64,000 nucleotides of DNA from a virus. Where the stretch lies: the IMG/VR virus record IMGVR_UViG_3300033997_000406, positions 20,432 to 84,431 of that record; one strand, 5' to 3'. Below, one piece after another: positions 1 through 64,000 of the stretch. Made by a program: the position numbers and the translations under genes. Numbering within the stretch: position 1 is the stretch's first letter; every line of letters starts with the position of its first letter. Under the pieces are notes generated by a model, which was not told the DNA's origin, searched no databases, and saw nothing but the letters and a program-made list of their open reading frames with translations.

Positions 1-433
1 AGAACGAGGGAAAGCCATTGGCGTAAACAACTAATGCTTGATCCTCACCAGAGTTACTGATTTTCATCATGGAGTAGTTTTTGTGCTGATCCAGGCTAAT
101 CATGTGTGTAGCGTCTGGCTGGCCTGCTTTTTCATCGGCAACGCGACAAAGAAGCTCCAGCTCTTCTATCAGGCAATTTGCAGTACTGTGGAGCCTCAAA
201 TACAGCTGTGCGATTTGCGCATCACTGAAACGAACCTGACCAGAAAAGCCACCAGCCTCTGAGGGCTCTTTGTGGCCGCTGAGTATTGCTGACGCTTGCA
301 GCATATCTGCCAGTGAATAACCCCTTACTACTTTCGCTTCTTCAGCGGTCGACGTTCCAACCCCTTCAAAAGCCATACCCACCTTGACACAGGCGTCATT
401 TATTTCTTTAGCTCGCTGAATATCCACGGTCAT
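1..433 (-). CDS. Hypothetical protein, 3'-truncated by window edge
   Basis: An open frame of 144 codons starts at an ATG (431-433) and runs off the left edge without a stop. It overlaps the last 26 bases of the upstream 67-residue gene, so the two look translationally coupled. The visible part is soluble, with a helical LxxLHSTANxLIEELELLCR stretch. I do not recognise a family. Confidence 0.6.
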   Translation of the reverse strand, partial: MTVDIQRAKEINDACVKVGMAFEGVGTSTAEEAKVVRGYSLADMLQASAILSGHKEPSEAGGFSGQVRFSDAQIAQLYLRLHSTANCLIEELELLCRVADEKAGQPDATHMISLDQHKNYSMMKISNSGEDQALVVYANGFPSF

Positions 434-611
434 CACCCAATAAATTAGCTACAACAGCTTTTTCCACTACATCGTTGCGAATACTGGCTGATTCGCGCCA
501 GCGCCCCTTTCCGTCCATATACTGTGCGTACATTCCGGCCGGATTAATCCGGTGCAAAATATCGCCCACCAAAGCTGAGCGCTCTTCTAAAACTGATTCG
601 ACGTTGGCCAT
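408..611 (-). CDS. Hypothetical small protein (67 aa)
   Basis: This frame has an AAGG ribosome-binding site a few bases before its ATG and overlaps the next gene downstream. The protein is short and polar with no membrane segment, signal peptide or cysteine pair. A terminator lies just upstream (632-660), so it probably needs read-through or its own promoter. The function is unknown. Confidence 0.55.
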   Translation of the reverse strand: MANVESVLEERSALVGDILHRINPAGMYAQYMDGKGRWRESASIRNDVVEKAVVANLLGDDRGYSAS

Positions 612-631
612 AAAATCATTACCTTTTAGAA

Positions 632-660
632 AATAAAAAGCGCTGGACTATGCCAGCGCC
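632..660 (-). terminator. Rho-independent terminator (minus strand)
   Basis: On the minus strand there is a 7-bp stem (GCGCTGG/CCAGCGC) with a 6-base loop, followed by TTTTTATTT. It sits directly after the 58-residue gene at 670-846. Confidence 0.75.
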
Positions 661-669
661 TTTAGGTGC

Positions 670-846
670 TTAGTTCTTCAACTCTAATTTTGCAGTGGCC
701 GCCTGCTCGCGCATGGCCTTCAAACCATCCAGCATGGCAGCGAACTCTGACCAACGCATGGTGCCCTTAATAAACACCGGACGCTTAGTTTCTGCTGCTG
801 CTTGTTTGCTTGATGCAAAAATTGACTGTATTATCTCTGCTGACAT
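670..846 (-). CDS. Hypothetical small protein (58 aa)
   Basis: This short frame starts at ATG 844-846 behind a GAGGATATAACG leader (ribosome site GAGGA) and ends just before a terminator. The first 20 residues are Ala/Ser/Gln-rich; the rest is helical and charged. The clear start signal and the terminator argue that it is a real gene. No family is recognised. Confidence 0.55.
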   Translation of the reverse strand: MSAEIIQSIFASSKQAAAETKRPVFIKGTMRWSEFAAMLDGLKAMREQAATAKLELKN

Positions 847-893
847 CGTTATATCCTCATGATCTGCCCGACCATTTGTGTGTTAATGATGAA

Positions 894-926
894 GCTCTGT
901 AGCCAGTTACCAGCTGGCTACAGAGC
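894..926. repeat. Perfect 13-bp inverted repeat (hairpin)
   Basis: The arms GCTCTGTAGCCAG and CTGGCTACAGAGC are separated by 7 bases and lie between the 88-residue and 58-residue genes. No T-run follows on either strand, so this is either a weak terminator, an RNA-stabilising hairpin or a protein-binding site. Confidence 0.6.
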
Positions 927-928
927 GA

Positions 929-1195
929 TTAAACCCCTTCCGAGCCGCCCTTAAGTTTATCCGCGCTGATATTTGCCAACGCTTCATTAAGAGCTGCAAA
1001 ATACTCACTAACTAACAACTCAAGACCTCCTTTTTCATCGACTTCACGTAACCGATTTACATTGTCAATCTTATATCTTTCAATAAGTTGACTCTTCACC
1101 ATTGCTAAGCTCGGCTTCCAATCAGACAGAAAGTGTTTTGCTATCCACGCCTTTATAGCTGCATCAAATTCAAGCTGATTAGTGCTTCCGCTCAT
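929..1195 (-). CDS. Hypothetical protein (88 aa)
   Basis: This is a small, helical, charged protein. It is the first gene of the minus-strand group that diverges from the par locus, and its start lies 13 bases from a TAACGGTTA palindrome in the shared promoter region. The product is not recognised. Confidence 0.6.
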   Translation of the reverse strand: MSGSTNQLEFDAAIKAWIAKHFLSDWKPSLAMVKSQLIERYKIDNVNRLREVDEKGGLELLVSEYFAALNEALANISADKLKGGSEGV

Positions 1196-1207
1196 AGCTA
1201 TTTATCC

Positions 1208-1216
1208 TAACGGTTA
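1208..1216. promoter_or_regulatory. TAACNGTTA palindrome between divergent genes
   Basis: TAACGGTTA is a perfect 9-bp inverted repeat in the divergent region between the 88-residue gene and parA. Related copies precede other operons (see 6312, 12368, 17508, 26364, 39822, 44579, 57429). Confidence 0.55.
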
Positions 1217-1251
1217 TCAGTTATTAATTAACCACAATTTGAATTTACACA

Positions 1252-1318
1252 TTGATTTAATAAAAAGCAATGGTAATATTCCATAAATAATCTATTTATC
1301 TTCGTTTTTTTATGGAAT
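1252..1318 (+). promoter_or_regulatory. parA promoter with flanking operator arms
   Basis: A -35 box TTGATT (1252-1257), a 16-bp spacer and a -10 box TAATAT (1274-1279) form a good sigma-70 promoter. Two 10-bp arms, ATTCCATAAA (1278-1287) and TTTATGGAAT (1309-1318), are inverted with centres 31 bp apart, covering the start of transcription. This is the expected layout for the self-repressing operator of a P1-type parA (inference). Confidence 0.65.
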
Positions 1319-1358
1319 GATAGATTTATCAATGAAACAACTTAAGCGGAGCAACGAA

Positions 1359-2549
1359 ATGTCGGGCACTTCACCACAAAAAACTCTAAATCAAATATCC
1401 AACATCGCTCAGCGGCTAAGAGCGGTCATTAAACTAAACAAAGACCACGCACTGAGCCCGGACAGCGAAAGCGGAAAACTGGTAAGGCATTACAATCAGG
1501 CTGAGGCTATAAAAGCCACTGGCGCCCACGCTAAGAACATTGGCCCTTTGTGCGCTCAACTTGGCATTGATACACAGGACGGCAACCGCTGGCGTATCAC
1601 ATTAAAAGACGTTCAGGCATTGCGGGAGTCGCTGGGCTATTTGCCATTTGTTAGAGAAAAGAATCAGAAGCTGCAGATAATTGCAGTGAGTAGCCTTAAA
1701 GGCGGCGCAACAAAAACAACCATAGCGACCACACTGGCTGTTGGTTTGGCAACTGAGTGCAAAACACGGTACCGCGTTGGATTTATGGACCTAGACCCGC
1801 AATCAACAGCAACCAACCGGATCAAGCCAAATACTGACGAGACAATTATTAGTGCCGGCGACCTGCTGAGCGGGCAAGTGCAGCTGGATGAAGGCGAAAC
1901 CTTTGAACAGGCCTGTAAAGCTTCATTCTATCCAACAAACATACCGAACCTTCGGATCCTGCCAGCCAAAGAAAGCGACAGGGAATATGAAGTACTCGCA
2001 GAAGAGCGCAAGGCATCAGGCGGTTATATCGCCTACAAAGACCTACAGAGCATTATCGACGCCGTGGCTGATGACTTTGACATTATCATCATAGATACGG
2101 CCCCACAGTTCAGCACAGCAACGCTGGCAGCGCACTATTGCGCTAACAACCTGATTATTCCTATCCGCCCCTCTGAGGATGACCGGGACGCATCCAGCAA
2201 GTACGTCGACTTCTTAGAGCGCATGTATCACCTACTTGCGGGTATGGGACATGGCGGCTGGGATAACCTCTCTATTCTGCTCAGTGCCATTCGCAGCACC
2301 AGCAACGCACACAAACAAATGGTAAAAGAAATTCGCTCAGCCATTGGTCAGGACTGTTACGCCGTAGAAATACCTGAAAGCGAGGCTGTACTGACGTGCG
2401 CCAAGCAGTACTGCACGGTGTTTGATATGTCAGCCAGCGAGTATGTGAACCTTGGCAGCCGCAACACCATCAAAACCGCACAGACGGAATTCGGCCACTT
2501 CGTGGATGAAGTGGAAGCTCAAATTAAACGCTCTTGGGGTATAAAATGA
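1359..2549 (+). CDS. parA: ParA partition ATPase (P1 type Ia)
   Basis: This is a Walker-type partition ATPase of about 396 residues, close to P1 ParA. A deviant Walker A KGGATKTT lies about 115 residues in, followed by FMDLDPQ and IIIIDTAPQ strands. The first 100 residues carry the helix-turn-helix-containing extension used by type Ia ParA proteins to repress their own operon. The frame opens at 1317, but ATG 1359 is preferred because CGGAG lies 7 bases before it. ParA positions plasmid copies with ParB. The next gene overlaps its stop codon. Confidence 0.9.
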   Translation: MSGTSPQKTLNQISNIAQRLRAVIKLNKDHALSPDSESGKLVRHYNQAEAIKATGAHAKNIGPLCAQLGIDTQDGNRWRITLKDVQALRESLGYLPFVREKNQKLQIIAVSSLKGGATKTTIATTLAVGLATECKTRYRVGFMDLDPQSTATNRIKPNTDETIISAGDLLSGQVQLDEGETFEQACKASFYPTNIPNLRILPAKESDREYEVLAEERKASGGYIAYKDLQSIIDAVADDFDIIIIDTAPQFSTATLAAHYCANNLIIPIRPSEDDRDASSKYVDFLERMYHLLAGMGHGGWDNLSILLSAIRSTSNAHKQMVKEIRSAIGQDCYAVEIPESEAVLTCAKQYCTVFDMSASEYVNLGSRNTIKTAQTEFGHFVDEVEAQIKRSWGIK

Positions 2550-3082
2550 GTTCAACCCTATTTGTCTTGCGTGATAGTCGAGGCGACTGCGGCGGTAACG
2601 CTATGTTTTGGCCTACAGGTGGCGGCTATACCACTGACCTGAATAAAGCAGCTCATTACACAAAAGAACAGGCTGAGCGCCAACACAAAACCCGCCCCAC
2701 TGACATACCTCTACCTTTGGAGGCGCTGCAGAAGCTCACACGCATTACTGTAGACCATCAGTATCTACCGGACGAACACAACAACCACTCGCCTGATGCT
2801 GAGTATGTGATCCAGCACTGCAGAATGTGGGACGGCAACGACATCTACTTTCAGAACGATACCAGCGCCAGCAATGGCGATGACGTAAAAACAACAAACC
2901 TTACCAACGCAACCCGATACAGCAAAACCGAAGCCATTAAGCGAGCAGCAACGTTTAACAATGCTCAGATATGGCCATTACAGGATTTGGTTGCGATAGG
3001 CAGACAATCAGTGTCTGCGAAGCGAATAGACACAGCGGCAATGGCTGCACTGTCTGGCATTACAATTTTAGAGGCGGAATAA
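2546..3082 (+). CDS. Hypothetical protein inserted between parA and parB
   Basis: The ATG overlaps the parA stop (ATGA), so the gene is coupled to parA. The 178-residue product seems to be two diverged copies of one module of about 60 residues: TTDLNKAAHYTKEQAERQ in the first half matches TTNLTNATRYSKTEAIKR in the second, each followed by a hydrophobic PL..L segment. The function is unknown. Its position in the par operon suggests a maintenance role, but that is inference. Confidence 0.7.
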   Translation: MSSTLFVLRDSRGDCGGNAMFWPTGGGYTTDLNKAAHYTKEQAERQHKTRPTDIPLPLEALQKLTRITVDHQYLPDEHNNHSPDAEYVIQHCRMWDGNDIYFQNDTSASNGDDVKTTNLTNATRYSKTEAIKRAATFNNAQIWPLQDLVAIGRQSVSAKRIDTAAMAALSGITILEAE

Positions 3083-3084
3083 CA

Positions 3085-4080
3085 ATGGCAACGGCACCTG
3101 TACGCAAGAAACTTGAACTACGCGGCATCAGCGCAGACGCTATGGAAACAGCTCGGGCAAATTTCCAATCTATGGCGGCAGTGATAGAGATTCCTATCAG
3201 AGGCGGCAAAGTCGCTACATTCACTCTGGTTGTGGTACCAAGCGATGATATTGAATCAAAGACCTATGTAGCCGGTGAAAACGGTCGTAATCAAAAGCTA
3301 CTGAACAAAGTCTCTGTATCTGACATATCACCCACAATTAAAGCAAGCGGTCAGCAGTTCCCCGCCTTTGGTCAGTGGGACAACGATTTAATCAAAGTGA
3401 TTGACGGTTCACGCAGACGTTTTACGTGCAAAGCGTATAGCCAGCCCTATTACATTTACGTCACCAGTGACCCGATTGAGCGCGCTGACGTTCGCTATAT
3501 CAGCCAAGTGGCAAACATCAGTAAAGGCTTATCCCTGTATGAGAAAGGCTCTACCTTTGCGGCTTTACTTGATTATGGTACCTATGCCGACAATAAGAGC
3601 CTGGCAGAAGGTGAAGGCGAGCACGAAAGCACGGTATCTATTGCTATATCGTCCTTTAGAAACCTTCCAGTGTCTGTTGCTGAACGCATACCAAGCATAA
3701 GCGACATAGGCCGCTCTCTAATGAAAGAACTGATTGACCTTAGTTCTGACACCCGGTTAAGCGTAGAGCAGCGTACAGGCCTTATTGATACGGTCCTAAC
3801 TGATGAATTTAGTTTAGACCAACTAATTGCCGAATCAGGTTCAGAGGATCCAACCGTTTTAAATAACCTCTTTATCAAAAAGTACAAGGCTGCACACGCT
3901 GAGCTGCTTCCAAAAGCCAAGGAAAAAACACCAGCCCCTATTTTGGCTAGCAAAGGGAACACTCAGGCCGTTATCGCCAAGTCATCTAAACGAGGCTTTA
4001 CGGTTCAGATCAACTGCACTGACGCAAAGGTACGGGCTGCTATTGAGGCCGCCATACAGAAAGCGATTGAGGGTAAGTAA
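3085..4080 (+). CDS. parB: ParB partition DNA-binding protein
   Basis: A 331-residue protein follows in the parA operon, the size of P1 ParB. The central part has the KIDG/KVIDGSRRRFTC core seen in ParB (about residues 110-120), then a helical DNA-binding region with a SVAERIPSISDIGRSL stretch and a C-terminal dimerisation-like segment. It should bind parS and activate ParA. No spacer exists between parB and the next gene, so I cannot place parS. The start at 3085 has GAGGCGG ahead of it. Confidence 0.85.
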   Translation: MATAPVRKKLELRGISADAMETARANFQSMAAVIEIPIRGGKVATFTLVVVPSDDIESKTYVAGENGRNQKLLNKVSVSDISPTIKASGQQFPAFGQWDNDLIKVIDGSRRRFTCKAYSQPYYIYVTSDPIERADVRYISQVANISKGLSLYEKGSTFAALLDYGTYADNKSLAEGEGEHESTVSIAISSFRNLPVSVAERIPSISDIGRSLMKELIDLSSDTRLSVEQRTGLIDTVLTDEFSLDQLIAESGSEDPTVLNNLFIKKYKAAHAELLPKAKEKTPAPILASKGNTQAVIAKSSKRGFTVQINCTDAKVRAAIEAAIQKAIEGK

Positions 4081-4419
4081 ATGTCCGGACCAACTGAAAA
4101 GGAAATTAACGTCACTTTAGCCAGGTATGAAGCACCAGCAGATCTTGTATTTGACCCTGACGGCCACCCAATGACTCACAACGCCCTGATTAATGAGTAT
4201 AGGGATTTGAACTACTGCAACAACTGGAACCTATTAATGCCGTTGGCCATAAAGCTACACATTGGCTTTGACCCATTGCCCACAGATGAAACAGCACCAG
4301 CGGTAGCCTGGAGTAATGCGGCGGCTATTCAAGTGACTGCAGATACCCACCAACGAGCTATCGCTGAGTGCGCCTATCTAATCGTCACTGAACGTAACAG
4401 TGTGGCACTCACAGGTTAA
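4081..4419 (+). CDS. Conserved phage-type small protein (112 aa)
   Basis: The ATG follows the parB stop directly. The pattern YRDLNYCNNWNLLMPLAIKL, then a WSNAA strand and an AIAECAYLIV helix, resembles small phage proteins with a DWNxLMPVxEKI signature (sometimes called phage ABA-sandwich proteins), but this is a weak match. The role is unknown. Confidence 0.6.
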   Translation: MSGPTEKEINVTLARYEAPADLVFDPDGHPMTHNALINEYRDLNYCNNWNLLMPLAIKLHIGFDPLPTDETAPAVAWSNAAAIQVTADTHQRAIAECAYLIVTERNSVALTG

Positions 4420-4428
4420 GGGCTCCGT

Positions 4429-5628
4429 ATGCAATCCATTGTGCAACAAATTTACGAGCAATCAACTGGGCCTTTAACAAACCAGCAGCTGTATGACGCA
4501 CTGGCAGAACGCGGCTATAGCAAAGACGACTATCAGGAAGTTGGTCAGTCAGGTAAGCGCCACAACCTGTTTTACAGGCGGGTAAGGTGGGTTCAGCAGT
4601 CACTTAAAAAGCGATCACTGGTGTTACGCACAGGCAAGAACGCTTGGGAACTGTCCACCCACAGAAAGATAGAACTGCGCTCCATAGGAGCTGCACAATC
4701 AGTTATAGCTATGAGCACGTCCTTAGGTATCGCTATATGGGGCAAAAGCGAGGTTATTGGTCGCGATGTCATAGACGAACCAGTGCATTTGATTTTGTCA
4801 TCGCCACCTTACCCACTCAAAGTAGCAAGGGCTTACGGCAACCCTGTTATAGATGAATACATCGACTTTCTATCTATGGTGCTTGAGCCGTGGATTGATA
4901 AGCTGGCCCCTGGGGGGAGTATTGCGCTTAACGTTAGCAATGACATCTTTGAGGATGGCTCACCAGCCAGATCAACATACCTTGAAGAAATGACAATAGC
5001 CCTTAAAAAACGCTTTGGCCTGCACCTTATGGACCGTATGCCATGGGTAAGCAATAAAGCACCCGGACCTATTCAGTGGGCCAGCCTTGAAAGAACTCAG
5101 CTAAACGTTGGCTATGAGCACATTATATGGTTCACCAACGACCCGTTTAAGTGCTTTTCTAACAATCAGCGAGTACTGCAAGAGCATTCTGAACAGCACA
5201 AACGACTAATGGCCAAAGGCGGAATGCAATACCACTCAACTGCAGCTGATGGCAATTATGTGAAAAAGGTAGGAGCCTATGGCGCACAGACTAAGGGGCG
5301 CATCCCTACAAACGTTCTGCAGTTCTCCAATTACTGTAAATCCGGACGACAAGTAACTGCATTTGCCAAAAGTTTGGGGATGCCAGCACACGCGGCAAAG
5401 TTCCCTGTATCGCTGTGCAACTTTCTGATTGAGTTTTTAACTCAGCCTGGACAGTTGGTTGCTGATATTTTTTCTGGCACCCTGACCGTAGGGGAGTCAG
5501 CAGAAGGGCTAAATAGGCGGTGGGTTTGCGTTGAAATGATGTGGGAATACATTAAACAGTCATTCCCTCGCTTTGAACGATTCGGGCACGATGTTTATTG
5601 GAACCCTTCATTTTTAAAAGCCATTTGA
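4429..5628 (+). CDS. Site-specific DNA methyltransferase (beta-class order)
   Basis: The 399-residue protein has the catalytic SPPY motif at residues 125-128 and, about 220 residues later, the AdoMet-binding loop IFSGTLTVGE. Motif IV before motif I is the beta-class order, and SPPY favours N4-cytosine, with N6-adenine possible. The first 80 residues look like a winged-helix domain (GPLTNQQLYDALAERGY). No partner endonuclease is next to it, so it probably shields the phage-plasmid from host restriction. It follows the par genes on the same strand. Confidence 0.85.
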   Translation: MQSIVQQIYEQSTGPLTNQQLYDALAERGYSKDDYQEVGQSGKRHNLFYRRVRWVQQSLKKRSLVLRTGKNAWELSTHRKIELRSIGAAQSVIAMSTSLGIAIWGKSEVIGRDVIDEPVHLILSSPPYPLKVARAYGNPVIDEYIDFLSMVLEPWIDKLAPGGSIALNVSNDIFEDGSPARSTYLEEMTIALKKRFGLHLMDRMPWVSNKAPGPIQWASLERTQLNVGYEHIIWFTNDPFKCFSNNQRVLQEHSEQHKRLMAKGGMQYHSTAADGNYVKKVGAYGAQTKGRIPTNVLQFSNYCKSGRQVTAFAKSLGMPAHAAKFPVSLCNFLIEFLTQPGQLVADIFSGTLTVGESAEGLNRRWVCVEMMWEYIKQSFPRFERFGHDVYWNPSFLKAI

Positions 5629-5642
5629 AAAAAGGACCAGGT

Positions 5643-5798
5643 ATGAAGTACCAGCTTTGGTTAGTGCAACTTAGCTTATTAATCCGTGACAAGTTTCAAT
5701 ACTGTGCAGACTGGGAGCAGTGGGACGAATGGCGCGACTACTTCAATCAAGGCTCTTCACCTGAAGAAGCTTTAAACGAATCGCACAGGCCTGGCTAA
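5643..5798 (+). CDS. Small hypothetical protein (51 aa)
   Basis: ATG 5643 follows an AAAAGGACCAGGT leader and starts 15 bases after the methyltransferase stop. The product is rich in Trp and acidic residues (DWEQWDEWRDYF). A longer frame opens inside the methyltransferase but lacks a ribosome site. The function is unknown. Confidence 0.55.
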   Translation: MKYQLWLVQLSLLIRDKFQYCADWEQWDEWRDYFNQGSSPEEALNESHRPG

Positions 5799-5850
5799 AA
5801 GCGAAGTACAGGCCCAGCATTAAACCTTGACAACAAAGGAGCAAGACACA

Positions 5851-6314
5851 TTGAGCGCATTTTTTATTTGGACAGACTTAGAAACAGGCGGCCTCGCTGG
5901 AAAACTGGATAACGGACAACTGGGCTGTAACTACTACCCTATTGCAGAACCTATGGCATTGAGCAGGAAAGTGCTGAGCAAGCCATCTTGGACCACCTGA
6001 AAAGCAACGGCGTCGACGCCTACGACAAAAAAACTAAAACGGGCGGGATTATGGCGGGCAACTCTATAGTGCTGGACCGTATGTTTATTGCAGCACAAAT
6101 GCCTAAATTTGAAAGCTACATGCACTATCGCCAACTGGATGCGTCTGCGCTGGCCATTGCTGCCCGTTATTGGGCGCCAGAAGTGGCTAAAGAAGCTATA
6201 GCGAACAAAGCTTATGGTCATGAAGCGCTGGCGGATATACGGGAAAGCATTGCAGAAGCAAGGGTGTATATGGATATGTTTAAGCTGAAGAGCTTATCAC
6301 CTAATTTATCCTAA
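5851..6314 (+). pseudogene. orn-like: Decayed oligoribonuclease-like DEDDh exonuclease
   Basis: A TTG behind AAAGGAGCAAGACACA starts a frame reading FFIWTDLETGG, the ExoI motif of oligoribonuclease. It stops at 5998-6000 after a shift. The second frame, open from about 5935 to 6314, resumes with the family's C-terminal half: GNSIVLDRMFI, MHYRQLDASALAIAARYW and HEALADIRESIAEA (ExoIII). Roughly 60 middle residues are missing and the halves are in different frames, so this looks like a deletion pseudogene with the junction near 5950. The shifted half could still be translated from TTG 5988, but would lack the ExoI acids. Confidence 0.75.
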
Positions 6315-6320
6315 CAGTTA
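6312..6320. promoter_or_regulatory. TAACNGTTA palindrome
   Basis: TAACAGTTA lies 3 bases upstream of the -35 box of the promoter at 6324-6351, immediately after the exonuclease pseudogene stop. Confidence 0.55.
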
Positions 6321-6323
6321 ACA

Positions 6324-6351
6324 TTGATTATTTGGTAGAACCCACTATAAT
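6324..6351 (+). promoter_or_regulatory. Sigma-70 promoter of a short transcript
   Basis: The boxes are TTGATT (6324-6329), a 16-bp spacer and TATAAT (6346-6351). Transcription would start near 6358, only about 30 bases before a strong terminator stem, giving an RNA of about 55 bases or a leader for the gene at 6475. Confidence 0.65.
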
Positions 6352-6387
6352 CGATAACGCTTTTTGACAGGAAGAAACCTTGGTATT

Positions 6388-6412
6388 GCCCCGCTCCCCG
6401 CGGGGCTTTTTT
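6388..6412 (+). terminator. Strong rho-independent terminator
   Basis: A perfect 7-bp GC stem (GCCCCGC/GCGGGGC) with a 5-base loop is followed by six T residues. It lies between the promoter at 6324 and the small membrane-protein gene at 6475. Confidence 0.85.
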
Positions 6413-6474
6413 ATTGTCCTGGAACACACTCAGCATTACAATGCGGCTCGCATCAAATAGAAGGGCCAGTATCT

Positions 6475-6678
6475 ATGCTTTCTCTACCATCCATCACCAG
6501 CGGCGGCAAAGACAAGCCAGAGATTTTTACCTCAGCTGGCGGTACATCACTTCCACCAATACCAGGCGATGAGGCCTACACAGAACCAAGCGAAACAAAC
6601 TATGAGTACGCCTATCTTTTTATAGTTTTTGTACTTGTTGCGGTGATATGGCGGGCCTACAAAGGCAATAAGGACTAA
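6475..6678 (+). CDS. Small single-pass membrane protein (67 aa)
   Basis: From ATG 6475 the protein has a Pro/Gly/Ser-rich N-terminal half and one C-terminal membrane segment (YLFIVFVLVAVIWRAY) followed by a short basic tail. The frame is open further upstream across the terminator, but that part is unlikely to be coding. The function is unknown; the layout allows read-through control from the promoter at 6324. Confidence 0.5.
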   Translation: MLSLPSITSGGKDKPEIFTSAGGTSLPPIPGDEAYTEPSETNYEYAYLFIVFVLVAVIWRAYKGNKD

Positions 6679-6696
6679 CGCTGACTGGCGCCAGCT

Positions 6697-7152
6697 TTAG
6701 TTTGGCTCAATCCAGCCCAAGCTTAATCCTTGGCAACGCATTGCAAATATCTCAAACTCAGACTTATCGTTGTCTGAAAACGAATACCCCTCACCGTAAG
6801 CAATGCCGCGAGTCCCTATCAAAATATCAAACGGCTTAAACCTCTGCACCTTGCAGACATCCCTATAAATCCGTTCTTCGCCCTTTGCAAAAAAGACGTT
6901 CACAAAGGCCGTTGCAACATGACCAGCAGATATAAAGTCAAATAGCTTTGCATAGTCCTGAGACAGCCTGTAACCCTCCTGATCTGGCACTATGACAATC
7001 GGCTTTCCTGATGCGTCAGGTTGAGCCGTTACCTTGTCGCCCTCGCGCAGCCACACTAAAGAGCTACCCTGCTCAGCTAAAGCTTTAGCAGCATCCAGAG
7101 TGAGGCCGCTTATTGTCACGCTGTATAACTGTTCACTTTTCTGATATTCCAT
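6697..7152 (-). CDS. Hypothetical protein (151 aa)
   Basis: This is the last gene of a minus-strand accessory group, starting 9 bases after the HTH gene. It is a mixed alpha/beta soluble protein without cysteine clusters. I recognise no family. It converges with the small membrane-protein gene to its left and no terminator is visible between them. Confidence 0.6.
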   Translation of the reverse strand: MEYQKSEQLYSVTISGLTLDAAKALAEQGSSLVWLREGDKVTAQPDASGKPIVIVPDQEGYRLSQDYAKLFDFISAGHVATAFVNVFFAKGEERIYRDVCKVQRFKPFDILIGTRGIAYGEGYSFSDNDKSEFEIFAMRCQGLSLGWIEPN

Positions 7153-7160
7153 ACTTGCCC

Positions 7161-7424
7161 CTACGGTTTTCTTAATTTGATGTTGTACGAATGCTCAGGC
7201 GGCTTTATCCATGCCCGGTAAAAGAAATTAGGCAGTACTTGGGTGGCGTCCGCCAGCAGCTCTATTTCTTCATTGGTGGGGTAATTGCGGCCTGATTCAA
7301 TGCCAGCCAGGCGAACAGAGTTAATGCCGGTCATGTCCATAAGTTCGTCTAAAGACAGGCCTCCAGCAAATCTGGCGCACTCTAAAGCGCTACCCTCAAA
7401 CTTGTCTGACTGAATAAACGCCAT
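7161..7424 (-). CDS. XRE-family helix-turn-helix regulator (87 aa)
   Basis: Residues 15-65 form a Cro/C1-type DNA-binding domain: ALECARFAGGLSLDELMDMTG, then the recognition-helix region SVRLAGIESGRNYPTNEEIELLADA. It lies 2 bases after the coiled-coil gene. It is probably a transcription factor acting on this accessory group or on host genes; its target is not known. Confidence 0.75.
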   Translation of the reverse strand: MAFIQSDKFEGSALECARFAGGLSLDELMDMTGINSVRLAGIESGRNYPTNEEIELLADATQVLPNFFYRAWIKPPEHSYNIKLRKP

Positions 7425-7426
7425 GA

Positions 7427-7759
7427 CTACAGCCTTTTTCTGACTTTCAATAGCGCCAAATCCAGCTGAAGCTCGCTTATCTCAGAATCTAGCTCTACCC
7501 TTTGATGAAACAACTTCGGATCACTCTGCTTTTTTGCGTCAGACATCAGCTTCTTTTCCTCTTTGGCCAGCCGACTTAATTCAGCAGAATCTTCCGGAGA
7601 CATTTTTCCGGCCTGCATCCTTTCAACAAAAGGTACAGCACTTCGCCTCAACTCAAACACTTTGCTAAGCGGCGATGACTGCATGAATGCAACCAATTCG
7701 TCTCGCTTCTTACGCCTGACTTCTATAGCTTTCTCAAGGAGCTGAACCGTAATACTCAT
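7427..7759 (-). CDS. Coiled-coil hypothetical protein (110 aa)
   Basis: The protein is almost all charged helix (KAIEVRRKKRDEL, LSRLAKEEKKLMSDAKKQ, LDSEISELQLDLALLK) with a short Pro break, so a coiled-coil is likely. Its ATG overlaps the stop of the 76-residue gene upstream. The function is unknown. Confidence 0.6.
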   Translation of the reverse strand: MSITVQLLEKAIEVRRKKRDELVAFMQSSPLSKVFELRRSAVPFVERMQAGKMSPEDSAELSRLAKEEKKLMSDAKKQSDPKLFHQRVELDSEISELQLDLALLKVRKRL

Positions 7760-7989
7760 TAGTGATCAATCCTACCCATGCAGCGCTCCAGCATTAATGG
7801 GTTAGCCCTGCCAAACGCTTTAAAATGTTCTGCAGCTACAGTGGCTGACCAGCGCATATCTGCCTGCTCGGATACCAGCACCAGCGGTTCAACACTAATA
7901 ACAACCGCAAACTCATAACGACCGCAACCGCTAGCAAGCTGATATTCAGCGCTCACCGGCTCAACTAAATCACCTACGCTAATCGACAT
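7759..7989 (-). CDS. Conserved phage-type small protein (76 aa)
   Basis: The GDLVEPVS start followed by SGCGRYEFAVVISVEPLVLVS and a W-containing strand is a pattern I associate with small SH3-like phage proteins, though no function is known to me. The start lies 2 bases after the zinc-ribbon gene stop and its stop overlaps the next gene, so it is part of the same operon. Confidence 0.6.
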   Translation of the reverse strand: MSISVGDLVEPVSAEYQLASGCGRYEFAVVISVEPLVLVSEQADMRWSATVAAEHFKAFGRANPLMLERCMGRIDH

Positions 7990-7991
7990 AG

Positions 7992-8324
7992 TTACCTCTT
8001 CGTTTTCTTTGTACCAAGCTGGTACCGTTTAGGGCATACAGTGCAGCAAGCACGTAAAGAGCCTGAGCGAGCTTGTTTCAATGTGCCACCACAAGTACAT
8101 CTACTCTTTTCTAATGCTGGCGCCATTCTTCTGTTTATTTCCTCCACTCTTTTTACTGCCATGTCGTGCGAAACCTTGGCACCATACAAAGCTTTTGAAA
8201 TTTTACTGTACTCTCGACTAATCCAACGGCCGCCACTTTCAAGGTGCAAACCATCACCCATCATGTCGCCTAACTTTATGAGCTGCTGGTGCAGGTACTT
8301 TTTATCTTCGTTATCAGCTTCCAT
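7992..8324 (-). CDS. Zinc-ribbon hypothetical protein (110 aa)
   Basis: The frame opens at 8480, but ATG 8324 is preferred: GGAAG lies 9 bases before it, and the longer form would overlap the upstream gene by 167 bases. The N-terminal part is helical (YLHQQLIKLGDMM, RWISREYSKISKALYG). The C-terminal part has CTCGG...CCTVCPKRY, which could bind one zinc. The function is unknown; a nucleic-acid-binding role is only a guess. Confidence 0.6.
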   Translation of the reverse strand: MEADNEDKKYLHQQLIKLGDMMGDGLHLESGGRWISREYSKISKALYGAKVSHDMAVKRVEEINRRMAPALEKSRCTCGGTLKQARSGSLRACCTVCPKRYQLGTKKTKR

Positions 8325-8922
8325 AACTAATAGCTTCCAAAGGCGCATAGAAAGGGTTTTTGTTGCCAGGCGGGCAGACCAAAGCGACTTTAATAGTTTC
8401 AATAGAGCGAAAGCACCAACCACAGTCACTATCCCAATCGGTCCAGCCATTTTTAAGGGTTCTGTAACCAAGGAAAACACAAGACTCTAACTTGCGTTTT
8501 TCTGCTTTCCACACCTTCTTTCTCCGGGTGCGGCCTTGAGGCACAAATTCGTTTTCTTCTCGCCTAAAATATCTTTGACTAACAGCTACAGTCTGGCCAA
8601 GCTTAAGTGTCTCGCTATCTTGCTTTGCCACTTCAGGCGCTGCTGATTGAGCATCAACCAGAGCTACCGCTTTTTTTATTTTCTGGTTGAAATCTAAGTG
8701 GTCCAAATCCGGATCCGTGCAATTGTCTTTTAGCACCTCATAACCCATAACGATTCTGGCTATTGCACCTGTGCCCATGGCCTCCAATATATTCAGTATG
8801 TGCTTTTGTATTCGTTGCTGTTTGCTTTCACTATTGAGATAGGAATACTCAAGCCTTCCGATATTTCTGTGAAGCATCCACGCAAGCTTTAAATCGCGCT
8901 TTGAGGCTACGGCTAATTTCAT
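8314..8922 (-). CDS. Hypothetical protein (202 aa)
   Basis: Its ATG overlaps the stop of the ASCH-like gene (ATGA). The N-terminal half is helical and basic. The C-terminal half has a FLGYRTLKNGWTDWDSD stretch and a short NPFYAPLEAI end, which feels like an uncharacterised phage family. No catalytic motif is visible. Confidence 0.6.
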   Translation of the reverse strand: MKLAVASKRDLKLAWMLHRNIGRLEYSYLNSESKQQRIQKHILNILEAMGTGAIARIVMGYEVLKDNCTDPDLDHLDFNQKIKKAVALVDAQSAAPEVAKQDSETLKLGQTVAVSQRYFRREENEFVPQGRTRRKKVWKAEKRKLESCVFLGYRTLKNGWTDWDSDCGWCFRSIETIKVALVCPPGNKNPFYAPLEAISYGS

Positions 8923-9695
8923 ATAGCCACCTTTCCAATCACGCCATTGGTAGTAAGCACTTTAAACTCAATAACCCACACCCAAGGGTTAGAATCCCAA
9001 TCACCACCGGTTGAACGCCAAAGTGAAGCAAAAGAATCTAATGCTGTATCCAAGTACGACCGGCCGCCAGCTTCATAGCCTGGCCAGACCTGCACACCAG
9101 CCTTTGGAAATGGGCGAGGCAAAGGGAATGAATAAACACCTTCACTTTCAATGTCCTTATCACTAATTGATTGCAGTCGCTCTAATCGTTTTCCGGTAAT
9201 TTCTAAGATAATTCGACACGCCCAGCGCGGCATGTGAATGGATGGACGCCAAGCAAGATCCCCGCCGCTCCAGCCAGCTCTGTAAATAGCAAAATCAGGC
9301 GTTTGTAACTCTGCTGGAACAGCATTTACCTTGCTGCCACAACCAGACCATTCGAAATAACTCACCTTACTGCTATCCCAGGCGGAATGATTGGAAGGTG
9401 GATCAGGGATAAATGCCTCACGAACCCAAAGACGATCTCCTTTACTGCCAAAGGGGCACGGCGCAAACATTTGCATTTCCTCTACGCAAGCTAACTCAGA
9501 CTCGCCAAAGCAACCAAAGCCATATCGACTATCTCTTTGAGCAATAGCCATCCAGTTGTAACGTGCATCATCACTATCATTGTTCTGCCTCTGAGGAACC
9601 TGCCATTTTGGCACCACTCGGCGCGTTGCACCCTTTTTCCCAGCTAAAATTGATTCAACCATCGCCGTATTAAAAAAGATCGGTAACTCTTTCAT
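8919..9695 (-). CDS. ASCH/PUA-like phage protein (258 aa)
   Basis: The family signature is clear: FNTAMVESILAGKKGATRRV at residues 8-27, FGSKGDRLWVREAF near 85, WRPSIHMPRWACRIILEITG near 150, and DSNPWVWVIEFK at the end. This group is frequent in phages and has the ASCH-type RNA/nucleotide-binding fold; its exact role is not established. It is translationally coupled to the gene after it. Confidence 0.8.
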   Translation of the reverse strand: MKELPIFFNTAMVESILAGKKGATRRVVPKWQVPQRQNNDSDDARYNWMAIAQRDSRYGFGCFGESELACVEEMQMFAPCPFGSKGDRLWVREAFIPDPPSNHSAWDSSKVSYFEWSGCGSKVNAVPAELQTPDFAIYRAGWSGGDLAWRPSIHMPRWACRIILEITGKRLERLQSISDKDIESEGVYSFPLPRPFPKAGVQVWPGYEAGGRSYLDTALDSFASLWRSTGGDWDSNPWVWVIEFKVLTTNGVIGKVAI

Positions 9696-9709
9696 ATTGA
9701 GCCTTATAC

Positions 9710-9943
9710 CTAAATAGGAATATCGCTATCTGCATCGACAGCAGGCGGTGCCGCTACCCATTTAAGCAGTGGGTATCTGCCATCAAGGTAGAAACCAGCG
9801 CCAGCAGGTTCTTTTGGTATTTGTGGCATTACAGCAACACACGTTTCGCAGTAACAGCGATAGCCGCCCGCGTTATCCTCTGTCAGGGCGACATCGCACC
9901 CTGGACAGAACACGCCATCAAACATTGACTGTACGACCGCCAT
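9710..9943 (-). CDS. Small zinc-ribbon protein (77 aa)
   Basis: Two cysteine pairs, CPGC and CYCETC, are spaced as in a zinc ribbon near the N-terminus. The frame opens at 9988, but starts at 9943 or 9925 give a more natural overlap with the fusion gene upstream; no strong ribosome site decides between them. The C-terminal half is Pro/Ala-rich. The function is unknown. Confidence 0.55.
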
Positions 9944-11072
9944 TATGTGAAGGAGCTGAAACAACCCCGTCTTGCTCCATAGCCTCAACTATGCGAGCGG
10001 CACGGTTATAACCAATGCGGAACTTTCGCTGAATACTGGACACGCTGCAGCTGTTGCTTTCACGAATAAAAGTAACGGCTTGGCCATAAAGAGGATCAGA
10101 GGCGCCACCATCTAATTCAGATGATGCAGCTGGCTCCTTAGTTTTTTGCTCTTCGGACACTTCCGAACCGTCATACTGGTTGCCTACAAGCAAGGCATCA
10201 ATGGATGTACTGATAATGGAGTGCATCAGGATAAGGTCAGCATCTAAGCGGGCCTTAATATCATCCCAACCCAGCTCAGTATTTTGACCGACTAGCAGGT
10301 CGTGATATTTAAGACCGGTAATAACTCCGCTATCCCGGATAACAAAAGATATTTCACTTGGCTTACACAGCCCTATCAGGACCACTAACTTGTCCTGCAA
10401 ATGCGATTGAACTTCGTCAGACATGATCAGGTGATTATCAAAGCGCGCCTTACCGCCTTCCTCATCCGGGGCTTTAAACTCTACCTTGCTGCCCTGCTCA
10501 AAACCTGCAGGTAGGTTTTCGCCTTTAGTCCACAGAGCCAAGTTGCCGTTTAATTTATGGTTATCAAACAAGGGCAAAGCAGGCAAAGAGCCAATTGACT
10601 TACGCAACAACGCCACAATAGTCTCAGCAACACTATGGCTAGATGTGCCAATAGCGATAATGTGGCGCTTTTTATCGTAATAACCATGCACTACCCTAGA
10701 GCGACTAAACGCTCTTGGCATTAGGGTTTGACGCAATTCAGATTTAAGGGCTTCTTTTTCTTTTTTTGCTAAATGGCGGCCCTTTTCGCGCTCAAGGTCT
10801 TTTATTTTTGGCGCCAGCTCTTCGTTCAGCACGTCTGAGGGCAATATCTTTTCTTCTTTCTTGACCGCAAAAACAATTAAATCACTGGATTCGTAGGTGT
10901 AACCTTCAAACGACTCATGGAGCGGCGTAGTAAAACCCTGCTTCATCGACTCTTGTGAGGTGCAAGCGGTAAACTTAAACGCCGCTAAAGCCTCACCCAA
11001 TTGAACCGCACCAAGAGCCAGTGGCTCTGTCACACGATATAAAATCAAACTTTTAAAATGTACAAACGCCAT
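9918..11072 (-). CDS. rdgC-like: RdgC fused to an FtsK gamma domain (384 aa)
   Basis: Residues 1 to about 300 match recombination-associated protein Rdg[11 protein letters not shown] start, [35 protein letters not shown] and [15 protein letters not shown]. RdgC is a ring-shaped DNA-binding protein that restrains RecA. After a low-complexity linker, about residues 315-384 match the FtsK gamma winged-helix domain ([31 protein letters not shown]), which in FtsK reads KOPS and activates XerCD. No FtsK motor is present. Start ATG 11072 has GGAG 8 bases ahead; the upstream extension is rejected. A TTGACATTGTTAA palindrome lies just before the ribosome site. Confidence 0.85.
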
Positions 11073-11086
11073 AAACCCCACTCCAA

Positions 11087-11099
11087 TTAACAATGTCAA
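11087..11099. promoter_or_regulatory. TTRACANTGTYAA palindrome before the rdgC-ftsK fusion
   Basis: TTGACATTGTTAA (minus-strand reading) is a near-perfect 13-bp inverted repeat ending just upstream of the GGAG ribosome site of the fusion gene. The same sequence recurs at 14507-14519 and 24377-24389, so it is a probable operator. Confidence 0.6.
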
Positions 11100-11121
11100 T
11101 CCCAATTAAATCAACAACTTA

Positions 11122-11154
11122 ATAAAAACAAAAACGCCAGAAATTATCTGGCGT
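11122..11154 (-). terminator. Rho-independent terminator (minus strand)
   Basis: An 8-bp stem ACGCCAGA/TCTGGCGT with a 5-base loop is followed on the minus strand by TTTTGTTTTTATT. It ends the small operon 11165-12348 before the rdgC-ftsK fusion. Confidence 0.8.
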
Positions 11155-11164
11155 CACATACTAA

Positions 11165-11350
11165 TTAATCGTCGTATTCAAATTCTCTTTTACGCCGGAT
11201 CCGCTCCTGCACTTCTTCAATCCGGTTTCTGGTTTGCAATACATTGCGGCCGCCAGAAGTGGAGCGACTAGCTTCACGCAAGCTATGTATCTCACTGTCT
11301 CTTACAACAGCACCAGCAATGTAAGGCGGGTTAATCGGCGCTCTGCTCAT
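11165..11350 (-). CDS. Small basic hypothetical protein (61 aa)
   Basis: The last gene of the 11.2-12.3 kb minus operon overlaps the end of the gene before it by 20 bases. The C-terminal half is a charged helix (RIEEVQERIRRKREFEYDD). No family is recognised. Confidence 0.55.
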   Translation of the reverse strand: MSRAPINPPYIAGAVVRDSEIHSLREASRSTSGGRNVLQTRNRIEEVQERIRRKREFEYDD

Positions 11351-11672
11351 ATAAGGGATCTCCTAATTGTGGGGCGGCCTGAACCATTTTTGTGTAATCG
11401 AGTCGGCAATAGACTTCATCTTCCGGCTGAAACTTGTCACCAAGGGCAGCTTTAACCTGAGGCGCAGTAGCGTCGACTGGTACAACTCTGTGCGTTTCTG
11501 GCACCAATGCCAGCTTCGCGCTGAACGTATCCACCAGTGCAGCGGCAGAAATGCGCTGGATCATGCTGATGGCCGTAGGGGGCGTTACAGTCCTGTCGGT
11601 TGCAACGTTTAAAATCATCGCCATGGCTGCTTTTAGTGAGTCATGTCGTTTTTGTAGGTTTTCGCTTTCCAT
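11331..11672 (-). CDS. Hypothetical protein (113 aa)
   Basis: This is a soluble protein with a helical N-terminal half (HDSLKAAMAMILNVA, AISMIQRISAAALVDTF). It is in the same operon as the RHH-like protein and is followed by an overlapping small basic gene. No motif points to a function. Confidence 0.55.
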   Translation of the reverse strand: MESENLQKRHDSLKAAMAMILNVATDRTVTPPTAISMIQRISAAALVDTFSAKLALVPETHRVVPVDATAPQVKAALGDKFQPEDEVYCRLDYTKMVQAAPQLGDPLYEQSAD

Positions 11673-11759
11673 TTTCGATCTGCCCTATTTTTTTGGCGCT
11701 ATTACCAGTAACGCCTACTTATCCGCACCATTGCGGAAACCTGACACCAAATCAGCTCA

Positions 11760-12137
11760 TCAAACGTAATGACCTTCCTGCTTTTTTGGGGTAGAACCAT
11801 TGGTTACACGGCCTCGGGGCAAACAAGAGCCAACGGCTAAAGAAGATAAATAACGATTAAACTTGGTAAGTGCTTTGGCGGCATCCTCACCTTGCAGCTC
11901 GCAGCCAGTGCGGATCAGTTCAATCATTTCATTTGAATAGGCCGCAATGTCGGCGGCACTGATAGTCAGGTATTCGGGCAGCTTCATTGCATCGGAAAGG
12001 CTAATGCGGCAATTAGTGCATTGACTGCAACCAAACTCACAGGCAGGACATGCAACGGTACCACTTGAAAGCGAGCTTAATAGCCTGGCTAACTTCCAGC
12101 GTTTAAAGACTTGATGCTTAACTTTTGACATCTGCAT
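11760..12137 (-). CDS. Cysteine-cluster hypothetical protein (125 aa)
   Basis: A dense cluster CPACEFGCSQCTNC lies near residue 30 and could bind zinc or iron. The rest is helical (AYSNEMIELIRTGCEL, ALTKFNRYLSSLAV). The gene overlaps the end of the RHH-like gene by 20 bases, so the two are coupled. Function unknown. Confidence 0.55.
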   Translation of the reverse strand: MQMSKVKHQVFKRWKLARLLSSLSSGTVACPACEFGCSQCTNCRISLSDAMKLPEYLTISAADIAAYSNEMIELIRTGCELQGEDAAKALTKFNRYLSSLAVGSCLPRGRVTNGSTPKKQEGHYV

Positions 12138-12348
12138 TTTGCTCCGAGCTACGCAGCAACTCCAGCTGCTGATCCTGTGACAAATCAGAGAACCACAAGA
12201 TGGCCGCTCTAACGATGTGGCTCTTGCTTACCCTCCCCATTTTTTCCAACAGTTTTTGGTGGGCAGAATCAAGACGCTCTTCGTCTTTTTTGCTAAAGGA
12301 AAAAGCTGATGGCTTGTAAGTTGGTTCGTTGCTATTTGATTGCGTCAT
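12118..12348 (-). CDS. Ribbon-helix-helix-like DNA-binding protein (76 aa)
   Basis: The size and layout fit a CopG/Arc-type regulator: a beta-like FSFSKKDEERL segment, a helix with HQKLLEKMG, then VSKSHIVRAAILWFSDL. It is the first gene of the operon and faces the replication region. Its start is 20 bases from TAACTGTTA (12368-12376), so self-regulation or a role in copy control is possible (inference). Confidence 0.6.
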   Translation of the reverse strand: MTQSNSNEPTYKPSAFSFSKKDEERLDSAHQKLLEKMGRVSKSHIVRAAILWFSDLSQDQQLELLRSSEQNADVKS

Positions 12349-12367
12349 TTTTCGGCTGCGACCTTAT

Positions 12368-12376
12368 TAACTGTTA
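12368..12376. promoter_or_regulatory. TAACNGTTA palindrome upstream of the RHH-like gene
   Basis: TAACTGTTA is a perfect 9-bp inverted repeat 20 bases before the start of the RHH-like gene; a one-mismatch copy TAACAGATA is at 12392-12400, 24 bp away. Confidence 0.55.
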
Positions 12377-12471
12377 TTAATAATAATATCCTAACAGATA
12401 ACATGCAATAAATTGAACGTATTTTAATATCACTGGAAAAACGAACAGTATTACTTTGGCAAAAAAGGCTG

Positions 12472-12545
12472 GATCATGCGGGCGGATCGGATCTACACTG
12501 GCCGCCTTTAATTTCAATAGATCTATTCCGATCCTTGGATAGATC
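12472..12545. other. Cluster of six GATC (Dam) sites; candidate origin element
   Basis: GATC occurs at 12472, 12485, 12490, 12520, 12530 and 12542, six in 74 bp where about 0.3 is expected by chance. Dense Dam sites are known from oriC and from the P1 plasmid origin, where methylation and SeqA control firing. Confidence 0.6.
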
Positions 12546-12609
12546 AACTATGATAATTTGAATACAAATAGGGGGTTAGATGAATGAAGTCATAAAACGC
12601 GGGCAATAA
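12526..12609 (+). promoter_or_regulatory. Promoter and nine-codon leader before a terminator
   Basis: A weak promoter (TTCCGA, 17 bp, TATGAT 12549-12554) would transcribe a possible leader peptide MNEVIKRGQ (12580-12609) with GGGGG just ahead of its ATG. The leader stop codon overlaps the terminator at 12608-12639. The arrangement resembles an attenuator or a small control RNA. Confidence 0.4.
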
Positions 12610-12639
12610 AAAAGGACTCTTTGGCGGGAGTCCTTTTTT
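12608..12639. terminator. Bidirectional rho-independent terminator
   Basis: The stem GGACTC/GAGTCC with an 8-base loop is flanked by six A residues on the left and six T residues on the right, so it works in either direction. Confidence 0.8.
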
Positions 12640-12719
12640 ACGAATTTGATGTTCTAAATCGTTTGGCGGCGTTTTAGAACTGAAAGTTCGAAACTAATTG
12701 TTGAACAGCTGAGCTGTTG

Positions 12720-12762
12720 TTTTCACTAACATCAACCAATCGCAAGTTGATATTAGTGAAAA
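12720..12762. repeat. Inverted repeat with 17-bp arms upstream of rep
   Basis: TTTTCACTAACATCAAC (12720-12736) and GTTGATATTAGTGAAAA (12746-12762) pair at 16 of 17 positions around a 9-base loop. It lies about 50 bp before the rep start, where a replication-control hairpin or protein site would be expected. Confidence 0.65.
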
Positions 12763-12813
12763 ACGCGCAGCGGGTCAACTCATCCTTAAAAAAATTGTAT
12801 AGAGAATATACTA

Positions 12814-13650
12814 ATGGACGAGAATTTTACGATCCGGCACAGTGCTGCCCTTATTTCAGCTATTGAGCTGATGATGTCTACCAAAGTCATAAAGTCAGGT
12901 TTAGGAAAAACGATGCAGGCAATAGCTGCATTTTGGAACCCAAGCGGCAATATCTACCCTTCACAATCCACGCTGGCCAGCATGACCGGCATACACCGCA
13001 GAACCATTATTACCCACATTAAAACTTTGACCGGAATGGCAGTGGTTGAAACCACCACTAGACCGGGGCGCTATTACAACGGCGAGAAAGTGGCCAGCAC
13101 ACTGATGTATTCATTCAACACGGAAAAGCTGGGCGAACTATTCAGAAAGGCTAAGGCGAAACTCAAAGCGCAAGCTATTGCCACGGCCAGAAAGGCCAGA
13201 AAAGATCACTTCAAAGCACTGCAAAATGATCACACTAACAGAGCTAAAGCTCAGGCCGATAAGATCACTGTCAGCCAGGCGCTGGCAGACTGGTTTAAAT
13301 CTCTTTGTCAAAAGGCTTTCAACGCAGAAGTGCGCCACAAAGAAAAGCTGGTGCAGCAACAGGCCTACAAAAGCGGCATAGAGCGCAATAGGATAGCCAG
13401 AGGCGAATTATTTAGCCGCGCTGAGCGCAAGCGAAGGGCTGAGGAAGCTAAGCGAGTGCAACCAGAGCGCGAGAATGCACAGCAGCTGCATGAACGCATA
13501 GTTACCCTTAGCAAGGCTGCCCTTATCAACAAATTTTCGCCTGGCGCATTTACAGACGCCATGTACTACGAACTGATGAACATATCGAAGCAAGGGCAGT
13601 TACTCGACATCGCTACAAGAATGGCACTGAGCGCGTATAAAGCCGCTTAA
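12814..13650 (+). CDS. rep: Plasmid replication initiator with winged helix
   Basis: Residues 25-90 form a winged-helix domain of the replication-initiator type: FWNPSGNIYPSQSTLASMTG followed by IHRRTIITHIKTLTGMAVVE. The middle (about 105-210) is very basic and helical, and the last 50 residues are a compact helical tail. The gene contains GATCAC iterons and is followed by a second iteron block, as in O-type initiators that bind inside their own gene. The sequence differs from P1 RepA. The start at 12814 follows TATACT directly, with only a weak ribosome site. The assignment as Rep rests on domain and context. Confidence 0.75.
   Translation: MDENFTIRHSAALISAIELMMSTKVIKSGLGKTMQAIAAFWNPSGNIYPSQSTLASMTGIHRRTIITHIKTLTGMAVVETTTRPGRYYNGEKVASTLMYSFNTEKLGELFRKAKAKLKAQAIATARKARKDHFKALQNDHTNRAKAQADKITVSQALADWFKSLCQKAFNAEVRHKEKLVQQQAYKSGIERNRIARGELFSRAERKRRAEEAKRVQPERENAQQLHERIVTLSKAALINKFSPGAFTDAMYYELMNISKQGQLLDIATRMALSAYKAA
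13204..13274 (+). repeat. Iteron block A inside rep
   Basis: GATCAC occurs at 13204, 13228 and 13263. The part from 13228 to 13274 (47 bp) matches 13677-13723 at 42 of 47 positions. It is a candidate initiator-binding array inside the coding sequence. Confidence 0.7.
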
Positions 13651-13653
13651 AAG

Positions 13654-13723
13654 GATCACAGCTGGAGCTATAAAAAGATCACACTAACAAAGCTAAAGCT
13701 TAAGCCTATAGGATCACTGTCAG
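13654..13723 (+). repeat. Iteron block B just after rep
   Basis: GATCAC occurs at 13654, 13677 and 13712, with spacing of 23 and 35 bp compared with 24 and 35 in block A. It starts three bases after the rep stop codon. Block B appears to be a non-coding duplicate of the rep-internal block and likely part of the origin. Confidence 0.7.
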
Positions 13724-13824
13724 TAAACTGACGGTACTTTGCTCTTTAACATGATGGATTAACGCCCAATTTAGCGCCCCACTTATCCTACCCATGCTTT
13801 CATCAACATATGGAGGGTAAGCAA
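13724..13824. other. boxA-like sequence and leader of the spanin genes
   Basis: TGCTCTTTAACA at 13740-13751 equals the ribosomal-operon boxA consensus. It is preceded by a hairpin, CTGTCAG-TAAA-CTGACGG (13717-13734, one mismatch). That order (stem then boxA) is the one found in rRNA leaders. No clear promoter is visible in this stretch. Confidence 0.45.
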
Positions 13825-14244
13825 TTGAGCCAATTAAAAGTGTATGCAGGGCTGGCTGTGGCTGCTGCAGTACTGGCACTGTCTGTTTTTGGTTATTTCC
13901 ACTACCAAGGCAAGCTTGAGCAGATAAAAACGTTAAATAACGACATATCAGCAAAAGACACGCTGATAGGTGAAAAGAACCAGTCGATTTTGCAGCTGGA
14001 AACAACAGCCAAAGATAACAGTGAAGCACTGGAAAACCTTAAGAAGCAGAACAAAGACATTGATTCAGCTCGGGCCGACCTAGCTATCACTAACAAGGCT
14101 TTATCAAGTGAATTAACAGCTGCAGAAACTGAGCTACAAGAATGGGCGCTAAAAAATGAAATCAACGATGTTTGTATTAATAGCGATATGCCTGATCACA
14201 TTATCAGGATGCTCGACAAAGCCACCGGCAGAGCCGCAAATTAA
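13825..14244 (+). CDS. Rz: Inner-membrane spanin (Rz-like)
   Basis: The protein starts with one membrane segment (AGLAVAAAVLALSVFGYF) and continues as a long coiled coil (about residues 30-115). TTG 13825 is preferred as start because GGAGG lies 8 bases before it, while ATG 13810 has no ribosome site. The o-spanin gene begins inside its 3' end, as is usual for Rz/Rz1. Rz spans the periplasm and with Rz1 breaks the outer membrane in the last step of lysis. Confidence 0.85.
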   Translation: MSQLKVYAGLAVAAAVLALSVFGYFHYQGKLEQIKTLNNDISAKDTLIGEKNQSILQLETTAKDNSEALENLKKQNKDIDSARADLAITNKALSSELTAAETELQEWALKNEINDVCINSDMPDHIIRMLDKATGRAAN

Positions 14245-14476
14245 GTATGTAACGAAAGTAGAAGTACAACGAGTTACTGTAGACCAGTCAATGACCGAGC
14301 CTTGCACTCTGGCGCAACGAACCGGTAAAAAGTGGGTGGACGGCACGAACCTAACTTTAAAGCTTGCTACAGCACTGGTGCAGTGCAACAACAAGCTTCT
14401 GAAGATAGAGAAATGCTACGGCCCCAATGGTAGTACAGACAGCCCCGAATGTACCAATAAAAAAAGCGCCCAATAG
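14156..14476 (+). CDS. Rz1: Outer-membrane spanin lipoprotein (Rz1-like)
   Basis: The first 20 residues form a lipoprotein signal ending in LSGC, the lipobox, followed by a Pro-containing stretch (CSTKPPAEPQIKYVTK). At 106 residues it is longer than lambda Rz1. It starts in another frame inside the last 89 bases of the Rz gene. The lipid-anchored protein pairs with Rz for outer-membrane disruption. A terminator overlaps its stop codon. Confidence 0.85.
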   Translation: MKSTMFVLIAICLITLSGCSTKPPAEPQIKYVTKVEVQRVTVDQSMTEPCTLAQRTGKKWVDGTNLTLKLATALVQCNNKLLKIEKCYGPNGSTDSPECTNKKSAQ

Positions 14477-14485
14477 TGGCGCTTT
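14463..14485 (+). terminator. Terminator after the spanin pair
   Basis: AAAGCGCC and GGCGCTTT pair around a 7-base loop and overlap the Rz1 stop. The T-run is short (TTTAACTT). Confidence 0.65.
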
Positions 14486-14506
14486 AACTTATTGAATTTA
14501 CTAAGA

Positions 14507-14519
14507 TTGACATTGTTAA
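14507..14519. promoter_or_regulatory. TTRACANTGTYAA palindrome in a convergent gap
   Basis: TTGACATTGTTAA is the same 13-bp palindrome as at 11087 and 24377 but lies between two gene ends. I see no start codon with a ribosome site after it, so it may be an orphan or silencing operator. Confidence 0.5.
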
Positions 14520-14580
14520 TCGGGAGCTGATTCTTAAGCTAAAAAGACTAACATCCGTGTCAGCCAAGGGAGAAAGTCAG

Positions 14581-14874
14581 TTAGTTTTTTGTGTATTCCA
14601 TGTACTTCAATGTGTTTTCAGGCCCACCCAAAACATCATTTAATGCCGTAACCCGCTCGGCCTCCAGTTGAATATCAACCCGCCTGGATTTTGTTTCTTC
14701 AGCTTTAACGACTTCACTATAAAGCGGGTGAACCACAAACGCCGTTAACGCCAATACAAAGAACAATGCCAAATTAATTGCCACCCCTTGCCTGTTACTA
14801 CTCTTAACAGACCATAGGGCCAGAGCAAAGAAGCACAAAGCCGCTGTAATAATTACGACTGATATATTCATCAT
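14581..14874 (-). CDS. Small membrane protein after the head genes (97 aa)
   Basis: Two membrane segments are evident (VVIITAALCFFALALW and LALFFVLALTAFVVHPLY), then a charged helical tail. Start codons at 14874 or 14871 overlap the previous stop (TAATGATG), with GGAAG just ahead. It could be a lysis or superinfection membrane protein, but no specific family is recognised. Confidence 0.6.
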   Translation of the reverse strand: MMNISVVIITAALCFFALALWSVKSSNRQGVAINLALFFVLALTAFVVHPLYSEVVKAEETKSRRVDIQLEAERVTALNDVLGGPENTLKYMEYTKN

Positions 14875-15806
14875 TACTTCCATGTAAGGCCAGTTGTCAT
14901 TTGCACCAAATCATCTATTTGAGAATTGGACGAACGCTGCTGAACAGATACCTTGACAGCTTCATGCGGGAACTGGCTTAAGTCTGTTTTTTGTATAGAG
15001 CTAAGCAGCTGCACAATATCCCCTATATCTTCCGGCCCCTGGCGCACGAATGCCGCTTTTTGGTCATCGGTCAGCATAAACGGCAGCTTATCCAAGGCAG
15101 CTGATAACCGTGACTTTCTGGACTCTTCTTGCTCTAAAAGGCTGGATACAATTAAATCAGTTAGAGCCGCTGCATCACTTTCCGGCTGAGCAGTGAAGCG
15201 GTTTAGCATTTTCCCTGCATCTTCTTCACCAAACTCAGACTTAAGGCTTGATAGCAGCTGATCCTGCTGCTCAGACACTGAAGAAAGCAGCATGTTCTGA
15301 CGATGAATTGGGATGAAATTAGGCTGTCTAACAAAATCGAAACCTTTGAATGAGGTAGCTAAACTGGCTTCGCCTCGCTCTGTTCCATCGCGGCCGGACA
15401 TAGCCCAGCTGAAACCACCAAAACCTTGCTTGTAAAGGTCATAAGCTTTACGGCCCAGCTCTGTGTCCGCAAACTCTTGCTCATGGGTTACATCACCGTT
15501 ATCAGCCACTTCAACAGATAAGGTTCTGATAATGGGCTCTACGTTTACTACAACAGCCTTACCGTCTACCTGTATAACTTCAAACTCTGTTGGGTCAATC
15601 TTGCCTGTTAACTGGCGGATACGATGGCCCCAATAGCCAACGGCTTCACCTAACCGGATCCGCTCCAATGTTTCACCGGCAGAAAACACCTTTTTAAGGG
15701 CCGCTAACTGGAAGCTCTGCGGTGCCGGGTTAAATTTGCGGCCATCACGCAAAATATTGAATGTCTCTTTTGCCCGCATTGGGCTTGCGCCTGTACTATT
15801 GCTCAT
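14874..15806 (-). CDS. Putative prohead maturation protease (310 aa)
   Basis: This gene follows the portal gene with an 11-base overlap, the usual place for a head protease. Residues 90-150 contain THEQEFADTELGRKAYDLYK then GFGGFSWAMSGRDG, which resembles the catalytic serine region of phage prohead proteases. The C-terminal third is helical and could be scaffold-like. The catalytic His/Ser pair was not confirmed, so a non-enzymatic head protein is the alternative. Confidence 0.5.
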   Translation of the reverse strand: MSNSTGASPMRAKETFNILRDGRKFNPAPQSFQLAALKKVFSAGETLERIRLGEAVGYWGHRIRQLTGKIDPTEFEVIQVDGKAVVVNVEPIIRTLSVEVADNGDVTHEQEFADTELGRKAYDLYKQGFGGFSWAMSGRDGTERGEASLATSFKGFDFVRQPNFIPIHRQNMLLSSVSEQQDQLLSSLKSEFGEEDAGKMLNRFTAQPESDAAALTDLIVSSLLEQEESRKSRLSAALDKLPFMLTDDQKAAFVRQGPEDIGDIVQLLSSIQKTDLSQFPHEAVKVSVQQRSSNSQIDDLVQMTTGLTWK

Positions 15807-17493
15807 TGCTCACTCCTAATAACTTTTTCAAAACCTTTTGCATCAACATTTGTTCAACTTCATCACCATGCAATTGCATAAGCTGCTCTGCTGCCTGCTC
15901 TAATTTCATGGATGACATAACCATATCGCCGCCTTCACCGCCCTCATCAGCACCAGCCGCTTTAATGTCAGCAAGAACCTGCTTCATTTGTTCGTCATCT
16001 AAATCAAGGGCACCCTCTAACAGGGCTTTGGTAAGCAGTGGTGATCGCTGAGTTGCACCGTTAGCAATCGCATCAACAAGCGTTGCAATGACAGTGGCAT
16101 AGTTCGCCCGGCTTTCGCGGGCCTCGTTTTCTGATTCAGCTATAGAGGTGTTTAAGCTGTTGAATTGCACAGACCATGGCTTGGCCATGTCGGCCGGCAC
16201 CACCTTTTTGTATTTGTACCAAAAGTGCAAATCAAGGGCGCGATTTATCATTGTGCTTGCAGCCTGGCGAATCCATGTAGCTCGCCTTGCCGCTTGAATG
16301 CTTTGCTGAAAGAAGCCGCCTTCACCTAAACCGCCCGACAGCAAATCAGCCCAACCCATCATTGTCACATCAATACCTAAAGAGGCCGTCAAACGCTTCA
16401 GATGAAACATGATGTCCTCTATGTCAGAAATGTTCGGATCAGTTCTGTTCGTGTCGATAGTCATCTGGCCTTTCCCACCATGGACAGGGATAAGACTGTT
16501 ATTAATAAGCGGTCGAAGGCTTTTTAAAACGGCTCTGCGCTCCTGATTTTCTTGGTTCGCTTTCAGCTGACTTGCTATGTAGTTGGAATATTCTGCTGCC
16601 GCTATTGGGTCTAAGCCTTCCATAGGAACCAACATCATGCGATCAATGCGACTGGCGTTTTTACGGCTGCCACGCATTGAATCAATTGCTTCCACCAGGT
16701 CGCGCCATGGACCGAAGCTGTTTTCTAAGAAGCTATGGCCATAGTCCTGTGTCTCTACAATCATTTGATCGTAGACATCATCAAACAGCGAATAGATGGC
16801 AGAGCCGAAGTGCTCTGGTTCGCGTGTGGGGTCGGCAACGTGATACGGCACTTTCATTGATATTAATGACCAGGGCGGAGCTAACTGAACTGTGCCCGTA
16901 TGCTGCTTATCCCGTAAATACTGGTTTGTGTAGCCCGCAAGCAATCCGCTGCGCGTGTACTCCCGCACAAACTGAGGCAACGTGTAGAAAGAGCTTTCAA
17001 AGTGGGTGATACCCACGCCGTCTTTTGCATAAGGCCTGATGTAGTTCACGCCGTAGGTGCACATGGTTTTAGCCCAGTTCACGATATTGGCATTAATCAG
17101 CTTCATTACACCGGCATTAAGCTCTGCTATCAGTTCGTCATGTTCTGGAGCTGTCGATTTAAGCTCAATGATAATTCCGGTTTTTGAGTCGGCCGATAGC
17201 GCATGTGTTAAGTGCATATCTATTGCATCGCTAACAATAGAGTCAGTGGCCATCAGTGAAAACGTTGCATACCGGGCTGATCTGTCTTTGCTAAGCCCTA
17301 AATTGCTGAGGCTGTCCGATTCGTCAATATCATCTGTTTCACCACCCAAGCTGCCATACACACCGCTTAGCGGGGAGTCTTGCACGAAAACATTATTGTG
17401 CTGGCTATCGGTTTCTTTGTAGGCAGGAAATAGCGTGGAATAAAAAGATTTTAAGCCATCAATTATTGGGTTTTTGCTCTGTTTTTCACTCAT
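15796..17493 (-). CDS. Portal protein (565 aa)
   Basis: The size and pattern fit a myophage portal: FGSAIYSLFDDVYDQMI near residue 230, SRIDRMMLVPMEGLDP near 285, a Gln-rich helix (QLKANQENQERRAVLKSL) and the segment VTMMGWADLLSGGLGEGG followed by RRATWIRQAA. The portal is the DNA entry ring of the capsid and docks the tail. It is the first gene of a minus-strand operon with the head protease, and a TAACAGTTA palindrome lies 15 bases upstream. Confidence 0.8.
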   Translation of the reverse strand: MSEKQSKNPIIDGLKSFYSTLFPAYKETDSQHNNVFVQDSPLSGVYGSLGGETDDIDESDSLSNLGLSKDRSARYATFSLMATDSIVSDAIDMHLTHALSADSKTGIIIELKSTAPEHDELIAELNAGVMKLINANIVNWAKTMCTYGVNYIRPYAKDGVGITHFESSFYTLPQFVREYTRSGLLAGYTNQYLRDKQHTGTVQLAPPWSLISMKVPYHVADPTREPEHFGSAIYSLFDDVYDQMIVETQDYGHSFLENSFGPWRDLVEAIDSMRGSRKNASRIDRMMLVPMEGLDPIAAAEYSNYIASQLKANQENQERRAVLKSLRPLINNSLIPVHGGKGQMTIDTNRTDPNISDIEDIMFHLKRLTASLGIDVTMMGWADLLSGGLGEGGFFQQSIQAARRATWIRQAASTMINRALDLHFWYKYKKVVPADMAKPWSVQFNSLNTSIAESENEARESRANYATVIATLVDAIANGATQRSPLLTKALLEGALDLDDEQMKQVLADIKAAGADEGGEGGDMVMSSMKLEQAAEQLMQLHGDEVEQMLMQKVLKKLLGVSNEQ

Positions 17494-17507
17494 TAATTAA
17501 CCGCTAT

Positions 17508-17516
17508 TAACTGTTA
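17508..17516. promoter_or_regulatory. TAACNGTTA palindrome between portal and darB
   Basis: TAACTGTTA lies in the divergent region; on the minus strand it reads TATACTAACAGTTAA, 15 bases before the portal start, and it is 61 bases before the darB ATG. Confidence 0.6.
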
Positions 17517-17577
17517 GTATAAACTGATTAACGCGATCATAAATTCGACGCGCATTAAACAGAAGAGAGCAAACCCA

Positions 17578-20500
17578 ATGGATCAGACCAAATTTGCCAT
17601 ACAAGCGGGGCGGGCAACGTCTGTACGGCAACTAATTAGCGTGTTCGACAGCTTTTTACCGCAATCAGCACCAGCAGCGGAAGAAGAGACAGAAGGTGGA
17701 ACGAGGGCGCAAGCGAGGCGAAAATCTAACGCTGCAGCTCTGGCCATACTGGCAAGGAATCCGGATCCAAGCTTATTAACGGCAGGCGAAAAGCAAGCAC
17801 TGTGGGCCTACTCCGGCCGAGGCGGCATAGGTGATAGCACCAACGAGTACTACACGCCACCTGTATTGGCTAAAGGTGTTTGGAGTCACTTTCAGGCATA
17901 TGGCTTTGAGAATGGCAACGTACTGGAGCCCAGCTGTGCCACAGGCATTTTTAACAACCTAAAGCCGGACAATGTAATTATCACCGGCGCAGAAGTGGAT
18001 CCCACGTCCAGCAGAATTAACCAGTTACTGCACCCGACAGACACTATTCACAACATGCCTTTTGAAGCTCTGGCCAAAGCCACGCCCGACAGTACTTTTG
18101 ACGGCGTTATAGGTAATGCACCATTCGGTAGGCGATTGAATACCTTTGCTGCACAGGATGATGTATATCGCGACTTGAAAACAAATGAGCAGTATTTTAT
18201 TGCCCGCTCCATCGATAAAGTGAAGCCTGGCCACTTGGTATCACTAATCGTCAACACATCAATAGTCAGCACAAAAGGCCTAGCCAAGTTCAGGGCCATG
18301 ATCAGCCGCAAAGCTGAGTTTTTAGGAGCGCACCGCTTCCCATCAGGCACTTTTAGCGCTAACGGCTCTGATTCGGTTGTGACTGATCTTGTTGTGTTTC
18401 GCAAGCACCCGGATGAACTCGCCGAAAAAATGCTGGATATGACAGATGAACAGCTCCAGGAAGCAAATGTGCTTTGGGACACGTTTATCAGTGGCCGCTG
18501 GTTTGACGCGGAAGGCCGCAAATTTATACATGGCGAAGTAATTAGCGGGGCGGGGCAGTGGGGTAGCGACCTTGTTGTTATTCCTGGAATGCCTAAAGCA
18601 GAGCAAGGGCAGCGCCTATCCCCGCATCAGCGCATAGAAAAAGCAAACGTCATCAACGCTCACAACGAAACAATAGCCAAAGCGCTCAGCAAGCGGTTTG
18701 AAAGCCGGATTGATTGGGATCTAATAGGCGCGGCTGAGCCTGTCATAGCAAATTATGTCGACGGCGACCGCAGATTAATAAACGGCCGCTGGTTTGAAAT
18801 GACCGATGGCCAGTGGCTGCAAGTGGCGCTTACTGATGCCAAGGGCTCGCTGGACGCAACGATGTACGGTTTTACCTCTGTATCAGCAATTAAAGACGCT
18901 ATGACTGATTCACGTTCAGCCATAGACATACCGTTTAATCAACTGTCGAACATTTACCAAAACTTGCGCGACACATTGCCTTTTGATGTTGTCAGCGCTT
19001 TCCGCCTGGCTGACCAAGCACCAGCAGAACACAGAGAGCGTTTAGTTAAAGGCGCACTTATTGGCGCCCGCCTCCGGGCTTTTAATGAACGCCAACTTAT
19101 TGATCCTGACTACGACAGCGAGCTGATTGAATTACGTGAAATGTGCGCTGCAATGCACCGCAAGTTTGGCGACAGCAATAAGGTTCGCGGCATTAAAAAG
19201 CTAACAGGTGAAAGTGCAGCCTCTTACAACTTCTTTAAGTCAGCTCTGGACAAAGACGGCAACTACAGAGATTTGCTATCAGGAAACGTGGAACGCCGCG
19301 CTATAGCTCAATACAGCAACGACAATCCGAGCCACGTCATAGAGCAGCTGACCGCTACTGTTGTCAGCTCAATCACTCTGGACGAATTCAGGCAGTCTTA
19401 CACAGGACCAGATGCAGAGCTGAGTGACGCTGAGTTTCTGGATAAGCTGGCACTTTATGAAAACATAGCCATTGACCAGTTTGGCAATCTGCAGCTGATG
19501 GACCGTGCTATAGCTGGTGACGTTGCAAAAAACAATTCTCGCCTAATGTCCGCTTTGGCCAATGAAACCCTGAGTGACGTGGTTAAGTTCAATATAGCCC
19601 GCCAGCTGGACATGATTAAATCACGGCGCAAGTGGACAGATGCTAGCCGTATAAGCTTTGGCTTGCGTGACCAATTTATACCGCGTCAGACAGTGCTGGA
19701 GTTCCTGCAGCAAGAGGGCTTTTCTCATCTTAAATACGTTGGTATTGAGCAAAAATCTGTAGAAGAGGCTGGCGAGGAAAGTTTGGTTGAAGTGGATATG
19801 CCAGAAGAGCAAAACGGCATTTTCACCGGCTATTACACTCAGGGCGGCAAACAGAAAACCCGTAAAGACGATGACGGCGGCACCTTTGGCGCTCAACTTG
19901 AAAAATACCTAAACGGCTTAGGTGTTCGCAGTGCTGATGCCAAGGAGAACAGCAAGTACCGTGACCGGATCCGTGGTATGGAAAAGCGTTTTCAAATCTG
20001 GCTTCGTCAGCATGATAGCGCTGACGATATTGTTGCAGCCTACAACGATATGTTTAACGGCCATGTGGAGTTTGAACACTCAGACGCGCCCATTAACTTT
20101 GAAGGTGTTTCTGGTGAAGTACTGCATAAGGGTTATCAAAACAGTGCAATCCGCCGTCTATCAGAAGATGGCAGGGGTATTCTCGGTTTTGGTACCGGCC
20201 TTGGCAAAACATTTGCAGCGTTAGGTGCTGCTAAATATGGTGTTCAGACAGGTCGTAATCGTAAAGTTTGTATCGTCATGCCAAAAGCAGTAAACGAAAA
20301 CTGGATAAACGAAACCGTGCTGTTTTATGGTGGCGGCAACTTGTCCAAGGTCTTATTTGTCGGTTATGAGCTGGAGCAAAAAGACGGCGCATTAAGCACA
20401 AGGCCTGTGCTTGATGGCAAAGGTCAGCAAAAGCTGAATCCTTTGACTGGAAACGCTCTGACCACGCCAGTACTGCGAGAGCTGTCTGCAGCCGAAATCA

Positions 20501-23500
20501 CAAACAACATGCACTTAATCCCGCACTCCGATTTTAACTTGGTGCTGATGACTAAAGAGCAGTATGCCGCTATCCCGATGAGACAAGAGACACTGGACGA
20601 AAACGCCAGAGATCACTTGTGGGCGCACCAGGATAAAGGCCACGTTGCGATGATGGCCAAAGGCTACAAAGAGCAAGCCAAAAAAGAGGCGGTGCTTAAT
20701 AAGTTCAGTGATGACGGCACAGAAAAGACGCATGAATACCCTTACTTTGAGGATATGAACTTTGACTTAGTGATCGCCGATGAAGGCCATAACTACCGCA
20801 ACAGTCAGAACCCCGGACAAGTCGGCCGGAACCTTGTCTATGTGTCTGCAGGTCAAGAGGCTCAAATCGCTGCTGATATGCGTCAAAAGCTGCACTACCT
20901 GAAACGCAAGTACAATGGTCGCGGCGCCATTCTCTTAACTGCCACCCCCACACCTAACAGCCCGCTGGACATTTACAACATGCTTAGTCATGTAATGACA
21001 GTCAGCGAGTGGCAAAAGCTCGGCATTGCGAACCAGGATGACTTTATTAAGCACTTTGGCGAAGTGTCTGAGGTCATGGTTAGTCGGATCAGTGGTGGCG
21101 TTGCATTTGTCGAAGGCCTCACTGGCTTTAAAAATCTTGACGCGCTGCGCTCACTGTTCCACCGCTGGATCAACAAGAAATCTGTTGAGGATGTTAAAGA
21201 GGACGTGAAAGTCCCAACAGTTGAAGATAAGGTGTCCGCCGTTCCGATGTCCGGCGATCAGAAGGCCGCTTATGAGCTACTGCGATACCGTGCAAAGCTT
21301 ATCAGCGATAAAGCTAAAGGCGTCGACAGCACAATAAATGCTTCACCACAGGAGCTGCTGCTAATTGAGCGCATAGAGTCGATGTATCCGGACGACCAGC
21401 TCTTTAGCATTATTCGTGACATGGACCGCGTTTGTTCTGATATGGAGCTTTTTAACGGGCGAATGACGTTTATTTTCCCGAAAGAAAAAGCACCAGCAGT
21501 ACGCCAGTTAGTAAAGTCTCTGCCTACTGAAAAAGTACGGATGGTAAACGACAAGAGCGAAAGCGGCGAAACTATCAAGGTGAAGCAAGTACTGCAGCTT
21601 AATGCAGTAGTCAACGAAAACCAGAACGGACATTTTACTGTCCAAATCAATGAATCCTTTGAAAGTGATCTGCTGGGGCTCCTGAAGCAGTCCGGCCTGA
21701 CACAGCAAGATATTACTCACCCATTAAGCCCTAAATACGCAAACCTGATTGAGAACTTAAAAGAGTCGATCAAGGATGGCGGCAAACAACTGGTATTTAG
21801 TGAAGAAAAATCACAGCACAAGAAGCTGCACCGGATAATTTGCCACCACTTGCAGCTAAGACCAGATCAAGTAGGTATTTTGAATGGAGACACTGTAACC
21901 GGCAAAGACAGCGTAACGAATGATGAGAATGCTAAGGCAACCAAAGCAAAAGCCGCACTTGATGATGAAGCCATTGAGCAGGAAGGTCTTGAGGGCATTG
22001 CAGCCAAATACAACTCTGGTCAGTTCAAAGTGCTGATCCTGAATAAAAAGGGAGAAGTGGGCGTAAACCTTCACATAGGTACCAGCGACATACACCACTT
22101 AACTTTGCCATGGACAAGAGACGCATTAGTTCAGCGAAACGGCCGAGGCGCCCGAGTGGGTGCGCCACAAGATAAAGTAAACAGTCATGTGTATGTTTGT
22201 AAGGATTCGTTTGACGTATTCCGCAAAGACACAATAGACCGCAAAGGAAGTTGGCAGGATGAACTGTTTTTAGGTGAAGCTATCCGCGTTGATAATGGTG
22301 ACGCAGAGCCTGACTTTGATATTGGCGCAATTATGTCGACCAACATTGAAGAGTACAAAGCCCAGGTGGCAGAGCAGAAGCGCAAAGCCGATGAAGCCCT
22401 TAAGCAGGAAAAGCGTACAGAAGCCTCAATTTCACTTCACAACCTGATCCGAACATCAAAGCTGATGCGCCGTGATATTGCGCCTGAGGAAGAAAAGGAG
22501 GCAAACCTTGCCGCCTTTGTTGCTGAGCGCCAGGCTACATTAAACAGCAAAACGGCAGCCCTTAACGAAGCCCGCGATAACTGGCAAGCAGCTAACAATG
22601 CCGGGCAAGACCAAACCACAGTCAATTATCTGCGAACCAAATACAAAGCAGCTAATGCCGCATCTGAAACGGCCCTTAAGGATTTACGAGCTGCGCAAAG
22701 TTCGCTCGGCAAACAGCGGGCTGTTATCGCTTCCATTGAGCGAGCCAAAACACAGGCAAAACTTTTGCGGGGCAATGTAGAAACGGCGATTGCTGCAGGG
22801 CTCTTATCCATCAACCTGGATGACTTAGAGCACGTCAGCAGTATGGCTGTTGCTGAAGGCCGAGTTTACAAAATTGGTCAGTACTATGAGTTTTTACTGA
22901 ATGGTGCCAACAGTACTCCTGCGATTGTAAAAATTGAAGAGTTCACTCCGGATCAAAGCCAGTGCAGCGCATTAGTGGTCTTAAATGCTGGCGGGAGAAC
23001 AAATACTGTTCGCACTATTCCGCTTAAGCAATTGGTAAATCAAACCCACTTTACTGAAACGGAAATTCAGTTACGCCAACAGCTTGCAACCGCTACATTT
23101 GACAACATAGCCCAGCTGGTCGGTCGGGACGAATTCTATTCACTGATAGAGCAGGGCGCCATTAACCCAAGCATGTACACGTACTATATTGAAGATGGCA
23201 AATTTAAAGGTGTTTCAGGCATCAACATAGTTCCTAAGGAAAGCCGTAATTCCATCGTTTATCCTGATCCAACATCAAGCAAGTTACGTGAAATGGTTAT
23301 CCAGTCAGGTCTTGAATCACTGAAAAGTAGCTATGGTTCAACATCGTTACACCCACTATGGAAAGCTGTACTTGGCGAAAATTACCTTGAAATTATAGGA
23401 AATGCGGACCCTTCACGCGAAACAGACGAACAGATAGCCGCCTGGCTACAAAATGCGGCTGATAAAACACCAGAATCATCATGGCCATATAGGAAAGTAC

Positions 23501-24354
23501 TTGATGCGGCAAAATCGGAAGAGTCCAGCGCCAAGAAATCCTATATCGATAGCATTTTCAGAACATATTTGAGGCGTTTAATACCCGGCACTACACAAGG
23601 TACGCGATACATATCCGCTATCACGGAATACTGCAGAACGTTAGAGGCTCAGTTTGACGTGGAGTTTGAAGAGTATCAGCAGAGAGTGGCAGACTTAAAT
23701 AGCAAACTCACCACTGACGCGCTTAATAGCCCTGAAGGTGCCATACGCGAGCGCTTAGCATCTTTGACGCCAGGCCTATGGAGATTTGTGACTTTTTACG
23801 ATAAAGCATCTGTTGATAAAATATTAGATGGTTCAAAGTATGAAAGCCTGAATCAGATAATGGCAGACTTAGTTAATGTTGGTTACACAGGCCATGGCTC
23901 AGTTAACACCACAAATTATGCGATGCCTAACAAAGAGTTGCTGAGACTCACAGCAAGACTTTGGGATGAAGCTAAATACAGCCGTGAAAAACTGACTAAG
24001 TTTATTGATAGCGGAGTACCGCAAGCTGAAGAGGCTACAGCCACAACTGCAGGCGTTTCAGTTGAACAGATGGCAGATATACCATTTGCTCAAGCCCTGC
24101 TGGATAAGCACGGCATACAAGCTAAACGGAATACCAAGCCTGTAAAAGGTAAGGGCGCTTATGCCTGGATAGGGTTGTTTGACCCGAAGGGCTATGGCCA
24201 CGTTTTACAAAAGAGTCTGGCGGGGAAAGGAAATCCAAACAAAGAGCGCTTAGGGGCCGTATGGTATTCTAAAGCCGGTGACGAAATGGAAAACTATTGG
24301 TTGATACCTGCTGACGTGGACCCGTCCATTGTCGCTGATGTTTTTGACCTGTAA
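17578..24354 (+). CDS. darB: DarB-like antirestriction methyltransferase-helicase (2258 aa)
   Basis: The length is almost that of P1 DarB. The N-terminal part is an N6-adenine methyltransferase-like domain (PSCATGIFNN near 123; VIGNAPFG near 178). The middle is a superfamily 2 helicase: Walker A GFGTGLGKT near 870, VIADEGHNY near 1065, LLTATPTPNSP near 1120, and the second helicase core ending in VQRNGRGARVG near 1515. A long helical C-terminus follows. P1 DarB is packaged and protects incoming DNA in cis against type I restriction. In motif IV, NAPF replaces the usual NPPF, so methylation activity is uncertain. Confidence 0.9.
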   Translation: MDQTKFAIQAGRATSVRQLISVFDSFLPQSAPAAEEETEGGTRAQARRKSNAAALAILARNPDPSLLTAGEKQALWAYSGRGGIGDSTNEYYTPPVLAKGVWSHFQAYGFENGNVLEPSCATGIFNNLKPDNVIITGAEVDPTSSRINQLLHPTDTIHNMPFEALAKATPDSTFDGVIGNAPFGRRLNTFAAQDDVYRDLKTNEQYFIARSIDKVKPGHLVSLIVNTSIVSTKGLAKFRAMISRKAEFLGAHRFPSGTFSANGSDSVVTDLVVFRKHPDELAEKMLDMTDEQLQEANVLWDTFISGRWFDAEGRKFIHGEVISGAGQWGSDLVVIPGMPKAEQGQRLSPHQRIEKANVINAHNETIAKALSKRFESRIDWDLIGAAEPVIANYVDGDRRLINGRWFEMTDGQWLQVALTDAKGSLDATMYGFTSVSAIKDAMTDSRSAIDIPFNQLSNIYQNLRDTLPFDVVSAFRLADQAPAEHRERLVKGALIGARLRAFNERQLIDPDYDSELIELREMCAAMHRKFGDSNKVRGIKKLTGESAASYNFFKSALDKDGNYRDLLSGNVERRAIAQYSNDNPSHVIEQLTATVVSSITLDEFRQSYTGPDAELSDAEFLDKLALYENIAIDQFGNLQLMDRAIAGDVAKNNSRLMSALANETLSDVVKFNIARQLDMIKSRRKWTDASRISFGLRDQFIPRQTVLEFLQQEGFSHLKYVGIEQKSVEEAGEESLVEVDMPEEQNGIFTGYYTQGGKQKTRKDDDGGTFGAQLEKYLNGLGVRSADAKENSKYRDRIRGMEKRFQIWLRQHDSADDIVAAYNDMFNGHVEFEHSDAPINFEGVSGEVLHKGYQNSAIRRLSEDGRGILGFGTGLGKTFAALGAAKYGVQTGRNRKVCIVMPKAVNENWINETVLFYGGGNLSKVLFVGYELEQKDGALSTRPVLDGKGQQKLNPLTGNALTTPVLRELSAAEITNNMHLIPHSDFNLVLMTKEQYAAIPMRQETLDENARDHLWAHQDKGHVAMMAKGYKEQAKKEAVLNKFSDDGTEKTHEYPYFEDMNFDLVIADEGHNYRNSQNPGQVGRNLVYVSAGQEAQIAADMRQKLHYLKRKYNGRGAILLTATPTPNSPLDIYNMLSHVMTVSEWQKLGIANQDDFIKHFGEVSEVMVSRISGGVAFVEGLTGFKNLDALRSLFHRWINKKSVEDVKEDVKVPTVEDKVSAVPMSGDQKAAYELLRYRAKLISDKAKGVDSTINASPQELLLIERIESMYPDDQLFSIIRDMDRVCSDMELFNGRMTFIFPKEKAPAVRQLVKSLPTEKVRMVNDKSESGETIKVKQVLQLNAVVNENQNGHFTVQINESFESDLLGLLKQSGLTQQDITHPLSPKYANLIENLKESIKDGGKQLVFSEEKSQHKKLHRIICHHLQLRPDQVGILNGDTVTGKDSVTNDENAKATKAKAALDDEAIEQEGLEGIAAKYNSGQFKVLILNKKGEVGVNLHIGTSDIHHLTLPWTRDALVQRNGRGARVGAPQDKVNSHVYVCKDSFDVFRKDTIDRKGSWQDELFLGEAIRVDNGDAEPDFDIGAIMSTNIEEYKAQVAEQKRKADEALKQEKRTEASISLHNLIRTSKLMRRDIAPEEEKEANLAAFVAERQATLNSKTAALNEARDNWQAANNAGQDQTTVNYLRTKYKAANAASETALKDLRAAQSSLGKQRAVIASIERAKTQAKLLRGNVETAIAAGLLSINLDDLEHVSSMAVAEGRVYKIGQYYEFLLNGANSTPAIVKIEEFTPDQSQCSALVVLNAGGRTNTVRTIPLKQLVNQTHFTETEIQLRQQLATATFDNIAQLVGRDEFYSLIEQGAINPSMYTYYIEDGKFKGVSGINIVPKESRNSIVYPDPTSSKLREMVIQSGLESLKSSYGSTSLHPLWKAVLGENYLEIIGNADPSRETDEQIAAWLQNAADKTPESSWPYRKVLDAAKSEESSAKKSYIDSIFRTYLRRLIPGTTQGTRYISAITEYCRTLEAQFDVEFEEYQQRVADLNSKLTTDALNSPEGAIRERLASLTPGLWRFVTFYDKASVDKILDGSKYESLNQIMADLVNVGYTGHGSVNTTNYAMPNKELLRLTARLWDEAKYSREKLTKFIDSGVPQAEEATATTAGVSVEQMADIPFAQALLDKHGIQAKRNTKPVKGKGAYAWIGLFDPKGYGHVLQKSLAGKGNPNKERLGAVWYSKAGDEMENYWLIPADVDPSIVADVFDL

Positions 24355-24376
24355 ATCACTTGGGGTTGACGACCAA

Positions 24377-24389
24377 TTAACAATGTCAA
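24377..24389. promoter_or_regulatory. TTRACANTGTYAA palindrome over a promoter
   Basis: TTAACAATGTCAA ends 5 bases before a TATAAT box (24395-24400), so a bound protein would cover the -35 region of the promoter for the gene at 24417. Confidence 0.6.
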
Positions 24390-24416
24390 TCCCTTTATAA
24401 TCAATAGGATAGTGTT

Positions 24417-24851
24417 ATGGATTTAGATAAGTTACCGGATGATATTTTACGCTCATTTATTGAAGATAACCGGGGCGGATTGACGGACGACGATTTTGTA
24501 AATCGGTATCTGGATACAGTAATTGACGGGCTGATGCTTAACCCTCTGCTATACCGCACGTATGGCGGGTATTGGTGGCCTTTAAAGCGCCTGCTGATTG
24601 CCAGACCAGACTATAAGCCTGAATGCGGCGATAGCTTTGACACCGATTTAAACCAGCTATTCAGTCACAGCGAAGATATTTTAACAGTTGCGGCTGCTTA
24701 TCTGGAGCAGGCTAAGAATCTGGCGGACAAGATGCTGAGCGACAACCATTTTGTTTACGATGTAGCCGGTGGCGAATCGTTTGAGCTGACACTGGAAGAT
24801 CCGGGCATGGAAAGGCTGCTTTTTGCTGAGCGGTTCGCGCAAAGTTTATGA
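24417..24851 (+). CDS. Hypothetical protein downstream of darB (144 aa)
   Basis: This is an acidic soluble protein with its own TATAAT promoter and the 13-bp palindrome that also precedes the rdgC-ftsK fusion, so the two genes may share a regulator. A WW-containing stretch (YRTYGGYWWPLKRLL) lies near residue 45. No family is recognised. A terminator follows. Confidence 0.6.
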   Translation: MDLDKLPDDILRSFIEDNRGGLTDDDFVNRYLDTVIDGLMLNPLLYRTYGGYWWPLKRLLIARPDYKPECGDSFDTDLNQLFSHSEDILTVAAAYLEQAKNLADKMLSDNHFVYDVAGGESFELTLEDPGMERLLFAERFAQSL

Positions 24852-24914
24852 TGCACCTGTCTTATCGATTGCCCCCAATTGAAAGGCAGTAAGCCCCCTC
24901 AGCTTGCTTAAACA

Positions 24915-24939
24915 AAAAGCCCGCGCAATGCGGGCTTTT
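24915..24939. terminator. Bidirectional terminator
   Basis: A perfect 10-bp inverted repeat (AAAAGCCCGC/GCGGGCTTTT) lies between the convergent genes at 24417 and 24956 and can serve both. Confidence 0.85.
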
Positions 24940-24955
24940 CTTTGGGCGAATAGAA

Positions 24956-26335
24956 CTAAGCACCAGCAGGGCTTAAATCAAGACCTTGGCAGTTTAGGAA
25001 AAATCGTTGCACCGGTACCAGAGCCTGAAGGTAATCAATACTTTGCCCTAAAATCTGATGGCCAACAGTCGGGCCGCAGTTTCTTATAAGCACAGGCGGA
25101 ATTTGCTTTACCGCAGCATGTTCGCCCAACGTCAATAGGCGCTCTTTTCCATCCGGACGAACAACAAAAGGCTCTGAAGAACGTTTTTTGTTGTAGTGGC
25201 GGCCGATCACACCAATAGATTCGGTATCTGCCGTTATGAGTTGGCGATTTGCATAGCCATGGCCTGCAGCTTCATCGCGTACCTGCTTGTCTTTTAAGTA
25301 CTGGTTATCAGACCACATGGACTCAGGCGCGTTAATATCCAGAATCTCACCAAAGGAGTTTTGCTTTTTCGGTAAGTAAAAATCGAAAACCCCTTCAAGC
25401 CACTTTGCTGGCAATCCGCTTGATAACGCCATAAACCAGTAGCGCGGGCGGGCCTCAAAGCTGCCTGTATTTTGGTTGGTTAATATCTTTTCAATAATAA
25501 CGTACCCAAGCCGGATCAGCTCTTGTTTTAACAGTATGTAGATTGGGCTGTCTTTAGCGTCCTTCACATTTTCGCTTGTGATCATGGCTGGGTTTGATGC
25601 AACTATGATGTCTCTTATTCCGAAAAGAGCGGTGCCGGATTCGTGTTCTTCTGCACTTAGTTTGTGCTTCGATTTACCTGCTTGGGATATGCCAGCACAA
25701 GGCAAGCTAAATGTTAAAACGTCGACCTGAGACAAGTACTTGGTTTCCAACTCTTCCAGTGTCGACTCAAAGCAGGCTGTTTCGTCTGTAATGGCATAGC
25801 TATTTGCAAATGCGGATTGCAGGTAACGAATATCGGCATCTACAACCCAAGCGAGCTTACCCTTCAGGCCTGCACCGACTATGCCGTCATGCGCTGCTGT
25901 GGTGCTGATAGCTCCACCCGTGCAGCAACTGCCTTCTGTAACTTCACCATTAGCCAAATGCTCAATAAATCTAGCTTCTCGCTCTGCCTGTCTCTGGCGC
26001 TCATGGTGGATAGAAATAGTGATAGAGCCAGCTGTGAAAATTGCCCTGATTTTTGTCCCTATAGGGTAATCTTCCTTGTACGGCGTCATAGTCATATCAA
26101 TGACCGGGATAATTACGCCGAATTTAGTCTTGCCAACAACCACGTAATCGCCATCAGGGGAAAGAGTCAGTGTGATCGTATCGCCCACTCGTTCACGTTT
26201 ATATTTTTCGCCCTTTGCAAAGCCCGCCATTTCAAGTTTTGCGCCATCAATCCAGAGCCTGGAGCCGTTACGATGCTTTGTAACTGTTCTGTAACTAAGC
26301 TGCTTAAGCTTACCTATCACGCCTAATAAACCCAC
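24956..26335 (-). CDS. DNA cytosine-5 methyltransferase with N-terminal extra domain
   Basis: C5-methyltransferase motifs are in order: motif I GSCCTGG near 135, catalytic FSLPCAGIS near 210-217, ITSENV near 252, ARPRYW near 296 and the closing GQSIDYLQ. The first 70 residues form a beta-rich domain (SRLWIDGAKLEMAGF, DTITLTLSPDGDYVVVG) like SymE/AbrB-type folds, which is unusual for this enzyme group. It starts at GTG 26335 with AGAGGTG ahead. No endonuclease is nearby, so an antirestriction or regulatory role is likely. Confidence 0.8.
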   Translation of the reverse strand: MGLLGVIGKLKQLSYRTVTKHRNGSRLWIDGAKLEMAGFAKGEKYKRERVGDTITLTLSPDGDYVVVGKTKFGVIIPVIDMTMTPYKEDYPIGTKIRAIFTAGSITISIHHERQRQAEREARFIEHLANGEVTEGSCCTGGAISTTAAHDGIVGAGLKGKLAWVVDADIRYLQSAFANSYAITDETACFESTLEELETKYLSQVDVLTFSLPCAGISQAGKSKHKLSAEEHESGTALFGIRDIIVASNPAMITSENVKDAKDSPIYILLKQELIRLGYVIIEKILTNQNTGSFEARPRYWFMALSSGLPAKWLEGVFDFYLPKKQNSFGEILDINAPESMWSDNQYLKDKQVRDEAAGHGYANRQLITADTESIGVIGRHYNKKRSSEPFVVRPDGKERLLTLGEHAAVKQIPPVLIRNCGPTVGHQILGQSIDYLQALVPVQRFFLNCQGLDLSPAGA

Positions 26336-26363
26336 TTAAAACACCTCTTTTTAGCAAATATCA

Positions 26364-26372
26364 TAACAGTTG
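26364..26372. promoter_or_regulatory. TAACNGTTA-like site in the divergent gap
   Basis: TAACAGTTG (one mismatch) lies in an AT-rich gap between the C5 methyltransferase and the small-gene train. No strong sigma-70 boxes are evident for the plus-strand genes. Confidence 0.4.
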
Positions 26373-26471
26373 ATATTAATTATTAATTCAGATGTTATCT
26401 TTTACTTTAATTGGTGTATATACTGCAAGCCATTAAATTATTAATTAACCAGCACCAGCAAAAGGTAAGTG

Positions 26472-26879
26472 ATGACTGAAAAGACATCGGACGGCCTCAC
26501 AGCCAGGCAGAGAAATATTAGAAATCAGAACAACAACCGCAAGAATATGCCGCGAGTAGGGCCGTTCTACATCAGCGAGGCCCAGCTGTTTTTGTTTAAT
26601 CAGCAAGCAGCTCTGCACGGCTCGAAAAAGGCGGCATTTGCTGCAGGCCTGCAGCGGCTAAGTGCAACAAGTGCTGATGTGGTTATTAGTCGTGAACTGC
26701 TGCACAACCTACTGAGTGCAGCCAGTGGATTTAGAGGCTATATCGACGCCATACCCGCAGATGTTGAACTGTCCGACATGCCTGGCTTAGATAGGGATTT
26801 AGCAGATGAAGCGATTTATTTAGTGGGTGCGCTGATTCATTCAAAGACTCTGAGCAGTAACAGAAGGATAAATAGATGA
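26472..26879 (+). CDS. Hypothetical protein, first gene of the small-gene train (135 aa)
   Basis: ATG 26472 follows AAAGGTAAGTG (GTG 26469 is the alternative). The N-terminus is basic and Asn-rich; residues 30-70 read PFYISEAQLFLFNQQAALHG, then helices. The stop overlaps the next start (ATGA). Its function is unknown. Confidence 0.6.
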   Translation: MTEKTSDGLTARQRNIRNQNNNRKNMPRVGPFYISEAQLFLFNQQAALHGSKKAAFAAGLQRLSATSADVVISRELLHNLLSAASGFRGYIDAIPADVELSDMPGLDRDLADEAIYLVGALIHSKTLSSNRRINR

Positions 26880-27190
26880 ACGATAAAAAACCTGTAACCG
26901 GCACCCATGATGCGATAGCCGTTCTATCGCAACTGTCCGGGATTGATAAGACTGAAATTGGGGCTATGGCCGCTCAGATAAAAGCTAATCATGCCAAGTT
27001 AGACAGCTGTAGCTATCACGAATTTGAACCCACAGGGGCGGTACCAGCTTCAATAATGCGCCAAAAATATCAGTGTAAGAACTGCGGCGGAACAATAGAT
27101 AGATCCGCATACATTTGGCACGAACGCGGCAGACGCGCCAATCCAGCAGCGCAGAAATCAAGCTCAGTTGAAGGCAATCAGAATGGCTAA
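26876..27190 (+). CDS. Hypothetical protein with one CxxC (104 aa)
   Basis: The ATG overlaps the previous stop. A YQCKNCGGTI motif near residue 65 looks like half a zinc ribbon, and a second pair may be CSYH near residue 45. The last 20 residues are polar and disordered. Function unknown. Confidence 0.55.
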   Translation: MNDKKPVTGTHDAIAVLSQLSGIDKTEIGAMAAQIKANHAKLDSCSYHEFEPTGAVPASIMRQKYQCKNCGGTIDRSAYIWHERGRRANPAAQKSSSVEGNQNG

Positions 27191-27515
27191 ACAGTATCCT
27201 TTAGTTATAGAGAATGTGGGAAGTGACGTTTACGCCGTTATGTCAAAAGGGCACCATGACCCGGACCTGTTTATGACAGCTGTAAGGCAGGAATATAACT
27301 GGCCGCTTGGCAATCCTGAGCATGTGTGGATCAAGTCTACTCCTTGCAATACTGGCGAATATTCGGCGCATTACAACATTGTTGAAAAAGGCACTCGCGG
27401 AGCCTGGCCAGCGACTTACAGCTGGGAAGCTTACGGCGAAGAGCAATATATGCCAAAAGCTCAGCACCAGCCAAATAGTGAATTGTCGGATAATAGAATG
27501 CAGGGCTTTCAATGA
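27183..27515 (+). CDS. Hypothetical protein (110 aa)
   Basis: ATG 27183 overlaps the end of the previous gene by 8 bases. The protein is soluble with several Trp residues and a central beta-like NPEHVWIKSTPCNTGEY stretch. The tail is polar. No family recognised. Confidence 0.55.
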   Translation: MAKQYPLVIENVGSDVYAVMSKGHHDPDLFMTAVRQEYNWPLGNPEHVWIKSTPCNTGEYSAHYNIVEKGTRGAWPATYSWEAYGEEQYMPKAQHQPNSELSDNRMQGFQ

Positions 27516-27565
27516 TGGATTAAAGTACACACCTTAATTCTAATTGATTCAATGAGGGTGAAAAT

Positions 27566-27667
27566 ATGGTCGAGTTTATTGTTTCTGGTGGTGGCGTTGA
27601 GCCGCCTTTAACAACGTTTATTCTGATAACTTCAGTGCTTATCAAAGTGATGCAGGTCAGACAATAA
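27566..27667 (+). CDS. Very small hydrophobic peptide (33 aa)
   Basis: ATG 27566 has GAGGGTG six bases ahead and the stop TAA overlaps the next gene's ATG (TAATG), which argues that it is translated. Residues 13-30 (PLTTFILITSVLIKVM) could span the membrane. The role is unknown; tiny membrane peptides in phages include toxins and lysis modulators. Confidence 0.5.
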   Translation: MVEFIVSGGGVEPPLTTFILITSVLIKVMQVRQ

Positions 27668-27852
27668 TGACTGATAACGAAAAAGATGAATTGTCTAAAT
27701 ACTGTAAAAATAACTGTGGACTGGATGCCACAGAAGTTGCTGATTTAGCACAAGTGCCACGCCGGACATTTTACGACTGGTGGAGTGGCCGCCGCAGAGC
27801 CGTAGAGCTAATAGTTAAAGGCATCAAAGCAGAGCTGGAACAAAACAAATGA
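27667..27852 (+). CDS. Small helix-turn-helix protein (61 aa)
   Basis: ATEVADLAQVPRRTFYDWWS is a clear helix-turn-helix, followed by a basic helix. It is coupled to the 33-residue peptide. Two direct repeats and a promoter lie right after it (27850-27902), so it may regulate the downstream genes. Confidence 0.65.
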   Translation: MTDNEKDELSKYCKNNCGLDATEVADLAQVPRRTFYDWWSGRRRAVELIVKGIKAELEQNK

Positions 27853-27902
27853 GCGGCATTCGCTCATAATGTCTTTACATGTGTGCGATATTCGCTCATA
27901 AT
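27850..27902 (+). promoter_or_regulatory. Promoter with twin 13-bp direct repeats and a hairpin
   Basis: ATTCGCTCATAAT occurs at 27858-27870 and 27890-27902, 32 bp apart (about three helical turns). The second copy ends in a -10 box CATAAT, 17 bp after TTTACA (27874-27879). The first copy is inside a perfect stem TGAGCG/CGCTCA (27850-27866). The pattern suggests a promoter for 27934 controlled by a cooperative binder. Confidence 0.65.
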
Positions 27903-27933
27903 TGATTTATATTAACTAAATGAGAAACGCGCC

Positions 27934-28209
27934 ATGCAAAGAGTTCAGGTGATGACTGCTGCAGAACTTCAGAAAGACGGTTCTTTTATAAAACAAATTC
28001 ATGCTGTTTATGCTTCGATAGAATCGGCTAGGGCTGAAATGCAAAGGATAGCTGACACTTTCAACTCAGAAGATGGGCTTTATAAAGATTGGCGCGCCGA
28101 GACTCCAATAGGCCAGGTTGATGCTCTGTCATTGGAGCGTTTAGAAGGCAATCATTATCAGTGCCAGACCTTCTACAAAATTCGGCCCTACAACGTAATA
28201 GCTGAGTAA
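27934..28209 (+). CDS. Hypothetical protein (91 aa)
   Basis: The first gene after the repeat-bearing promoter. It is a small helical protein with a VYASIESARAEMQRIADTFN stretch, which looks like a surface helix of a small phage protein. It precedes the DGQHR gene by a few bases. Function unknown. Confidence 0.6.
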   Translation: MQRVQVMTAAELQKDGSFIKQIHAVYASIESARAEMQRIADTFNSEDGLYKDWRAETPIGQVDALSLERLEGNHYQCQTFYKIRPYNVIAE

Positions 28210-28220
28210 GGATGGATCGA

Positions 28221-29282
28221 ATGAGCTTTCAATTTACAGCAACAAAGGGTACTCAGGGCGGCAAAATATATTATGTCGCCAACGTTACTTTTGGCGCTCT
28301 GTCGCGGGTTCTGGCTATTGACTCAGGTGAAGTGATGGAGCGTTCACAGCGCGAAATTGAAAAACCAAGAGCCACAAAAATTCAATCGTATCTGAACGAA
28401 AACAGGGAAAGCTATGTGCTGCCAGCGCTAACAGGGATTGTTGACGATCCTAATTTGCTTTTTGAGGAGTTTGGTCATGCCGGTTCTGGTGTGGGGCGAC
28501 TTAGCTTGTCGCTGGACGCGGAGATAAAATTGTTTGACGGACAGCATAGAGCGACTGGCATCCGGCAAGTCCTTAAGCAAAACAACTATATGAAGAACGA
28601 TCAGATTGCTTTGCAATTATTTGTCGGTATGGATTTGCTGCAGCGTCAGCAGGCCTTTTCAGACATAAACAGCAATGCTAAGCCAGTCAGCAAGAGTTTG
28701 AATATGGCATATAGCCACCGTGATACAAATGTCCAGCCAATAGTCACTGCGATTGGTCATATATACGGATGGGCTGGCCGCATTGATTATGAAAACAATA
28801 CAGTACCAAAAGACAGTGAAAACATATTCTCACTGCGTAACATCGTACAGGCCTGCAGAATCCATGAAGGTTGCAGCAAGAATCAAATGCTGGCTCGCAA
28901 TGCTTATTTGACTATGAGTAGGTACTGGAATGACATTGGTACTACTGTAGGCTGGTTCTTTTTTGAAGATGGTGCAGTTAAACAAATACCACGTTCAGAA
29001 GGTATGGCCGCAGGGAATATATTTTTTACCGTTGCAGGCCTGATGGTGTTGGCTCGGGTAGGACACAAGGTGGGGCAGTTGCCAGGCTACGACCCTGATC
29101 GAATGAAATTGCTTAATACCGTTTTGCGTCAGGTAGGCCAGCATCGTGACTCCCCGTTTTGGAGGGGTAACATTGTCAAAGAGAACGGCAATATGGATGC
29201 GTCTACAAGAGCACAAATTACGGCCGCAGATGCGATTATGGAACTGTTCTCTAAAGCCCTAAGTCGTTCTCTGAATACTTAA
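28221..29282 (+). CDS. DGQHR-domain protein related to DndB
   Basis: The hallmark FDGQHRATGI lies near residue 115, with a preceding ERSQREIEKPRATKIQSYL segment and a following LFVGMDLLQRQQAFSDIN, as in DndB-like DGQHR proteins. DndB is the regulator in DNA phosphorothioation loci, but no dndA, C, D or E is present here. ATG 28221 has AAGGA 8 bases ahead; ATG 28212 is the alternative. It may affect host DNA modification or be a domesticated phage protein. Confidence 0.8.
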   Translation: MSFQFTATKGTQGGKIYYVANVTFGALSRVLAIDSGEVMERSQREIEKPRATKIQSYLNENRESYVLPALTGIVDDPNLLFEEFGHAGSGVGRLSLSLDAEIKLFDGQHRATGIRQVLKQNNYMKNDQIALQLFVGMDLLQRQQAFSDINSNAKPVSKSLNMAYSHRDTNVQPIVTAIGHIYGWAGRIDYENNTVPKDSENIFSLRNIVQACRIHEGCSKNQMLARNAYLTMSRYWNDIGTTVGWFFFEDGAVKQIPRSEGMAAGNIFFTVAGLMVLARVGHKVGQLPGYDPDRMKLLNTVLRQVGQHRDSPFWRGNIVKENGNMDASTRAQITAADAIMELFSKALSRSLNT

Positions 29283-29333
29283 TTTATAAGCTGCGCCTGC
29301 TAGTCAGGTGCAATCATTTTGTTAGGGGAAAGC

Positions 29334-29765
29334 ATGGCAGACGTAATTTATCAAAGGGTGGCAAGTTTCACGCCTGTAGTTCAGCCAAATCACCGCGCTG
29401 CCATATGTCAGCTTCATGCGCTGGGCTACAAGCCTTTTCATTTGGCGGCGGTATTCCCTTACAAGATAAATACTATAAAAACAATTGTTAGCCGATTAAA
29501 GCCGTTTAAGCCTGTCGTCCTAAAGGATATACCTGAGGCGGTTCTACTAATGACGGGAGCTGTTAAGTTTAAAAAAGGCCTACTCAGTCCATACGAATAT
29601 AATGTACTTCTCACTGAAGGGCTTAGCGCTTATTTGGAAAAAACAGGTCGCTCTGAAGAATCAATTGCTCGCGACCATTTTTATCCATCGGGTAAGTTTT
29701 TAAATAGATCTAGGTTTACAGCTGAGGAGCTTCGCGCAGCAGTTTTACCTGCTGCATCCAGATAG
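29334..29765 (+). CDS. Hypothetical HTH-like protein (143 aa)
   Basis: ATG 29334 follows AGGGGAAAGC. Residues 20-55 (HRAAICQLHALGYKPFHLAA then INTIKTIVSRLKPF) look like a helix-turn-helix with a recognition helix. The rest is helical and basic. It could bind DNA, but the family is not known to me. Confidence 0.55.
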   Translation: MADVIYQRVASFTPVVQPNHRAAICQLHALGYKPFHLAAVFPYKINTIKTIVSRLKPFKPVVLKDIPEAVLLMTGAVKFKKGLLSPYEYNVLLTEGLSAYLEKTGRSEESIARDHFYPSGKFLNRSRFTAEELRAAVLPAASR

Positions 29766-29842
29766 TTTAGGCGTATCGGAAGCTAAAAGGCGTCCGTCAA
29801 ATTGACGATTTAAGATAATTCAAAGTACAGGAAACCCCGAAC

Positions 29843-30100
29843 ATGGCAGAGTTAAACGGAAAATCACCAGCAGCAACCAACAACTTTGGAATTGAGCAGG
29901 TCAGAATTATTGCTAGTGAGTTATTTGATGGCGACAGCACAAGGTTTAGTGAGCTTGTTCAGGGGGCGGATGCAAAGTTTCGCCGCCTTGAGGCTTTAGA
30001 AAATCTTTGTACTGATTTGGTAAAGCGTAGTCCTGGCGGCTGTTATTTTCTGCCCTGGGCTGAGCGTTTTGCCAGTCTGGGTATCAAGTCAAAAAACTAA
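29843..30100 (+). CDS. Hypothetical protein (85 aa)
   Basis: This is a helical protein with a conserved-looking ALENLCTDLVKRSPGGCYF segment. Its start follows AGGAAACCCCGAAC. No function is indicated by sequence or by its neighbours. Confidence 0.5.
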   Translation: MAELNGKSPAATNNFGIEQVRIIASELFDGDSTRFSELVQGADAKFRRLEALENLCTDLVKRSPGGCYFLPWAERFASLGIKSKN

Positions 30101-30121
30101 TTTAACTAGGTAGGATAACCC

Positions 30122-30370
30122 ATGGGCTTAGTAATCGAATTACCTAAACCTAAACACGGCGAACAACGGAACTGGCGCATGGAAAAAGCTGCCAGCAATC
30201 ACAGCGAGTTTGTGGCTGGTGATGGCTCTACGATTGAAATCGAATCGCACAGTTCAGAGCATTCTGCATCAGAACGGTTCTGTGCTACGTGCGATAAGTG
30301 GGTTACTGCGGTCGGTGTTTTGGGTGGTGTTTGGTGCCCTGCTTGCCTGACCAATTGGCATAAAAACTGA
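30122..30370 (+). CDS. Zinc-ribbon small protein (82 aa)
   Basis: Two CxxC pairs (CATC and CPAC, about residues 57-75) make a short zinc ribbon at the C-terminus; the N-terminal half is polar. A TAGGTAGGATAACCC leader gives a plausible ribosome site. Unknown function. Confidence 0.55.
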   Translation: MGLVIELPKPKHGEQRNWRMEKAASNHSEFVAGDGSTIEIESHSSEHSASERFCATCDKWVTAVGVLGGVWCPACLTNWHKN

Positions 30371-30386
30371 TAGAGGATTTACCGTT

Positions 30387-30833
30387 ATGGCAGAGCAATG
30401 GCTAAAAATTGAGATTGCACCTCTGGATCAGCAAATAGTTATTGCCACTAAAGACGGCAGAGTTTGCCAAGGTCACATATTCAAAGTCAATGAAGCGGGA
30501 AAGACTGACTCCGATGAAATCGGGGATTTACGAGCCATGTTGGCTGTTGCTGATTCTTGGGGGGGTGCTCGTGCAATACCTATTGGCTGGCAACCATTGC
30601 CGAAGCATCCATTGAAGGAAAAAACTATGCAAAAGCTTACTCAGTGCAGTGCATGTGGCAGCAAAAGTCTTAAATGGCATTGCGGCCAGAAGAACCTGAG
30701 CGGCGTTCAGGACGGTCTGTTTCGTATGCACGAAGTCGGCACCGAGTTTTATCTTGGCTGTGAGGCTTGTAGTGAAACGCTTCAGGTGGTCAGTGGTGAT
30801 CAGGTGGCCGAACACCTGAATAATTCAATGTAG
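30387..30833 (+). CDS. Two-part protein with C-terminal zinc ribbon (148 aa)
   Basis: The first 70 residues (WLKIEIAPLDQQIVIATKDG, ending in GWQPLPKHPL) resemble DUF551-type phage proteins. The rest has CSACGSKSLKWHCG and GCEACSETL, a likely zinc-binding module. The second half begins with its own Met near residue 80, so a separate product is possible. Role unknown. Confidence 0.6.
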   Translation: MAEQWLKIEIAPLDQQIVIATKDGRVCQGHIFKVNEAGKTDSDEIGDLRAMLAVADSWGGARAIPIGWQPLPKHPLKEKTMQKLTQCSACGSKSLKWHCGQKNLSGVQDGLFRMHEVGTEFYLGCEACSETLQVVSGDQVAEHLNNSM

Positions 30834-30846
30834 GACTTAGCAGAAA

Positions 30847-31086
30847 ATGGACGAACAATTACAGCAAGACCCGCAATACCAAGGCGCTCAATGCTTCTTT
30901 GCCAAGGGACAGATGACTGATAACCCATACGCTAGCGGTACAGCTGAATTTCAGCGCTGGGAACGTGGTTACTATTCAGCCGCAGCAGAGGACTTTGACG
31001 AACATCGTTGTGGAGCTGACGCCAGCTGGGTTGACGCTGAAAAGTTCTGCAATGTTTGCGGCAAGAAAGTAGACGAATTGGAATGA
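30847..31086 (+). CDS. Hypothetical small zinc-binding protein (79 aa)
   Basis: The last part reads FCNVCGKKVDELE, with an EHRCGAD stretch ahead, which could complete a zinc site. The middle has NPYASGTAEFQRWERGYYSA, a pattern seen in small phage proteins with an N-P-Y...W-x-x-G core. Function unknown. Confidence 0.55.
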   Translation: MDEQLQQDPQYQGAQCFFAKGQMTDNPYASGTAEFQRWERGYYSAAAEDFDEHRCGADASWVDAEKFCNVCGKKVDELE

Positions 31087-31096
31087 AGGAAAAAGC

Positions 31097-31261
31097 ATGA
31101 TTAAAGGATATTTAAAATACACTGCGCTTTTCATCGCTCTAATTGTTCTTATTGGGCTGCTGTGCGGGGCGGTAACGACTCCAGAGCGAAACTGCGAAAA
31201 GACGCAATCACACCACGGAATTCCAGCTGCGTGCAATGTTTACTCAGCTCCAATTGGTTAA
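31097..31261 (+). CDS. Small membrane-anchored protein (54 aa)
   Basis: ATG 31097 has AAGGAAAAAGC ahead. Residues 8-27 are hydrophobic (YTALFIALIVLIGLLCGAV), followed by a short polar tail with two cysteines. The LLCG end also resembles a lipobox. It could be an exported or inner-membrane peptide. No family recognised. Confidence 0.5.
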   Translation: MIKGYLKYTALFIALIVLIGLLCGAVTTPERNCEKTQSHHGIPAACNVYSAPIG

Positions 31262-31275
31262 AAGGGAAATAACAG

Positions 31276-31527
31276 ATGGCGACTCCGGCTTACATAAAGG
31301 CCCGCGTAGAAGATGGCCTGATCAAGTGTGTCAGGCTAAACAAGTTCCCCGATGGTTATAGCTGTGCATTTGAATTCAACGAAAAAGGCAAAAAAGCACT
31401 GTACCCGTCTACCGGAAAACAGCCTTTGCGCATCTGGAAAACATACAAAGAGGTGCTTGATTACGTTAAAGAACAAATTGGCTGGACAGGCCATATTTAC
31501 AACGAGCATTTAGAAAAAATTCAGTGA
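31276..31527 (+). CDS. Hypothetical protein (83 aa)
   Basis: This is a small basic protein with an RIWKTYKEVLDYVKEQIGW stretch that looks like a helix from a phage DNA-associated protein. It is preceded by AAAGGGAAATAACAG. Function unknown. Confidence 0.5.
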   Translation: MATPAYIKARVEDGLIKCVRLNKFPDGYSCAFEFNEKGKKALYPSTGKQPLRIWKTYKEVLDYVKEQIGWTGHIYNEHLEKIQ

Positions 31528-31540
31528 AGGGAAAAAACAG

Positions 31541-31873
31541 ATGACACCGGAAGATCGCTTTCAGAAAGCAATTTCACTTTTCATTGAGCAAAATGAACGA
31601 GTCGCAAATGAGATTAATCAATTATCCCCTCAGGTTGCAGAGCAGCTGGGTATCTCATTCGATGAATACAAAAAGGCACATGCAGGCAGGCTATTTGGAG
31701 AGTACGCGGCGTCAGTAGGCTTAGATGTTTTTATGCTGGCTTTTGAGTTGACAGCGACTTCTCAAACGGAATTGCACGAACTCAAATCCAAGCATTATCG
31801 GTCTTTAGCTGAAATGCTCGGTATGAGCTGGGAAGAGTATATTGTTCACAATCCGCATTTAGCTGGTTATTGA
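31541..31873 (+). CDS. Hypothetical protein with internal helix repeat (110 aa)
   Basis: Two similar segments are present: AEQLGISFDEYKKAH near residue 35 and AEMLGMSWEEYIVHN near residue 90. The rest is helical. The start follows AAGGGAAAAAACAG. No family recognised. Confidence 0.5.
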   Translation: MTPEDRFQKAISLFIEQNERVANEINQLSPQVAEQLGISFDEYKKAHAGRLFGEYAASVGLDVFMLAFELTATSQTELHELKSKHYRSLAEMLGMSWEEYIVHNPHLAGY

Positions 31874-31891
31874 TAACAACAGGAAAGCTAA

Positions 31892-32293
31892 GTGGCAACC
31901 AGGCACATACCAGTTTGCAAAGGGGAAGTATTTGAGCGACTAACTGTAATAAGTCTATCTCGCGGGGCTGAAAACGGCACTCACGTCATGTACCAATGTT
32001 TATGTGAATGCGGGGTAAAAGTTGAAGTAGCGGCAAGTCATCTTAGGCGAAAAATCAGGACATCTTGCGGCTGCCTCAGGGATGAACGAGCCAAAGAGCT
32101 TGGGCTGAAAAGCCGGAAAAAATTAGTAGGCGGTGAGCGGTTCGGTTCGTATGTCGTCCTAGTTGATTTAGGCACTAATGAACACCGAAAGGCCATTTAC
32201 AAAGTTAGGTGCGCTTGCGGCCATGAAACAACAATGACGGGAGCCAGGCTGCGAAGCGGCTTGAAGCTCCATTGTTACCATTTAAACAAATAG
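31892..32293 (+). CDS. Two-module cysteine-rich phage protein (133 aa)
   Basis: Both halves share a plan of a GERFGSYVV-like strand, a YxCxCxCG-type site and a following basic helix. The first has CLCECGVKVEV and SCGCLRDE; the second has CACGHETTMTGARLRSG. This resembles small AP2/HNH-neighbouring DNA-binding proteins of phages. It starts with GTG 31892. DNA binding is inferred. Confidence 0.6.
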   Translation: MATRHIPVCKGEVFERLTVISLSRGAENGTHVMYQCLCECGVKVEVAASHLRRKIRTSCGCLRDERAKELGLKSRKKLVGGERFGSYVVLVDLGTNEHRKAIYKVRCACGHETTMTGARLRSGLKLHCYHLNK

Positions 32294-32302
32294 GACAAAA
32301 CG

Positions 32303-32629
32303 ATGAAAATATTACTCAGAATAGTTGAAGGCGCTACTGTGGTTTTGGTATCGGATGATAACTTGGCTTCAGTTGAAATGCTGCCAACTCGGTACGATTT
32401 ATTTCAGTACAGGGGCGGTGTAGCTTGGGGGTATAAGGGTTCTGGTGTTCAAAATCTTGGTTATGCGATAGCCGCCAGGCTGACTGAGGAAATGCCTGAA
32501 AAAATGCCAGACCAAGGGATTCATGCTGCAGCGATGTCGCTGGTCAAGAATCTGCTGTCGAATCTGGATGGTCATAAGGAACACACTATCGATCAGGCCA
32601 CTCTACTTAATGCTATGGCATCAGATTAG
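32303..32629 (+). CDS. DUF6166-like protein (108 aa)
   Basis: The core FQYRGGVAWGYKGSGVQNLG followed by an AIAARLTEE helix resembles DUF6166 phage and plasmid proteins. The function of that group is not known. It begins 9 bases after the previous stop. Confidence 0.55.
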   Translation: MKILLRIVEGATVVLVSDDNLASVEMLPTRYDLFQYRGGVAWGYKGSGVQNLGYAIAARLTEEMPEKMPDQGIHAAAMSLVKNLLSNLDGHKEHTIDQATLLNAMASD

Positions 32630-32641
32630 GTATCAGAATTC

Positions 32642-32887
32642 GTGGATAACCAGCTGCAACACCAACGAAAGCATTGTCTATTTTGCGGTAACACGCATTC
32701 AGGCGAGTGCAGCCCTGACTCATTTGCTTATTTTCAATGCTCTGATTGCAAAGGTGGCCAAATGATGCCGTTTGATGCTTGCTTTGGCTTTGATGGCATT
32801 CACTGTTGCAGCAATGAAAAGTCAGCAGCGGATACGTGGGTATCCATTACCCACGAACAATATAAACAACTCCAAGTCCAGCTATAG
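32642..32887 (+). CDS. Cysteine-rich hypothetical protein (81 aa)
   Basis: Several cysteine pairs are visible: CLFCGNTHSGEC, CSDCKGG and the later HCCSNE. Two zinc sites are plausible. It starts with GTG 32642. Similar ribbons recur in the neighbouring genes. Function unknown. Confidence 0.5.
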   Translation: MDNQLQHQRKHCLFCGNTHSGECSPDSFAYFQCSDCKGGQMMPFDACFGFDGIHCCSNEKSAADTWVSITHEQYKQLQVQL

Positions 32888-32895
32888 GGATGCTC

Positions 32896-33513
32896 ATGGG
32901 ATCAACCGAATCACTGATAGAAACCGCACGGAAATGGCGCGAATGTAATCAGGAATACCAGGGCGGTGTAGTGCTCATATGGCAAGGCGAAGCCTACGGC
33001 TGGAAAAACTGCTTGCGAGATCCTGCACACGAACAGCCCGGCGCATTTGCGGTTGACCTTGATGGCCATATTTTTATCGCAGAGGGCGGGACTGGATACG
33101 ATGGCGCTAAATGCTGGGTAGCGTTTTCACCTAAAAGCAGTGAATTTTTAACCAAGGAAAATAATATGGACCCAATTGATAAATACGAAGCGAGAGAGAG
33201 GGAAAAAGGAGCGGCGATTCTTCAATCAAGTTCGCGTGGTAAGTCTGCTTTTGCTTTAGCAAGCATGGCCCTTGAGCATTGTGGCTCAGGTGCTGAAACT
33301 GCAGCCAGACTGTTACTGTCAATGGAGTATGGCCATCCGTTCAACGTGCAGAACCTATACCGCTTTGACACTGAAAACCGTGCACATGCAGAGGTTGCCA
33401 TAGCAGGTTGTGTCGCACACGAATTGTGGCCTTCAGGGTGGATGGATGCCGAAGGCTTTGATGGTGCCGGTATAATGCAGCAGCTGCGTGATAAATGGAA
33501 AAATGAAGAATAG
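32896..33513 (+). CDS. Two-domain phage protein, DUF7673-like C-terminus (205 aa)
   Basis: The first 85 residues read QGGVVLIWQGEAYGWKNCLR and GYDGAKCWVAF. The second half (FALASMALEHCGSGAETAAR, then GHPFNVQNLYRFD) resembles DUF7673. A Met at the junction (near 90) allows two separate products, so this may be a fusion of two small genes. ATG 32896 follows AGGG; ATG 32890 is possible. Confidence 0.55.
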   Translation: MGSTESLIETARKWRECNQEYQGGVVLIWQGEAYGWKNCLRDPAHEQPGAFAVDLDGHIFIAEGGTGYDGAKCWVAFSPKSSEFLTKENNMDPIDKYEAREREKGAAILQSSSRGKSAFALASMALEHCGSGAETAARLLLSMEYGHPFNVQNLYRFDTENRAHAEVAIAGCVAHELWPSGWMDAEGFDGAGIMQQLRDKWKNEE

Positions 33514-33523
33514 GGTAAGAGTA

Positions 33524-33781
33524 GTGGATATTGAAAAGCGAGATTATCAGCTTGCGATACTGATAGCTGCAATAGAGAAAGTTGGTGCAATTAATCCAGA
33601 GCAACTACCATCTACGCGGGCTGAAACGCACGCTTTTTATTCCAACACTATTGCTGCTTTGCATGGAGCAAAGCTGATCAGTGAGGAAGAGTGGAGGCTT
33701 TTAGCTTCACCACCATACCCAGTCGATGATCAGAGACTGATTAGAGCAATTAATCAGTTTAAAGCTGAAGCACAGGCTTGA
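33524..33781 (+). CDS. Hypothetical protein (85 aa)
   Basis: The GTG at 33524 has AGGG 8 bases ahead; ATG 33503 would add 7 residues and overlap the previous gene. The product is helical (YQLAILIAAIEKVGA, THAFYSNTIAALHG). No family recognised. Confidence 0.5.
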   Translation: MDIEKRDYQLAILIAAIEKVGAINPEQLPSTRAETHAFYSNTIAALHGAKLISEEEWRLLASPPYPVDDQRLIRAINQFKAEAQA

Positions 33782-33796
33782 TGCAGGGTAATTACT

Positions 33797-34000
33797 TTGT
33801 ACGCAAATGCAGATACAGATAAGAGATCAGTGGTCGCAGTAGAGAGCAAGAGCCGTAAACTTTGTTCGTGTGGGTGCTCTGCAAGGGCAACTCATAAAGG
33901 TTTTGCTGGCGATATGTGCATGATGATCGGTTGTGAATTAACTGTAAGGCGCTGGGTTAAGCAGGGCTCAAAAGCCTTACAGAGCTTCAAAAATAAATAG
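33797..34000 (+). CDS. Small cysteine-containing protein (67 aa)
   Basis: The TTG at 33797 has AGGG 8 bases ahead. The sequence has LCSCGCSARA and later cysteines, then a basic tail (RRWVKQGSKALQSFKNK). A small metal-binding or nucleic-acid-binding protein is possible. Confidence 0.45.
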   Translation: MYANADTDKRSVVAVESKSRKLCSCGCSARATHKGFAGDMCMMIGCELTVRRWVKQGSKALQSFKNK

Positions 34001-34010
34001 GGATGGCTCT

Positions 34011-34253
34011 ATGACAGTTACGGTAATTCAGTTAGACAGCAGCAATTTGGTGCCACCTCCACCAGGCCATTGCCCTGAGTGCGCGATTAAACACGATGCT
34101 GACCAACCTCACAACAGAGACAGTATTTTTTACCAAATGAAATTTAAGATGGACAAGGGCAGGGATCCGACCTGGCATGATGCGGTTGAGCATTGTTCAG
34201 AAGAAGTGAAATCACATTGGATTGCAACGCTCAAATCCATGAATGTGATTTAG
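34011..34253 (+). CDS. Conserved phage-type small protein (80 aa)
   Basis: The pattern PPPPGHCPECAIKHD, DQPHNRDSIFYQMKFKM, then GRDPTWHDAVEHC and W is one I know from many small phage proteins of unknown function. CPEC and the late cysteine suggest metal binding. Confidence 0.6.
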   Translation: MTVTVIQLDSSNLVPPPPGHCPECAIKHDADQPHNRDSIFYQMKFKMDKGRDPTWHDAVEHCSEEVKSHWIATLKSMNVI

Positions 34254-34261
34254 GGGGATCC

Positions 34262-34405
34262 ATGGATGCAGGGGATGATCAAATCCATTGTGAGCCTTGC
34301 GATTTAGACTGGGATAAAGACGACTGCCCGATCGGCACATACGGCCATCTGTGTCCTGTCTGCCGTCAATACATGAAGAATAGCAGTAGAGGCACCGATG
34401 AATGA
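34262..34405 (+). CDS. Small zinc-binding protein (47 aa)
   Basis: ATG 34262 follows TAGGGGGATCC. The peptide has CEPC near residue 10 and CPVC near residue 32, enough for one zinc site. The longer upstream frame overlaps the preceding gene and lacks a ribosome site. Function unknown. Confidence 0.5.
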   Translation: MDAGDDQIHCEPCDLDWDKDDCPIGTYGHLCPVCRQYMKNSSRGTDE

Positions 34406-34634
34406 TTTTATAGCCCGCCTTCAAAAGAACTGGGGCGCTACCAAGGAATTAGAAAGCCGCCTGATAAAAGAGCACGGCAATACTATATTTAAAGCCGATA
34501 GCACGGACGACCAGTTTGCACATATGACGTGCGGCAATTATGTGGTCAGTATTGAGCTTTCAAGCTTGGCGGACTGCGAGGGGCAGGCTATTAGTAAAAT
34601 GCGTCTGGATATAATGAAAATAACCGAAAAATAA
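34398..34634 (+). CDS. Hypothetical protein, last gene of the train (78 aa)
   Basis: The ATG overlaps the end of the previous gene by 8 bases. It is a helical, charged protein without motifs. A terminator follows its stop directly. Confidence 0.55.
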   Translation: MNDFIARLQKNWGATKELESRLIKEHGNTIFKADSTDDQFAHMTCGNYVVSIELSSLADCEGQAISKMRLDIMKITEK

Positions 34635-34653
34635 AGGCGGAACATTCCGCCTT
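34634..34653. terminator. Bidirectional hairpin terminator
   Basis: AAGGCGGAA and TTCCGCCTT form a perfect 9-bp stem with a 2-base loop between the convergent small-gene train and the Dar-like operon. The T-run is short. Confidence 0.7.
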
Positions 34654-34687
34654 AAATTTATGATTTTAGTGCGATTTACATTGTAAA

Positions 34688-35562
34688 TCAGCTGGCCATT
34701 TGTTCCCTGATGTACTGCCCGTTAGCCACGTTTATCTGTAACCAATGATCCATCACCGGCACAAGCTCAGGCACGGTATAGCCCTGCTGATCCAGCACCA
34801 GCATTGACTGCTTTAGCTTCAACGCATCCATATCCTGATAATCGGCAGCAATAAGCTGGGCCCGTTCAGTGGTTTCAGCCTCTAAGATAGGCAAATCACC
34901 GCTGGAGTACTTCACTGGCTCATTTTTCTGGCCACCGTATACCCATGCTTTAAACGTATCCATATCATACGCACGTATAGCACCAAGCCCACGCCAACCT
35001 TTATCATAATTAGCCAGGTAAGCTTTTTTAGCGCCAGATATACTGTCAAAGCCGAGCATTACCTTGTGTTCGTCAAACTGCAGCGTGTCCGGGTTAATCT
35101 GATCAATAACAAAAACAGTCTCTGGCTCCAGTACTTCACCTAAAAAGACATCTATCGGATCATCATCAGCCCCTTTAGTGCCTCTAATGTCACCGTAATG
35201 ATTAAGCATAGTCGTTGACCATGTTGAGCCATCTTCGGCGGTACCAGAGCGCACAGAGCCTTTGGGGTTTTCTATCGTAATGTCGATACCCGCAAACGTC
35301 ACCCGGCCTTTTTTGTAATTGCCTGCTATTTTCTGAGCCTCAGTGGGCTCCGGTAAGTCATTATCGCCTGTAGCGGCCTCATTGGCTGCTGCATCTATTG
35401 CGGCGGCCTCTGGTGATACTTCCTGACCTTTTAGCTGCTTGATAATGGCAGACCATTGCCGCTGTAGTGCAAGGCGCTGGCGAACATCGCCAGCCCCCTG
35501 AATATCTTTCTTTAAAGCTGAGGCCTGGCGCTGCAGGGCAAGCTTGCTTTTGGCATCAAGCA

Positions 35563-35563
<1 letters not shown>
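34688..35563 (-). CDS. Polyvalent-type protein with pyrophosphatase-like domain (291 aa)
   Basis: After a helical N-terminus, residues 80-215 read AGNYKKGRVTFAGIDITIEN, DPIDVFLGEVL, VFVIDQINPDTLQFDEHKVM and AYLANYDKGW. This is the InPase-like domain found in the large polyvalent proteins that phages and plasmids inject with their DNA. The catalytic activity is unproven. It is the last gene of the Dar-like operon and overlaps the stop of the 944-residue gene. Confidence 0.65.
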
Positions 35564-38397
<2,834 letters not shown>

Positions 38398-38400
38398 TTC

Positions 38401-39012
38401 TTATGCTCCCAATAGCTTAAGCTCATCTTTCAGCTGCCGCGTCCGGGCTGCTGACAGGCTGTATTCTGTTTTTCGCTGTTTCAGCTGGTTTTCAGCGTCA
38501 GCGGCGGCCTGTTTTTGGCGCTCAATTTCGGCGAGCGCCAGCTGCTCTTGAGCAATCGATTCAGCCAGGCCCGTTTTGGCCTCAGCAATTTTTTTCGACA
38601 GTGGGACAGAGGCAGGGCGTAGTGCGGTTTCCACCCGGACCGACTTCAGCTTCTTGAATAGGGATTTATCAAAGGCGGGCTGACCACGCTTTAAATAATC
38701 CGCTATTTCTTCAGCGACCTTTTGCAGCGTGTCAGGGGATTTTAGCGGCACAGCTTTGCCGTTGATTTCTAAGATAACGATGTCACCGGCTGCACCGATA
38801 CGGATCATTGCCCGTTGGCCATTGTTAAAGTAAAAATCAGCTTTCTTTGATGAGGTCAGGCCTTTGACGATGGCGCGGTTTGACGCGGTGACAGACGCTA
38901 CTGGAGCGCCAGCTTTAGCCAGCATGGCCATAAACTTCTGCAGGCCAGCCTCACTGAAGTTATCGACATCGAAAGTGGCATAGTTTTTATTATTCTGAGA
39001 ATTCAAGCTCAT
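38401..39012 (-). CDS. DarA C-domain-like protein (203 aa)
   Basis: Residues 30-120 (ADFYFNNGQRAMIRI, GDIVILEINGKAVPLKSPDT, QPAFDKSLFKKLKSV) resemble the DarA C-terminal domain; a coiled coil ends the protein. Here the N- and C-domains of DarA are in separate neighbouring genes, unlike the single protein I would expect. It is co-transcribed with the lysis pair. Confidence 0.6.
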   Translation of the reverse strand: MSLNSQNNKNYATFDVDNFSEAGLQKFMAMLAKAGAPVASVTASNRAIVKGLTSSKKADFYFNNGQRAMIRIGAAGDIVILEINGKAVPLKSPDTLQKVAEEIADYLKRGQPAFDKSLFKKLKSVRVETALRPASVPLSKKIAEAKTGLAESIAQEQLALAEIERQKQAAADAENQLKQRKTEYSLSAARTRQLKDELKLLGA

Positions 39013-39014
39013 AA

Positions 39015-39443
39015 CTATTCCTTGTTTACATGCACAGTCCGCTGCTGGTGGGACGTGATAGGGCAGATTTTGTAAAACGGATTAATCCGGCAACCAATGC
39101 TTTCTATCTTCACGTCGACAATCCAGTCACCTGGCGTTAGCAGTTCAGACTTAACAAGTAAGAACTCGCTGTTTAAGCCGCGGCGCGAAAACTCAAGCGT
39201 CCGAGTTTTGCCGGTGATCACAGTCGTCGGGTGATTTGCATCGCGCAGCGTGTAGCTCACCTGGCTAAACATCAGAGGGGGGTAAGCATTAAAGCTAATA
39301 CCTACCCTGTAAAATCCATCTTTAAAGCCGCCACCGGATACAGATAGCAGCTGACAACGGCCGCGCCGCATAATGAAACGGTCCATTAATGCCAGCAATA
39401 TCGCAATAGCTGACCAGATCACGTACACAGATACATCACTCAT
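39015..39443 (-). CDS. LydB-like membrane protein, possible antiholin (142 aa)
   Basis: One N-terminal membrane segment (VIWSAIAILLALMDRFIM) is followed by a beta-rich domain. It overlaps the holin gene by 8 bases. In P1 the antiholin LydB is next to LydA inside the dar operon and has a similar size, so this is a LydB candidate by position. Similarity in sequence was not checked. Confidence 0.55.
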   Translation of the reverse strand: MSDVSVYVIWSAIAILLALMDRFIMRRGRCQLLSVSGGGFKDGFYRVGISFNAYPPLMFSQVSYTLRDANHPTTVITGKTRTLEFSRRGLNSEFLLVKSELLTPGDWIVDVKIESIGCRINPFYKICPITSHQQRTVHVNKE

Positions 39444-39759
39444 TGTCTTTACCTACACTGTTAATTTTTAATCTTGAGGCAACCACTTTTGATACCAGGC
39501 CTTTTAGCCAGATCAGTGAGTCGCCCCCGTTATTGCTGAACACCAATATCAACACACACGTCAATGCTGGCGGCCATCCTTGCCAGACACCGCAGTACAT
39601 CACGACAAAGCCTACAACCAAGGCAAGCACGATTTCCGTAATAGCATTGGTCCAGCTCCGCGCAAATCGCGATTCCCTGCAGCCGTGCAGGTACGAGCCA
39701 AGACCGCCTAACAAGGACAGCAAACTCGCGTTTAAAATGAGTTCTATTGTTAAAGTCAC
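39436..39759 (-). CDS. lydA-like: LydA-like holin (107 aa)
   Basis: The protein has an N-terminal amphipathic helix and hydrophobic segments (LLSLLGGLGSYL, TEIVLALVVGFVVMYCGV and PPALTCVLILVF), as in holin superfamily III proteins. GTG 39759 is preferred with AGGTG ahead; a TTG at 39792 is the alternative. The length of 107 residues is near P1 LydA. It forms the membrane hole that starts lysis and heads the Dar-like operon. Confidence 0.65.
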   Translation of the reverse strand: MTLTIELILNASLLSLLGGLGSYLHGCRESRFARSWTNAITEIVLALVVGFVVMYCGVWQGWPPALTCVLILVFSNNGGDSLIWLKGLVSKVVASRLKINSVGKDNE

Positions 39760-39821
39760 TTCGCACCTGTTTGTTTTAGTCCTAGCTGGCAATGGTAATT
39801 ACAGCGCTAAATAAACACTAC

Positions 39822-39830
39822 AAACTGTTA
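39822..39830. promoter_or_regulatory. TAACNGTTA-like site upstream of the holin-dar operon
   Basis: On the minus strand TATACTAACAGTTT (one mismatch in the palindrome) lies 63 bases before the holin start, next to the terminator of the operon to its right. Confidence 0.5.
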
Positions 39831-39833
39831 GTA

Positions 39834-39858
39834 TAAAAAAGGCCGCACTATGGCGGCC
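39834..39858 (-). terminator. Terminator of the tail operon
   Basis: GGCCGC and GCGGCC form a 6-bp GC stem with a 6-base loop; on the minus strand it is followed by CTTTTTTATA. It ends the long structural operon before the holin promoter. Confidence 0.75.
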
Positions 39859-39879
39859 CTTTTAAACTTCTTCCTGCTT

Positions 39880-40239
39880 TTACCGCCTGTCTATCGCATC
39901 CCACTCAATACAGTTGGCGCAGTGATTTTCTTCGCGTGTGGTTATATAAAATAAAGTGTTAATGACCTTTTCAGCGAATTTGTATCCGGTACTGCCTTGC
40001 ATGGCCAGATAGCCCACTCGGCCACTTATGGTTTGGTCTGGATTACCAACAAACAAGGCATTTACATGCTGATCTGAGGATACCCACAAATCAAGGCAGT
40101 AAGCGCGAGCTGGTCGGAAAAACTGACTAACAACCGTTACAACAATTCGCCACCAGCCAAGCGGTGACATCAAGGTTTCAGCAAGCCAAATCAGTGCAAC
40201 CGCGACAAGAGCCAGAGCGGCATAAATTCGACTCATCAT
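39880..40239 (-). CDS. Small membrane protein (119 aa)
   Basis: The N-terminus has one or two membrane segments (IYAALALVAVALIWLAETL, then WWRIVVTVVSQFF). The rest is soluble with an HCANCIEWD end. It is the last gene of the tail operon. The role, perhaps in lysis or superinfection, is unknown. Confidence 0.6.
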   Translation of the reverse strand: MMSRIYAALALVAVALIWLAETLMSPLGWWRIVVTVVSQFFRPARAYCLDLWVSSDQHVNALFVGNPDQTISGRVGYLAMQGSTGYKFAEKVINTLFYITTREENHCANCIEWDAIDRR

Positions 40240-40794
40240 TTACGCCACCGCTGTATCTATATACACATCAAACTCAATCGTTTCAAAACTCAGGCGATAT
40301 GGGGCGTTAATGCGCTCTAAACCACGATTCAAACGACTGGCTTCTAAAACATAGTTGCCTGTCCCTTCGATTCTGCCTTTAATGCTGATATTGCCGTCAG
40401 TTATAGTTGCAATAAGTCGCACGTCATCTACGCGCTGCATCCCATCCACAACGCGCTCCATCATCACCATGACTTCACCGTCTGGTAATGGGATATTTCC
40501 TTTTATCTCAAAGTTTGCTTTGTTTGAAACCCACCAGATGTCGCCCACTTTCCGGGCTGGCACAACATCGACATTACCCACATTAAAAACAGGATACCCG
40601 GAAGGCTGTTCACCGCCATCGCCATCTGAGGGGAGCACATCTACAAACTTCTCACCATCCCATTTTTTGCCAATCAAGCTGACATCGTATGAATCTATTG
40701 AAATTAATTGTGGATCATCGACAGGTTTTGAAAAGTCAGAAACCACGAAAACAACCCCTTCATCAGTGACCTGTGCATAATAATAATTAAGCAT
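40240..40794 (-). CDS. Tail-fibre-associated protein (184 aa)
   Basis: The N-terminal YYYAQVTDEGVVFVVSDFSK and a short WDGEKFVDV strand resemble tail fibre assembly or accessory proteins. It follows the fibre genes and overlaps the 106-residue gene by 8 bases. No exact family is assigned. Confidence 0.5.
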   Translation of the reverse strand: MLNYYYAQVTDEGVVFVVSDFSKPVDDPQLISIDSYDVSLIGKKWDGEKFVDVLPSDGDGGEQPSGYPVFNVGNVDVVPARKVGDIWWVSNKANFEIKGNIPLPDGEVMVMMERVVDGMQRVDDVRLIATITDGNISIKGRIEGTGNYVLEASRLNRGLERINAPYRLSFETIEFDVYIDTAVA

Positions 40795-41107
40795 ATTCTA
40801 CAACCTCCCAGTTTGAAGTTGCATACTCACCACTCCGAACCCGTAATTTTGTTTCGCTAATCAAAGTGGCAGTGGCTCCATGAGGATATGTTGAGCTGCC
40901 ACCCCCTCCATACCGTGCCGTAAGCAGGGTGCCTAGATGCTTAACGACTGTTTTGGCCATGTTCACTGCTGGTATTGTTAATTGCTGATCGTTATCTGAT
41001 GTAGAAGATACCGTCACGCGATGAATGTTTTTGATAGTGCTCACTTGCTGCCCAGCAAGTGCCACGGGGTCTTTCTTTGCTGACTCAGGGACTGAAAATA
41101 TCGTCAT
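40787..41107 (-). CDS. Tail protein (106 aa)
   Basis: This is a small beta-rich protein with a Gly/Ser loop (YGGGGSSTYPHGATATLIS). It is coupled to the tail fibre gene (stop overlaps start), so it is probably a fibre accessory or C-terminal fibre piece. Confidence 0.5.
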   Translation of the reverse strand: MTIFSVPESAKKDPVALAGQQVSTIKNIHRVTVSSTSDNDQQLTIPAVNMAKTVVKHLGTLLTARYGGGGSSTYPHGATATLISETKLRVRSGEYATSNWEVVEYA

Positions 41108-42480
41108 TATTTAATCCTCACTGTTTTTGTAACGTCTTGAGCGGTGCTTCTATAAGGGACGCCCGCGACAGGTATGTCGAATCCACGCACTGAAGGGTTG
41201 AGCACGGTTGGCAGCGTTGGCAAAATAGCGATGGCACTACTGGCTTTTACCACTGAATTTATAGCTGCTGGCGCTGTATAGAGCTTTTCAAACTTAGTGA
41301 AATCAAATGTTTTATAAATAGTCACATTGTTTGAAGCGAAAGCTATGAGCGAGCCATCTGATGCAACGAAATAGCGACCCGGCCGGAAACTTAAACCATG
41401 GATATTGATAGAGCCACGATCCACCCAGCTGTCTCCACCCTCTGACAAGTGGATAAAATTATTACCTTCCGCTATAAACAACTGACTTCCGGCACGGCCA
41501 ATAGATGTTAGAGAGGCAGAGCGACTGCTGGTGTAGATTTTAGCCCATGATTGACCATTATCTTTACTCACATAAAGGCGACCGTTAGTTGTGACAGCAT
41601 AAAACGCATCTGTAACATCGTCATAAAAGACATCATTAAACGCGCCAGAGAAAGCTTCTGGATAACTAATGGCAGCACTAAATGTTATTCCATTATCCGT
41701 GCTGCGATAAATTGCCGGGGTGTTTGTTGTGGCTAAACCAACGGCAATAACAACATCGCCTTTATTGGCCATCGCCATAACAAGCCTACTAGCAGAGGAT
41801 GGCAGCACAATTGCAAATGAGCCTGAAGTCGCTGTTGCCGATCTGACAAGCCTACCTGATGAGTCTGACACATAAAATGCGCCATTTATGTACTCAGAGA
41901 AATAAGGGTGATTTCCTAAATTTGGGGCTATTGAAACGAAATTAGCGCCCACATCATCAGAAACAAAGGCCAGAGCTGATGAACCTGAGTAACCAACTAC
42001 CAGAATTCTATTTGCACTTGCTGTAGCTGAAACCGCAGTAAAGTTATTCAGATCAGTATCGTGCGGATTTTCAATCCAAAAGCTGTGAAGCATTTGCTGC
42101 CAATATTCGACATCAAACTCAGCTGGATCATCTTCGATTTCACCAAATGCCATAAAGGAGCCACTGCTATTTTTGATTTTTTTAGGAATTCCCACAGGGA
42201 ACTCAACAACGCTACCGACAGGCACGGACGACGAGCCTGCCGGACCTGACGAGCCAGCGCCATTATCGGCCTTTCTTGCCAAAATTAAGTCTATGTCTGG
42301 CGTGTTATCGTTAAAACCAGCAACAACAGTTGATAGCAGAGTATCTAAATTGGTTTCGTCACACCCTAAGCCTGCAGCCTGAGCGCGCAAGGCCGCCAGA
42401 CTTGCCAATGTGGTTGCAGGGGTAGCGGCGTTAATCCGAGCCTGCACCAACGCTTTATATTCATCAGTAATTATTGTCAT
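41107..42480 (-). CDS. Tail fibre with Asp-box beta-propeller (457 aa)
   Basis: After an N-terminal connector of about 100 residues, at least four Asp-box-like motifs occur: SDDVGANF near 175, STDNGITF near 260, SKDNGQSW near 305 and SEGGDSW near 346. This is the BNR/sialidase-type propeller. No catalytic triad is evident, so binding of a host surface sugar or protein seems more likely than hydrolysis. It sits at the distal end of the tail operon, as receptor-binding proteins often do. Confidence 0.7.
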   Translation of the reverse strand: MTIITDEYKALVQARINAATPATTLASLAALRAQAAGLGCDETNLDTLLSTVVAGFNDNTPDIDLILARKADNGAGSSGPAGSSSVPVGSVVEFPVGIPKKIKNSSGSFMAFGEIEDDPAEFDVEYWQQMLHSFWIENPHDTDLNNFTAVSATASANRILVVGYSGSSALAFVSDDVGANFVSIAPNLGNHPYFSEYINGAFYVSDSSGRLVRSATATSGSFAIVLPSSASRLVMAMANKGDVVIAVGLATTNTPAIYRSTDNGITFSAAISYPEAFSGAFNDVFYDDVTDAFYAVTTNGRLYVSKDNGQSWAKIYTSSRSASLTSIGRAGSQLFIAEGNNFIHLSEGGDSWVDRGSINIHGLSFRPGRYFVASDGSLIAFASNNVTIYKTFDFTKFEKLYTAPAAINSVVKASSAIAILPTLPTVLNPSVRGFDIPVAGVPYRSTAQDVTKTVRIK

Positions 42481-42481
42481 T

Positions 42482-43102
42482 TTAAATCGACCCCAACAAT
42501 GCTAATAGTTCCAGCTCTTTTTTATCAGTCTGAGTTAGGTATTCACCCTTGAGTTGATACCTGTCGTCAGCCTGCTCAAACGTAGGCTTGTTATCCAAGC
42601 CCGCTACCGTTCTGCTTTCCAAATCCAAATGCTCAGCATTCAACGGGGTGCCATTGGGCAGCAGTATTTTCGTGATCACAACATGGTGACTCAGCAGCTC
42701 AGCGATAGGAACGACCTTGACTTGCGCTGCTGCAACCAAGGAATTTTTATCGACCTGATTGGTTAAAAGTCCGTGCTGAGATATAGCTTCAATAACCACA
42801 GCGCACTCAATGCCGGGAGTAATGAAAACTTCAATAGGGTGCTGACCTTGAACAGTAATCAACTGGCCGTCACGCTCTATAGCTGCAGTGCCTTTACCAG
42901 CGCTGCCTATGGTGATTTTATTCACGCCAGAGACAACCACATCAAAGCCCCTGTAAATACCAGCAGCTACAATGCCCACAAATTTACGGTTAAATGATTC
43001 AGACCCCATTTCCTCCGCAAACTGCGTGTCCGCAAGCAACGGGAAAGCGGCAAGCTCAGCCCGGCTGGTAGGGGATATATTATTAAAATCAACAGCACTC
43101 AT
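42482..43102 (-). CDS. Baseplate or fibre connector protein (206 aa)
   Basis: The gene lies between the fibre and upstream tail genes. Beta-rich segments (GFDVVVSGVNKITIGSAGKG, QGQHPIEVFITPGIECAVVI) are followed by a helical end. Position suggests a link between baseplate and fibre. No specific family is recognised. Confidence 0.5.
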   Translation of the reverse strand: MSAVDFNNISPTSRAELAAFPLLADTQFAEEMGSESFNRKFVGIVAAGIYRGFDVVVSGVNKITIGSAGKGTAAIERDGQLITVQGQHPIEVFITPGIECAVVIEAISQHGLLTNQVDKNSLVAAAQVKVVPIAELLSHHVVITKILLPNGTPLNAEHLDLESRTVAGLDNKPTFEQADDRYQLKGEYLTQTDKKELELLALLGSI

Positions 43103-43527
43103 ATGGTCGGCCTCGCCGTGTCAATTACAAATTCAACAGTTAACCCCCGGTCTGAACTCATCCAGACGGGCATACCCACAGCGATAGCTACAACACCGCT
43201 TTCATCATCAAGCACATAAAGCGTTGTAAACTCAGATCTAACACCAAGAGGCAGATACCCTTTTGGTATGGTTGCCCTGACATTGATAGTTTTTGCTACT
43301 GGATCATATCTGTATGTCGCGCCAGTTCTTGCAAACTCACCTGTAATGGAGTCGACAGCAGAGGGAAGTGAGGGGATAACAGACGGCTTTCCGTCGACTA
43401 TTTCTAAGTAGCCAGAACCCCAAGCCACCTTATCAAGCTTGAAAAACGGGATTGAACTACATAACGACATAGCTCGCCGGGCATAGTATCGGTCAAGAAG
43501 CTTACCCCCATCTAAAATAACAGCCAC
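43099..43527 (-). CDS. Tail-associated protein (142 aa)
   Basis: This mainly beta protein starts with MAVILDGGKLLDRYYARRAM and overlaps the next gene by four bases. It is assigned to the tail by its position between baseplate and fibre genes only. Confidence 0.5.
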   Translation of the reverse strand: MAVILDGGKLLDRYYARRAMSLCSSIPFFKLDKVAWGSGYLEIVDGKPSVIPSLPSAVDSITGEFARTGATYRYDPVAKTINVRATIPKGYLPLGVRSEFTTLYVLDDESGVVAIAVGMPVWMSSDRGLTVEFVIDTARPTI

Positions 43528-43538
43528 AATATGACCTC

Positions 43539-44558
43539 CTAAAGTTCTATGGTTCTTGCAATAAAGACAAAATTGCTATCTGGTGGTAACAGGTTTAACC
43601 CAAGCCTGTTCTGCCCTAAGCGGTGAAAATCAAGGCGCGTTGGATAATGCGTTCTTTGGTTTTTGAACGGCAAAAACCGCCCATCAGTCGGCGTCTGGTC
43701 CATTCCAAGCCTGTACTGCCCCACGCGATGAGAATCGAGTCGGATAGGGTAAGAAGGGCTAAGGCTTCTCATTGAAATATGAATGTCACTGTCGACAGGA
43801 AACTTATTCAGCGAGGCGTCTGACGGGCTATCAAGTCGGGCTGTGCCCATCCTTGTGATGCCAATTCTGTATGTCGGGATAGATAAAAATGAGGCGAACG
43901 AAACATAAGCCTCAGCTTCAATTTTGCTGATTTCATCCAGTACATCGGAAATATCAATTCGTAGTATGTAGTAATGCCCATCAAACACTATACGGATAGG
44001 GATTAACGGCTTTATCACTCTATTTACTGATAGTTCAAACTCGGGCATTGCATCATCAAGACTTAGATCGGGATACATCCGATAAAGGTCTGTAATGTTT
44101 ATTTCAACAACGCCCCGACTGGTTTTAAACCACTGCTCAGGGGAGACTTCATAAACCCCCAAATCTGGCTCAGGCGACAACAAAGAACCATAAGGGTGAG
44201 CCCCTAAATCGCAAGGAGCGAAAAGAGGCCTCCACCGCACCCTTATATTCTCATATTCACGCTCTAACGTTTTTTCTAGCGGGTACGTTGTTGATTTTTG
44301 ATGTATCTCATCCTGGCGCTGTTGCAGTAATAGAGGCCTATCTTCATCTGCTGCATTACCTACTGAAAAAACAGCCCCCAACTCACTGAAAAGCACTTTT
44401 ACATCATCCGGGTGCATGTCAAAAAGGCGGGTTCTGGACTTTAAGCGCTCCAGTGTAGGCTCTACAGCTGCATCGTTTACGGCCTGAATAGCATTAGCTA
44501 ATGACACCCAAGCGGGTACACTCTTTAGTGCGTTTATCAGGTTGTTCCGTAAATTCAT
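43539..44558 (-). CDS. Tail/baseplate protein with C-terminal repeats (339 aa)
   Basis: The N-terminal 110 residues resemble P2 gpI-like baseplate proteins (LLLQQRQDEIHQKSTTYPLE). The C-terminal 130 residues carry three diverged copies of a module: YRIGITRMGTARLD, YPIRLDSHRVGQYRLGMDQT and YPTRLDFHRLGQNRLGLNLL. The repeats may form a trimeric or propeller-like surface. A TAACAGTTA site lies upstream, so transcription of the distal tail genes may restart here. Confidence 0.6.
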   Translation of the reverse strand: MNLRNNLINALKSVPAWVSLANAIQAVNDAAVEPTLERLKSRTRLFDMHPDDVKVLFSELGAVFSVGNAADEDRPLLLQQRQDEIHQKSTTYPLEKTLEREYENIRVRWRPLFAPCDLGAHPYGSLLSPEPDLGVYEVSPEQWFKTSRGVVEINITDLYRMYPDLSLDDAMPEFELSVNRVIKPLIPIRIVFDGHYYILRIDISDVLDEISKIEAEAYVSFASFLSIPTYRIGITRMGTARLDSPSDASLNKFPVDSDIHISMRSLSPSYPIRLDSHRVGQYRLGMDQTPTDGRFLPFKNQRTHYPTRLDFHRLGQNRLGLNLLPPDSNFVFIARTIEL

Positions 44559-44578
44559 ATCAAGACCTTATTTGCTGT

Positions 44579-44587
44579 TAACTGTTA
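44579..44587. promoter_or_regulatory. TAACNGTTA palindrome in the tail operon
   Basis: TAACAGTTA (minus reading) lies 21 bases before the start of the 339-residue tail gene, in one of the few gaps of the structural block. Confidence 0.6.
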
Positions 44588-44609
44588 TGATAATTGTGGC
44601 GCTAAAAAA

Positions 44610-46001
44610 TTAGTAGTTAACGTCAATATCAGATGCTGCTACATCCAAATAGCGCATAGTGTTTACTGGTGGATGTTCCATTAAGCTATCCCCATCAATT
44701 GAAAGCTCAAATGATGTAAGCAGGCCGGAATCGTCAACTGTATTCCATATCTGATTTGGCTTTACTGTGCCGATATAGGAAGGGGATGTTTTGTCATAAA
44801 CTGCCAGTGCTTTTTTAATTTCTGCTTTTATCAGCTCAGGAATATCTGTACCTAGTATTTTCCCTCTCAAGCGAACAGTATATGACTGGAAAAGAGTCTC
44901 CACTGGGACAAACGTCACATTATAGTCATCAACATTTTTATAAAGTGCGTTAATTTGCTCCATTAAAACGGATTGGGAAATGCCAGGCTGATGCACTGCG
45001 ATATAGATTTTGTTAATGAACTCAATGCTTTTGTATCCGGCCAGCAGTTCTTGAGTTGACTCTCCCCAAACGCTTACCCAAGTAAGTAACGGCATATTCC
45101 TTCGTATAAATGTTTCGTGATCGTTAGACCATTGCAAGCTTTCGTCATAACTTGGGTAGTACAGCGTGTTCTGCCGAATAGACTCAATATCTTCCCGCTC
45201 AGAGCCCACCTCTAACGTTGAACCCGTAGTAATTCTGAATATAGAATTTAACCCTGGATCTGAAATTGCTATAAGTGGCATTCCAGCAGGAATGTCTGAC
45301 GCACCCGCTGTCAATATACATTCGATTTCTATTACAGCACCAAGCGATGGAATGCGCCCAAGTATCCCATTACCAAAGCGTATGCCTAGCTGCTCTGATG
45401 GAGTGTAAAACTCAACATAAGCATAACTATTTTTGCTTGTATTACGAAAAAGAGTAGCTAGCTGCCACTTTCGCCTTACGTCATTGAATTCAGTAATATA
45501 AACCTCAAACGAAGAAACCTTGTCTGATGTATCCGGATCCAAAAGTCGGGTCATGAATTTTGAAGGATTACTGACTGTTGTAGTAAATACTCTCCTTTCA
45601 GCCTGAATACACTCAACTTCAGCGCTTTCTCCGGGCGGAACGCTGATCGACTGCATCACTAGGTATGGGAGGTTGTCTGACTCCGATAGCAATGAAGTCC
45701 ATTTGTTAATTGATCTAGTTGAATTTGTTGTATTGCTCACTGTAATGAGCTTTTTGTTTGGCCTTCTTTTTATCGGTACATAACCCCTAGACTCTGCAGC
45801 TGCCAATATGGAGGTCGCATTAATAGCCAAAGAAGGGAATGTCTCTTGTAGTCTCCTTGCTGCGGCCACCTCAGAGCGCTTTGCAACTTGAGCCACAAAA
45901 CTTGATAAATAGGTAACAAAGTCGGAGCCCTTAAATCTTTGCCACCATGGGGAGTCTGCAATTACAGAATTAAAGATAGATATAGCGGTATTCAGGTCCA
46001 T
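44610..46001 (-). CDS. Baseplate wedge protein, gpJ/gp6-like (463 aa)
   Basis: The central part YVEFYTPSEQLGIRFGNGIL then GRIPSLGAVIEIECILTAG and GASDIPAGMPL match baseplate J/T4 gp6-type wedge proteins. It is preceded by a gp25-like gene, as expected for the wedge cluster. Gp6-like proteins ring the tail tube and drive the baseplate conformational switch. Confidence 0.7.
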   Translation of the reverse strand: MDLNTAISIFNSVIADSPWWQRFKGSDFVTYLSSFVAQVAKRSEVAAARRLQETFPSLAINATSILAAAESRGYVPIKRRPNKKLITVSNTTNSTRSINKWTSLLSESDNLPYLVMQSISVPPGESAEVECIQAERRVFTTTVSNPSKFMTRLLDPDTSDKVSSFEVYITEFNDVRRKWQLATLFRNTSKNSYAYVEFYTPSEQLGIRFGNGILGRIPSLGAVIEIECILTAGASDIPAGMPLIAISDPGLNSIFRITTGSTLEVGSEREDIESIRQNTLYYPSYDESLQWSNDHETFIRRNMPLLTWVSVWGESTQELLAGYKSIEFINKIYIAVHQPGISQSVLMEQINALYKNVDDYNVTFVPVETLFQSYTVRLRGKILGTDIPELIKAEIKKALAVYDKTSPSYIGTVKPNQIWNTVDDSGLLTSFELSIDGDSLMEHPPVNTMRYLDVAASDIDVNY

Positions 46002-46011
46002 AGTTCTCTCT

Positions 46012-46347
46012 CTAAATTGTGAGCATTTTGTCTGCTACAGCACCGTAATTTGTGTTCACGGTTATCATAAATTGGTCTTTTTCAAGAATTTTAAGAGCGA
46101 TGCCGGTGACAATGACTTCTGGTATATCCTGCTCTAAATCCATGATGACCATATTCTCCATGGCGACCTCACTGGTGACAGATATAGGCTCATGACGGAA
46201 CTGGTGCAGTCTATGCCCCCAAAATGGTTTGCCCCAGTACTCGCTCCGGGGCGTATCCAGCCAAAACTCCACCTTGGCAAGCATTGCGTCCTCATCGCGG
46301 ATCTTAAGTTGGCCATCTTCCAGCGTAAGTAGGTGTTCTATTTCCAT
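46012..46347 (-). CDS. gp25-like baseplate wedge protein (111 aa)
   Basis: The hallmark is AKVEFWLDTPRSEYWGKPFW at about 24-43, then LHQFRHEPISVTSEVAMENM, as in T4 gp25/gpW-type proteins. Size is right. It starts the sheath-baseplate contact and is coupled to the tape-measure-like gene. Confidence 0.75.
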   Translation of the reverse strand: MEIEHLLTLEDGQLKIRDEDAMLAKVEFWLDTPRSEYWGKPFWGHRLHQFRHEPISVTSEVAMENMVIMDLEQDIPEVIVTGIALKILEKDQFMITVNTNYGAVADKMLTI

Positions 46348-48476
46348 TACATAAGGTCCATAGCAATCATTCGCATCGTTTCACTGCTCAGCGTGTTCGG
46401 GATTTGGCTAGACACTTGATGCGTCTGGCTGTTAATTGTCTCTTTAGACTTTGATACAACTGGCAGCTGCTGTTGCTGCTGGCCTTTTGCCATCGCCTCT
46501 ATCGCTCTGGTTAACTTAGGATCCGTGTGCGCAATTACATTAATGCTTGGTTGGCCACCTTGCCGATTACTTTCTTGCGATAGCGGTTCTTTTGACGGCA
46601 TTGGTGGCGTTTCATTGGTTGGCGCCAGCTCAGACATTTGAGGCAAATTAGCAGCGCCAGCACTGTAACCCCGAGCTGCATTTGCACCGTTGCCTATCAT
46701 CAATCCAGATTGTACAGGGGGCGCTAATGTCGCTGTTACTGCTAATGCAGGAGCTGAACGATTGGCAGCACTTGATGAGGCCAATGCTGTTGCAGGCATA
46801 GCCGGTGGAGCGGAAGGGGTTGCTGCTTTCTGTTTTGCTGGTGCTGCGCCTGCCGTGGGTGATTCAGTCGCTTTCTGCTCAGGTGCAACACTGGTACCAG
46901 ACTCTTTATCCGGGTCGCCGCCGAAAATATTGTAAAGACTTTTGGCAATATCCTGATCTGAAATCCCGATAAGCTCAGTCAGCCCGCCTAGCGACAAGAT
47001 GGAGCCTGCAGCCATCGCCGATTTTTGCCCGGTTGTTGCGTCCTGACCTTCTTTTAATTTAAACGTTTCCTTTTGCTTATCCTTGTCATTGTAACCACTG
47101 AAGCCATCATAAATAGCGAGGGCTGCAGTCAATGGCAGAGCCAGCTTGGACAACACGGCGCCACCAGCTTTAGCTGCTGCACCAATACCTGACTTAGCCC
47201 CTGCACTTGCAGCAGAACCTGCACCCATGCCAATTAGCGAACCGGTTTTGCTGCCTGTTCTGGCGGCGCCACGTCCATACCTGGAGCTGCCCCGTTTAGA
47301 CTTTCTACCTTTCCTGTCCCCGAACAAATCCAGAGCACTATCTAAAAGACTTCCGCCAGCACCAGCACCGGGTTTAATCTCTTTTACAGCATCTTCAATT
47401 TTTTTAAGATGCGACGATAACGTTTCAGTTTGTTCTGTCAGTGACTCAGATATTAAATCCGTTAAGCCATCATTTTTACGGGCCTGAACAGCAGAGCTTA
47501 CAGAGCCACTTTGCTGCTGGCGCTGGCTCCCCGAGCTGCTACCTTTCGACTGTGCATTAGGTTTGCTTAAATCGCCTGGCAGACTTTCACCTGATGATGC
47601 AGGTTTAGAAAACCACTGTGCCGGCCGGAATACTTTTGACAGCAGACTTATGGCTTTGCGCTGTGCCTTCCCAACTGTGCCAGTAGGCCTGTCCTGCTCT
47701 TTTTTCTCTGCGGGTTTTTCTTTAGGTGTTTCACTAATCACCGGCGCCGGTTTATCGTCCGACTTAGAAAACCACTGAGAAGGGCTAACCGCCTTTGTGT
47801 ATATGCTTTTGACAGCAGATTTTATGCCTTCCTTGCTATCCAGTCCTTTATCGGAAATAAGCTGCTTAGCTTCTTTCGTTAAATTGTATAGCTCTTTACC
47901 GGCCATCCACTCGCTGCCAGCTGTTGCGACGCCTGCAGCATCAACCGCTTCATTACCTTTTTCGGTTGAATTTAATTTATCACCAATCCAGCTCAGTACT
48001 TTGGATGATAACCGGTCATCCGTATCGCTGCGGTCTGCACTTTTTGTCTCTGCGGCTTCTTTCTGTTGTCGTGTTGCAAAAGCGCCGGATTGCTGCCGCC
48101 AAAGCCCCTGACTATCTTGCCAAAGCCCTTCCAGTAACTTGTTTGTTTGCCTGCTAAGGTCTACTTGCTCTTGCTGTAGTGGATTCTCATCAGCCACTGG
48201 CGAGCCATCAAATGAAAATGACGGGGTTACTTTTGGAGCAAATGAAATACCAGTTTCAGCATCTGAGGTGGACCGAGCCGGATCAGCAACTGGAGAAAAA
48301 TCACTTTTCGCTTGTTCCCTGCGGCGGTTTTTAATCGCTACATCAGCCTGCAAAGTGGAAGCAACAGAGTTTGAGCCGTTTTTTACCGCATCTTCTACTC
48401 TGGCAATCGCAGTCAGCTCTTTACGGCTGGCGCCATCGATAGCCCTGATAACGTTGTAATGATCTAGTGAACTCAA
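46347..48476 (-). CDS. Putative tail tape-measure protein (709 aa)
   Basis: It is a long, low-complexity protein with Ala/Gly-rich hydrophobic segments (SLIGMGAGSAASAGAKSGIG, LPLTAALAIYDGFSGY), coiled coil, and two similar SPSQWFSKS/RPAQWFSKP segments about residues 232 and 286. Its position between the chaperone-like gene and baseplate genes fits a tape measure. It starts with TTG 48476, overlapping the TGA of the frame-shifted extension (TTGA). Confidence 0.6.
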   Translation of the reverse strand: MSSLDHYNVIRAIDGASRKELTAIARVEDAVKNGSNSVASTLQADVAIKNRRREQAKSDFSPVADPARSTSDAETGISFAPKVTPSFSFDGSPVADENPLQQEQVDLSRQTNKLLEGLWQDSQGLWRQQSGAFATRQQKEAAETKSADRSDTDDRLSSKVLSWIGDKLNSTEKGNEAVDAAGVATAGSEWMAGKELYNLTKEAKQLISDKGLDSKEGIKSAVKSIYTKAVSPSQWFSKSDDKPAPVISETPKEKPAEKKEQDRPTGTVGKAQRKAISLLSKVFRPAQWFSKPASSGESLPGDLSKPNAQSKGSSSGSQRQQQSGSVSSAVQARKNDGLTDLISESLTEQTETLSSHLKKIEDAVKEIKPGAGAGGSLLDSALDLFGDRKGRKSKRGSSRYGRGAARTGSKTGSLIGMGAGSAASAGAKSGIGAAAKAGGAVLSKLALPLTAALAIYDGFSGYNDKDKQKETFKLKEGQDATTGQKSAMAAGSILSLGGLTELIGISDQDIAKSLYNIFGGDPDKESGTSVAPEQKATESPTAGAAPAKQKAATPSAPPAMPATALASSSAANRSAPALAVTATLAPPVQSGLMIGNGANAARGYSAGAANLPQMSELAPTNETPPMPSKEPLSQESNRQGGQPSINVIAHTDPKLTRAIEAMAKGQQQQQLPVVSKSKETINSQTHQVSSQIPNTLSSETMRMIAMDLM

Positions 48477-48610
48477 CGCTTTAACTCCCGCCGTTTTTCT
48501 TCTATTTGAATCATCATGTCAGCTGGGGTCATCAGTACGTCTTTGACTGACTGACCACCCTGGGCCAAATACGCAATAAACTGGTCCCACCCGGATTCGC
48601 TATATTTCTG
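48473..48610 (-). CDS. Candidate +1-frameshift extension of the gp26-like gene (45 aa)
   Basis: A frame of 45 codons continues past the stop of the 299-residue gene and ends at a TGA overlapping the TTG start of the tape-measure gene. It has no good start codon before its last 20 codons, but reads protein-like (QKYSESGWDQFIAYLAQ, KDVLMTPADMMIQIEEKRR). A TTT CCA codon pair at 48614-48609 allows +1 slippage of Phe-tRNA from TTT to TTC, joining it to the upstream protein near its end. Confidence 0.5.
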   Translation of the reverse strand, partial: QKYSESGWDQFIAYLAQGGQSVKDVLMTPADMMIQIEEKRRELKR

Positions 48611-49499
48611 GAAAGTAGTGGTGACACCGAAAAGGCAGCAACAGGCGAGTGTACGCCGTGTTGCCCTCCAGTATTTCTTTAGGCCATTGCTCTACCGGCA
48701 CCGCATCATTTTCAAGTTCAGCTCTGCGCTGGCTGGCCTCTTCTTCTTTTTCAGGGCAGAAGTGAATAGGCGTAACAAGGTTTATTGCACCTTCAAAGTA
48801 AACCGACTCTAAGCCGTGGTGTACATCCTCCAGCGTTAGCTTGATGGCCACAGCCAGCGGTTTGAACTCCTTTTCAGCATCCAGCGTGAGTAGGTACTCA
48901 TAACGCTCTGTTGCGCGGGTTTCTTCACTGATCGTTTCATCTTCCATAGCAAAACGGAAACAGTGAGCAATCTCATACATGCGCATATCCATATTGGCCA
49001 CAGCCCACGCCTGAGAATCCTTGGGGTGGATGTCTCTCTGATTACACAACAGCTCAATATGCTGGATAGCAACACCGCGCATAGGAACAATGTAACCACG
49101 GCCTTTGTGCGGCAAATCAACCGGTGTTTTAAGGTCTTTGCTTGCGGTGGAAATGCCTGATACCAGTTCCTGTAAGTCCAGCTGTCGGCCATGCTTTTTG
49201 TCACAGTGCTTACACTCATAAAATTGAGTAATCACGGTATCTGAGCGGGTATAGATATATAACCAGTAAAGGGCGGTTCGTCTGTCATCAGCCGTCCACA
49301 GCGCTGAATCTGAATACTCTTGAGGGTGATTTTCTCTATCCTGCTGGTTATTTAGATACTCTGTGGTCACATGCTCTTCCATATCCGGCGACATACCGCA
49401 AAAGGCGCGGTAATCTGCAACGGTCGGGGCGCGGAAGTAGGTCTTTTTTTTGCCGTCCGCACAGTGTATGTAAGGCGGTATATAGGCCAGTGTGGTCAT
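48600..49499 (-). CDS. gp26-like baseplate hub/tail assembly protein (299 aa)
   Basis: The protein starts with a beta region (AYIPPYIHCADGKKKTYFRA), has a YECKHCDKKHGRQLDL zinc-like motif near residue 95 and a helical second half. This resembles T4 gp26-type baseplate hub assembly proteins. It lies directly before the tape-measure-like gene, the site where tailed phages often encode an assembly chaperone with a frameshifted form. Its ATG overlaps the stop of the next gene (ATGA). Confidence 0.55.
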   Translation of the reverse strand: MTTLAYIPPYIHCADGKKKTYFRAPTVADYRAFCGMSPDMEEHVTTEYLNNQQDRENHPQEYSDSALWTADDRRTALYWLYIYTRSDTVITQFYECKHCDKKHGRQLDLQELVSGISTASKDLKTPVDLPHKGRGYIVPMRGVAIQHIELLCNQRDIHPKDSQAWAVANMDMRMYEIAHCFRFAMEDETISEETRATERYEYLLTLDAEKEFKPLAVAIKLTLEDVHHGLESVYFEGAINLVTPIHFCPEKEEEASQRRAELENDAVPVEQWPKEILEGNTAYTRLLLPFRCHHYFPEI

Positions 49500-50020
49500 G
49501 TTCTTTTTGCTCCGATACTACTAAATTTTTGGAACGTAACAGAGAAAGTGCCGTGCTCGGTCACTTTCGATGTATCACCGCTGTAATCGTTGTTTTCTTC
49601 TAAGTAAACGTCCCACTCGCATTCCAGATATTCACTGGCATCATCACGTATGCGGAAAAGCTTTAACTTAAATAGGTATTCAACCGGCAGGTTTGCGGTG
49701 CCGTCCTCGTTAAATATTTTCTTCTGCAGGCTTTCAATGAAGCGACTGACATCGCCATTCTCATTGTCGTAAAGGATGGCAGTCACACTGCCTGCAGTGC
49801 GCTTATCAGGAAAAGCCATTTCCCCGTTTGCTATGGGTATTTTTCGGCTCTCAATCGTCCCTCTACCGTATGAGATTTCTTTAACAAAGAGGTCCATATC
49901 AGGGGGCTGGTCTGGCAGCTCAGCACGAAACAAATAGTCTTTTCTGAAAGCAGTCTTAACCGCTTTTAAGGCGGCCCGTTTTTGCATTGCAAGCAAAGCT
50001 GCAGTGTTTCCATTGGCCAT
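49496..50020 (-). CDS. Tail-tube-fold protein (gp19/gp54-like, 174 aa)
   Basis: The order of strands MDLFVKEISYGRGTIESRKI, SVTAILYDNENGDVSRFIES and a closing GTFSVTFQKFSS matches tube-like proteins such as T4 gp19 or gp54. A second candidate for the main tube protein is the gene at 50610, so this one may cap the tube at the baseplate. Confidence 0.55.
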   Translation of the reverse strand: MANGNTAALLAMQKRAALKAVKTAFRKDYLFRAELPDQPPDMDLFVKEISYGRGTIESRKIPIANGEMAFPDKRTAGSVTAILYDNENGDVSRFIESLQKKIFNEDGTANLPVEYLFKLKLFRIRDDASEYLECEWDVYLEENNDYSGDTSKVTEHGTFSVTFQKFSSIGAKRT

Positions 50021-50032
50021 GGATAATCCAAC

Positions 50033-50608
50033 TTAATCTATTGTGATCATGGGGGTAATAACGCGATTACTCTGCATTTCAAGCTCAAGCGCCTCTTTGC
50101 GCTCAATCAGTTCGCTATCGCTCGGTAATACAGTGGGGTCCATATTCCCGGCGATTAACACTAAGCGCTCTCTTGCTGTGTTCGGGATGCGGATCAGGGC
50201 TTCCAGATAATCCTGTACCAGTGAAACAATATCTTCCGGCAGTTCGTATTCATTCAGTGGTACACGGCGAAGATTTACAAAGTAGTGCATATCCAGCGGC
50301 AGTTTTGCGCCCCTGTCTCGGTAGTGAAGAGTGATAGTTTTTTCTGATGTATTCACATCATGGCGCACCAGGCCGCTTCTGGCATCTTTGAGCACCTGCA
50401 TCGCCAGAAAATCATTTGGCATTGCAAAGGTTGACTCTCCATCAACATCAATAGTCAGTGAGCGGATTTTAACTTTCCTAACGCAACCTGCTTTTTCTTG
50501 ATAGACGCCTAATGCTTGGCGCAACAGAGCTTCCAGACGCGGCGGTTCGTTATGCAGAAGCGTGGTGAATCGCAGCTTAACCTCTTCCAGTAGCTCTGTT
50601 GGCTTCAT
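50033..50608 (-). CDS. Structural protein of unknown role (191 aa)
   Basis: The N-terminal half is helical (RLEALLRQALGVYQEKAG) and continues into a beta domain with AMPNDFLAMQVLKDA. This looks like a connector or tail-completion protein. Assignment is by position between tube-type genes. Confidence 0.5.
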   Translation of the reverse strand: MKPTELLEEVKLRFTTLLHNEPPRLEALLRQALGVYQEKAGCVRKVKIRSLTIDVDGESTFAMPNDFLAMQVLKDARSGLVRHDVNTSEKTITLHYRDRGAKLPLDMHYFVNLRRVPLNEYELPEDIVSLVQDYLEALIRIPNTARERLVLIAGNMDPTVLPSDSELIERKEALELEMQSNRVITPMITID

Positions 50609-50609
50609 G

Positions 50610-51122
50610 TTATGCTGTCTCCTTCAGTGACTCTGACCAGGTGTAGTTTATGGTCAGAGGTAACTTTGTGATCTCAGTAACGCTGTCGTTTGCAAAGTCG
50701 ATAGCATCAATAGAAATCCAGCACTCTTCCAGTACGCAACCATCCACAGCTTTGGCACCCGCTGACTCTGGCGTCATGGCCACGGTAATGGTAGGGATGT
50801 AAACTTTGTTTCTTACCATTTCGCGCAGCTTCGTCAACGTCTTACCTTTGATTGGCTGCACTAACTGGGCTGGAAATTCACCGGCATTTTCAATCGGGCC
50901 TTGCTGGTTAGACTTAGTGCCTAATGGGCCGAACCCTTCAACCAGTGCTCTGCGATAAGCAGGCATCTGACAGTTGGTAATGAGCAAGGTTAGCTCAGGG
51001 TAGCCCTCAAACGTTGCTTTGAACTCTGCTGAGATAACTTTTTCGCCAGCCTGGCGATGTTTTATGAGTAAGTCTTTGACTGCTGCGGCATTGCCTGCTG
51101 AGTCACGTAATTGATTCGCCAT
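50610..51122 (-). CDS. Probable tail tube protein (170 aa)
   Basis: The pattern EFKATFEGYPELTLLITNCQ at the start and a closing ITKLPLTINYTWSESL strand fit the tube-protein fold. ATG 51122 follows AAAGGTGATTTAC; the earlier ATG 51131 lacks a ribosome site. It lies downstream of the sheath gene in the same operon. Confidence 0.6.
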   Translation of the reverse strand: MANQLRDSAGNAAAVKDLLIKHRQAGEKVISAEFKATFEGYPELTLLITNCQMPAYRRALVEGFGPLGTKSNQQGPIENAGEFPAQLVQPIKGKTLTKLREMVRNKVYIPTITVAMTPESAGAKAVDGCVLEECWISIDAIDFANDSVTEITKLPLTINYTWSESLKETA

Positions 51123-51133
51123 GTAAATCACCT

Positions 51134-51721
51134 TTATAAAAATATCTGCGGGATCCGCGAACGGTTAACCGCGCCATCTGTGGAGCAATTGAGCGTTACG
51201 GTATTGTTTAACCAGTGGCCGCTTTTTGTTTTTGGCGCGGCAAAGTTGTAACTGACGGTTTTGATATAGACCTGAGCCTTTAACTTGCGGCCTAAATCCA
51301 GCATTGCGAGTTGTGGTACCTGACCGGTGGGAAGGTTCTCTTCAAGCTCAGGGCTGCTCATCATTGACAGATAACGAATAGGGTCATCTACTTCACGTTT
51401 CGCATCGCTGTAAGCGGTAAAGTGCACAACCAGCTGAAACTCCAGCGGGTTGGCACCTTCCCATACTAAACGGCTATTCATCAGTGATTTACTGGTTGCC
51501 CCTGTCGCGGCTTGAGTTACATCACCGACTTTTGCCAGGCCAGAACTGGCCCCCACAGTGTCGCCCTCGAAAGGGCTTTGCCATAGCTGCTGCAGCTCCA
51601 CGGTACACTCTTCATCGATATAACCGACCACAGTTACAAAGCCCACGCCAGGAATATCCTGACTCACAAAGGCTTTGTAATACGGGGATATTCCATCATT
51701 ATCAGAGACACCGTAGTGCAT
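51134..51721 (-). CDS. Tail/baseplate protein (195 aa)
   Basis: This protein has a beta-rich N-terminus (GVGFVTVVGYIDEECTVELQ) and the segment RLVWEGANPLEFQLVVHF, then DDPIRYLSMMSSP. Similar patterns occur in tube-initiator or hub proteins of myophages. The precise part is not known. Confidence 0.5.
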   Translation of the reverse strand: MHYGVSDNDGISPYYKAFVSQDIPGVGFVTVVGYIDEECTVELQQLWQSPFEGDTVGASSGLAKVGDVTQAATGATSKSLMNSRLVWEGANPLEFQLVVHFTAYSDAKREVDDPIRYLSMMSSPELEENLPTGQVPQLAMLDLGRKLKAQVYIKTVSYNFAAPKTKSGHWLNNTVTLNCSTDGAVNRSRIPQIFL

Positions 51722-51723
51722 GG

Positions 51724-52413
51724 TTACAGGCCTGCGCGTGAGCGAATACGGTTGGATTTACGGCGCTTTGCTTTAGACGCTGCTGTATTTGCACGTAAGC
51801 GAGCTTTTTTCAGCGCTGCGCGTTGCGGGCCACTCAGGCGAACTTTACGAGTACGCTTTTTAATCAGCGTCAACTTGCCATTGCGAACCACTTTTTTCAT
51901 GGCGCTTGCTATCAGCTCTTCACGTACAGAGAAGTCGGCGACAAGCTCATCAACAGAAGAGGACTTAGTGGCTTCACGCAACTTTTCAGCCACAGATAAA
52001 GCAGCTTCTTCGTTGTCGTCATCCAGCATGGTCTGCACTGTTTTTTCAGGAGCGCCACCGATACTGACAAAAGTTTCAGCAATCAGGTCCAGCAATGTGT
52101 CGTACTGCTCATCTTGCTCAGGCGACAAATCCACATCGTCTGCATCTTCGTCATCCAATACGGCGGCATAAACCAACGCATATAAATCAGCCAGTTCAGA
52201 AGAGCTATCCAAAGCCCATTCAATGGCAATAGAGGCTGCAACAGCGCGGTTATCTTGATCGGCCTTTGCTGACACTGCGGACAATAAACTTTCATCATCC
52301 ACGGATGATAAAAACATCTGTTCAGTGACAGTTTCAGGGGCTTTTTCTGGAGCTGCTGCGGCCATAGACGCCAACAGCATATCGTTTGCTACGACAGTTT
52401 TATTCCCGTACAT
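51724..52413 (-). CDS. Structural protein with very basic C-terminus (229 aa)
   Basis: Residues 1-170 are acidic and helical (VYAAVLDDEDADDVDLSPEQ), while the last 50 are Arg/Lys-rich (RTRKVRLSGPQRAALKKARL, RRKSNRIRSRAGL). This charge split suggests binding to DNA or RNA, or a scaffold. It sits between sheath and tail-tube-type genes. No family recognised. Confidence 0.5.
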   Translation of the reverse strand: MYGNKTVVANDMLLASMAAAAPEKAPETVTEQMFLSSVDDESLLSAVSAKADQDNRAVAASIAIEWALDSSSELADLYALVYAAVLDDEDADDVDLSPEQDEQYDTLLDLIAETFVSIGGAPEKTVQTMLDDDNEEAALSVAEKLREATKSSSVDELVADFSVREELIASAMKKVVRNGKLTLIKKRTRKVRLSGPQRAALKKARLRANTAASKAKRRKSNRIRSRAGL

Positions 52414-52438
52414 ACATACCTTCCTTAAAATGGATTTA

Positions 52439-54019
52439 TTACTTGATTAAGCGACTTTGACCTGTGATCCGGCGACCAGAGCCAGCAACGCAAATGCTCC
52501 AGGTGCATGAAAATAAATCAGCACCGTTTTTCACCACTGCCAAGGTCCACGGTTCTGTACCGTCTGCAGGATCCATAGGCTTAACCAAAGCCTGAGCCGT
52601 AGTGAAATCGCTTAGCAGGCGACTCATGCCTTTTGTTAAACCGTCTACCGTGACACCTTCAGGCTCATGCTTAAGCGATTTACCAAGGCTGACAAAACCG
52701 CGACCGATGGCAAAATCAACAGCATTAATCCATTCAAAGCGCTGGTGATCTTCTTTAGGCGAAGCAGTGAGCGAGTCATCAATAGTTAACTGACCTGAAC
52801 TGTTCAGGCCCAACTTGTTAATGCGGGCTTTGTACATCGCCTTGTAATCCGGCTCGCCAGCATTTGAATTAATCACAAGGCCTGAACGTGGGATTGTGCC
52901 GCGACTTTCACCGGCATTGGGGTAATGCCAGCCACCAACAACAGGGTTCATTTCAACGCCAGCCGCTTTTGCAGCAAAGGCGAAGCCAGACAGGCCAGCA
53001 CTCATAGCTGAGCCATAAACCGGATCTGTGTAGGTGTATGGAATGTGGTAGAGGCTGGTGCATGGCTTAGACAAGCCCATGGTTGCCCTGCGCTCCAGTG
53101 CATCCTCATAAGACAGGTTTGGCTCAATGTCGCAATAAAACTGAACGATATTGCTATCTGCCAAATCTTCCAGAGCAATAAGCACCGGGTCAATGTAGCA
53201 ACCAAGCGCCAGAACGTGAGTAAACGACACGTTTGAATTTTTCAGCACACTCAGCGCAGCCATGTATTCCGTCTGTGTGATTGTGCTTGCTGTGCCGCTG
53301 GTGCCACCTGTGAACTTGGTGTCACTTATCTTTTCAAACTTGCCTAAATTTGCCGTATTCGTTACTGCCTTCATGCGAGCAGTCGACAAATTAATCTTGT
53401 CCTCAATAAATGCCGGTCGACCGTCTACGCCGACTGCATCCAGGGAGAAACTAACAATCATGCTTTCCAGAGTTTTAACCAGACCGGCAACATCCTTTTC
53501 GATGATCTTTAACTCATAAAAGCCTGCACCATAGGCTGAGACATCAGCCTCAACCAGTTGCAGAGTTCGCTCGCTTTCGTTGTCGCCGTCAATGAGCTGA
53601 ATAGCAACTATGTCATCATTGCCCAATTCAATTTCGGAGCCATAAGGAATAGCGCTGGCAACGACAGGGTTTGCAGCACCAGCTTCAGCATCTTGAGGTT
53701 TAGCTTTCACTGTAAGTACTGGTGATAGCGCATTCGAGGCCGTGACTCGCACAACATAACCAGCCCCACCTTTTACAGCTTCAGCCAGTTGGCGCATACC
53801 TTCCGCGTGTACACCTTCGCGCATGTGATATGGCTTACCCAATATCGTTTCATAGTTATCGCCATTGATAGACAAAGCTACGCCAGGACGGCCCTTGCGA
53901 GACACGATCAGGCCAGCGAAAACAGCGGCACCTGTGGCAGCGGCTTGAACTGTTCCAGAAGCGTTGGTTCTGCCCAGGACTACATCTGAAACTTCAGATA
54001 CATTACGTGCTACTGCCAT
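52439..54019 (-). CDS. Tail sheath protein (526 aa)
   Basis: The sheath pattern is clear: an N-terminal domain with VFAGLIVSRKGRPGVAL, a variable middle, and a C-terminal core with DPVYGSAMSAGLSGFAFAAK, GWHYPNAGESRG and RFEWINAVDFAIGRGF. The sheath contracts to drive the tube into the cell, so the phage is a myovirus type. It overlaps the stop of the tandem-repeat gene. Confidence 0.8.
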   Translation of the reverse strand: MAVARNVSEVSDVVLGRTNASGTVQAAATGAAVFAGLIVSRKGRPGVALSINGDNYETILGKPYHMREGVHAEGMRQLAEAVKGGAGYVVRVTASNALSPVLTVKAKPQDAEAGAANPVVASAIPYGSEIELGNDDIVAIQLIDGDNESERTLQLVEADVSAYGAGFYELKIIEKDVAGLVKTLESMIVSFSLDAVGVDGRPAFIEDKINLSTARMKAVTNTANLGKFEKISDTKFTGGTSGTASTITQTEYMAALSVLKNSNVSFTHVLALGCYIDPVLIALEDLADSNIVQFYCDIEPNLSYEDALERRATMGLSKPCTSLYHIPYTYTDPVYGSAMSAGLSGFAFAAKAAGVEMNPVVGGWHYPNAGESRGTIPRSGLVINSNAGEPDYKAMYKARINKLGLNSSGQLTIDDSLTASPKEDHQRFEWINAVDFAIGRGFVSLGKSLKHEPEGVTVDGLTKGMSRLLSDFTTAQALVKPMDPADGTEPWTLAVVKNGADLFSCTWSICVAGSGRRITGQSRLIK

Positions 54020-54768
54020 TATTTATCACTCCCTTGAGTTGCCTTTGCTGCCTTTGCTGCGGCAGCTTTGTCGGCTTTCGCCTTGTCAGCTTCGTCCTGA
54101 GCCAGTTTGGCCTTGTCGGCTTCGTCCTGAGCCAGTTTGGCCTTGTCAGCTTCGTCCTGAGCCAGTTTGGCCTTATCGGCTTCGTCCTGAGCCAGTTTGG
54201 CCTTATCGGCTTCGTCCTGAGCCAGTTTGGCCTTGTCAGCTTCGTCCTGAGCCAGTTTGGCCTTGTCGGCTTCGTCCTGAGCCAGTTTGGCCTTGTCGGC
54301 TTCGTCCTGAGCCAGTTTGGCCTTGTCAGCTTCGTCCTGAGCCAGTTTGGCCTTGTCAGCTTCGTCCTGAGCCAGTTTGGCCTTGTCGGCTTCGTCCTGA
54401 GCCAGTTTGGCCTTATCAGCTTCTTCCTGAGCCAGTTTGGCCTTATCAGCTTCGTCCTGTTCGGCCTTTGCTTTTTTTGCAGCTTCTATATCAGCATTGG
54501 TTTTATCGGAAGATTCAGTCTCTACTGGTTCTTCACCAATAATCTTTGCAGATATGCCGGGGTTGTTTTGGCGCTCGCAGTAGGCAATCAGATCACCAGC
54601 TGAGGCGCGAGACATAGTAAAGTCCTGCGGCTGCTTTTTGGCTTCGCGCAAGCTTGCAACACGGACACCTTGCCGCTGAAAGCTCAGGCCTGTGTTGTTG
54701 GTGACATGCACAACTACAACGTCAGACGCTTCTGCTTGTGTTTGTGCTAAGTCTTTTGTTCCACTCAT
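54019..54768 (-). CDS. Structural protein with 12 copies of a 10-residue repeat (249 aa)
   Basis: The first 95 residues form a small domain (VVVVHVTNNTGLSFQRQGVR). Residues 109-228 are twelve nearly perfect copies of DEADKAKLAQ, expected to make one long alpha-helix or coiled coil like TolA. The gene is between the capsid and sheath genes. A head fibre, whisker or spacer is plausible, but its role is unknown. Confidence 0.6.
   Translation of the reverse strand: MSGTKDLAQTQAEASDVVVVHVTNNTGLSFQRQGVRVASLREAKKQPQDFTMSRASAGDLIAYCERQNNPGISAKIIGEEPVETESSDKTNADIEAAKKAKAEQDEADKAKLAQEEADKAKLAQDEADKAKLAQDEADKAKLAQDEADKAKLAQDEADKAKLAQDEADKAKLAQDEADKAKLAQDEADKAKLAQDEADKAKLAQDEADKAKLAQDEADKAKLAQDEADKAKADKAAAAKAAKATQGSDK
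54085..54444. repeat. Twelve tandem 30-bp units
   Basis: Twelve 30-bp units, each containing GAGCCAGTTTGGCCTT, differ at only a few third-base positions and make the helical repeat of the protein at 54019-54768. The high identity suggests recent expansion by recombination. Confidence 0.9.
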
Positions 54769-54829
54769 AGATCACCTTTTTAGGATGGAGGAAATGAAAC
54801 GGCTGGCGAACCAGCCGGGATAAAAGCCA

Positions 54830-56473
54830 TTAACCTGCGTCAATGTCTGCCAGTTCGTAGTTTTCGATTTCCAACAGGTGAAGCCATGCCGCGCCGTTGT
54901 TCGGGTGGATTTCGTCATAACCCAATGACATAACAGTGTCCTGCTGTGTCATGCCACGACCAATTGTTTGATTGATAATCATTGGAGGGATAACGTCACC
55001 TGTGATATAGGCGCCTTTACCAACTGAAATACCTTTGGCGTAACACAGGGCTTGACCTTCAGGGACCACCTTTTCAAATGGAGCGTGGAACACTTTGAAA
55101 CGGCCCATTAACAGACCTGCATACTGGATGCGCTTATCTGATGTGTAGGATGGAGATACAGCAAATACGTCCGCTGGCAGCATGTGCAGGAAGTTCATGA
55201 ATTCTGAGCTTGCGTACATACCAGCTAAACCGCTTTCTTCGGTTTCTTTCAGTAATGAGTCTGAAATGGCAACCAATTTTGCTTTGAATTTTTCAAACGC
55301 TTCTTTCCATTCGCCGCTTGCAGGAATGCTGGCATCAAACGTTGATTTTTTGCTAACGAAAAACATCATGTCTGAAAGCTGTTGCAGAGCCTTTTCGTTT
55401 GCCAGCCAGGTCTTTGCAGAGCTGATCATGCTTGAGCGGACATTAATGCCAAACTCAGACATTGATTTAAGCGTTGCCTGAATGTGAGAATCCGCACCAA
55501 TGTAGCGCTCATACGGGTGAACCGTATGGCTCATCATATTTTGCTCAATCAGTGGTACCAGTTCAGGGTTCTTTTCAATATCGACGCTGAATTCGATATG
55601 TACTTCTGTGCCAATTGGCAGAGCTGTGCTAGTGGTGATACTTACTGTGCTTTGCGTGTAATCAATGACCGCATTAACCACATAATTTACGCCAGCAAGC
55701 TTAACCACGCCTGCAGGGGTGGTTTCAGTGGCTGCGTCACTCAGGGTAAACGTTTTTGCGATGAAAACCCGAACGGTTTTCTTTTTGATAGGCAACTTAA
55801 CGCCAGCTGGTGTTAAAGCGCTGTCGAACGTCAGAACTGTTTTCACACCATCAGCAGCGACCTGGAACGGGAAGCGTTGGCGCATGGATGAATACTGGCC
55901 AGATGTGAACGGGCCAATGTAATCACCTTTTTTAAAGTCACCGAAGTTGCTGCCAGCTGTATTCACAACAGTAAAAATTTCAGTGTAAAACTTAGCTGGG
56001 TTTGGCACATAAACTACCGCGTCATTCATTGGGTTAGCCAATAAAAGAGGCAGAATTAAAGCAGCTGTGTTGGCACGAACTTCAATACCAGCAGATTGCG
56101 ACATAGGTGTAGCATTCAGAGCTGACAGCAACATACCGCTAGGGGCATCAGCTTTCACTTCTGTTTCTACAATGTTTTTCAGCTGTGAGTAAACGCTTGA
56201 CAGCAACTGGTCTGACGGCATTTGACCGTGAGCATCCACATGCTGTTTCAATTCATGCGCCCAGCACATAGCCACTTCTGCGCCACGCTTACCAAGCGAG
56301 CTAAACAGAGGGTCTTTTGCTGCTGCTTCAGTTACGTTGGCTGCCCGGATGGCAGGATCCTGAATGTAAGCACCATTTTCATGGAGTGGGGCGGCAATAA
56401 CAGCAAGCAAGGCGCCAGAATTAGCTGATACTTGCTTTTGTAACGCCTTAAAGTGCGCTGTAGTGTTGTTCAT
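54830..56473 (-). CDS. Major capsid protein (547 aa)
   Basis: The length is near P1 gp23 (about 558). Inner features include an N-terminal helical part that may be cleaved, an E-loop-like FTSGQYSSMRQRFPFQVAAD segment, and a late P-domain/A-domain core with YASSEFMNFLHMLPADVFAV, LLMGRFKVFHAPF and YAKGISVGKGAYITGDVIPP. Assignment rests on size, fold pattern and position. Confidence 0.65.
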   Translation of the reverse strand: MNNTTAHFKALQKQVSANSGALLAVIAAPLHENGAYIQDPAIRAANVTEAAAKDPLFSSLGKRGAEVAMCWAHELKQHVDAHGQMPSDQLLSSVYSQLKNIVETEVKADAPSGMLLSALNATPMSQSAGIEVRANTAALILPLLLANPMNDAVVYVPNPAKFYTEIFTVVNTAGSNFGDFKKGDYIGPFTSGQYSSMRQRFPFQVAADGVKTVLTFDSALTPAGVKLPIKKKTVRVFIAKTFTLSDAATETTPAGVVKLAGVNYVVNAVIDYTQSTVSITTSTALPIGTEVHIEFSVDIEKNPELVPLIEQNMMSHTVHPYERYIGADSHIQATLKSMSEFGINVRSSMISSAKTWLANEKALQQLSDMMFFVSKKSTFDASIPASGEWKEAFEKFKAKLVAISDSLLKETEESGLAGMYASSEFMNFLHMLPADVFAVSPSYTSDKRIQYAGLLMGRFKVFHAPFEKVVPEGQALCYAKGISVGKGAYITGDVIPPMIINQTIGRGMTQQDTVMSLGYDEIHPNNGAAWLHLLEIENYELADIDAG

Positions 56474-56886
56474 CGTGATACTCCGTTAGGATTGTTGTTG
56501 TAAAAATTGCCTGTCGGAGCGTTCCGGCCAGCAAATTCTAAGTCGCCAGTCGCTGCCGCTTTGAGTACTTCAAAGCAGTTAGCAATCAGATCACGTAACT
56601 CGCCTGGCAAGGCGTGATAAGGGCGCAGTAATGGGGTTTGTTGTTTTAGGGGGCGAAAGACAGCGCCATGGGTCCAGCCCTGGCGCTCTAAGTTGCTGCA
56701 GTTAAATGCGTGTAAGTCGGCTGGCTCGCTCATCGCGCCAGAGGCAATAGATTTGAGTGCAATAGCCACGGCACGAATAACGCTGCAACGCTCGCTATCA
56801 GGTAGGGCGTCAAACAGCAGGCTTGTATTGCCTGTTGCCTTGGCCTTAATGGCTTGCACTACGTTGGCGGCCAGCTCGACTTGCAT
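56470..56886 (-). CDS. RyR-domain-like protein (138 aa)
   Basis: The middle reads NLERQGWTHGAVFRPLKQQT then PLLRPYHALPGELRDLI, the pattern of the RyR domain (GWxxG, PLLxPYxxLP). RyR domains occur in prokaryotes as binding modules, probably for nucleotides. The gene lies between the capsid gene and a muramidase-like gene. Its role in the virion is unknown. Confidence 0.55.
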   Translation of the reverse strand: MQVELAANVVQAIKAKATGNTSLLFDALPDSERCSVIRAVAIALKSIASGAMSEPADLHAFNCSNLERQGWTHGAVFRPLKQQTPLLRPYHALPGELRDLIANCFEVLKAAATGDLEFAGRNAPTGNFYNNNPNGVSR

Positions 56887-56888
56887 CG

Positions 56889-57410
56889 CTAAACGTCCAG
56901 CACCAGCTGATCAACACCAGACGCAATACAGCGCTCTAAGTACTCAGCTGCTGAGCCCTTACCTGCTGATGTGTTGTAGTGTTCTTTCCAGTAGTCAGCG
57001 CGGCCAGCGCGGTCAGCCGGAATTGGGTCGTCAATAACGCGATAACGCAAACGGGCAAAAATAAGACTAAGCAGCGGGCTAAAGTCCAGCTCCCGGTACT
57101 GCACTTTTTTCAGGTCAACGTTAAAAGCTTCCAAAATTGCGTTGTAAACCGCGTCGTTTTTAGAGAACTTTTCTTTTAACCAGTCGAAAGTACTTTCATC
57201 CACCTGAGGGGCACCGGCACCAGCTCCGTATAGGGTGCGATCCCGATGGGTCGCTAAGTGCGTTTCTGCAGCACAGGTTTCAAGCAGCATGTGAGATGCT
57301 GACTCAAAAACGCCATGGCCAAGTACGTTGCACACGGCAACAGACATATCTGCAAGCTGTTGTTTCTTCGTTACGCCGTAGAACACTCTAAATATCCAGT
57401 AATTAAACAT
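56889..57410 (-). CDS. Putative muramidase-like structural protein (173 aa)
   Basis: The pattern ETCAAETHLATHRDRTLYGA with Q-D following, then a long helical stretch and DYWKEHYNTSAGKGSAAEYL, resembles phage proteins with a goose-lysozyme or transglycosylase-like catalytic Glu. It is the first gene of the capsid operon. It could help cell-wall passage or lysis. The catalytic role is not proven. Confidence 0.5.
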   Translation of the reverse strand: MFNYWIFRVFYGVTKKQQLADMSVAVCNVLGHGVFESASHMLLETCAAETHLATHRDRTLYGAGAGAPQVDESTFDWLKEKFSKNDAVYNAILEAFNVDLKKVQYRELDFSPLLSLIFARLRYRVIDDPIPADRAGRADYWKEHYNTSAGKGSAAEYLERCIASGVDQLVLDV

Positions 57411-57428
57411 TGAATAATTACATGATAA

Positions 57429-57437
57429 TTACTGTTA
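57429..57437. promoter_or_regulatory. TAACNGTTA-like site before the capsid operon
   Basis: On the minus strand TATCCTAACAGTAA (one mismatch in the palindrome) lies 19 bases before the first gene of the capsid operon, in a divergent gap to the plus-strand operon at 57503. Confidence 0.5.
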
Positions 57438-57502
57438 GGATAATGACAAAAAAGCAGCCTTTTTATATATTGTCGTCTGTTAATAATTAATGGACGGGCA
57501 GA

Positions 57503-57745
57503 ATGGCAAGATCACCAACTCGAAAACCCTTAGCTAAGGAGTTTCTGATACCTAACGATGACATCAGTATCGGTGAAGCGACGATAAAATATGATGAAGA
57601 GCGCAAAAGCTGGGTTCTACCTGACGGGCCACAACAGCGCAGCAGATACATTACCAGCAGAGCCCACGCCGTAACTTTTGCCAACAAGCTTAATCAGGAA
57701 ATCAGTTACCAGAAGCAGCAGCGGAGCGCTTTCTATGCCCGCTAA
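57503..57745 (+). CDS. Hypothetical protein (80 aa)
   Basis: The first gene of the 57.5-62.4 kb operon. It is a basic protein with a WVLPDGPQQRSRYITSRAHA stretch; the stop overlaps the next gene by 11 bases. No family recognised. Confidence 0.55.
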   Translation: MARSPTRKPLAKEFLIPNDDISIGEATIKYDEERKSWVLPDGPQQRSRYITSRAHAVTFANKLNQEISYQKQQRSAFYAR

Positions 57746-58961
57746 AGAAGTAAGCCTTTTGGATAACCTGCAGGGTTCGTTCTTCACATTACTGCATGAC
57801 CATGACAAGTACCGACATATAGAAATCAGCAAGAGCGATGCAAATTCAAGGGAGTTATACAACGTTATCACCTGGCCTGAGCATGTTTCAATCACCAGTG
57901 ACCGGGGCTGCTTTGTTCTATCTACCGATAACGATGTACTGAAAAGCCATGATTTGTTAGCTGATCCTGACAATTGGGTTCGCTATGTCATAGCGGGCAG
58001 ACCTTACCAATGGGGGGCGGATAAAGCCAGATCGGTTGTCACCAGTATTTTTGATGAATGGTCAAAGGGTCAAGTCAGTGCATCAGTCATTGTGAAACAG
58101 CGTGATCGCCTTGAATCTGAGGTTTTAGCGCATTCAGGTGATGAAGCCATCTTTATGCAGAAAGTTGCAAACTGGTGGCCTGGCGCTATGGGTTTTGAGC
58201 TAAACAAGCGACTTGGAAGCTTAAGCAGCACCGACCTCAGAACAATGTCGGACGAATTCATTTGGTCATGCCATGCCATTGCATGGGCTGTGAGGCAGTA
58301 CAAAAAGCACAAAGATTCTGATAACCCATACAACAAACAGTTGAACGAACTGACCTCTGTTGTGATGACTCGGGGCCAGATTGAATCACTTTATGAGCAA
58401 ACGCCAGGCGATGACGATGATCAAAGCTATTCCGTTTCTTTAATCCGGCACTGCGATGGTGAAAAAGAAGGGGAGTTAGAACTTATTGCGTATGACGTTG
58501 AATATCCGGACGAGGGCTACTTCAGCCTGGACGAGTCAGCCAGCACCAGCAGAAAAGTAACAGAAGAAACAAAGCACAGGGTAGGCCATGCGAATGATTT
58601 GATCCAAGTCATTGCTGCACATGGGCGAAGGTTGTTTTTCAGTCGCGCTCGGAATGCTTTTGCTCGCTTTGAAGCTGATGAGGACGGATCATTATGGTTT
58701 GTGGATGATTACACAGGTCAGCGCATATCCCCCTTTGAGCAGGGAAAATGGAAAGGCTTTAGTCACGGCGGCACCTTAAGGGAGCTGGTAAAGGCTATGA
58801 GCGACTACATACTGGATGGCCAGCGCATACCGATTATCTGGATAGCCACACCACGATCAAACCCTGATAACGGCGACATTTGGGGCTACGGTACCGAAGC
58901 AAGCGCAGCTGTTCGGGCAGCCGCTGAGATACTGCCAATTATAGATAATGGCAGGGAATGA
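57735..58961 (+). CDS. Hypothetical phage protein (408 aa)
   Basis: ATG 57735 lies inside the end of the previous gene. The first 110 residues look like a conserved phage module (WPEHVSITSDRGCFVLST, WVRYVIAGRPYQWG). The C-terminal half is a second domain (DLIQVIAAHGRRLFFSRA, WFVDDYTGQRISPFEQGKW). The two parts have different character, suggesting a fusion. Function unknown. Confidence 0.6.
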   Translation: MPAKEVSLLDNLQGSFFTLLHDHDKYRHIEISKSDANSRELYNVITWPEHVSITSDRGCFVLSTDNDVLKSHDLLADPDNWVRYVIAGRPYQWGADKARSVVTSIFDEWSKGQVSASVIVKQRDRLESEVLAHSGDEAIFMQKVANWWPGAMGFELNKRLGSLSSTDLRTMSDEFIWSCHAIAWAVRQYKKHKDSDNPYNKQLNELTSVVMTRGQIESLYEQTPGDDDDQSYSVSLIRHCDGEKEGELELIAYDVEYPDEGYFSLDESASTSRKVTEETKHRVGHANDLIQVIAAHGRRLFFSRARNAFARFEADEDGSLWFVDDYTGQRISPFEQGKWKGFSHGGTLRELVKAMSDYILDGQRIPIIWIATPRSNPDNGDIWGYGTEASAAVRAAAEILPIIDNGRE

Positions 58962-59371
58962 AGTTGACTCCACGCATATTCAAAAAGCTCTGTAAGCGCT
59001 CGGCGTCGACTGTGGCAGCCCTTTACCCGCAACGAACTCAATTCAGCTATTCCAGAGACTGGATAAATGACGTGAAGGTGGATAAAAAGCATTACCACTG
59101 CGGCCTAACTGGGTACTTCACCCCATGTAAAGGAACGATTGGCTTTGCATGGCTCTGTGGTGGCGAAGTAAAGGATATGACGGATAAACCTGCATACCTG
59201 CTACTTAAAGATGCCGTAATCAAAGCGCTCAACCTACCCACCAATGATGGCCATGCAGCCGTCACCGGCACACCTAAAACCCCCTCTGATGTATTCCGGC
59301 ATGTTGAGCTGTTACTCACTCAACTGAATGCTGGTGCTGAGCGGCAAAACAATAATGAGGCTCTATCGTGA
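58958..59371 (+). CDS. Hypothetical protein (137 aa)
   Basis: ATGA overlap with the previous gene. It has a helical basic N-terminus and a beta-rich middle (YHCGLTGYFTPCKGTIGFAW). No family recognised; co-transcription with the Dam-like gene is clear. Confidence 0.55.
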   Translation: MKLTPRIFKKLCKRSASTVAALYPQRTQFSYSRDWINDVKVDKKHYHCGLTGYFTPCKGTIGFAWLCGGEVKDMTDKPAYLLLKDAVIKALNLPTNDGHAAVTGTPKTPSDVFRHVELLLTQLNAGAERQNNNEALS

Positions 59372-60171
59372 AAACAACTAAACAAGCAGAGCAGCCAACA
59401 GGTGAATTAAAGCTATCACCTTATGTTGTCGACCTTCAAAGGTTAAAAGCAGCACCAGCGCATAAGCTGGAAGAAGTGGGGGACCAGTGGCGAACACCAG
59501 ACTGGCTCTATTGGGGAATATTTGCCAAGTTTGGTCCTTTTGTCCTGGACCTGTTCACGGACGGCGATAATTCCAAATGCGCCCGCTACTACACCGCTGA
59601 AAGTAATGCACTCAAGCAAGATTGGGCTAAAGACTTGAATGGCCATAAAGCTTTTGGAAACCCGCCATACAGCAGGGCCAGCACAGACCATGAAGGGTTT
59701 AGCCAAACCGGCATGAAAAACATCATGGCCAAAACGATTGAAGAGCGGGATAAAGGCGCTGCCTCTGTATTCCTCATCAAGTCAGCAACCTCAGAAACGT
59801 GGTGGCCAGAAGGTGCAAACGCTGTTTATTTCATTCGGGGCCGGATCAGCTTTGATACCCCTCTTTGGTTCGTTCCTGCATCGCCCAAAGAAAAGCGCAC
59901 CGGGGCGGGCTTCAGTGGAGCTATCGCGATTTTCGACAAAAACTACTCTGGCAAGCCAATGGATTATGTCAGCGTCACAGAACTGAAGTCATTGGGTGAA
60001 GCCCTGATGCAAGCAATGGATCTGCATGCAAAAAAAGCAGTGCAACAAGCGATGCAGCGCTTTGAAGCTGAAGATATTTACCAAGAGAACCCTATAGCGA
60101 AACTGCAAGAGCGGGTGCTTCAGGAAAAATTCGGGCATAAGCCTGAGGTACAGCAGGAAATGCAGCTATGA
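59368..60171 (+). CDS. Phage N6-adenine methyltransferase (Dam type, 267 aa)
   Basis: The signature of phage DNA N6-adenine methyltransferases is present: DQWRTPDWLYWGIFAKFGPF near residue 35, then LDLFTDGDNSKCARYYTAE and FGNPPYSR with the catalytic NPPY near 94-98, and a later AVYFIRGRISF. It starts with GTG overlapping the previous stop. It could methylate GATC or a similar site, which would fit the Dam-site clusters near rep, but the target is unknown. Confidence 0.8.
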   Translation: MKTTKQAEQPTGELKLSPYVVDLQRLKAAPAHKLEEVGDQWRTPDWLYWGIFAKFGPFVLDLFTDGDNSKCARYYTAESNALKQDWAKDLNGHKAFGNPPYSRASTDHEGFSQTGMKNIMAKTIEERDKGAASVFLIKSATSETWWPEGANAVYFIRGRISFDTPLWFVPASPKEKRTGAGFSGAIAIFDKNYSGKPMDYVSVTELKSLGEALMQAMDLHAKKAVQQAMQRFEAEDIYQENPIAKLQERVLQEKFGHKPEVQQEMQL

Positions 60172-60485
60172 ATGATATTGACGGCCTGGCGCCCAACTTT
60201 AAAGAATACAACGCATGGCGTAACAGCTTCAAAACAGCAGAACAAGCCGCACAGGCTGCTTTTGCAATTGCCAGGCGGCAAGAGATTGAACTGAACACGC
60301 TTAGGCTATGCAAATTGCCGGATCCAGCAGCTTGTCTAACAGGGGTCGAAGAAGCTGATTTAAAGCACTTAGCCGACTTACTTGCCAAGCCTCAACCAAT
60401 GCTACCTCTGTATAACAACAGCGCTTACAACTTCAATATGGAACAGCAGAAATTACAAAATCCGGAGCCCAGCCAAAATGTGTGA
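60168..60485 (+). CDS. Hypothetical protein (105 aa)
   Basis: ATGA overlap with the methyltransferase gene. The first 70 residues are helical and Ala-rich; the last part is polar. It overlaps the metalloprotease gene by 8 bases. Function unknown. Confidence 0.5.
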   Translation: MNDIDGLAPNFKEYNAWRNSFKTAEQAAQAAFAIARRQEIELNTLRLCKLPDPAACLTGVEEADLKHLADLLAKPQPMLPLYNNSAYNFNMEQQKLQNPEPSQNV

Positions 60486-61662
60486 ATCAAATCGGCGTCT
60501 TTTAGATATAGTCGGCGGCGGGAATGTAATTGTTATTGATCCTGAATTCAAAGCGCTCAGCAAAGAACTCGCTCAGCTTAAAGAAAAGCTATCAGCCATA
60601 GAGTCAGAAGGGTATGAGGACCGGCTTAATGCAAGCTTGCGGGACAATAACGCACTGCAGCAACAAAATGATGAGCTATCAGAGTACGTCTATAAGATTT
60701 TGCGGCGTAAAAGCGACATTGCAGCTGCTGCAAGGCATCTGATTGGCCAGGTGATGACGCAAGAAAAACAGCCTGAACTGCACTCAGAAATGATGCAAGC
60801 AATCGACGCTTTAAATCTGGTGATGGATGAAGTAAATACAGGAGCTTCTTTCACGTCAGCACCGCCACTAATGTCTATTATCTGGCACGAATCGCCGGAC
60901 GACATAGAGCGAGCATATTGGGCGCCAGTCGCTGAGGCCGAGGGCATTCCGCTGGAAGAGTTGCTTTCAGCAGATATGGAGGGGCAGAACGAAAAAGGCG
61001 ACATCATTAACATTACCAATCAGCAAAAAATGGAAGGCATGTTAATTCAAGGGTGCTGGGGGTTTGTTGACACTAAAACAAACACTATTCACGCCTGGGC
61101 AGCTCCTGACGTTCAGACTGAAACATTGATCCATATGCTGGCGCATGAAATCGGTCATGCAACTGGCGTAGCCCACCCGAACGCACTGCAGGAAGAGTTC
61201 AGGGCTGAACAGTTTGGTTTGGCTGCAAAGCTAGCTTATTGCCTGATACAGCAAAGAGCTGCCGCAAAATGCCCTTGCTGCCGTGGTTCAGGTCGAGTAG
61301 ATGACTTATCGGATGGGATGACGATATTAGGTCGTCGGGTAAACCAGCTAAGCCAACAGCTGGCCGAAGCTCATAAGGTGATAGACCATATAGCGGCAGC
61401 TACAGGTGATGAGCGTGACCGGATGGCTTGCTGGGAAAGTGTTGACGCAATTATTGCCGGACAAAATGCTTTGATTGCTCAGGTTTGCGATATGCACAGT
61501 GCAATGGCCAATGCCGTCAACGTTATTGATTTAATTAATGATGGCCATGCGGCAGCCGTTTACAGGATGGAAGCGGTGCTTCGGGCGACTCCAGAGCGGT
61601 ACCTTGCTTCCTGCGCAGCTGCTGAGGCAGTACTCGCCACTAATGCCAGTGAAAAGAGTTAA
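60478..61662 (+). CDS. HExxHxxGxxH metalloprotease with coiled coil (394 aa)
   Basis: ATG 60478 overlaps the previous stop; the longer frame upstream is rejected. Residues 20-75 are coiled coil. Residues 223-233 read HEIGHATGVAH, the zinc motif HExxHxxGxxH of metzincin-type proteases, preceded by TETLIHMLA. Near 265 a CPCC...GSG motif suggests a second metal site, and a helical C-terminus follows. Cleavage of a host or phage protein is likely but the substrate is unknown. It is unusual in a phage operon beside a DNA methylase. Confidence 0.7.
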   Translation: MCESNRRLLDIVGGGNVIVIDPEFKALSKELAQLKEKLSAIESEGYEDRLNASLRDNNALQQQNDELSEYVYKILRRKSDIAAAARHLIGQVMTQEKQPELHSEMMQAIDALNLVMDEVNTGASFTSAPPLMSIIWHESPDDIERAYWAPVAEAEGIPLEELLSADMEGQNEKGDIINITNQQKMEGMLIQGCWGFVDTKTNTIHAWAAPDVQTETLIHMLAHEIGHATGVAHPNALQEEFRAEQFGLAAKLAYCLIQQRAAAKCPCCRGSGRVDDLSDGMTILGRRVNQLSQQLAEAHKVIDHIAAATGDERDRMACWESVDAIIAGQNALIAQVCDMHSAMANAVNVIDLINDGHAAAVYRMEAVLRATPERYLASCAAAEAVLATNASEKS

Positions 61663-61689
61663 GATTTAGAACTTATTAAAGGATGCGGT

Positions 61690-62031
61690 ATGACACACAT
61701 TATACAATCAGGTGCTGAACGAATAGCGACAGAGCGCGCCCGTCAAATCACTGATGAAGGCCGAACAGCTGAGCATGATGCAGCACATAAGCAAGGCGCT
61801 TTAACAATGGCCGCTATCGTTTATGCAACAGCCGCTGCCAGCAGCCCGGATATGAGAAAGAATTTCAGGGACGTTAAAGAGCAAGGCCTTACTCTGCGAC
61901 ATTGGCCATGGGAGGCGGGTTCTTTTAAAATTGGCGCAGATGATGGCAAAGACAGCCGGATCCGCGAACTAACAAAAGCGGGCGCCCTTATAGCTGCAGA
62001 AATTGATAGACTGTTAAAACAATCCCATTGA
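61690..62031 (+). CDS. Conserved phage-type protein (113 aa)
   Basis: The core ERIATERARQITDEGRTAEH then AAHKQGALTMAAIVYAT, and later LTLRHWPWEAGSFKIG, is typical of a widespread phage family of unknown function with an ERxRQ...EG...EHD pattern. It probably binds another protein or nucleotide. Confidence 0.65.
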   Translation: MTHIIQSGAERIATERARQITDEGRTAEHDAAHKQGALTMAAIVYATAAASSPDMRKNFRDVKEQGLTLRHWPWEAGSFKIGADDGKDSRIRELTKAGALIAAEIDRLLKQSH

Positions 62032-62056
62032 AGGCTGCACACCTGGAGGCTTTAAC

Positions 62057-62449
62057 GTGCCGTGCATTCGTAGGCGCTACCACTACGGCAACGTATGGCT
62101 GGCGCCGCATCTAATTGAAGAGACTACGGCACTGTGCGGCCAGACGGTAGACGTTGGTTTGCCTGATGATCAGTTTAAGCGGGTTCTGTTTGGCGGGTTT
62201 ATTGAGTTAGACCAGATGGCGCCGGACATGCACAAGGTAAAGCTGTTACGGATAGAAGCGTTTAACCCAATAGCGTCATTAGTCGGCGACTGGGTGGAAT
62301 ACGGCCCCAACTGCATAATGCTTGGGGCTTATCGGGCGCACACTGCTTACCTTCTTCTTGATGGCGGCAGACCTATAGCCTGGTGCGCTATGCCAAAGAA
62401 AGCAAAGGAGCGGCCGAACAATGTCCACTCCATCAGGCCAGCTGATTAG
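62057..62449 (+). CDS. Hypothetical protein (130 aa)
   Basis: GTG 62057 has GGAGG 7 bases ahead. The product is a compact alpha/beta protein (HYGNVWLAPHLIEETTALCG, DWVEYGPNCIMLG). It ends the plus-strand operon and no terminator is visible in the 9-base gap to the convergent gene. Confidence 0.55.
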   Translation: MPCIRRRYHYGNVWLAPHLIEETTALCGQTVDVGLPDDQFKRVLFGGFIELDQMAPDMHKVKLLRIEAFNPIASLVGDWVEYGPNCIMLGAYRAHTAYLLLDGGRPIAWCAMPKKAKERPNNVHSIRPAD

Positions 62450-62458
62450 CTTAGAGGT

Positions 62459-62752
62459 TTAGGCGGCATCAGATGTAGTTCTTTCGTCATAAATGGCCTT
62501 GGCTAACTCCCGACCTTTTTCAGATAACTTGAAAGCCAGCTGCAAAGTGGAAGAGCACCTGAATTTCATGATCAGGCCATTGGCTACTAATTTGTGGCAT
62601 CCGTCCCTGAGGTTGTTGCCGTGGATTGGATTGCCTTTATTCATATTAATCAGCTTTAATAGCTCAATAGCTGAAAAGGGTTTATCTCTTCCCTTTAATT
62701 CAAGTGCAACCAGTATAAATAGAACGTCCCGCTGTGTAGCCCCAAGCCTCAT
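62459..62752 (-). CDS. Winged-helix DNA-binding protein (97 aa)
   Basis: The sequence RLGATQRDVLFILVALELKG, AIELLKLINMNKG, LRDGCHKLVANGLIMKF and a beta wing (STLQLAFKLSEKG) makes a clear winged helix. ATG 62752 follows AGGG; a GTG at 62776 would extend it into an operator. Two 23-bp palindromes upstream (62762-62784, 62821-62843) suggest self-repression. It may be a switch regulator. Confidence 0.7.
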   Translation of the reverse strand: MRLGATQRDVLFILVALELKGRDKPFSAIELLKLINMNKGNPIHGNNLRDGCHKLVANGLIMKFRCSSTLQLAFKLSEKGRELAKAIYDERTTSDAA

Positions 62753-62761
62753 ACAGCACCC

Positions 62762-62784
62762 TAAATCATGTGTCACATGCTTTA
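62762..62784. promoter_or_regulatory. Operator copy 1 (23-bp palindrome, one mismatch)
   Basis: TAAATCATGT-GTC-ACATGCTTTA is centred 59 bp from a perfect copy at 62821-62843 and lies next to the ribosome site of the winged-helix gene. Confidence 0.65.
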
Positions 62785-62820
62785 TTTTGACATACTCACT
62801 AAACTCTGTACATTGCTCAC

Positions 62821-62843
62821 TAAATCATGTGTGACATGATTTA
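62821..62843. promoter_or_regulatory. Operator copy 2 (perfect 23-bp palindrome)
   Basis: TAAATCATGT-GTG-ACATGATTTA has perfect 10-bp arms and lies between the winged-helix gene and the nuclease-like gene. With copy 1 it makes a pair that could loop or cover the promoter. Confidence 0.7.
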
Positions 62844-62865
62844 CTCAGAATTTCCCTCGGGGCCG

Positions 62866-63330
62866 TTATTTCCGGACTGCAAGCTTGCGGGCCACACTAA
62901 ACAGCAACGCCTGCTCTGCATCCTTATCAACTAAATGCTGGTGCTGCATCCACTCACTATCGCCAACACCAAAGCTTGGCCATGCGTTGCCTTTAGGGCG
63001 CTTTATTTCTGTGACCTTTTTGCCATCAAAATACAGAAGCCCCCAGCCTGCAGGTAATTCTGACACCGAAACCAAGTTTGGTGGAGTGATATAGAAGCGA
63101 TACAAGCCAACGCCACCCGAATGGCGCTCAGGCTTATTTCTGTCGCAATGGAAGTCCGACCGGCTAACCTTTGACTCAATCAGCACTGAGGCCGAATGAC
63201 GCCACCCTATAGCGTCCACACGTTCACGCGAACCAAGGGCAAATACATTAACTGCTACCACTGGGAAACCGTTTTTTCTCAGCCACCGAGCAGCTGCTTC
63301 GCTTTGTAGCTCATGCAAAGGGGAGGGCAT
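62866..63330 (-). CDS. PD-(D/E)XK-type nuclease-like protein (154 aa)
   Basis: The core is RERVDAIGWRHSASVLIESK with E36, D39 and the E52-x-K54 pair, then VSRSDFHCDRN. This is the MmcB-like PD-(D/E)XK layout seen in phage genomes. A LYRFYITPPNLVSVSELPAG stretch follows. It may process branched or damaged DNA; activity is inferred from the motif. Confidence 0.65.
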   Translation of the reverse strand: MPSPLHELQSEAAARWLRKNGFPVVAVNVFALGSRERVDAIGWRHSASVLIESKVSRSDFHCDRNKPERHSGGVGLYRFYITPPNLVSVSELPAGWGLLYFDGKKVTEIKRPKGNAWPSFGVGDSEWMQHQHLVDKDAEQALLFSVARKLAVRK

Positions 63331-63334
63331 AAAC

Positions 63335-63901
63335 TTACTGCACCTTGTACGTACCGCCTGGCGTAAAACTACCAGAGATAACCGCGTTAGAATTTAGGTA
63401 GCTGGCCAGAGCTGGTCCGGCTGCTAAAGCGATAAGCCCGCCTTTGGCGTGAGGGCCGTTTAGTGTCAGGACTGTACTTAGTTCGGCCGCGATTCTCGCC
63501 TGCAAGTCAGAGCCGCTTAACCCGGATAAATTGAAAGAACCGGATCCGTCTGTGGGAATACTGACCTTCATTGAGGCCAGTACTGCCCCTGTAACAGCTT
63601 TGGCGATAGCGGTCGGGATTATTCCGGCTTTGCAATGCTCGTTATCTGTATTAATTCCTTCCGCTTTGAGCTTCTGCAGCACTTTAGCGCTCATTCCTGA
63701 CTCAGATAAGCCCGTAACCTGATACGTCCCGCCAGCGTGGGGAGGAACGATAACAACGGCACTGGCCTTTATCTCTGACACCACGCCTTCAGCAATAGCC
63801 TTTGGTGTCCTGTCACCTTTGGCGTGATCCCCTTCCAAAACAAGCTCAGTGCCTGAAAACGCACCTATTAAAATCGACTCCAGCGTCTGCACGTTTAACA
63901 T
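63335..63901 (-). CDS. Structural-type protein with internal repeats (188 aa)
   Basis: Three similar segments are visible: LEGDHAKGDRTPKAIAEGV near 22, NEHCKAGIIPTAIAKAV near 90 and NGPHAKGGLIALAAG near 148, linked by beta pieces with GGTYQVTG, GSFNLSG and GGTYKVQ. The same DHAKG/AIA pattern in each suggests a fold made by triplication. It follows a gene that continues beyond the window. Function unknown. Confidence 0.5.
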   Translation of the reverse strand: MLNVQTLESILIGAFSGTELVLEGDHAKGDRTPKAIAEGVVSEIKASAVVIVPPHAGGTYQVTGLSESGMSAKVLQKLKAEGINTDNEHCKAGIIPTAIAKAVTGAVLASMKVSIPTDGSGSFNLSGLSGSDLQARIAAELSTVLTLNGPHAKGGLIALAAGPALASYLNSNAVISGSFTPGGTYKVQ

Positions 63902-63904
63902 CCT

Positions 63905-64000
63905 TTACTTGCCTGCTGTCACAGTAGAGCTGCAATCGCTGTGTGGTGAACCTGTGTACTGACAGATATGAGCGCCTGTAACTACACCAGCGCCTTCGTT
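63905..64000 (-). CDS. C-terminal fragment of a tail/PAAR-like protein
   Basis: Only the last 31 residues are in the window; they end in TGAHICQYTGSPHSDCSSTVTA. The pattern G-H-C...TGSPHSD resembles the end of PAAR-type or tail-spike-tip proteins, but the fragment is too short to be sure. Confidence 0.35.
   Translation of the reverse strand, partial: NEGAGVVTGAHICQYTGSPHSDCSSTVTAGK

Follow-up and report, generated by a model that had tools for sequence, protein, structure and literature searches.

A single gene joins RdgC to the gamma domain of FtsK

We found that a phage-plasmid encodes, in one open reading frame, an RdgC protein joined to the gamma domain of the DNA translocase FtsK, and that this pairing recurs in phages, prophages and plasmids. 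The gene lies in the window analyzed here, a stretch of 64,000 nucleotides from an 84,431-bp IMG/VR record (IMGVR_UViG_3300033997_000406); a 127-bp terminal repeat in this record indicates that the element is probably circular, with a length of 84.3 kb. The rdgC-ftsK-gamma gene (9918-11072, minus strand) runs uninterrupted from its ATG (11072-11070) to a stop codon ending at 9918 and encodes 384 residues. A ribosome-binding site, GGAG (11081-11084, minus strand), was read from the sequence 8 nt 5' of the ATG. Pfam detected two domains in the protein and no further one, both above their cut-offs: RdgC at residues 5-294 (10191-11060, minus strand; PF04381, 238 bits for a cut-off of 25, E 1e-70, profile positions 2-291 of 298) and the FtsK gamma winged helix at residues 325-383 (9924-10100, minus strand; PF09397, 84 bits for a cut-off of 30.6, E 5e-24). 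PHROGs and NCBIfam concurred. In a PDB sequence search, the first part of the protein matched E. coli RdgC (2owl, 1e-50) and also 2owy, and the last 70 residues matched the FtsK gamma structures 2j5p, 2j5o, 2ve8 and 5dcf (1e-17 to 1e-18).

To visualize the arrangement of the two domains, we used an AlphaFold model of the fusion monomer, built with 37 window and related sequences as input. The model (mean pLDDT 87.7) consists of two confident domains joined by a disordered leash at residues 299-323 (10104-10178, minus strand; pLDDT below 50). Searched with Foldseek, its RdgC part matched 2owl and 2owy with TM-scores of 0.88-0.90 by target, and its gamma part matched the KOPS-bound FtsK gamma structure 2ve9 with an rmsd of 0.6-0.8 A and TM-scores of 0.91-0.94 by target. 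The first-pass annotation had described an RdgC-like body with a C-terminal FtsK gamma winged helix, had named a profile search for FtsK gamma beforehand as a refuting test and had asked for an AlphaFold model; the profile search returned PF09397 at residues 325-383, the model agrees with solved RdgC and KOPS-bound FtsK gamma, and both domain calls were thus right at the level of profiles, PDB sequences and fold. The fold search with the model of residues 5-294 (mc64909b3abd2, 10191-11060) also returned the human kinetochore CCAN L subunit and yeast Iml3; the resemblance of Iml3 to RdgC had already been reported (cited in PMC11077077).

Compared with chromosomal RdgC (2owl from E. coli, 2owy from P. 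aeruginosa), the fusion is 39% identical over 297 aa to one chromosomal RdgC of a host, LMPRAFSR segment included, but it has the extra linker and gamma domain, and it scores under the NCBIfam RdgC equivalog cut-offs (best NF001462, 257 bits versus 330). Compared with FtsK, the gamma part shares about 55-58% identity over ~59 residues with 2j5p, 2ve8/2ve9 and 5dcf (rmsd 0.6-1.6 A) and has the same KOPS and XerD contact residues, but the fusion has neither motor domains nor a membrane part, and its gamma sits on a predicted dimeric RdgC ring without a translocase. The RecA-like motor domains of an FtsK/SpoIIIE translocase are missing: Pfam detects RdgC and gamma alone, and the FtsK profile NF007615 matches at the C-terminal end only, with 66 versus 1566 bits.

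The gene context is that of a phage-plasmid. The window encodes a ParA-like partition ATPase (1317-2549, plus strand; phrog_164 1e-51, AAA_31 4e-21), a ParB-like partition protein (2971-4080, plus strand; phrog_1146 1e-45), a replication-initiator-like helix-turn-helix protein (12814-13650, plus strand; HTH_36 1e-8, phrog_391 6e-8) and a phage portal protein (15796-17493, minus strand; phrog_1497 5e-147). Tail genes are present, as are P1-like antirestriction genes for a DarB-type methyltransferase/helicase of 2258 aa (17578-24354, plus strand) and a DarA_N protein (35563-38397, minus strand). The element encodes its own tyrosine recombinase of 204 aa, located outside the window (record positions 10923-11537), and has one gamma domain, that of the RdgC fusion. 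It also encodes a protein of the DndB family, associated with DNA-sulfur modification (28212-29282, plus strand).

The fusion recurs in phages, prophages and plasmids

A tblastn search with the fusion protein matched 325 phage records, 154 of which covered at least 80% of the query, and 64 plasmids matched at the same coverage. An alignment search of IMG/VR contributed 80 more loci, and viral contigs searched with the single sequence P0001 gave no match. The fusion was found in more than 100 phage records and in plasmids, with 54 distinct fused sequences among the loci read; these loci include those of Vibrio, Pararheinheimera and Pseudomonas phages and of Pseudomonas, Vogesella and Dyella plasmids. 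With phmmer, gamma was found on 78 of the 91 RdgC reading frames of the loci collected to that point, a proportion that is no estimate of frequency because one of the two patterns used for searching was itself a gamma motif. Since the same single-ORF layout is present in independently sequenced phages and plasmids, the fusion is one gene rather than two, and a sequencing or assembly artefact is ruled out. Recurrence likewise rules out a unique oddity. The pairing had been presented as that of a phage-plasmid, with a search for it in other phage-plasmids suggested; it is indeed found in a phage-plasmid, but it is common to phages, prophages and plasmids.

We then looked at chromosomes. The sample comprised 185 genomes of the class to which the seed genome belongs; 60 of them contained RdgC, and a full-length fused match was found in the seed genome only, a Serratia that has the fused copy together with a normal unfused RdgC. 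In the same way, each of the hosts of fused prophages that were checked has a separate unfused RdgC. The single fused match among the 60 RdgC-bearing genomes indicates that the architecture belongs to mobile elements. Apparent chromosomal RdgC-gamma matches in Rheinheimera, Pseudidiomarina, Arsukibacterium and Glaciecola (L098-L100, L107) proved to be ordinary FtsK. Plasmid annotation often labels the fused proteins "DNA translocase FtsK". As for the literature, the first-pass annotation knew of no described protein with this pairing, and the open-access literature, to which our search was confined, contained no paper presenting RdgC and FtsK gamma together; a Salmonella plasmid survey joins RdgC and the term "phage-plasmid".

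Fused and unfused RdgCs are intermixed in the RdgC tree

To place the fused proteins among other RdgCs, the RdgC parts of 89 proteins less than 75% identical (54 fused, 35 unfused) were used for a maximum-likelihood tree, built by a quick search with SH-aLRT support. The tree implies 11 changes between the fused and unfused states, at least nine of them forced by well-supported branches, and unfused RdgCs are nested within fused clades. For instance, the unfused host copy of Serratia (L424) falls inside a fused clade with a support of 99, the unfused host RdgC L442 pairs with the fused L021 (support 100), and the unfused RdgC of viral contig L074 pairs with the fused L034 (support 97). The absence of a single clade of fused RdgCs makes it probable that the two domains were joined, or rejoined, on many occasions. 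The tree fits a repeated capture of host RdgC followed by re-attachment of gamma, and it fits an exchange of the RdgC part under a retained gamma domain; a single gain may also have been followed by several losses of gamma. In a tree of gamma by itself, the domain was too short to tell a single from a multiple origin from host FtsK.

KOPS and XerD contact residues are retained in the fused gamma domain

RdgC dimers are ring-shaped, have no sequence preference on DNA and lower RecA activity (PMC11077077). In FtsK, there are three gamma domains per KOPS, and the hexamer is loaded alongside (PMC5052618, PMC5357621). The reading that we tentatively prefer is that gamma serves RdgC as an address tag, by which binding to KOPS-like sites would deliver the RdgC ring and place its restraint on RecA. 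Each subunit of the predicted DNA-encircling dimer would bear a gamma domain on its flexible leash, gamma would bind double-stranded DNA at GGGNAGGG-like (KOPS) sites, and the two gammas of a dimer would bring the sequence-blind ring to defined, oriented places, in a way that resembles the loading of the FtsK hexamer beside KOPS. The RdgC thus placed would limit RecA there; the target sites may belong to the host chromosome, to the element or to both. We infer KOPS binding, ring loading and RecA restraint from the domains, the contact residues, the fold and the recurrence of the pairing.

We looked at the contact residues of gamma, which in the window protein lie in a segment at residues 348-366 (9975-10031, minus strand), as aligned to E. 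coli FtsK. In this alignment, Q348, R349, G354, N356, R360, E363 and E366 correspond to Q1288, R1289, G1294, N1296, R1300, E1303 and E1306 of E. coli FtsK, and the window protein has every KOPS/XerD contact residue, R352 and I353 included. In E. coli FtsK, N1296, R1300, E1303 and E1306 take part in KOPS reading (PMC2533119, PMC2680272), and Q1288, R1289, R1292-G1294 and N1296 contact XerD (PMC5052618), a contact made by the QR-G-N motif of gamma (PMC5052618; PMC5357621). The complete conservation of QR-G-N in the full fused set owes something to the search motif, and the same holds for the share of invariant residues located in gamma in a whole-protein alignment of 38 sequences (five of seven). 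Because some searches used a motif containing QR..IG.N, we recounted on the 18 fused proteins retrieved independently of it. QR-G-N was kept in 18 of 18, as was N1296 itself; E1303 and E1306 were each kept in 17 and R1300 in 15. R1300, which is tied to KOPS specificity, is replaced in some fused copies by W, H, S, A or Y. By these alignments, the KOPS and XerD surfaces of the fused gamma domain are both under constraint, and since the two overlap, conservation cannot tell the two roles apart.

This overlap leaves room for another reading, in which gamma is a XerD-binding patch that brings RdgC to XerCD, either activating XerCD for the element or blocking RecA at, or interfering with, host dif. 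The unbiased conservation of QR-G-N, slightly better than that of R1300, suits it, and XerC or XerD with gamma fused, or XerC with nine gamma residues, suffices to activate recombination (PMC5052618). The loss of R1300 in some copies and the equal conservation of the XerD surface are also points against KOPS addressing. However, E1303 and E1306, which serve KOPS reading only, are kept as well, E1303 being dispensable for XerCD-dif recombination (PMC2680272). Together with the dif survey below, this makes the XerD patch an unlikely explanation. With the domain calls right and the KOPS/XerD contact residues kept, gamma as the DNA address of RdgC stays our leading idea.

KOPS enrichment is weak and dif-like sites are absent from the carrier records

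We wanted to look at KOPS on the DNA of the carriers. The word counted was GGGNAGGG, with its expectation taken from a fourth-order Markov model and with bootstrap intervals. In 16 fusion carriers, GGGNAGGG was 1.6-fold over expectation (bootstrap interval 1.27-1.82), versus observed/expected ratios of 1.04 in six unfused-RdgC phages, which are few and close relatives, and of 1.01 in five phages that served as gamma-less controls. The element itself has six GGGNAGGG words versus 3.4 expected. These counts, 1.6-fold in fused carriers versus about 1.0 in the others, are suggestive of the element's own DNA as a KOPS target. The enrichment is nevertheless weak and not specific to KOPS: the other G-rich words GAGGGGGN and GGGAGGGN were enriched equally, and KOPS ranked fifth among 56 words of the same composition. 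Moreover, several carriers lack any GGGNAGGG, among them the complete phage genomes ST2-1pr and SHOU24. The suggestion of the first-pass annotation that gamma loads RdgC at oriented sites is favored by the kept contact residues, and the word counts are suggestive for it at most.

The scarcity or absence of KOPS in several carriers and the unspecific enrichment would suit a gamma domain acting as a generic tether to double-stranded DNA, which would raise the affinity of RdgC and of the other partners described below (YejK, GapR and clamps), KOPS reading being incidental or lost. The presence of gamma on many unrelated proteins, some without an obvious link to KOPS, goes the same way. Against it, the base-reading residues N1296, E1303 and E1306 are retained across strongly diverged proteins, and we give this reading a low probability.

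Concerning dif, no site with three or fewer mismatches was found in 55 carrier or related records, and on this ground the use of dif on the element was rejected. A looser scan of this element gave only matches with at least nine mismatches, none convincing. This result and the tyrosine recombinase encoded by the element speak against the XerD patch. They also weaken the earlier proposal that the fusion recruits XerCD for dimer resolution in place of Cre, as do the carriers beyond phage-plasmids.

Gamma domains are found on other partner proteins

Searching for gamma instead of RdgC, we found it joined to GapR, to YejK/NdpA and to a beta-clamp-like protein. GapR-gamma proteins are encoded by phages (L291, 3950-4642, and L298, 3443-4630; GapR matches of 2e-32 and 5e-32) and, with two gammas, by Rhodobacter phage RcKemmy (L197, 3198-4529). 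YejK/NdpA (NA37)-gamma proteins were found in a prophage (L281, 2951-4192, at the same place as L292, 2957-4201) and in the P. aeruginosa plasmid R716 (L361, 1897-3177), with YejK matches of 1e-94 and 1e-93. In L292, an unfused RdgC gene (1945-2946) directly precedes the YejK-gamma gene, and this RdgC groups with Pseudomonas phages and plasmids in a clade of mostly fused proteins, as if gamma had shifted from RdgC to the neighboring YejK.

Short proteins with a beta-clamp-like part and a C-terminal gamma were found in a Colwellia MAG (L101, 5278-6183) and in a viral contig (L461, 2180-3079); an unfused relative, 74% identical, is located at L201 (3989-4687). In L201 and L461, the gene comes after a DnaQ-like exonuclease gene. 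Since the AlphaFold model of the beta-clamp-like-gamma protein was too poor for use (pLDDT 41), the clamp identity rests on weak profiles, on PDB matches, nearly all of them to beta clamps, and on neighboring genes. Two further families carry gamma: phrog_6576, a large Pseudomonas family (phi297; L193, 3027-3995; L202-L248) encoded beside RecT and a RecF/Rad50-like ATPase, and phrog_13700 (L198, 2364-3239), which directly precedes the large terminase gene and has a weak small-terminase match. In these proteins gamma is C-terminal, central or N-terminal. We also noted a 201-aa gamma protein, with the annotation DNA translocase FtsK, encoded by the mobilizable 4.4-kb plasmid pSZECL_c (L362, 2890-3495).

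Beta clamps and the FtsK motor are ring-shaped around DNA. RdgC and GapR also encircle DNA as rings (PMC11077077, PMC6853979). The presence of gamma on GapR and on beta-clamp-like proteins therefore fits a role in addressing rings, and its presence on GapR, YejK and beta-clamp-like proteins makes a general module likelier than a device specific to RdgC and dif. The wider pattern is a lead, because some of the partners are not known rings. A broader, rather doubtful proposal is that gamma is a portable ring loader, welded repeatedly to RdgC, GapR, beta-clamp-like proteins and YejK, which would place sequence-blind proteins at oriented KOPS, so that the elements would read the ori-to-dif polarity of the host.

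The fusion might also compete with host FtsK, its occupancy of KOPS or XerD blunting FtsK loading or XerD activation and disturbing chromosome dimer resolution. Its surface is a near-copy of that of the host, 62% of 69 aligned columns being identical to the gamma of a bacterial FtsK, and a decoy needs neither KOPS nor dif on the element. However, an RdgC ring would be superfluous to a decoy, as would the repeated pairing with RdgC, YejK, GapR and clamps, and E. coli is only mildly affected when its FtsK can no longer read KOPS (PMC2680272); we consider such competition very improbable.

Discussion

A close phage-borne comparison is lambda RexA, which, like the fusion, has an RdgC-type DNA-binding dimer fold (PMC11077077), but which has no gamma domain, was crystallized as a closed dimer and has a role in exclusion. 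Other gamma-bearing proteins of mobile elements share the module and differ in the partner, which may be a DNA-coating, a DNA-encircling or a recombination-cassette protein.

The gamma domain of FtsK is the reading head of a translocase, and to our knowledge RdgC has no known means of choosing its place on DNA. A recurrent fusion confined to mobile elements, and echoed on other rings and nucleoid proteins, suggests that phages and plasmids have reused the KOPS/Xer address system of the host beyond DNA pumping, and the fusion offers a directly testable case of site-specific ring placement. These results also correct the records that name such proteins "DNA translocase FtsK". As a protein, the fusion is a new form of RdgC; should binding be demonstrated, the use of gamma with several partners would outweigh it as a finding.
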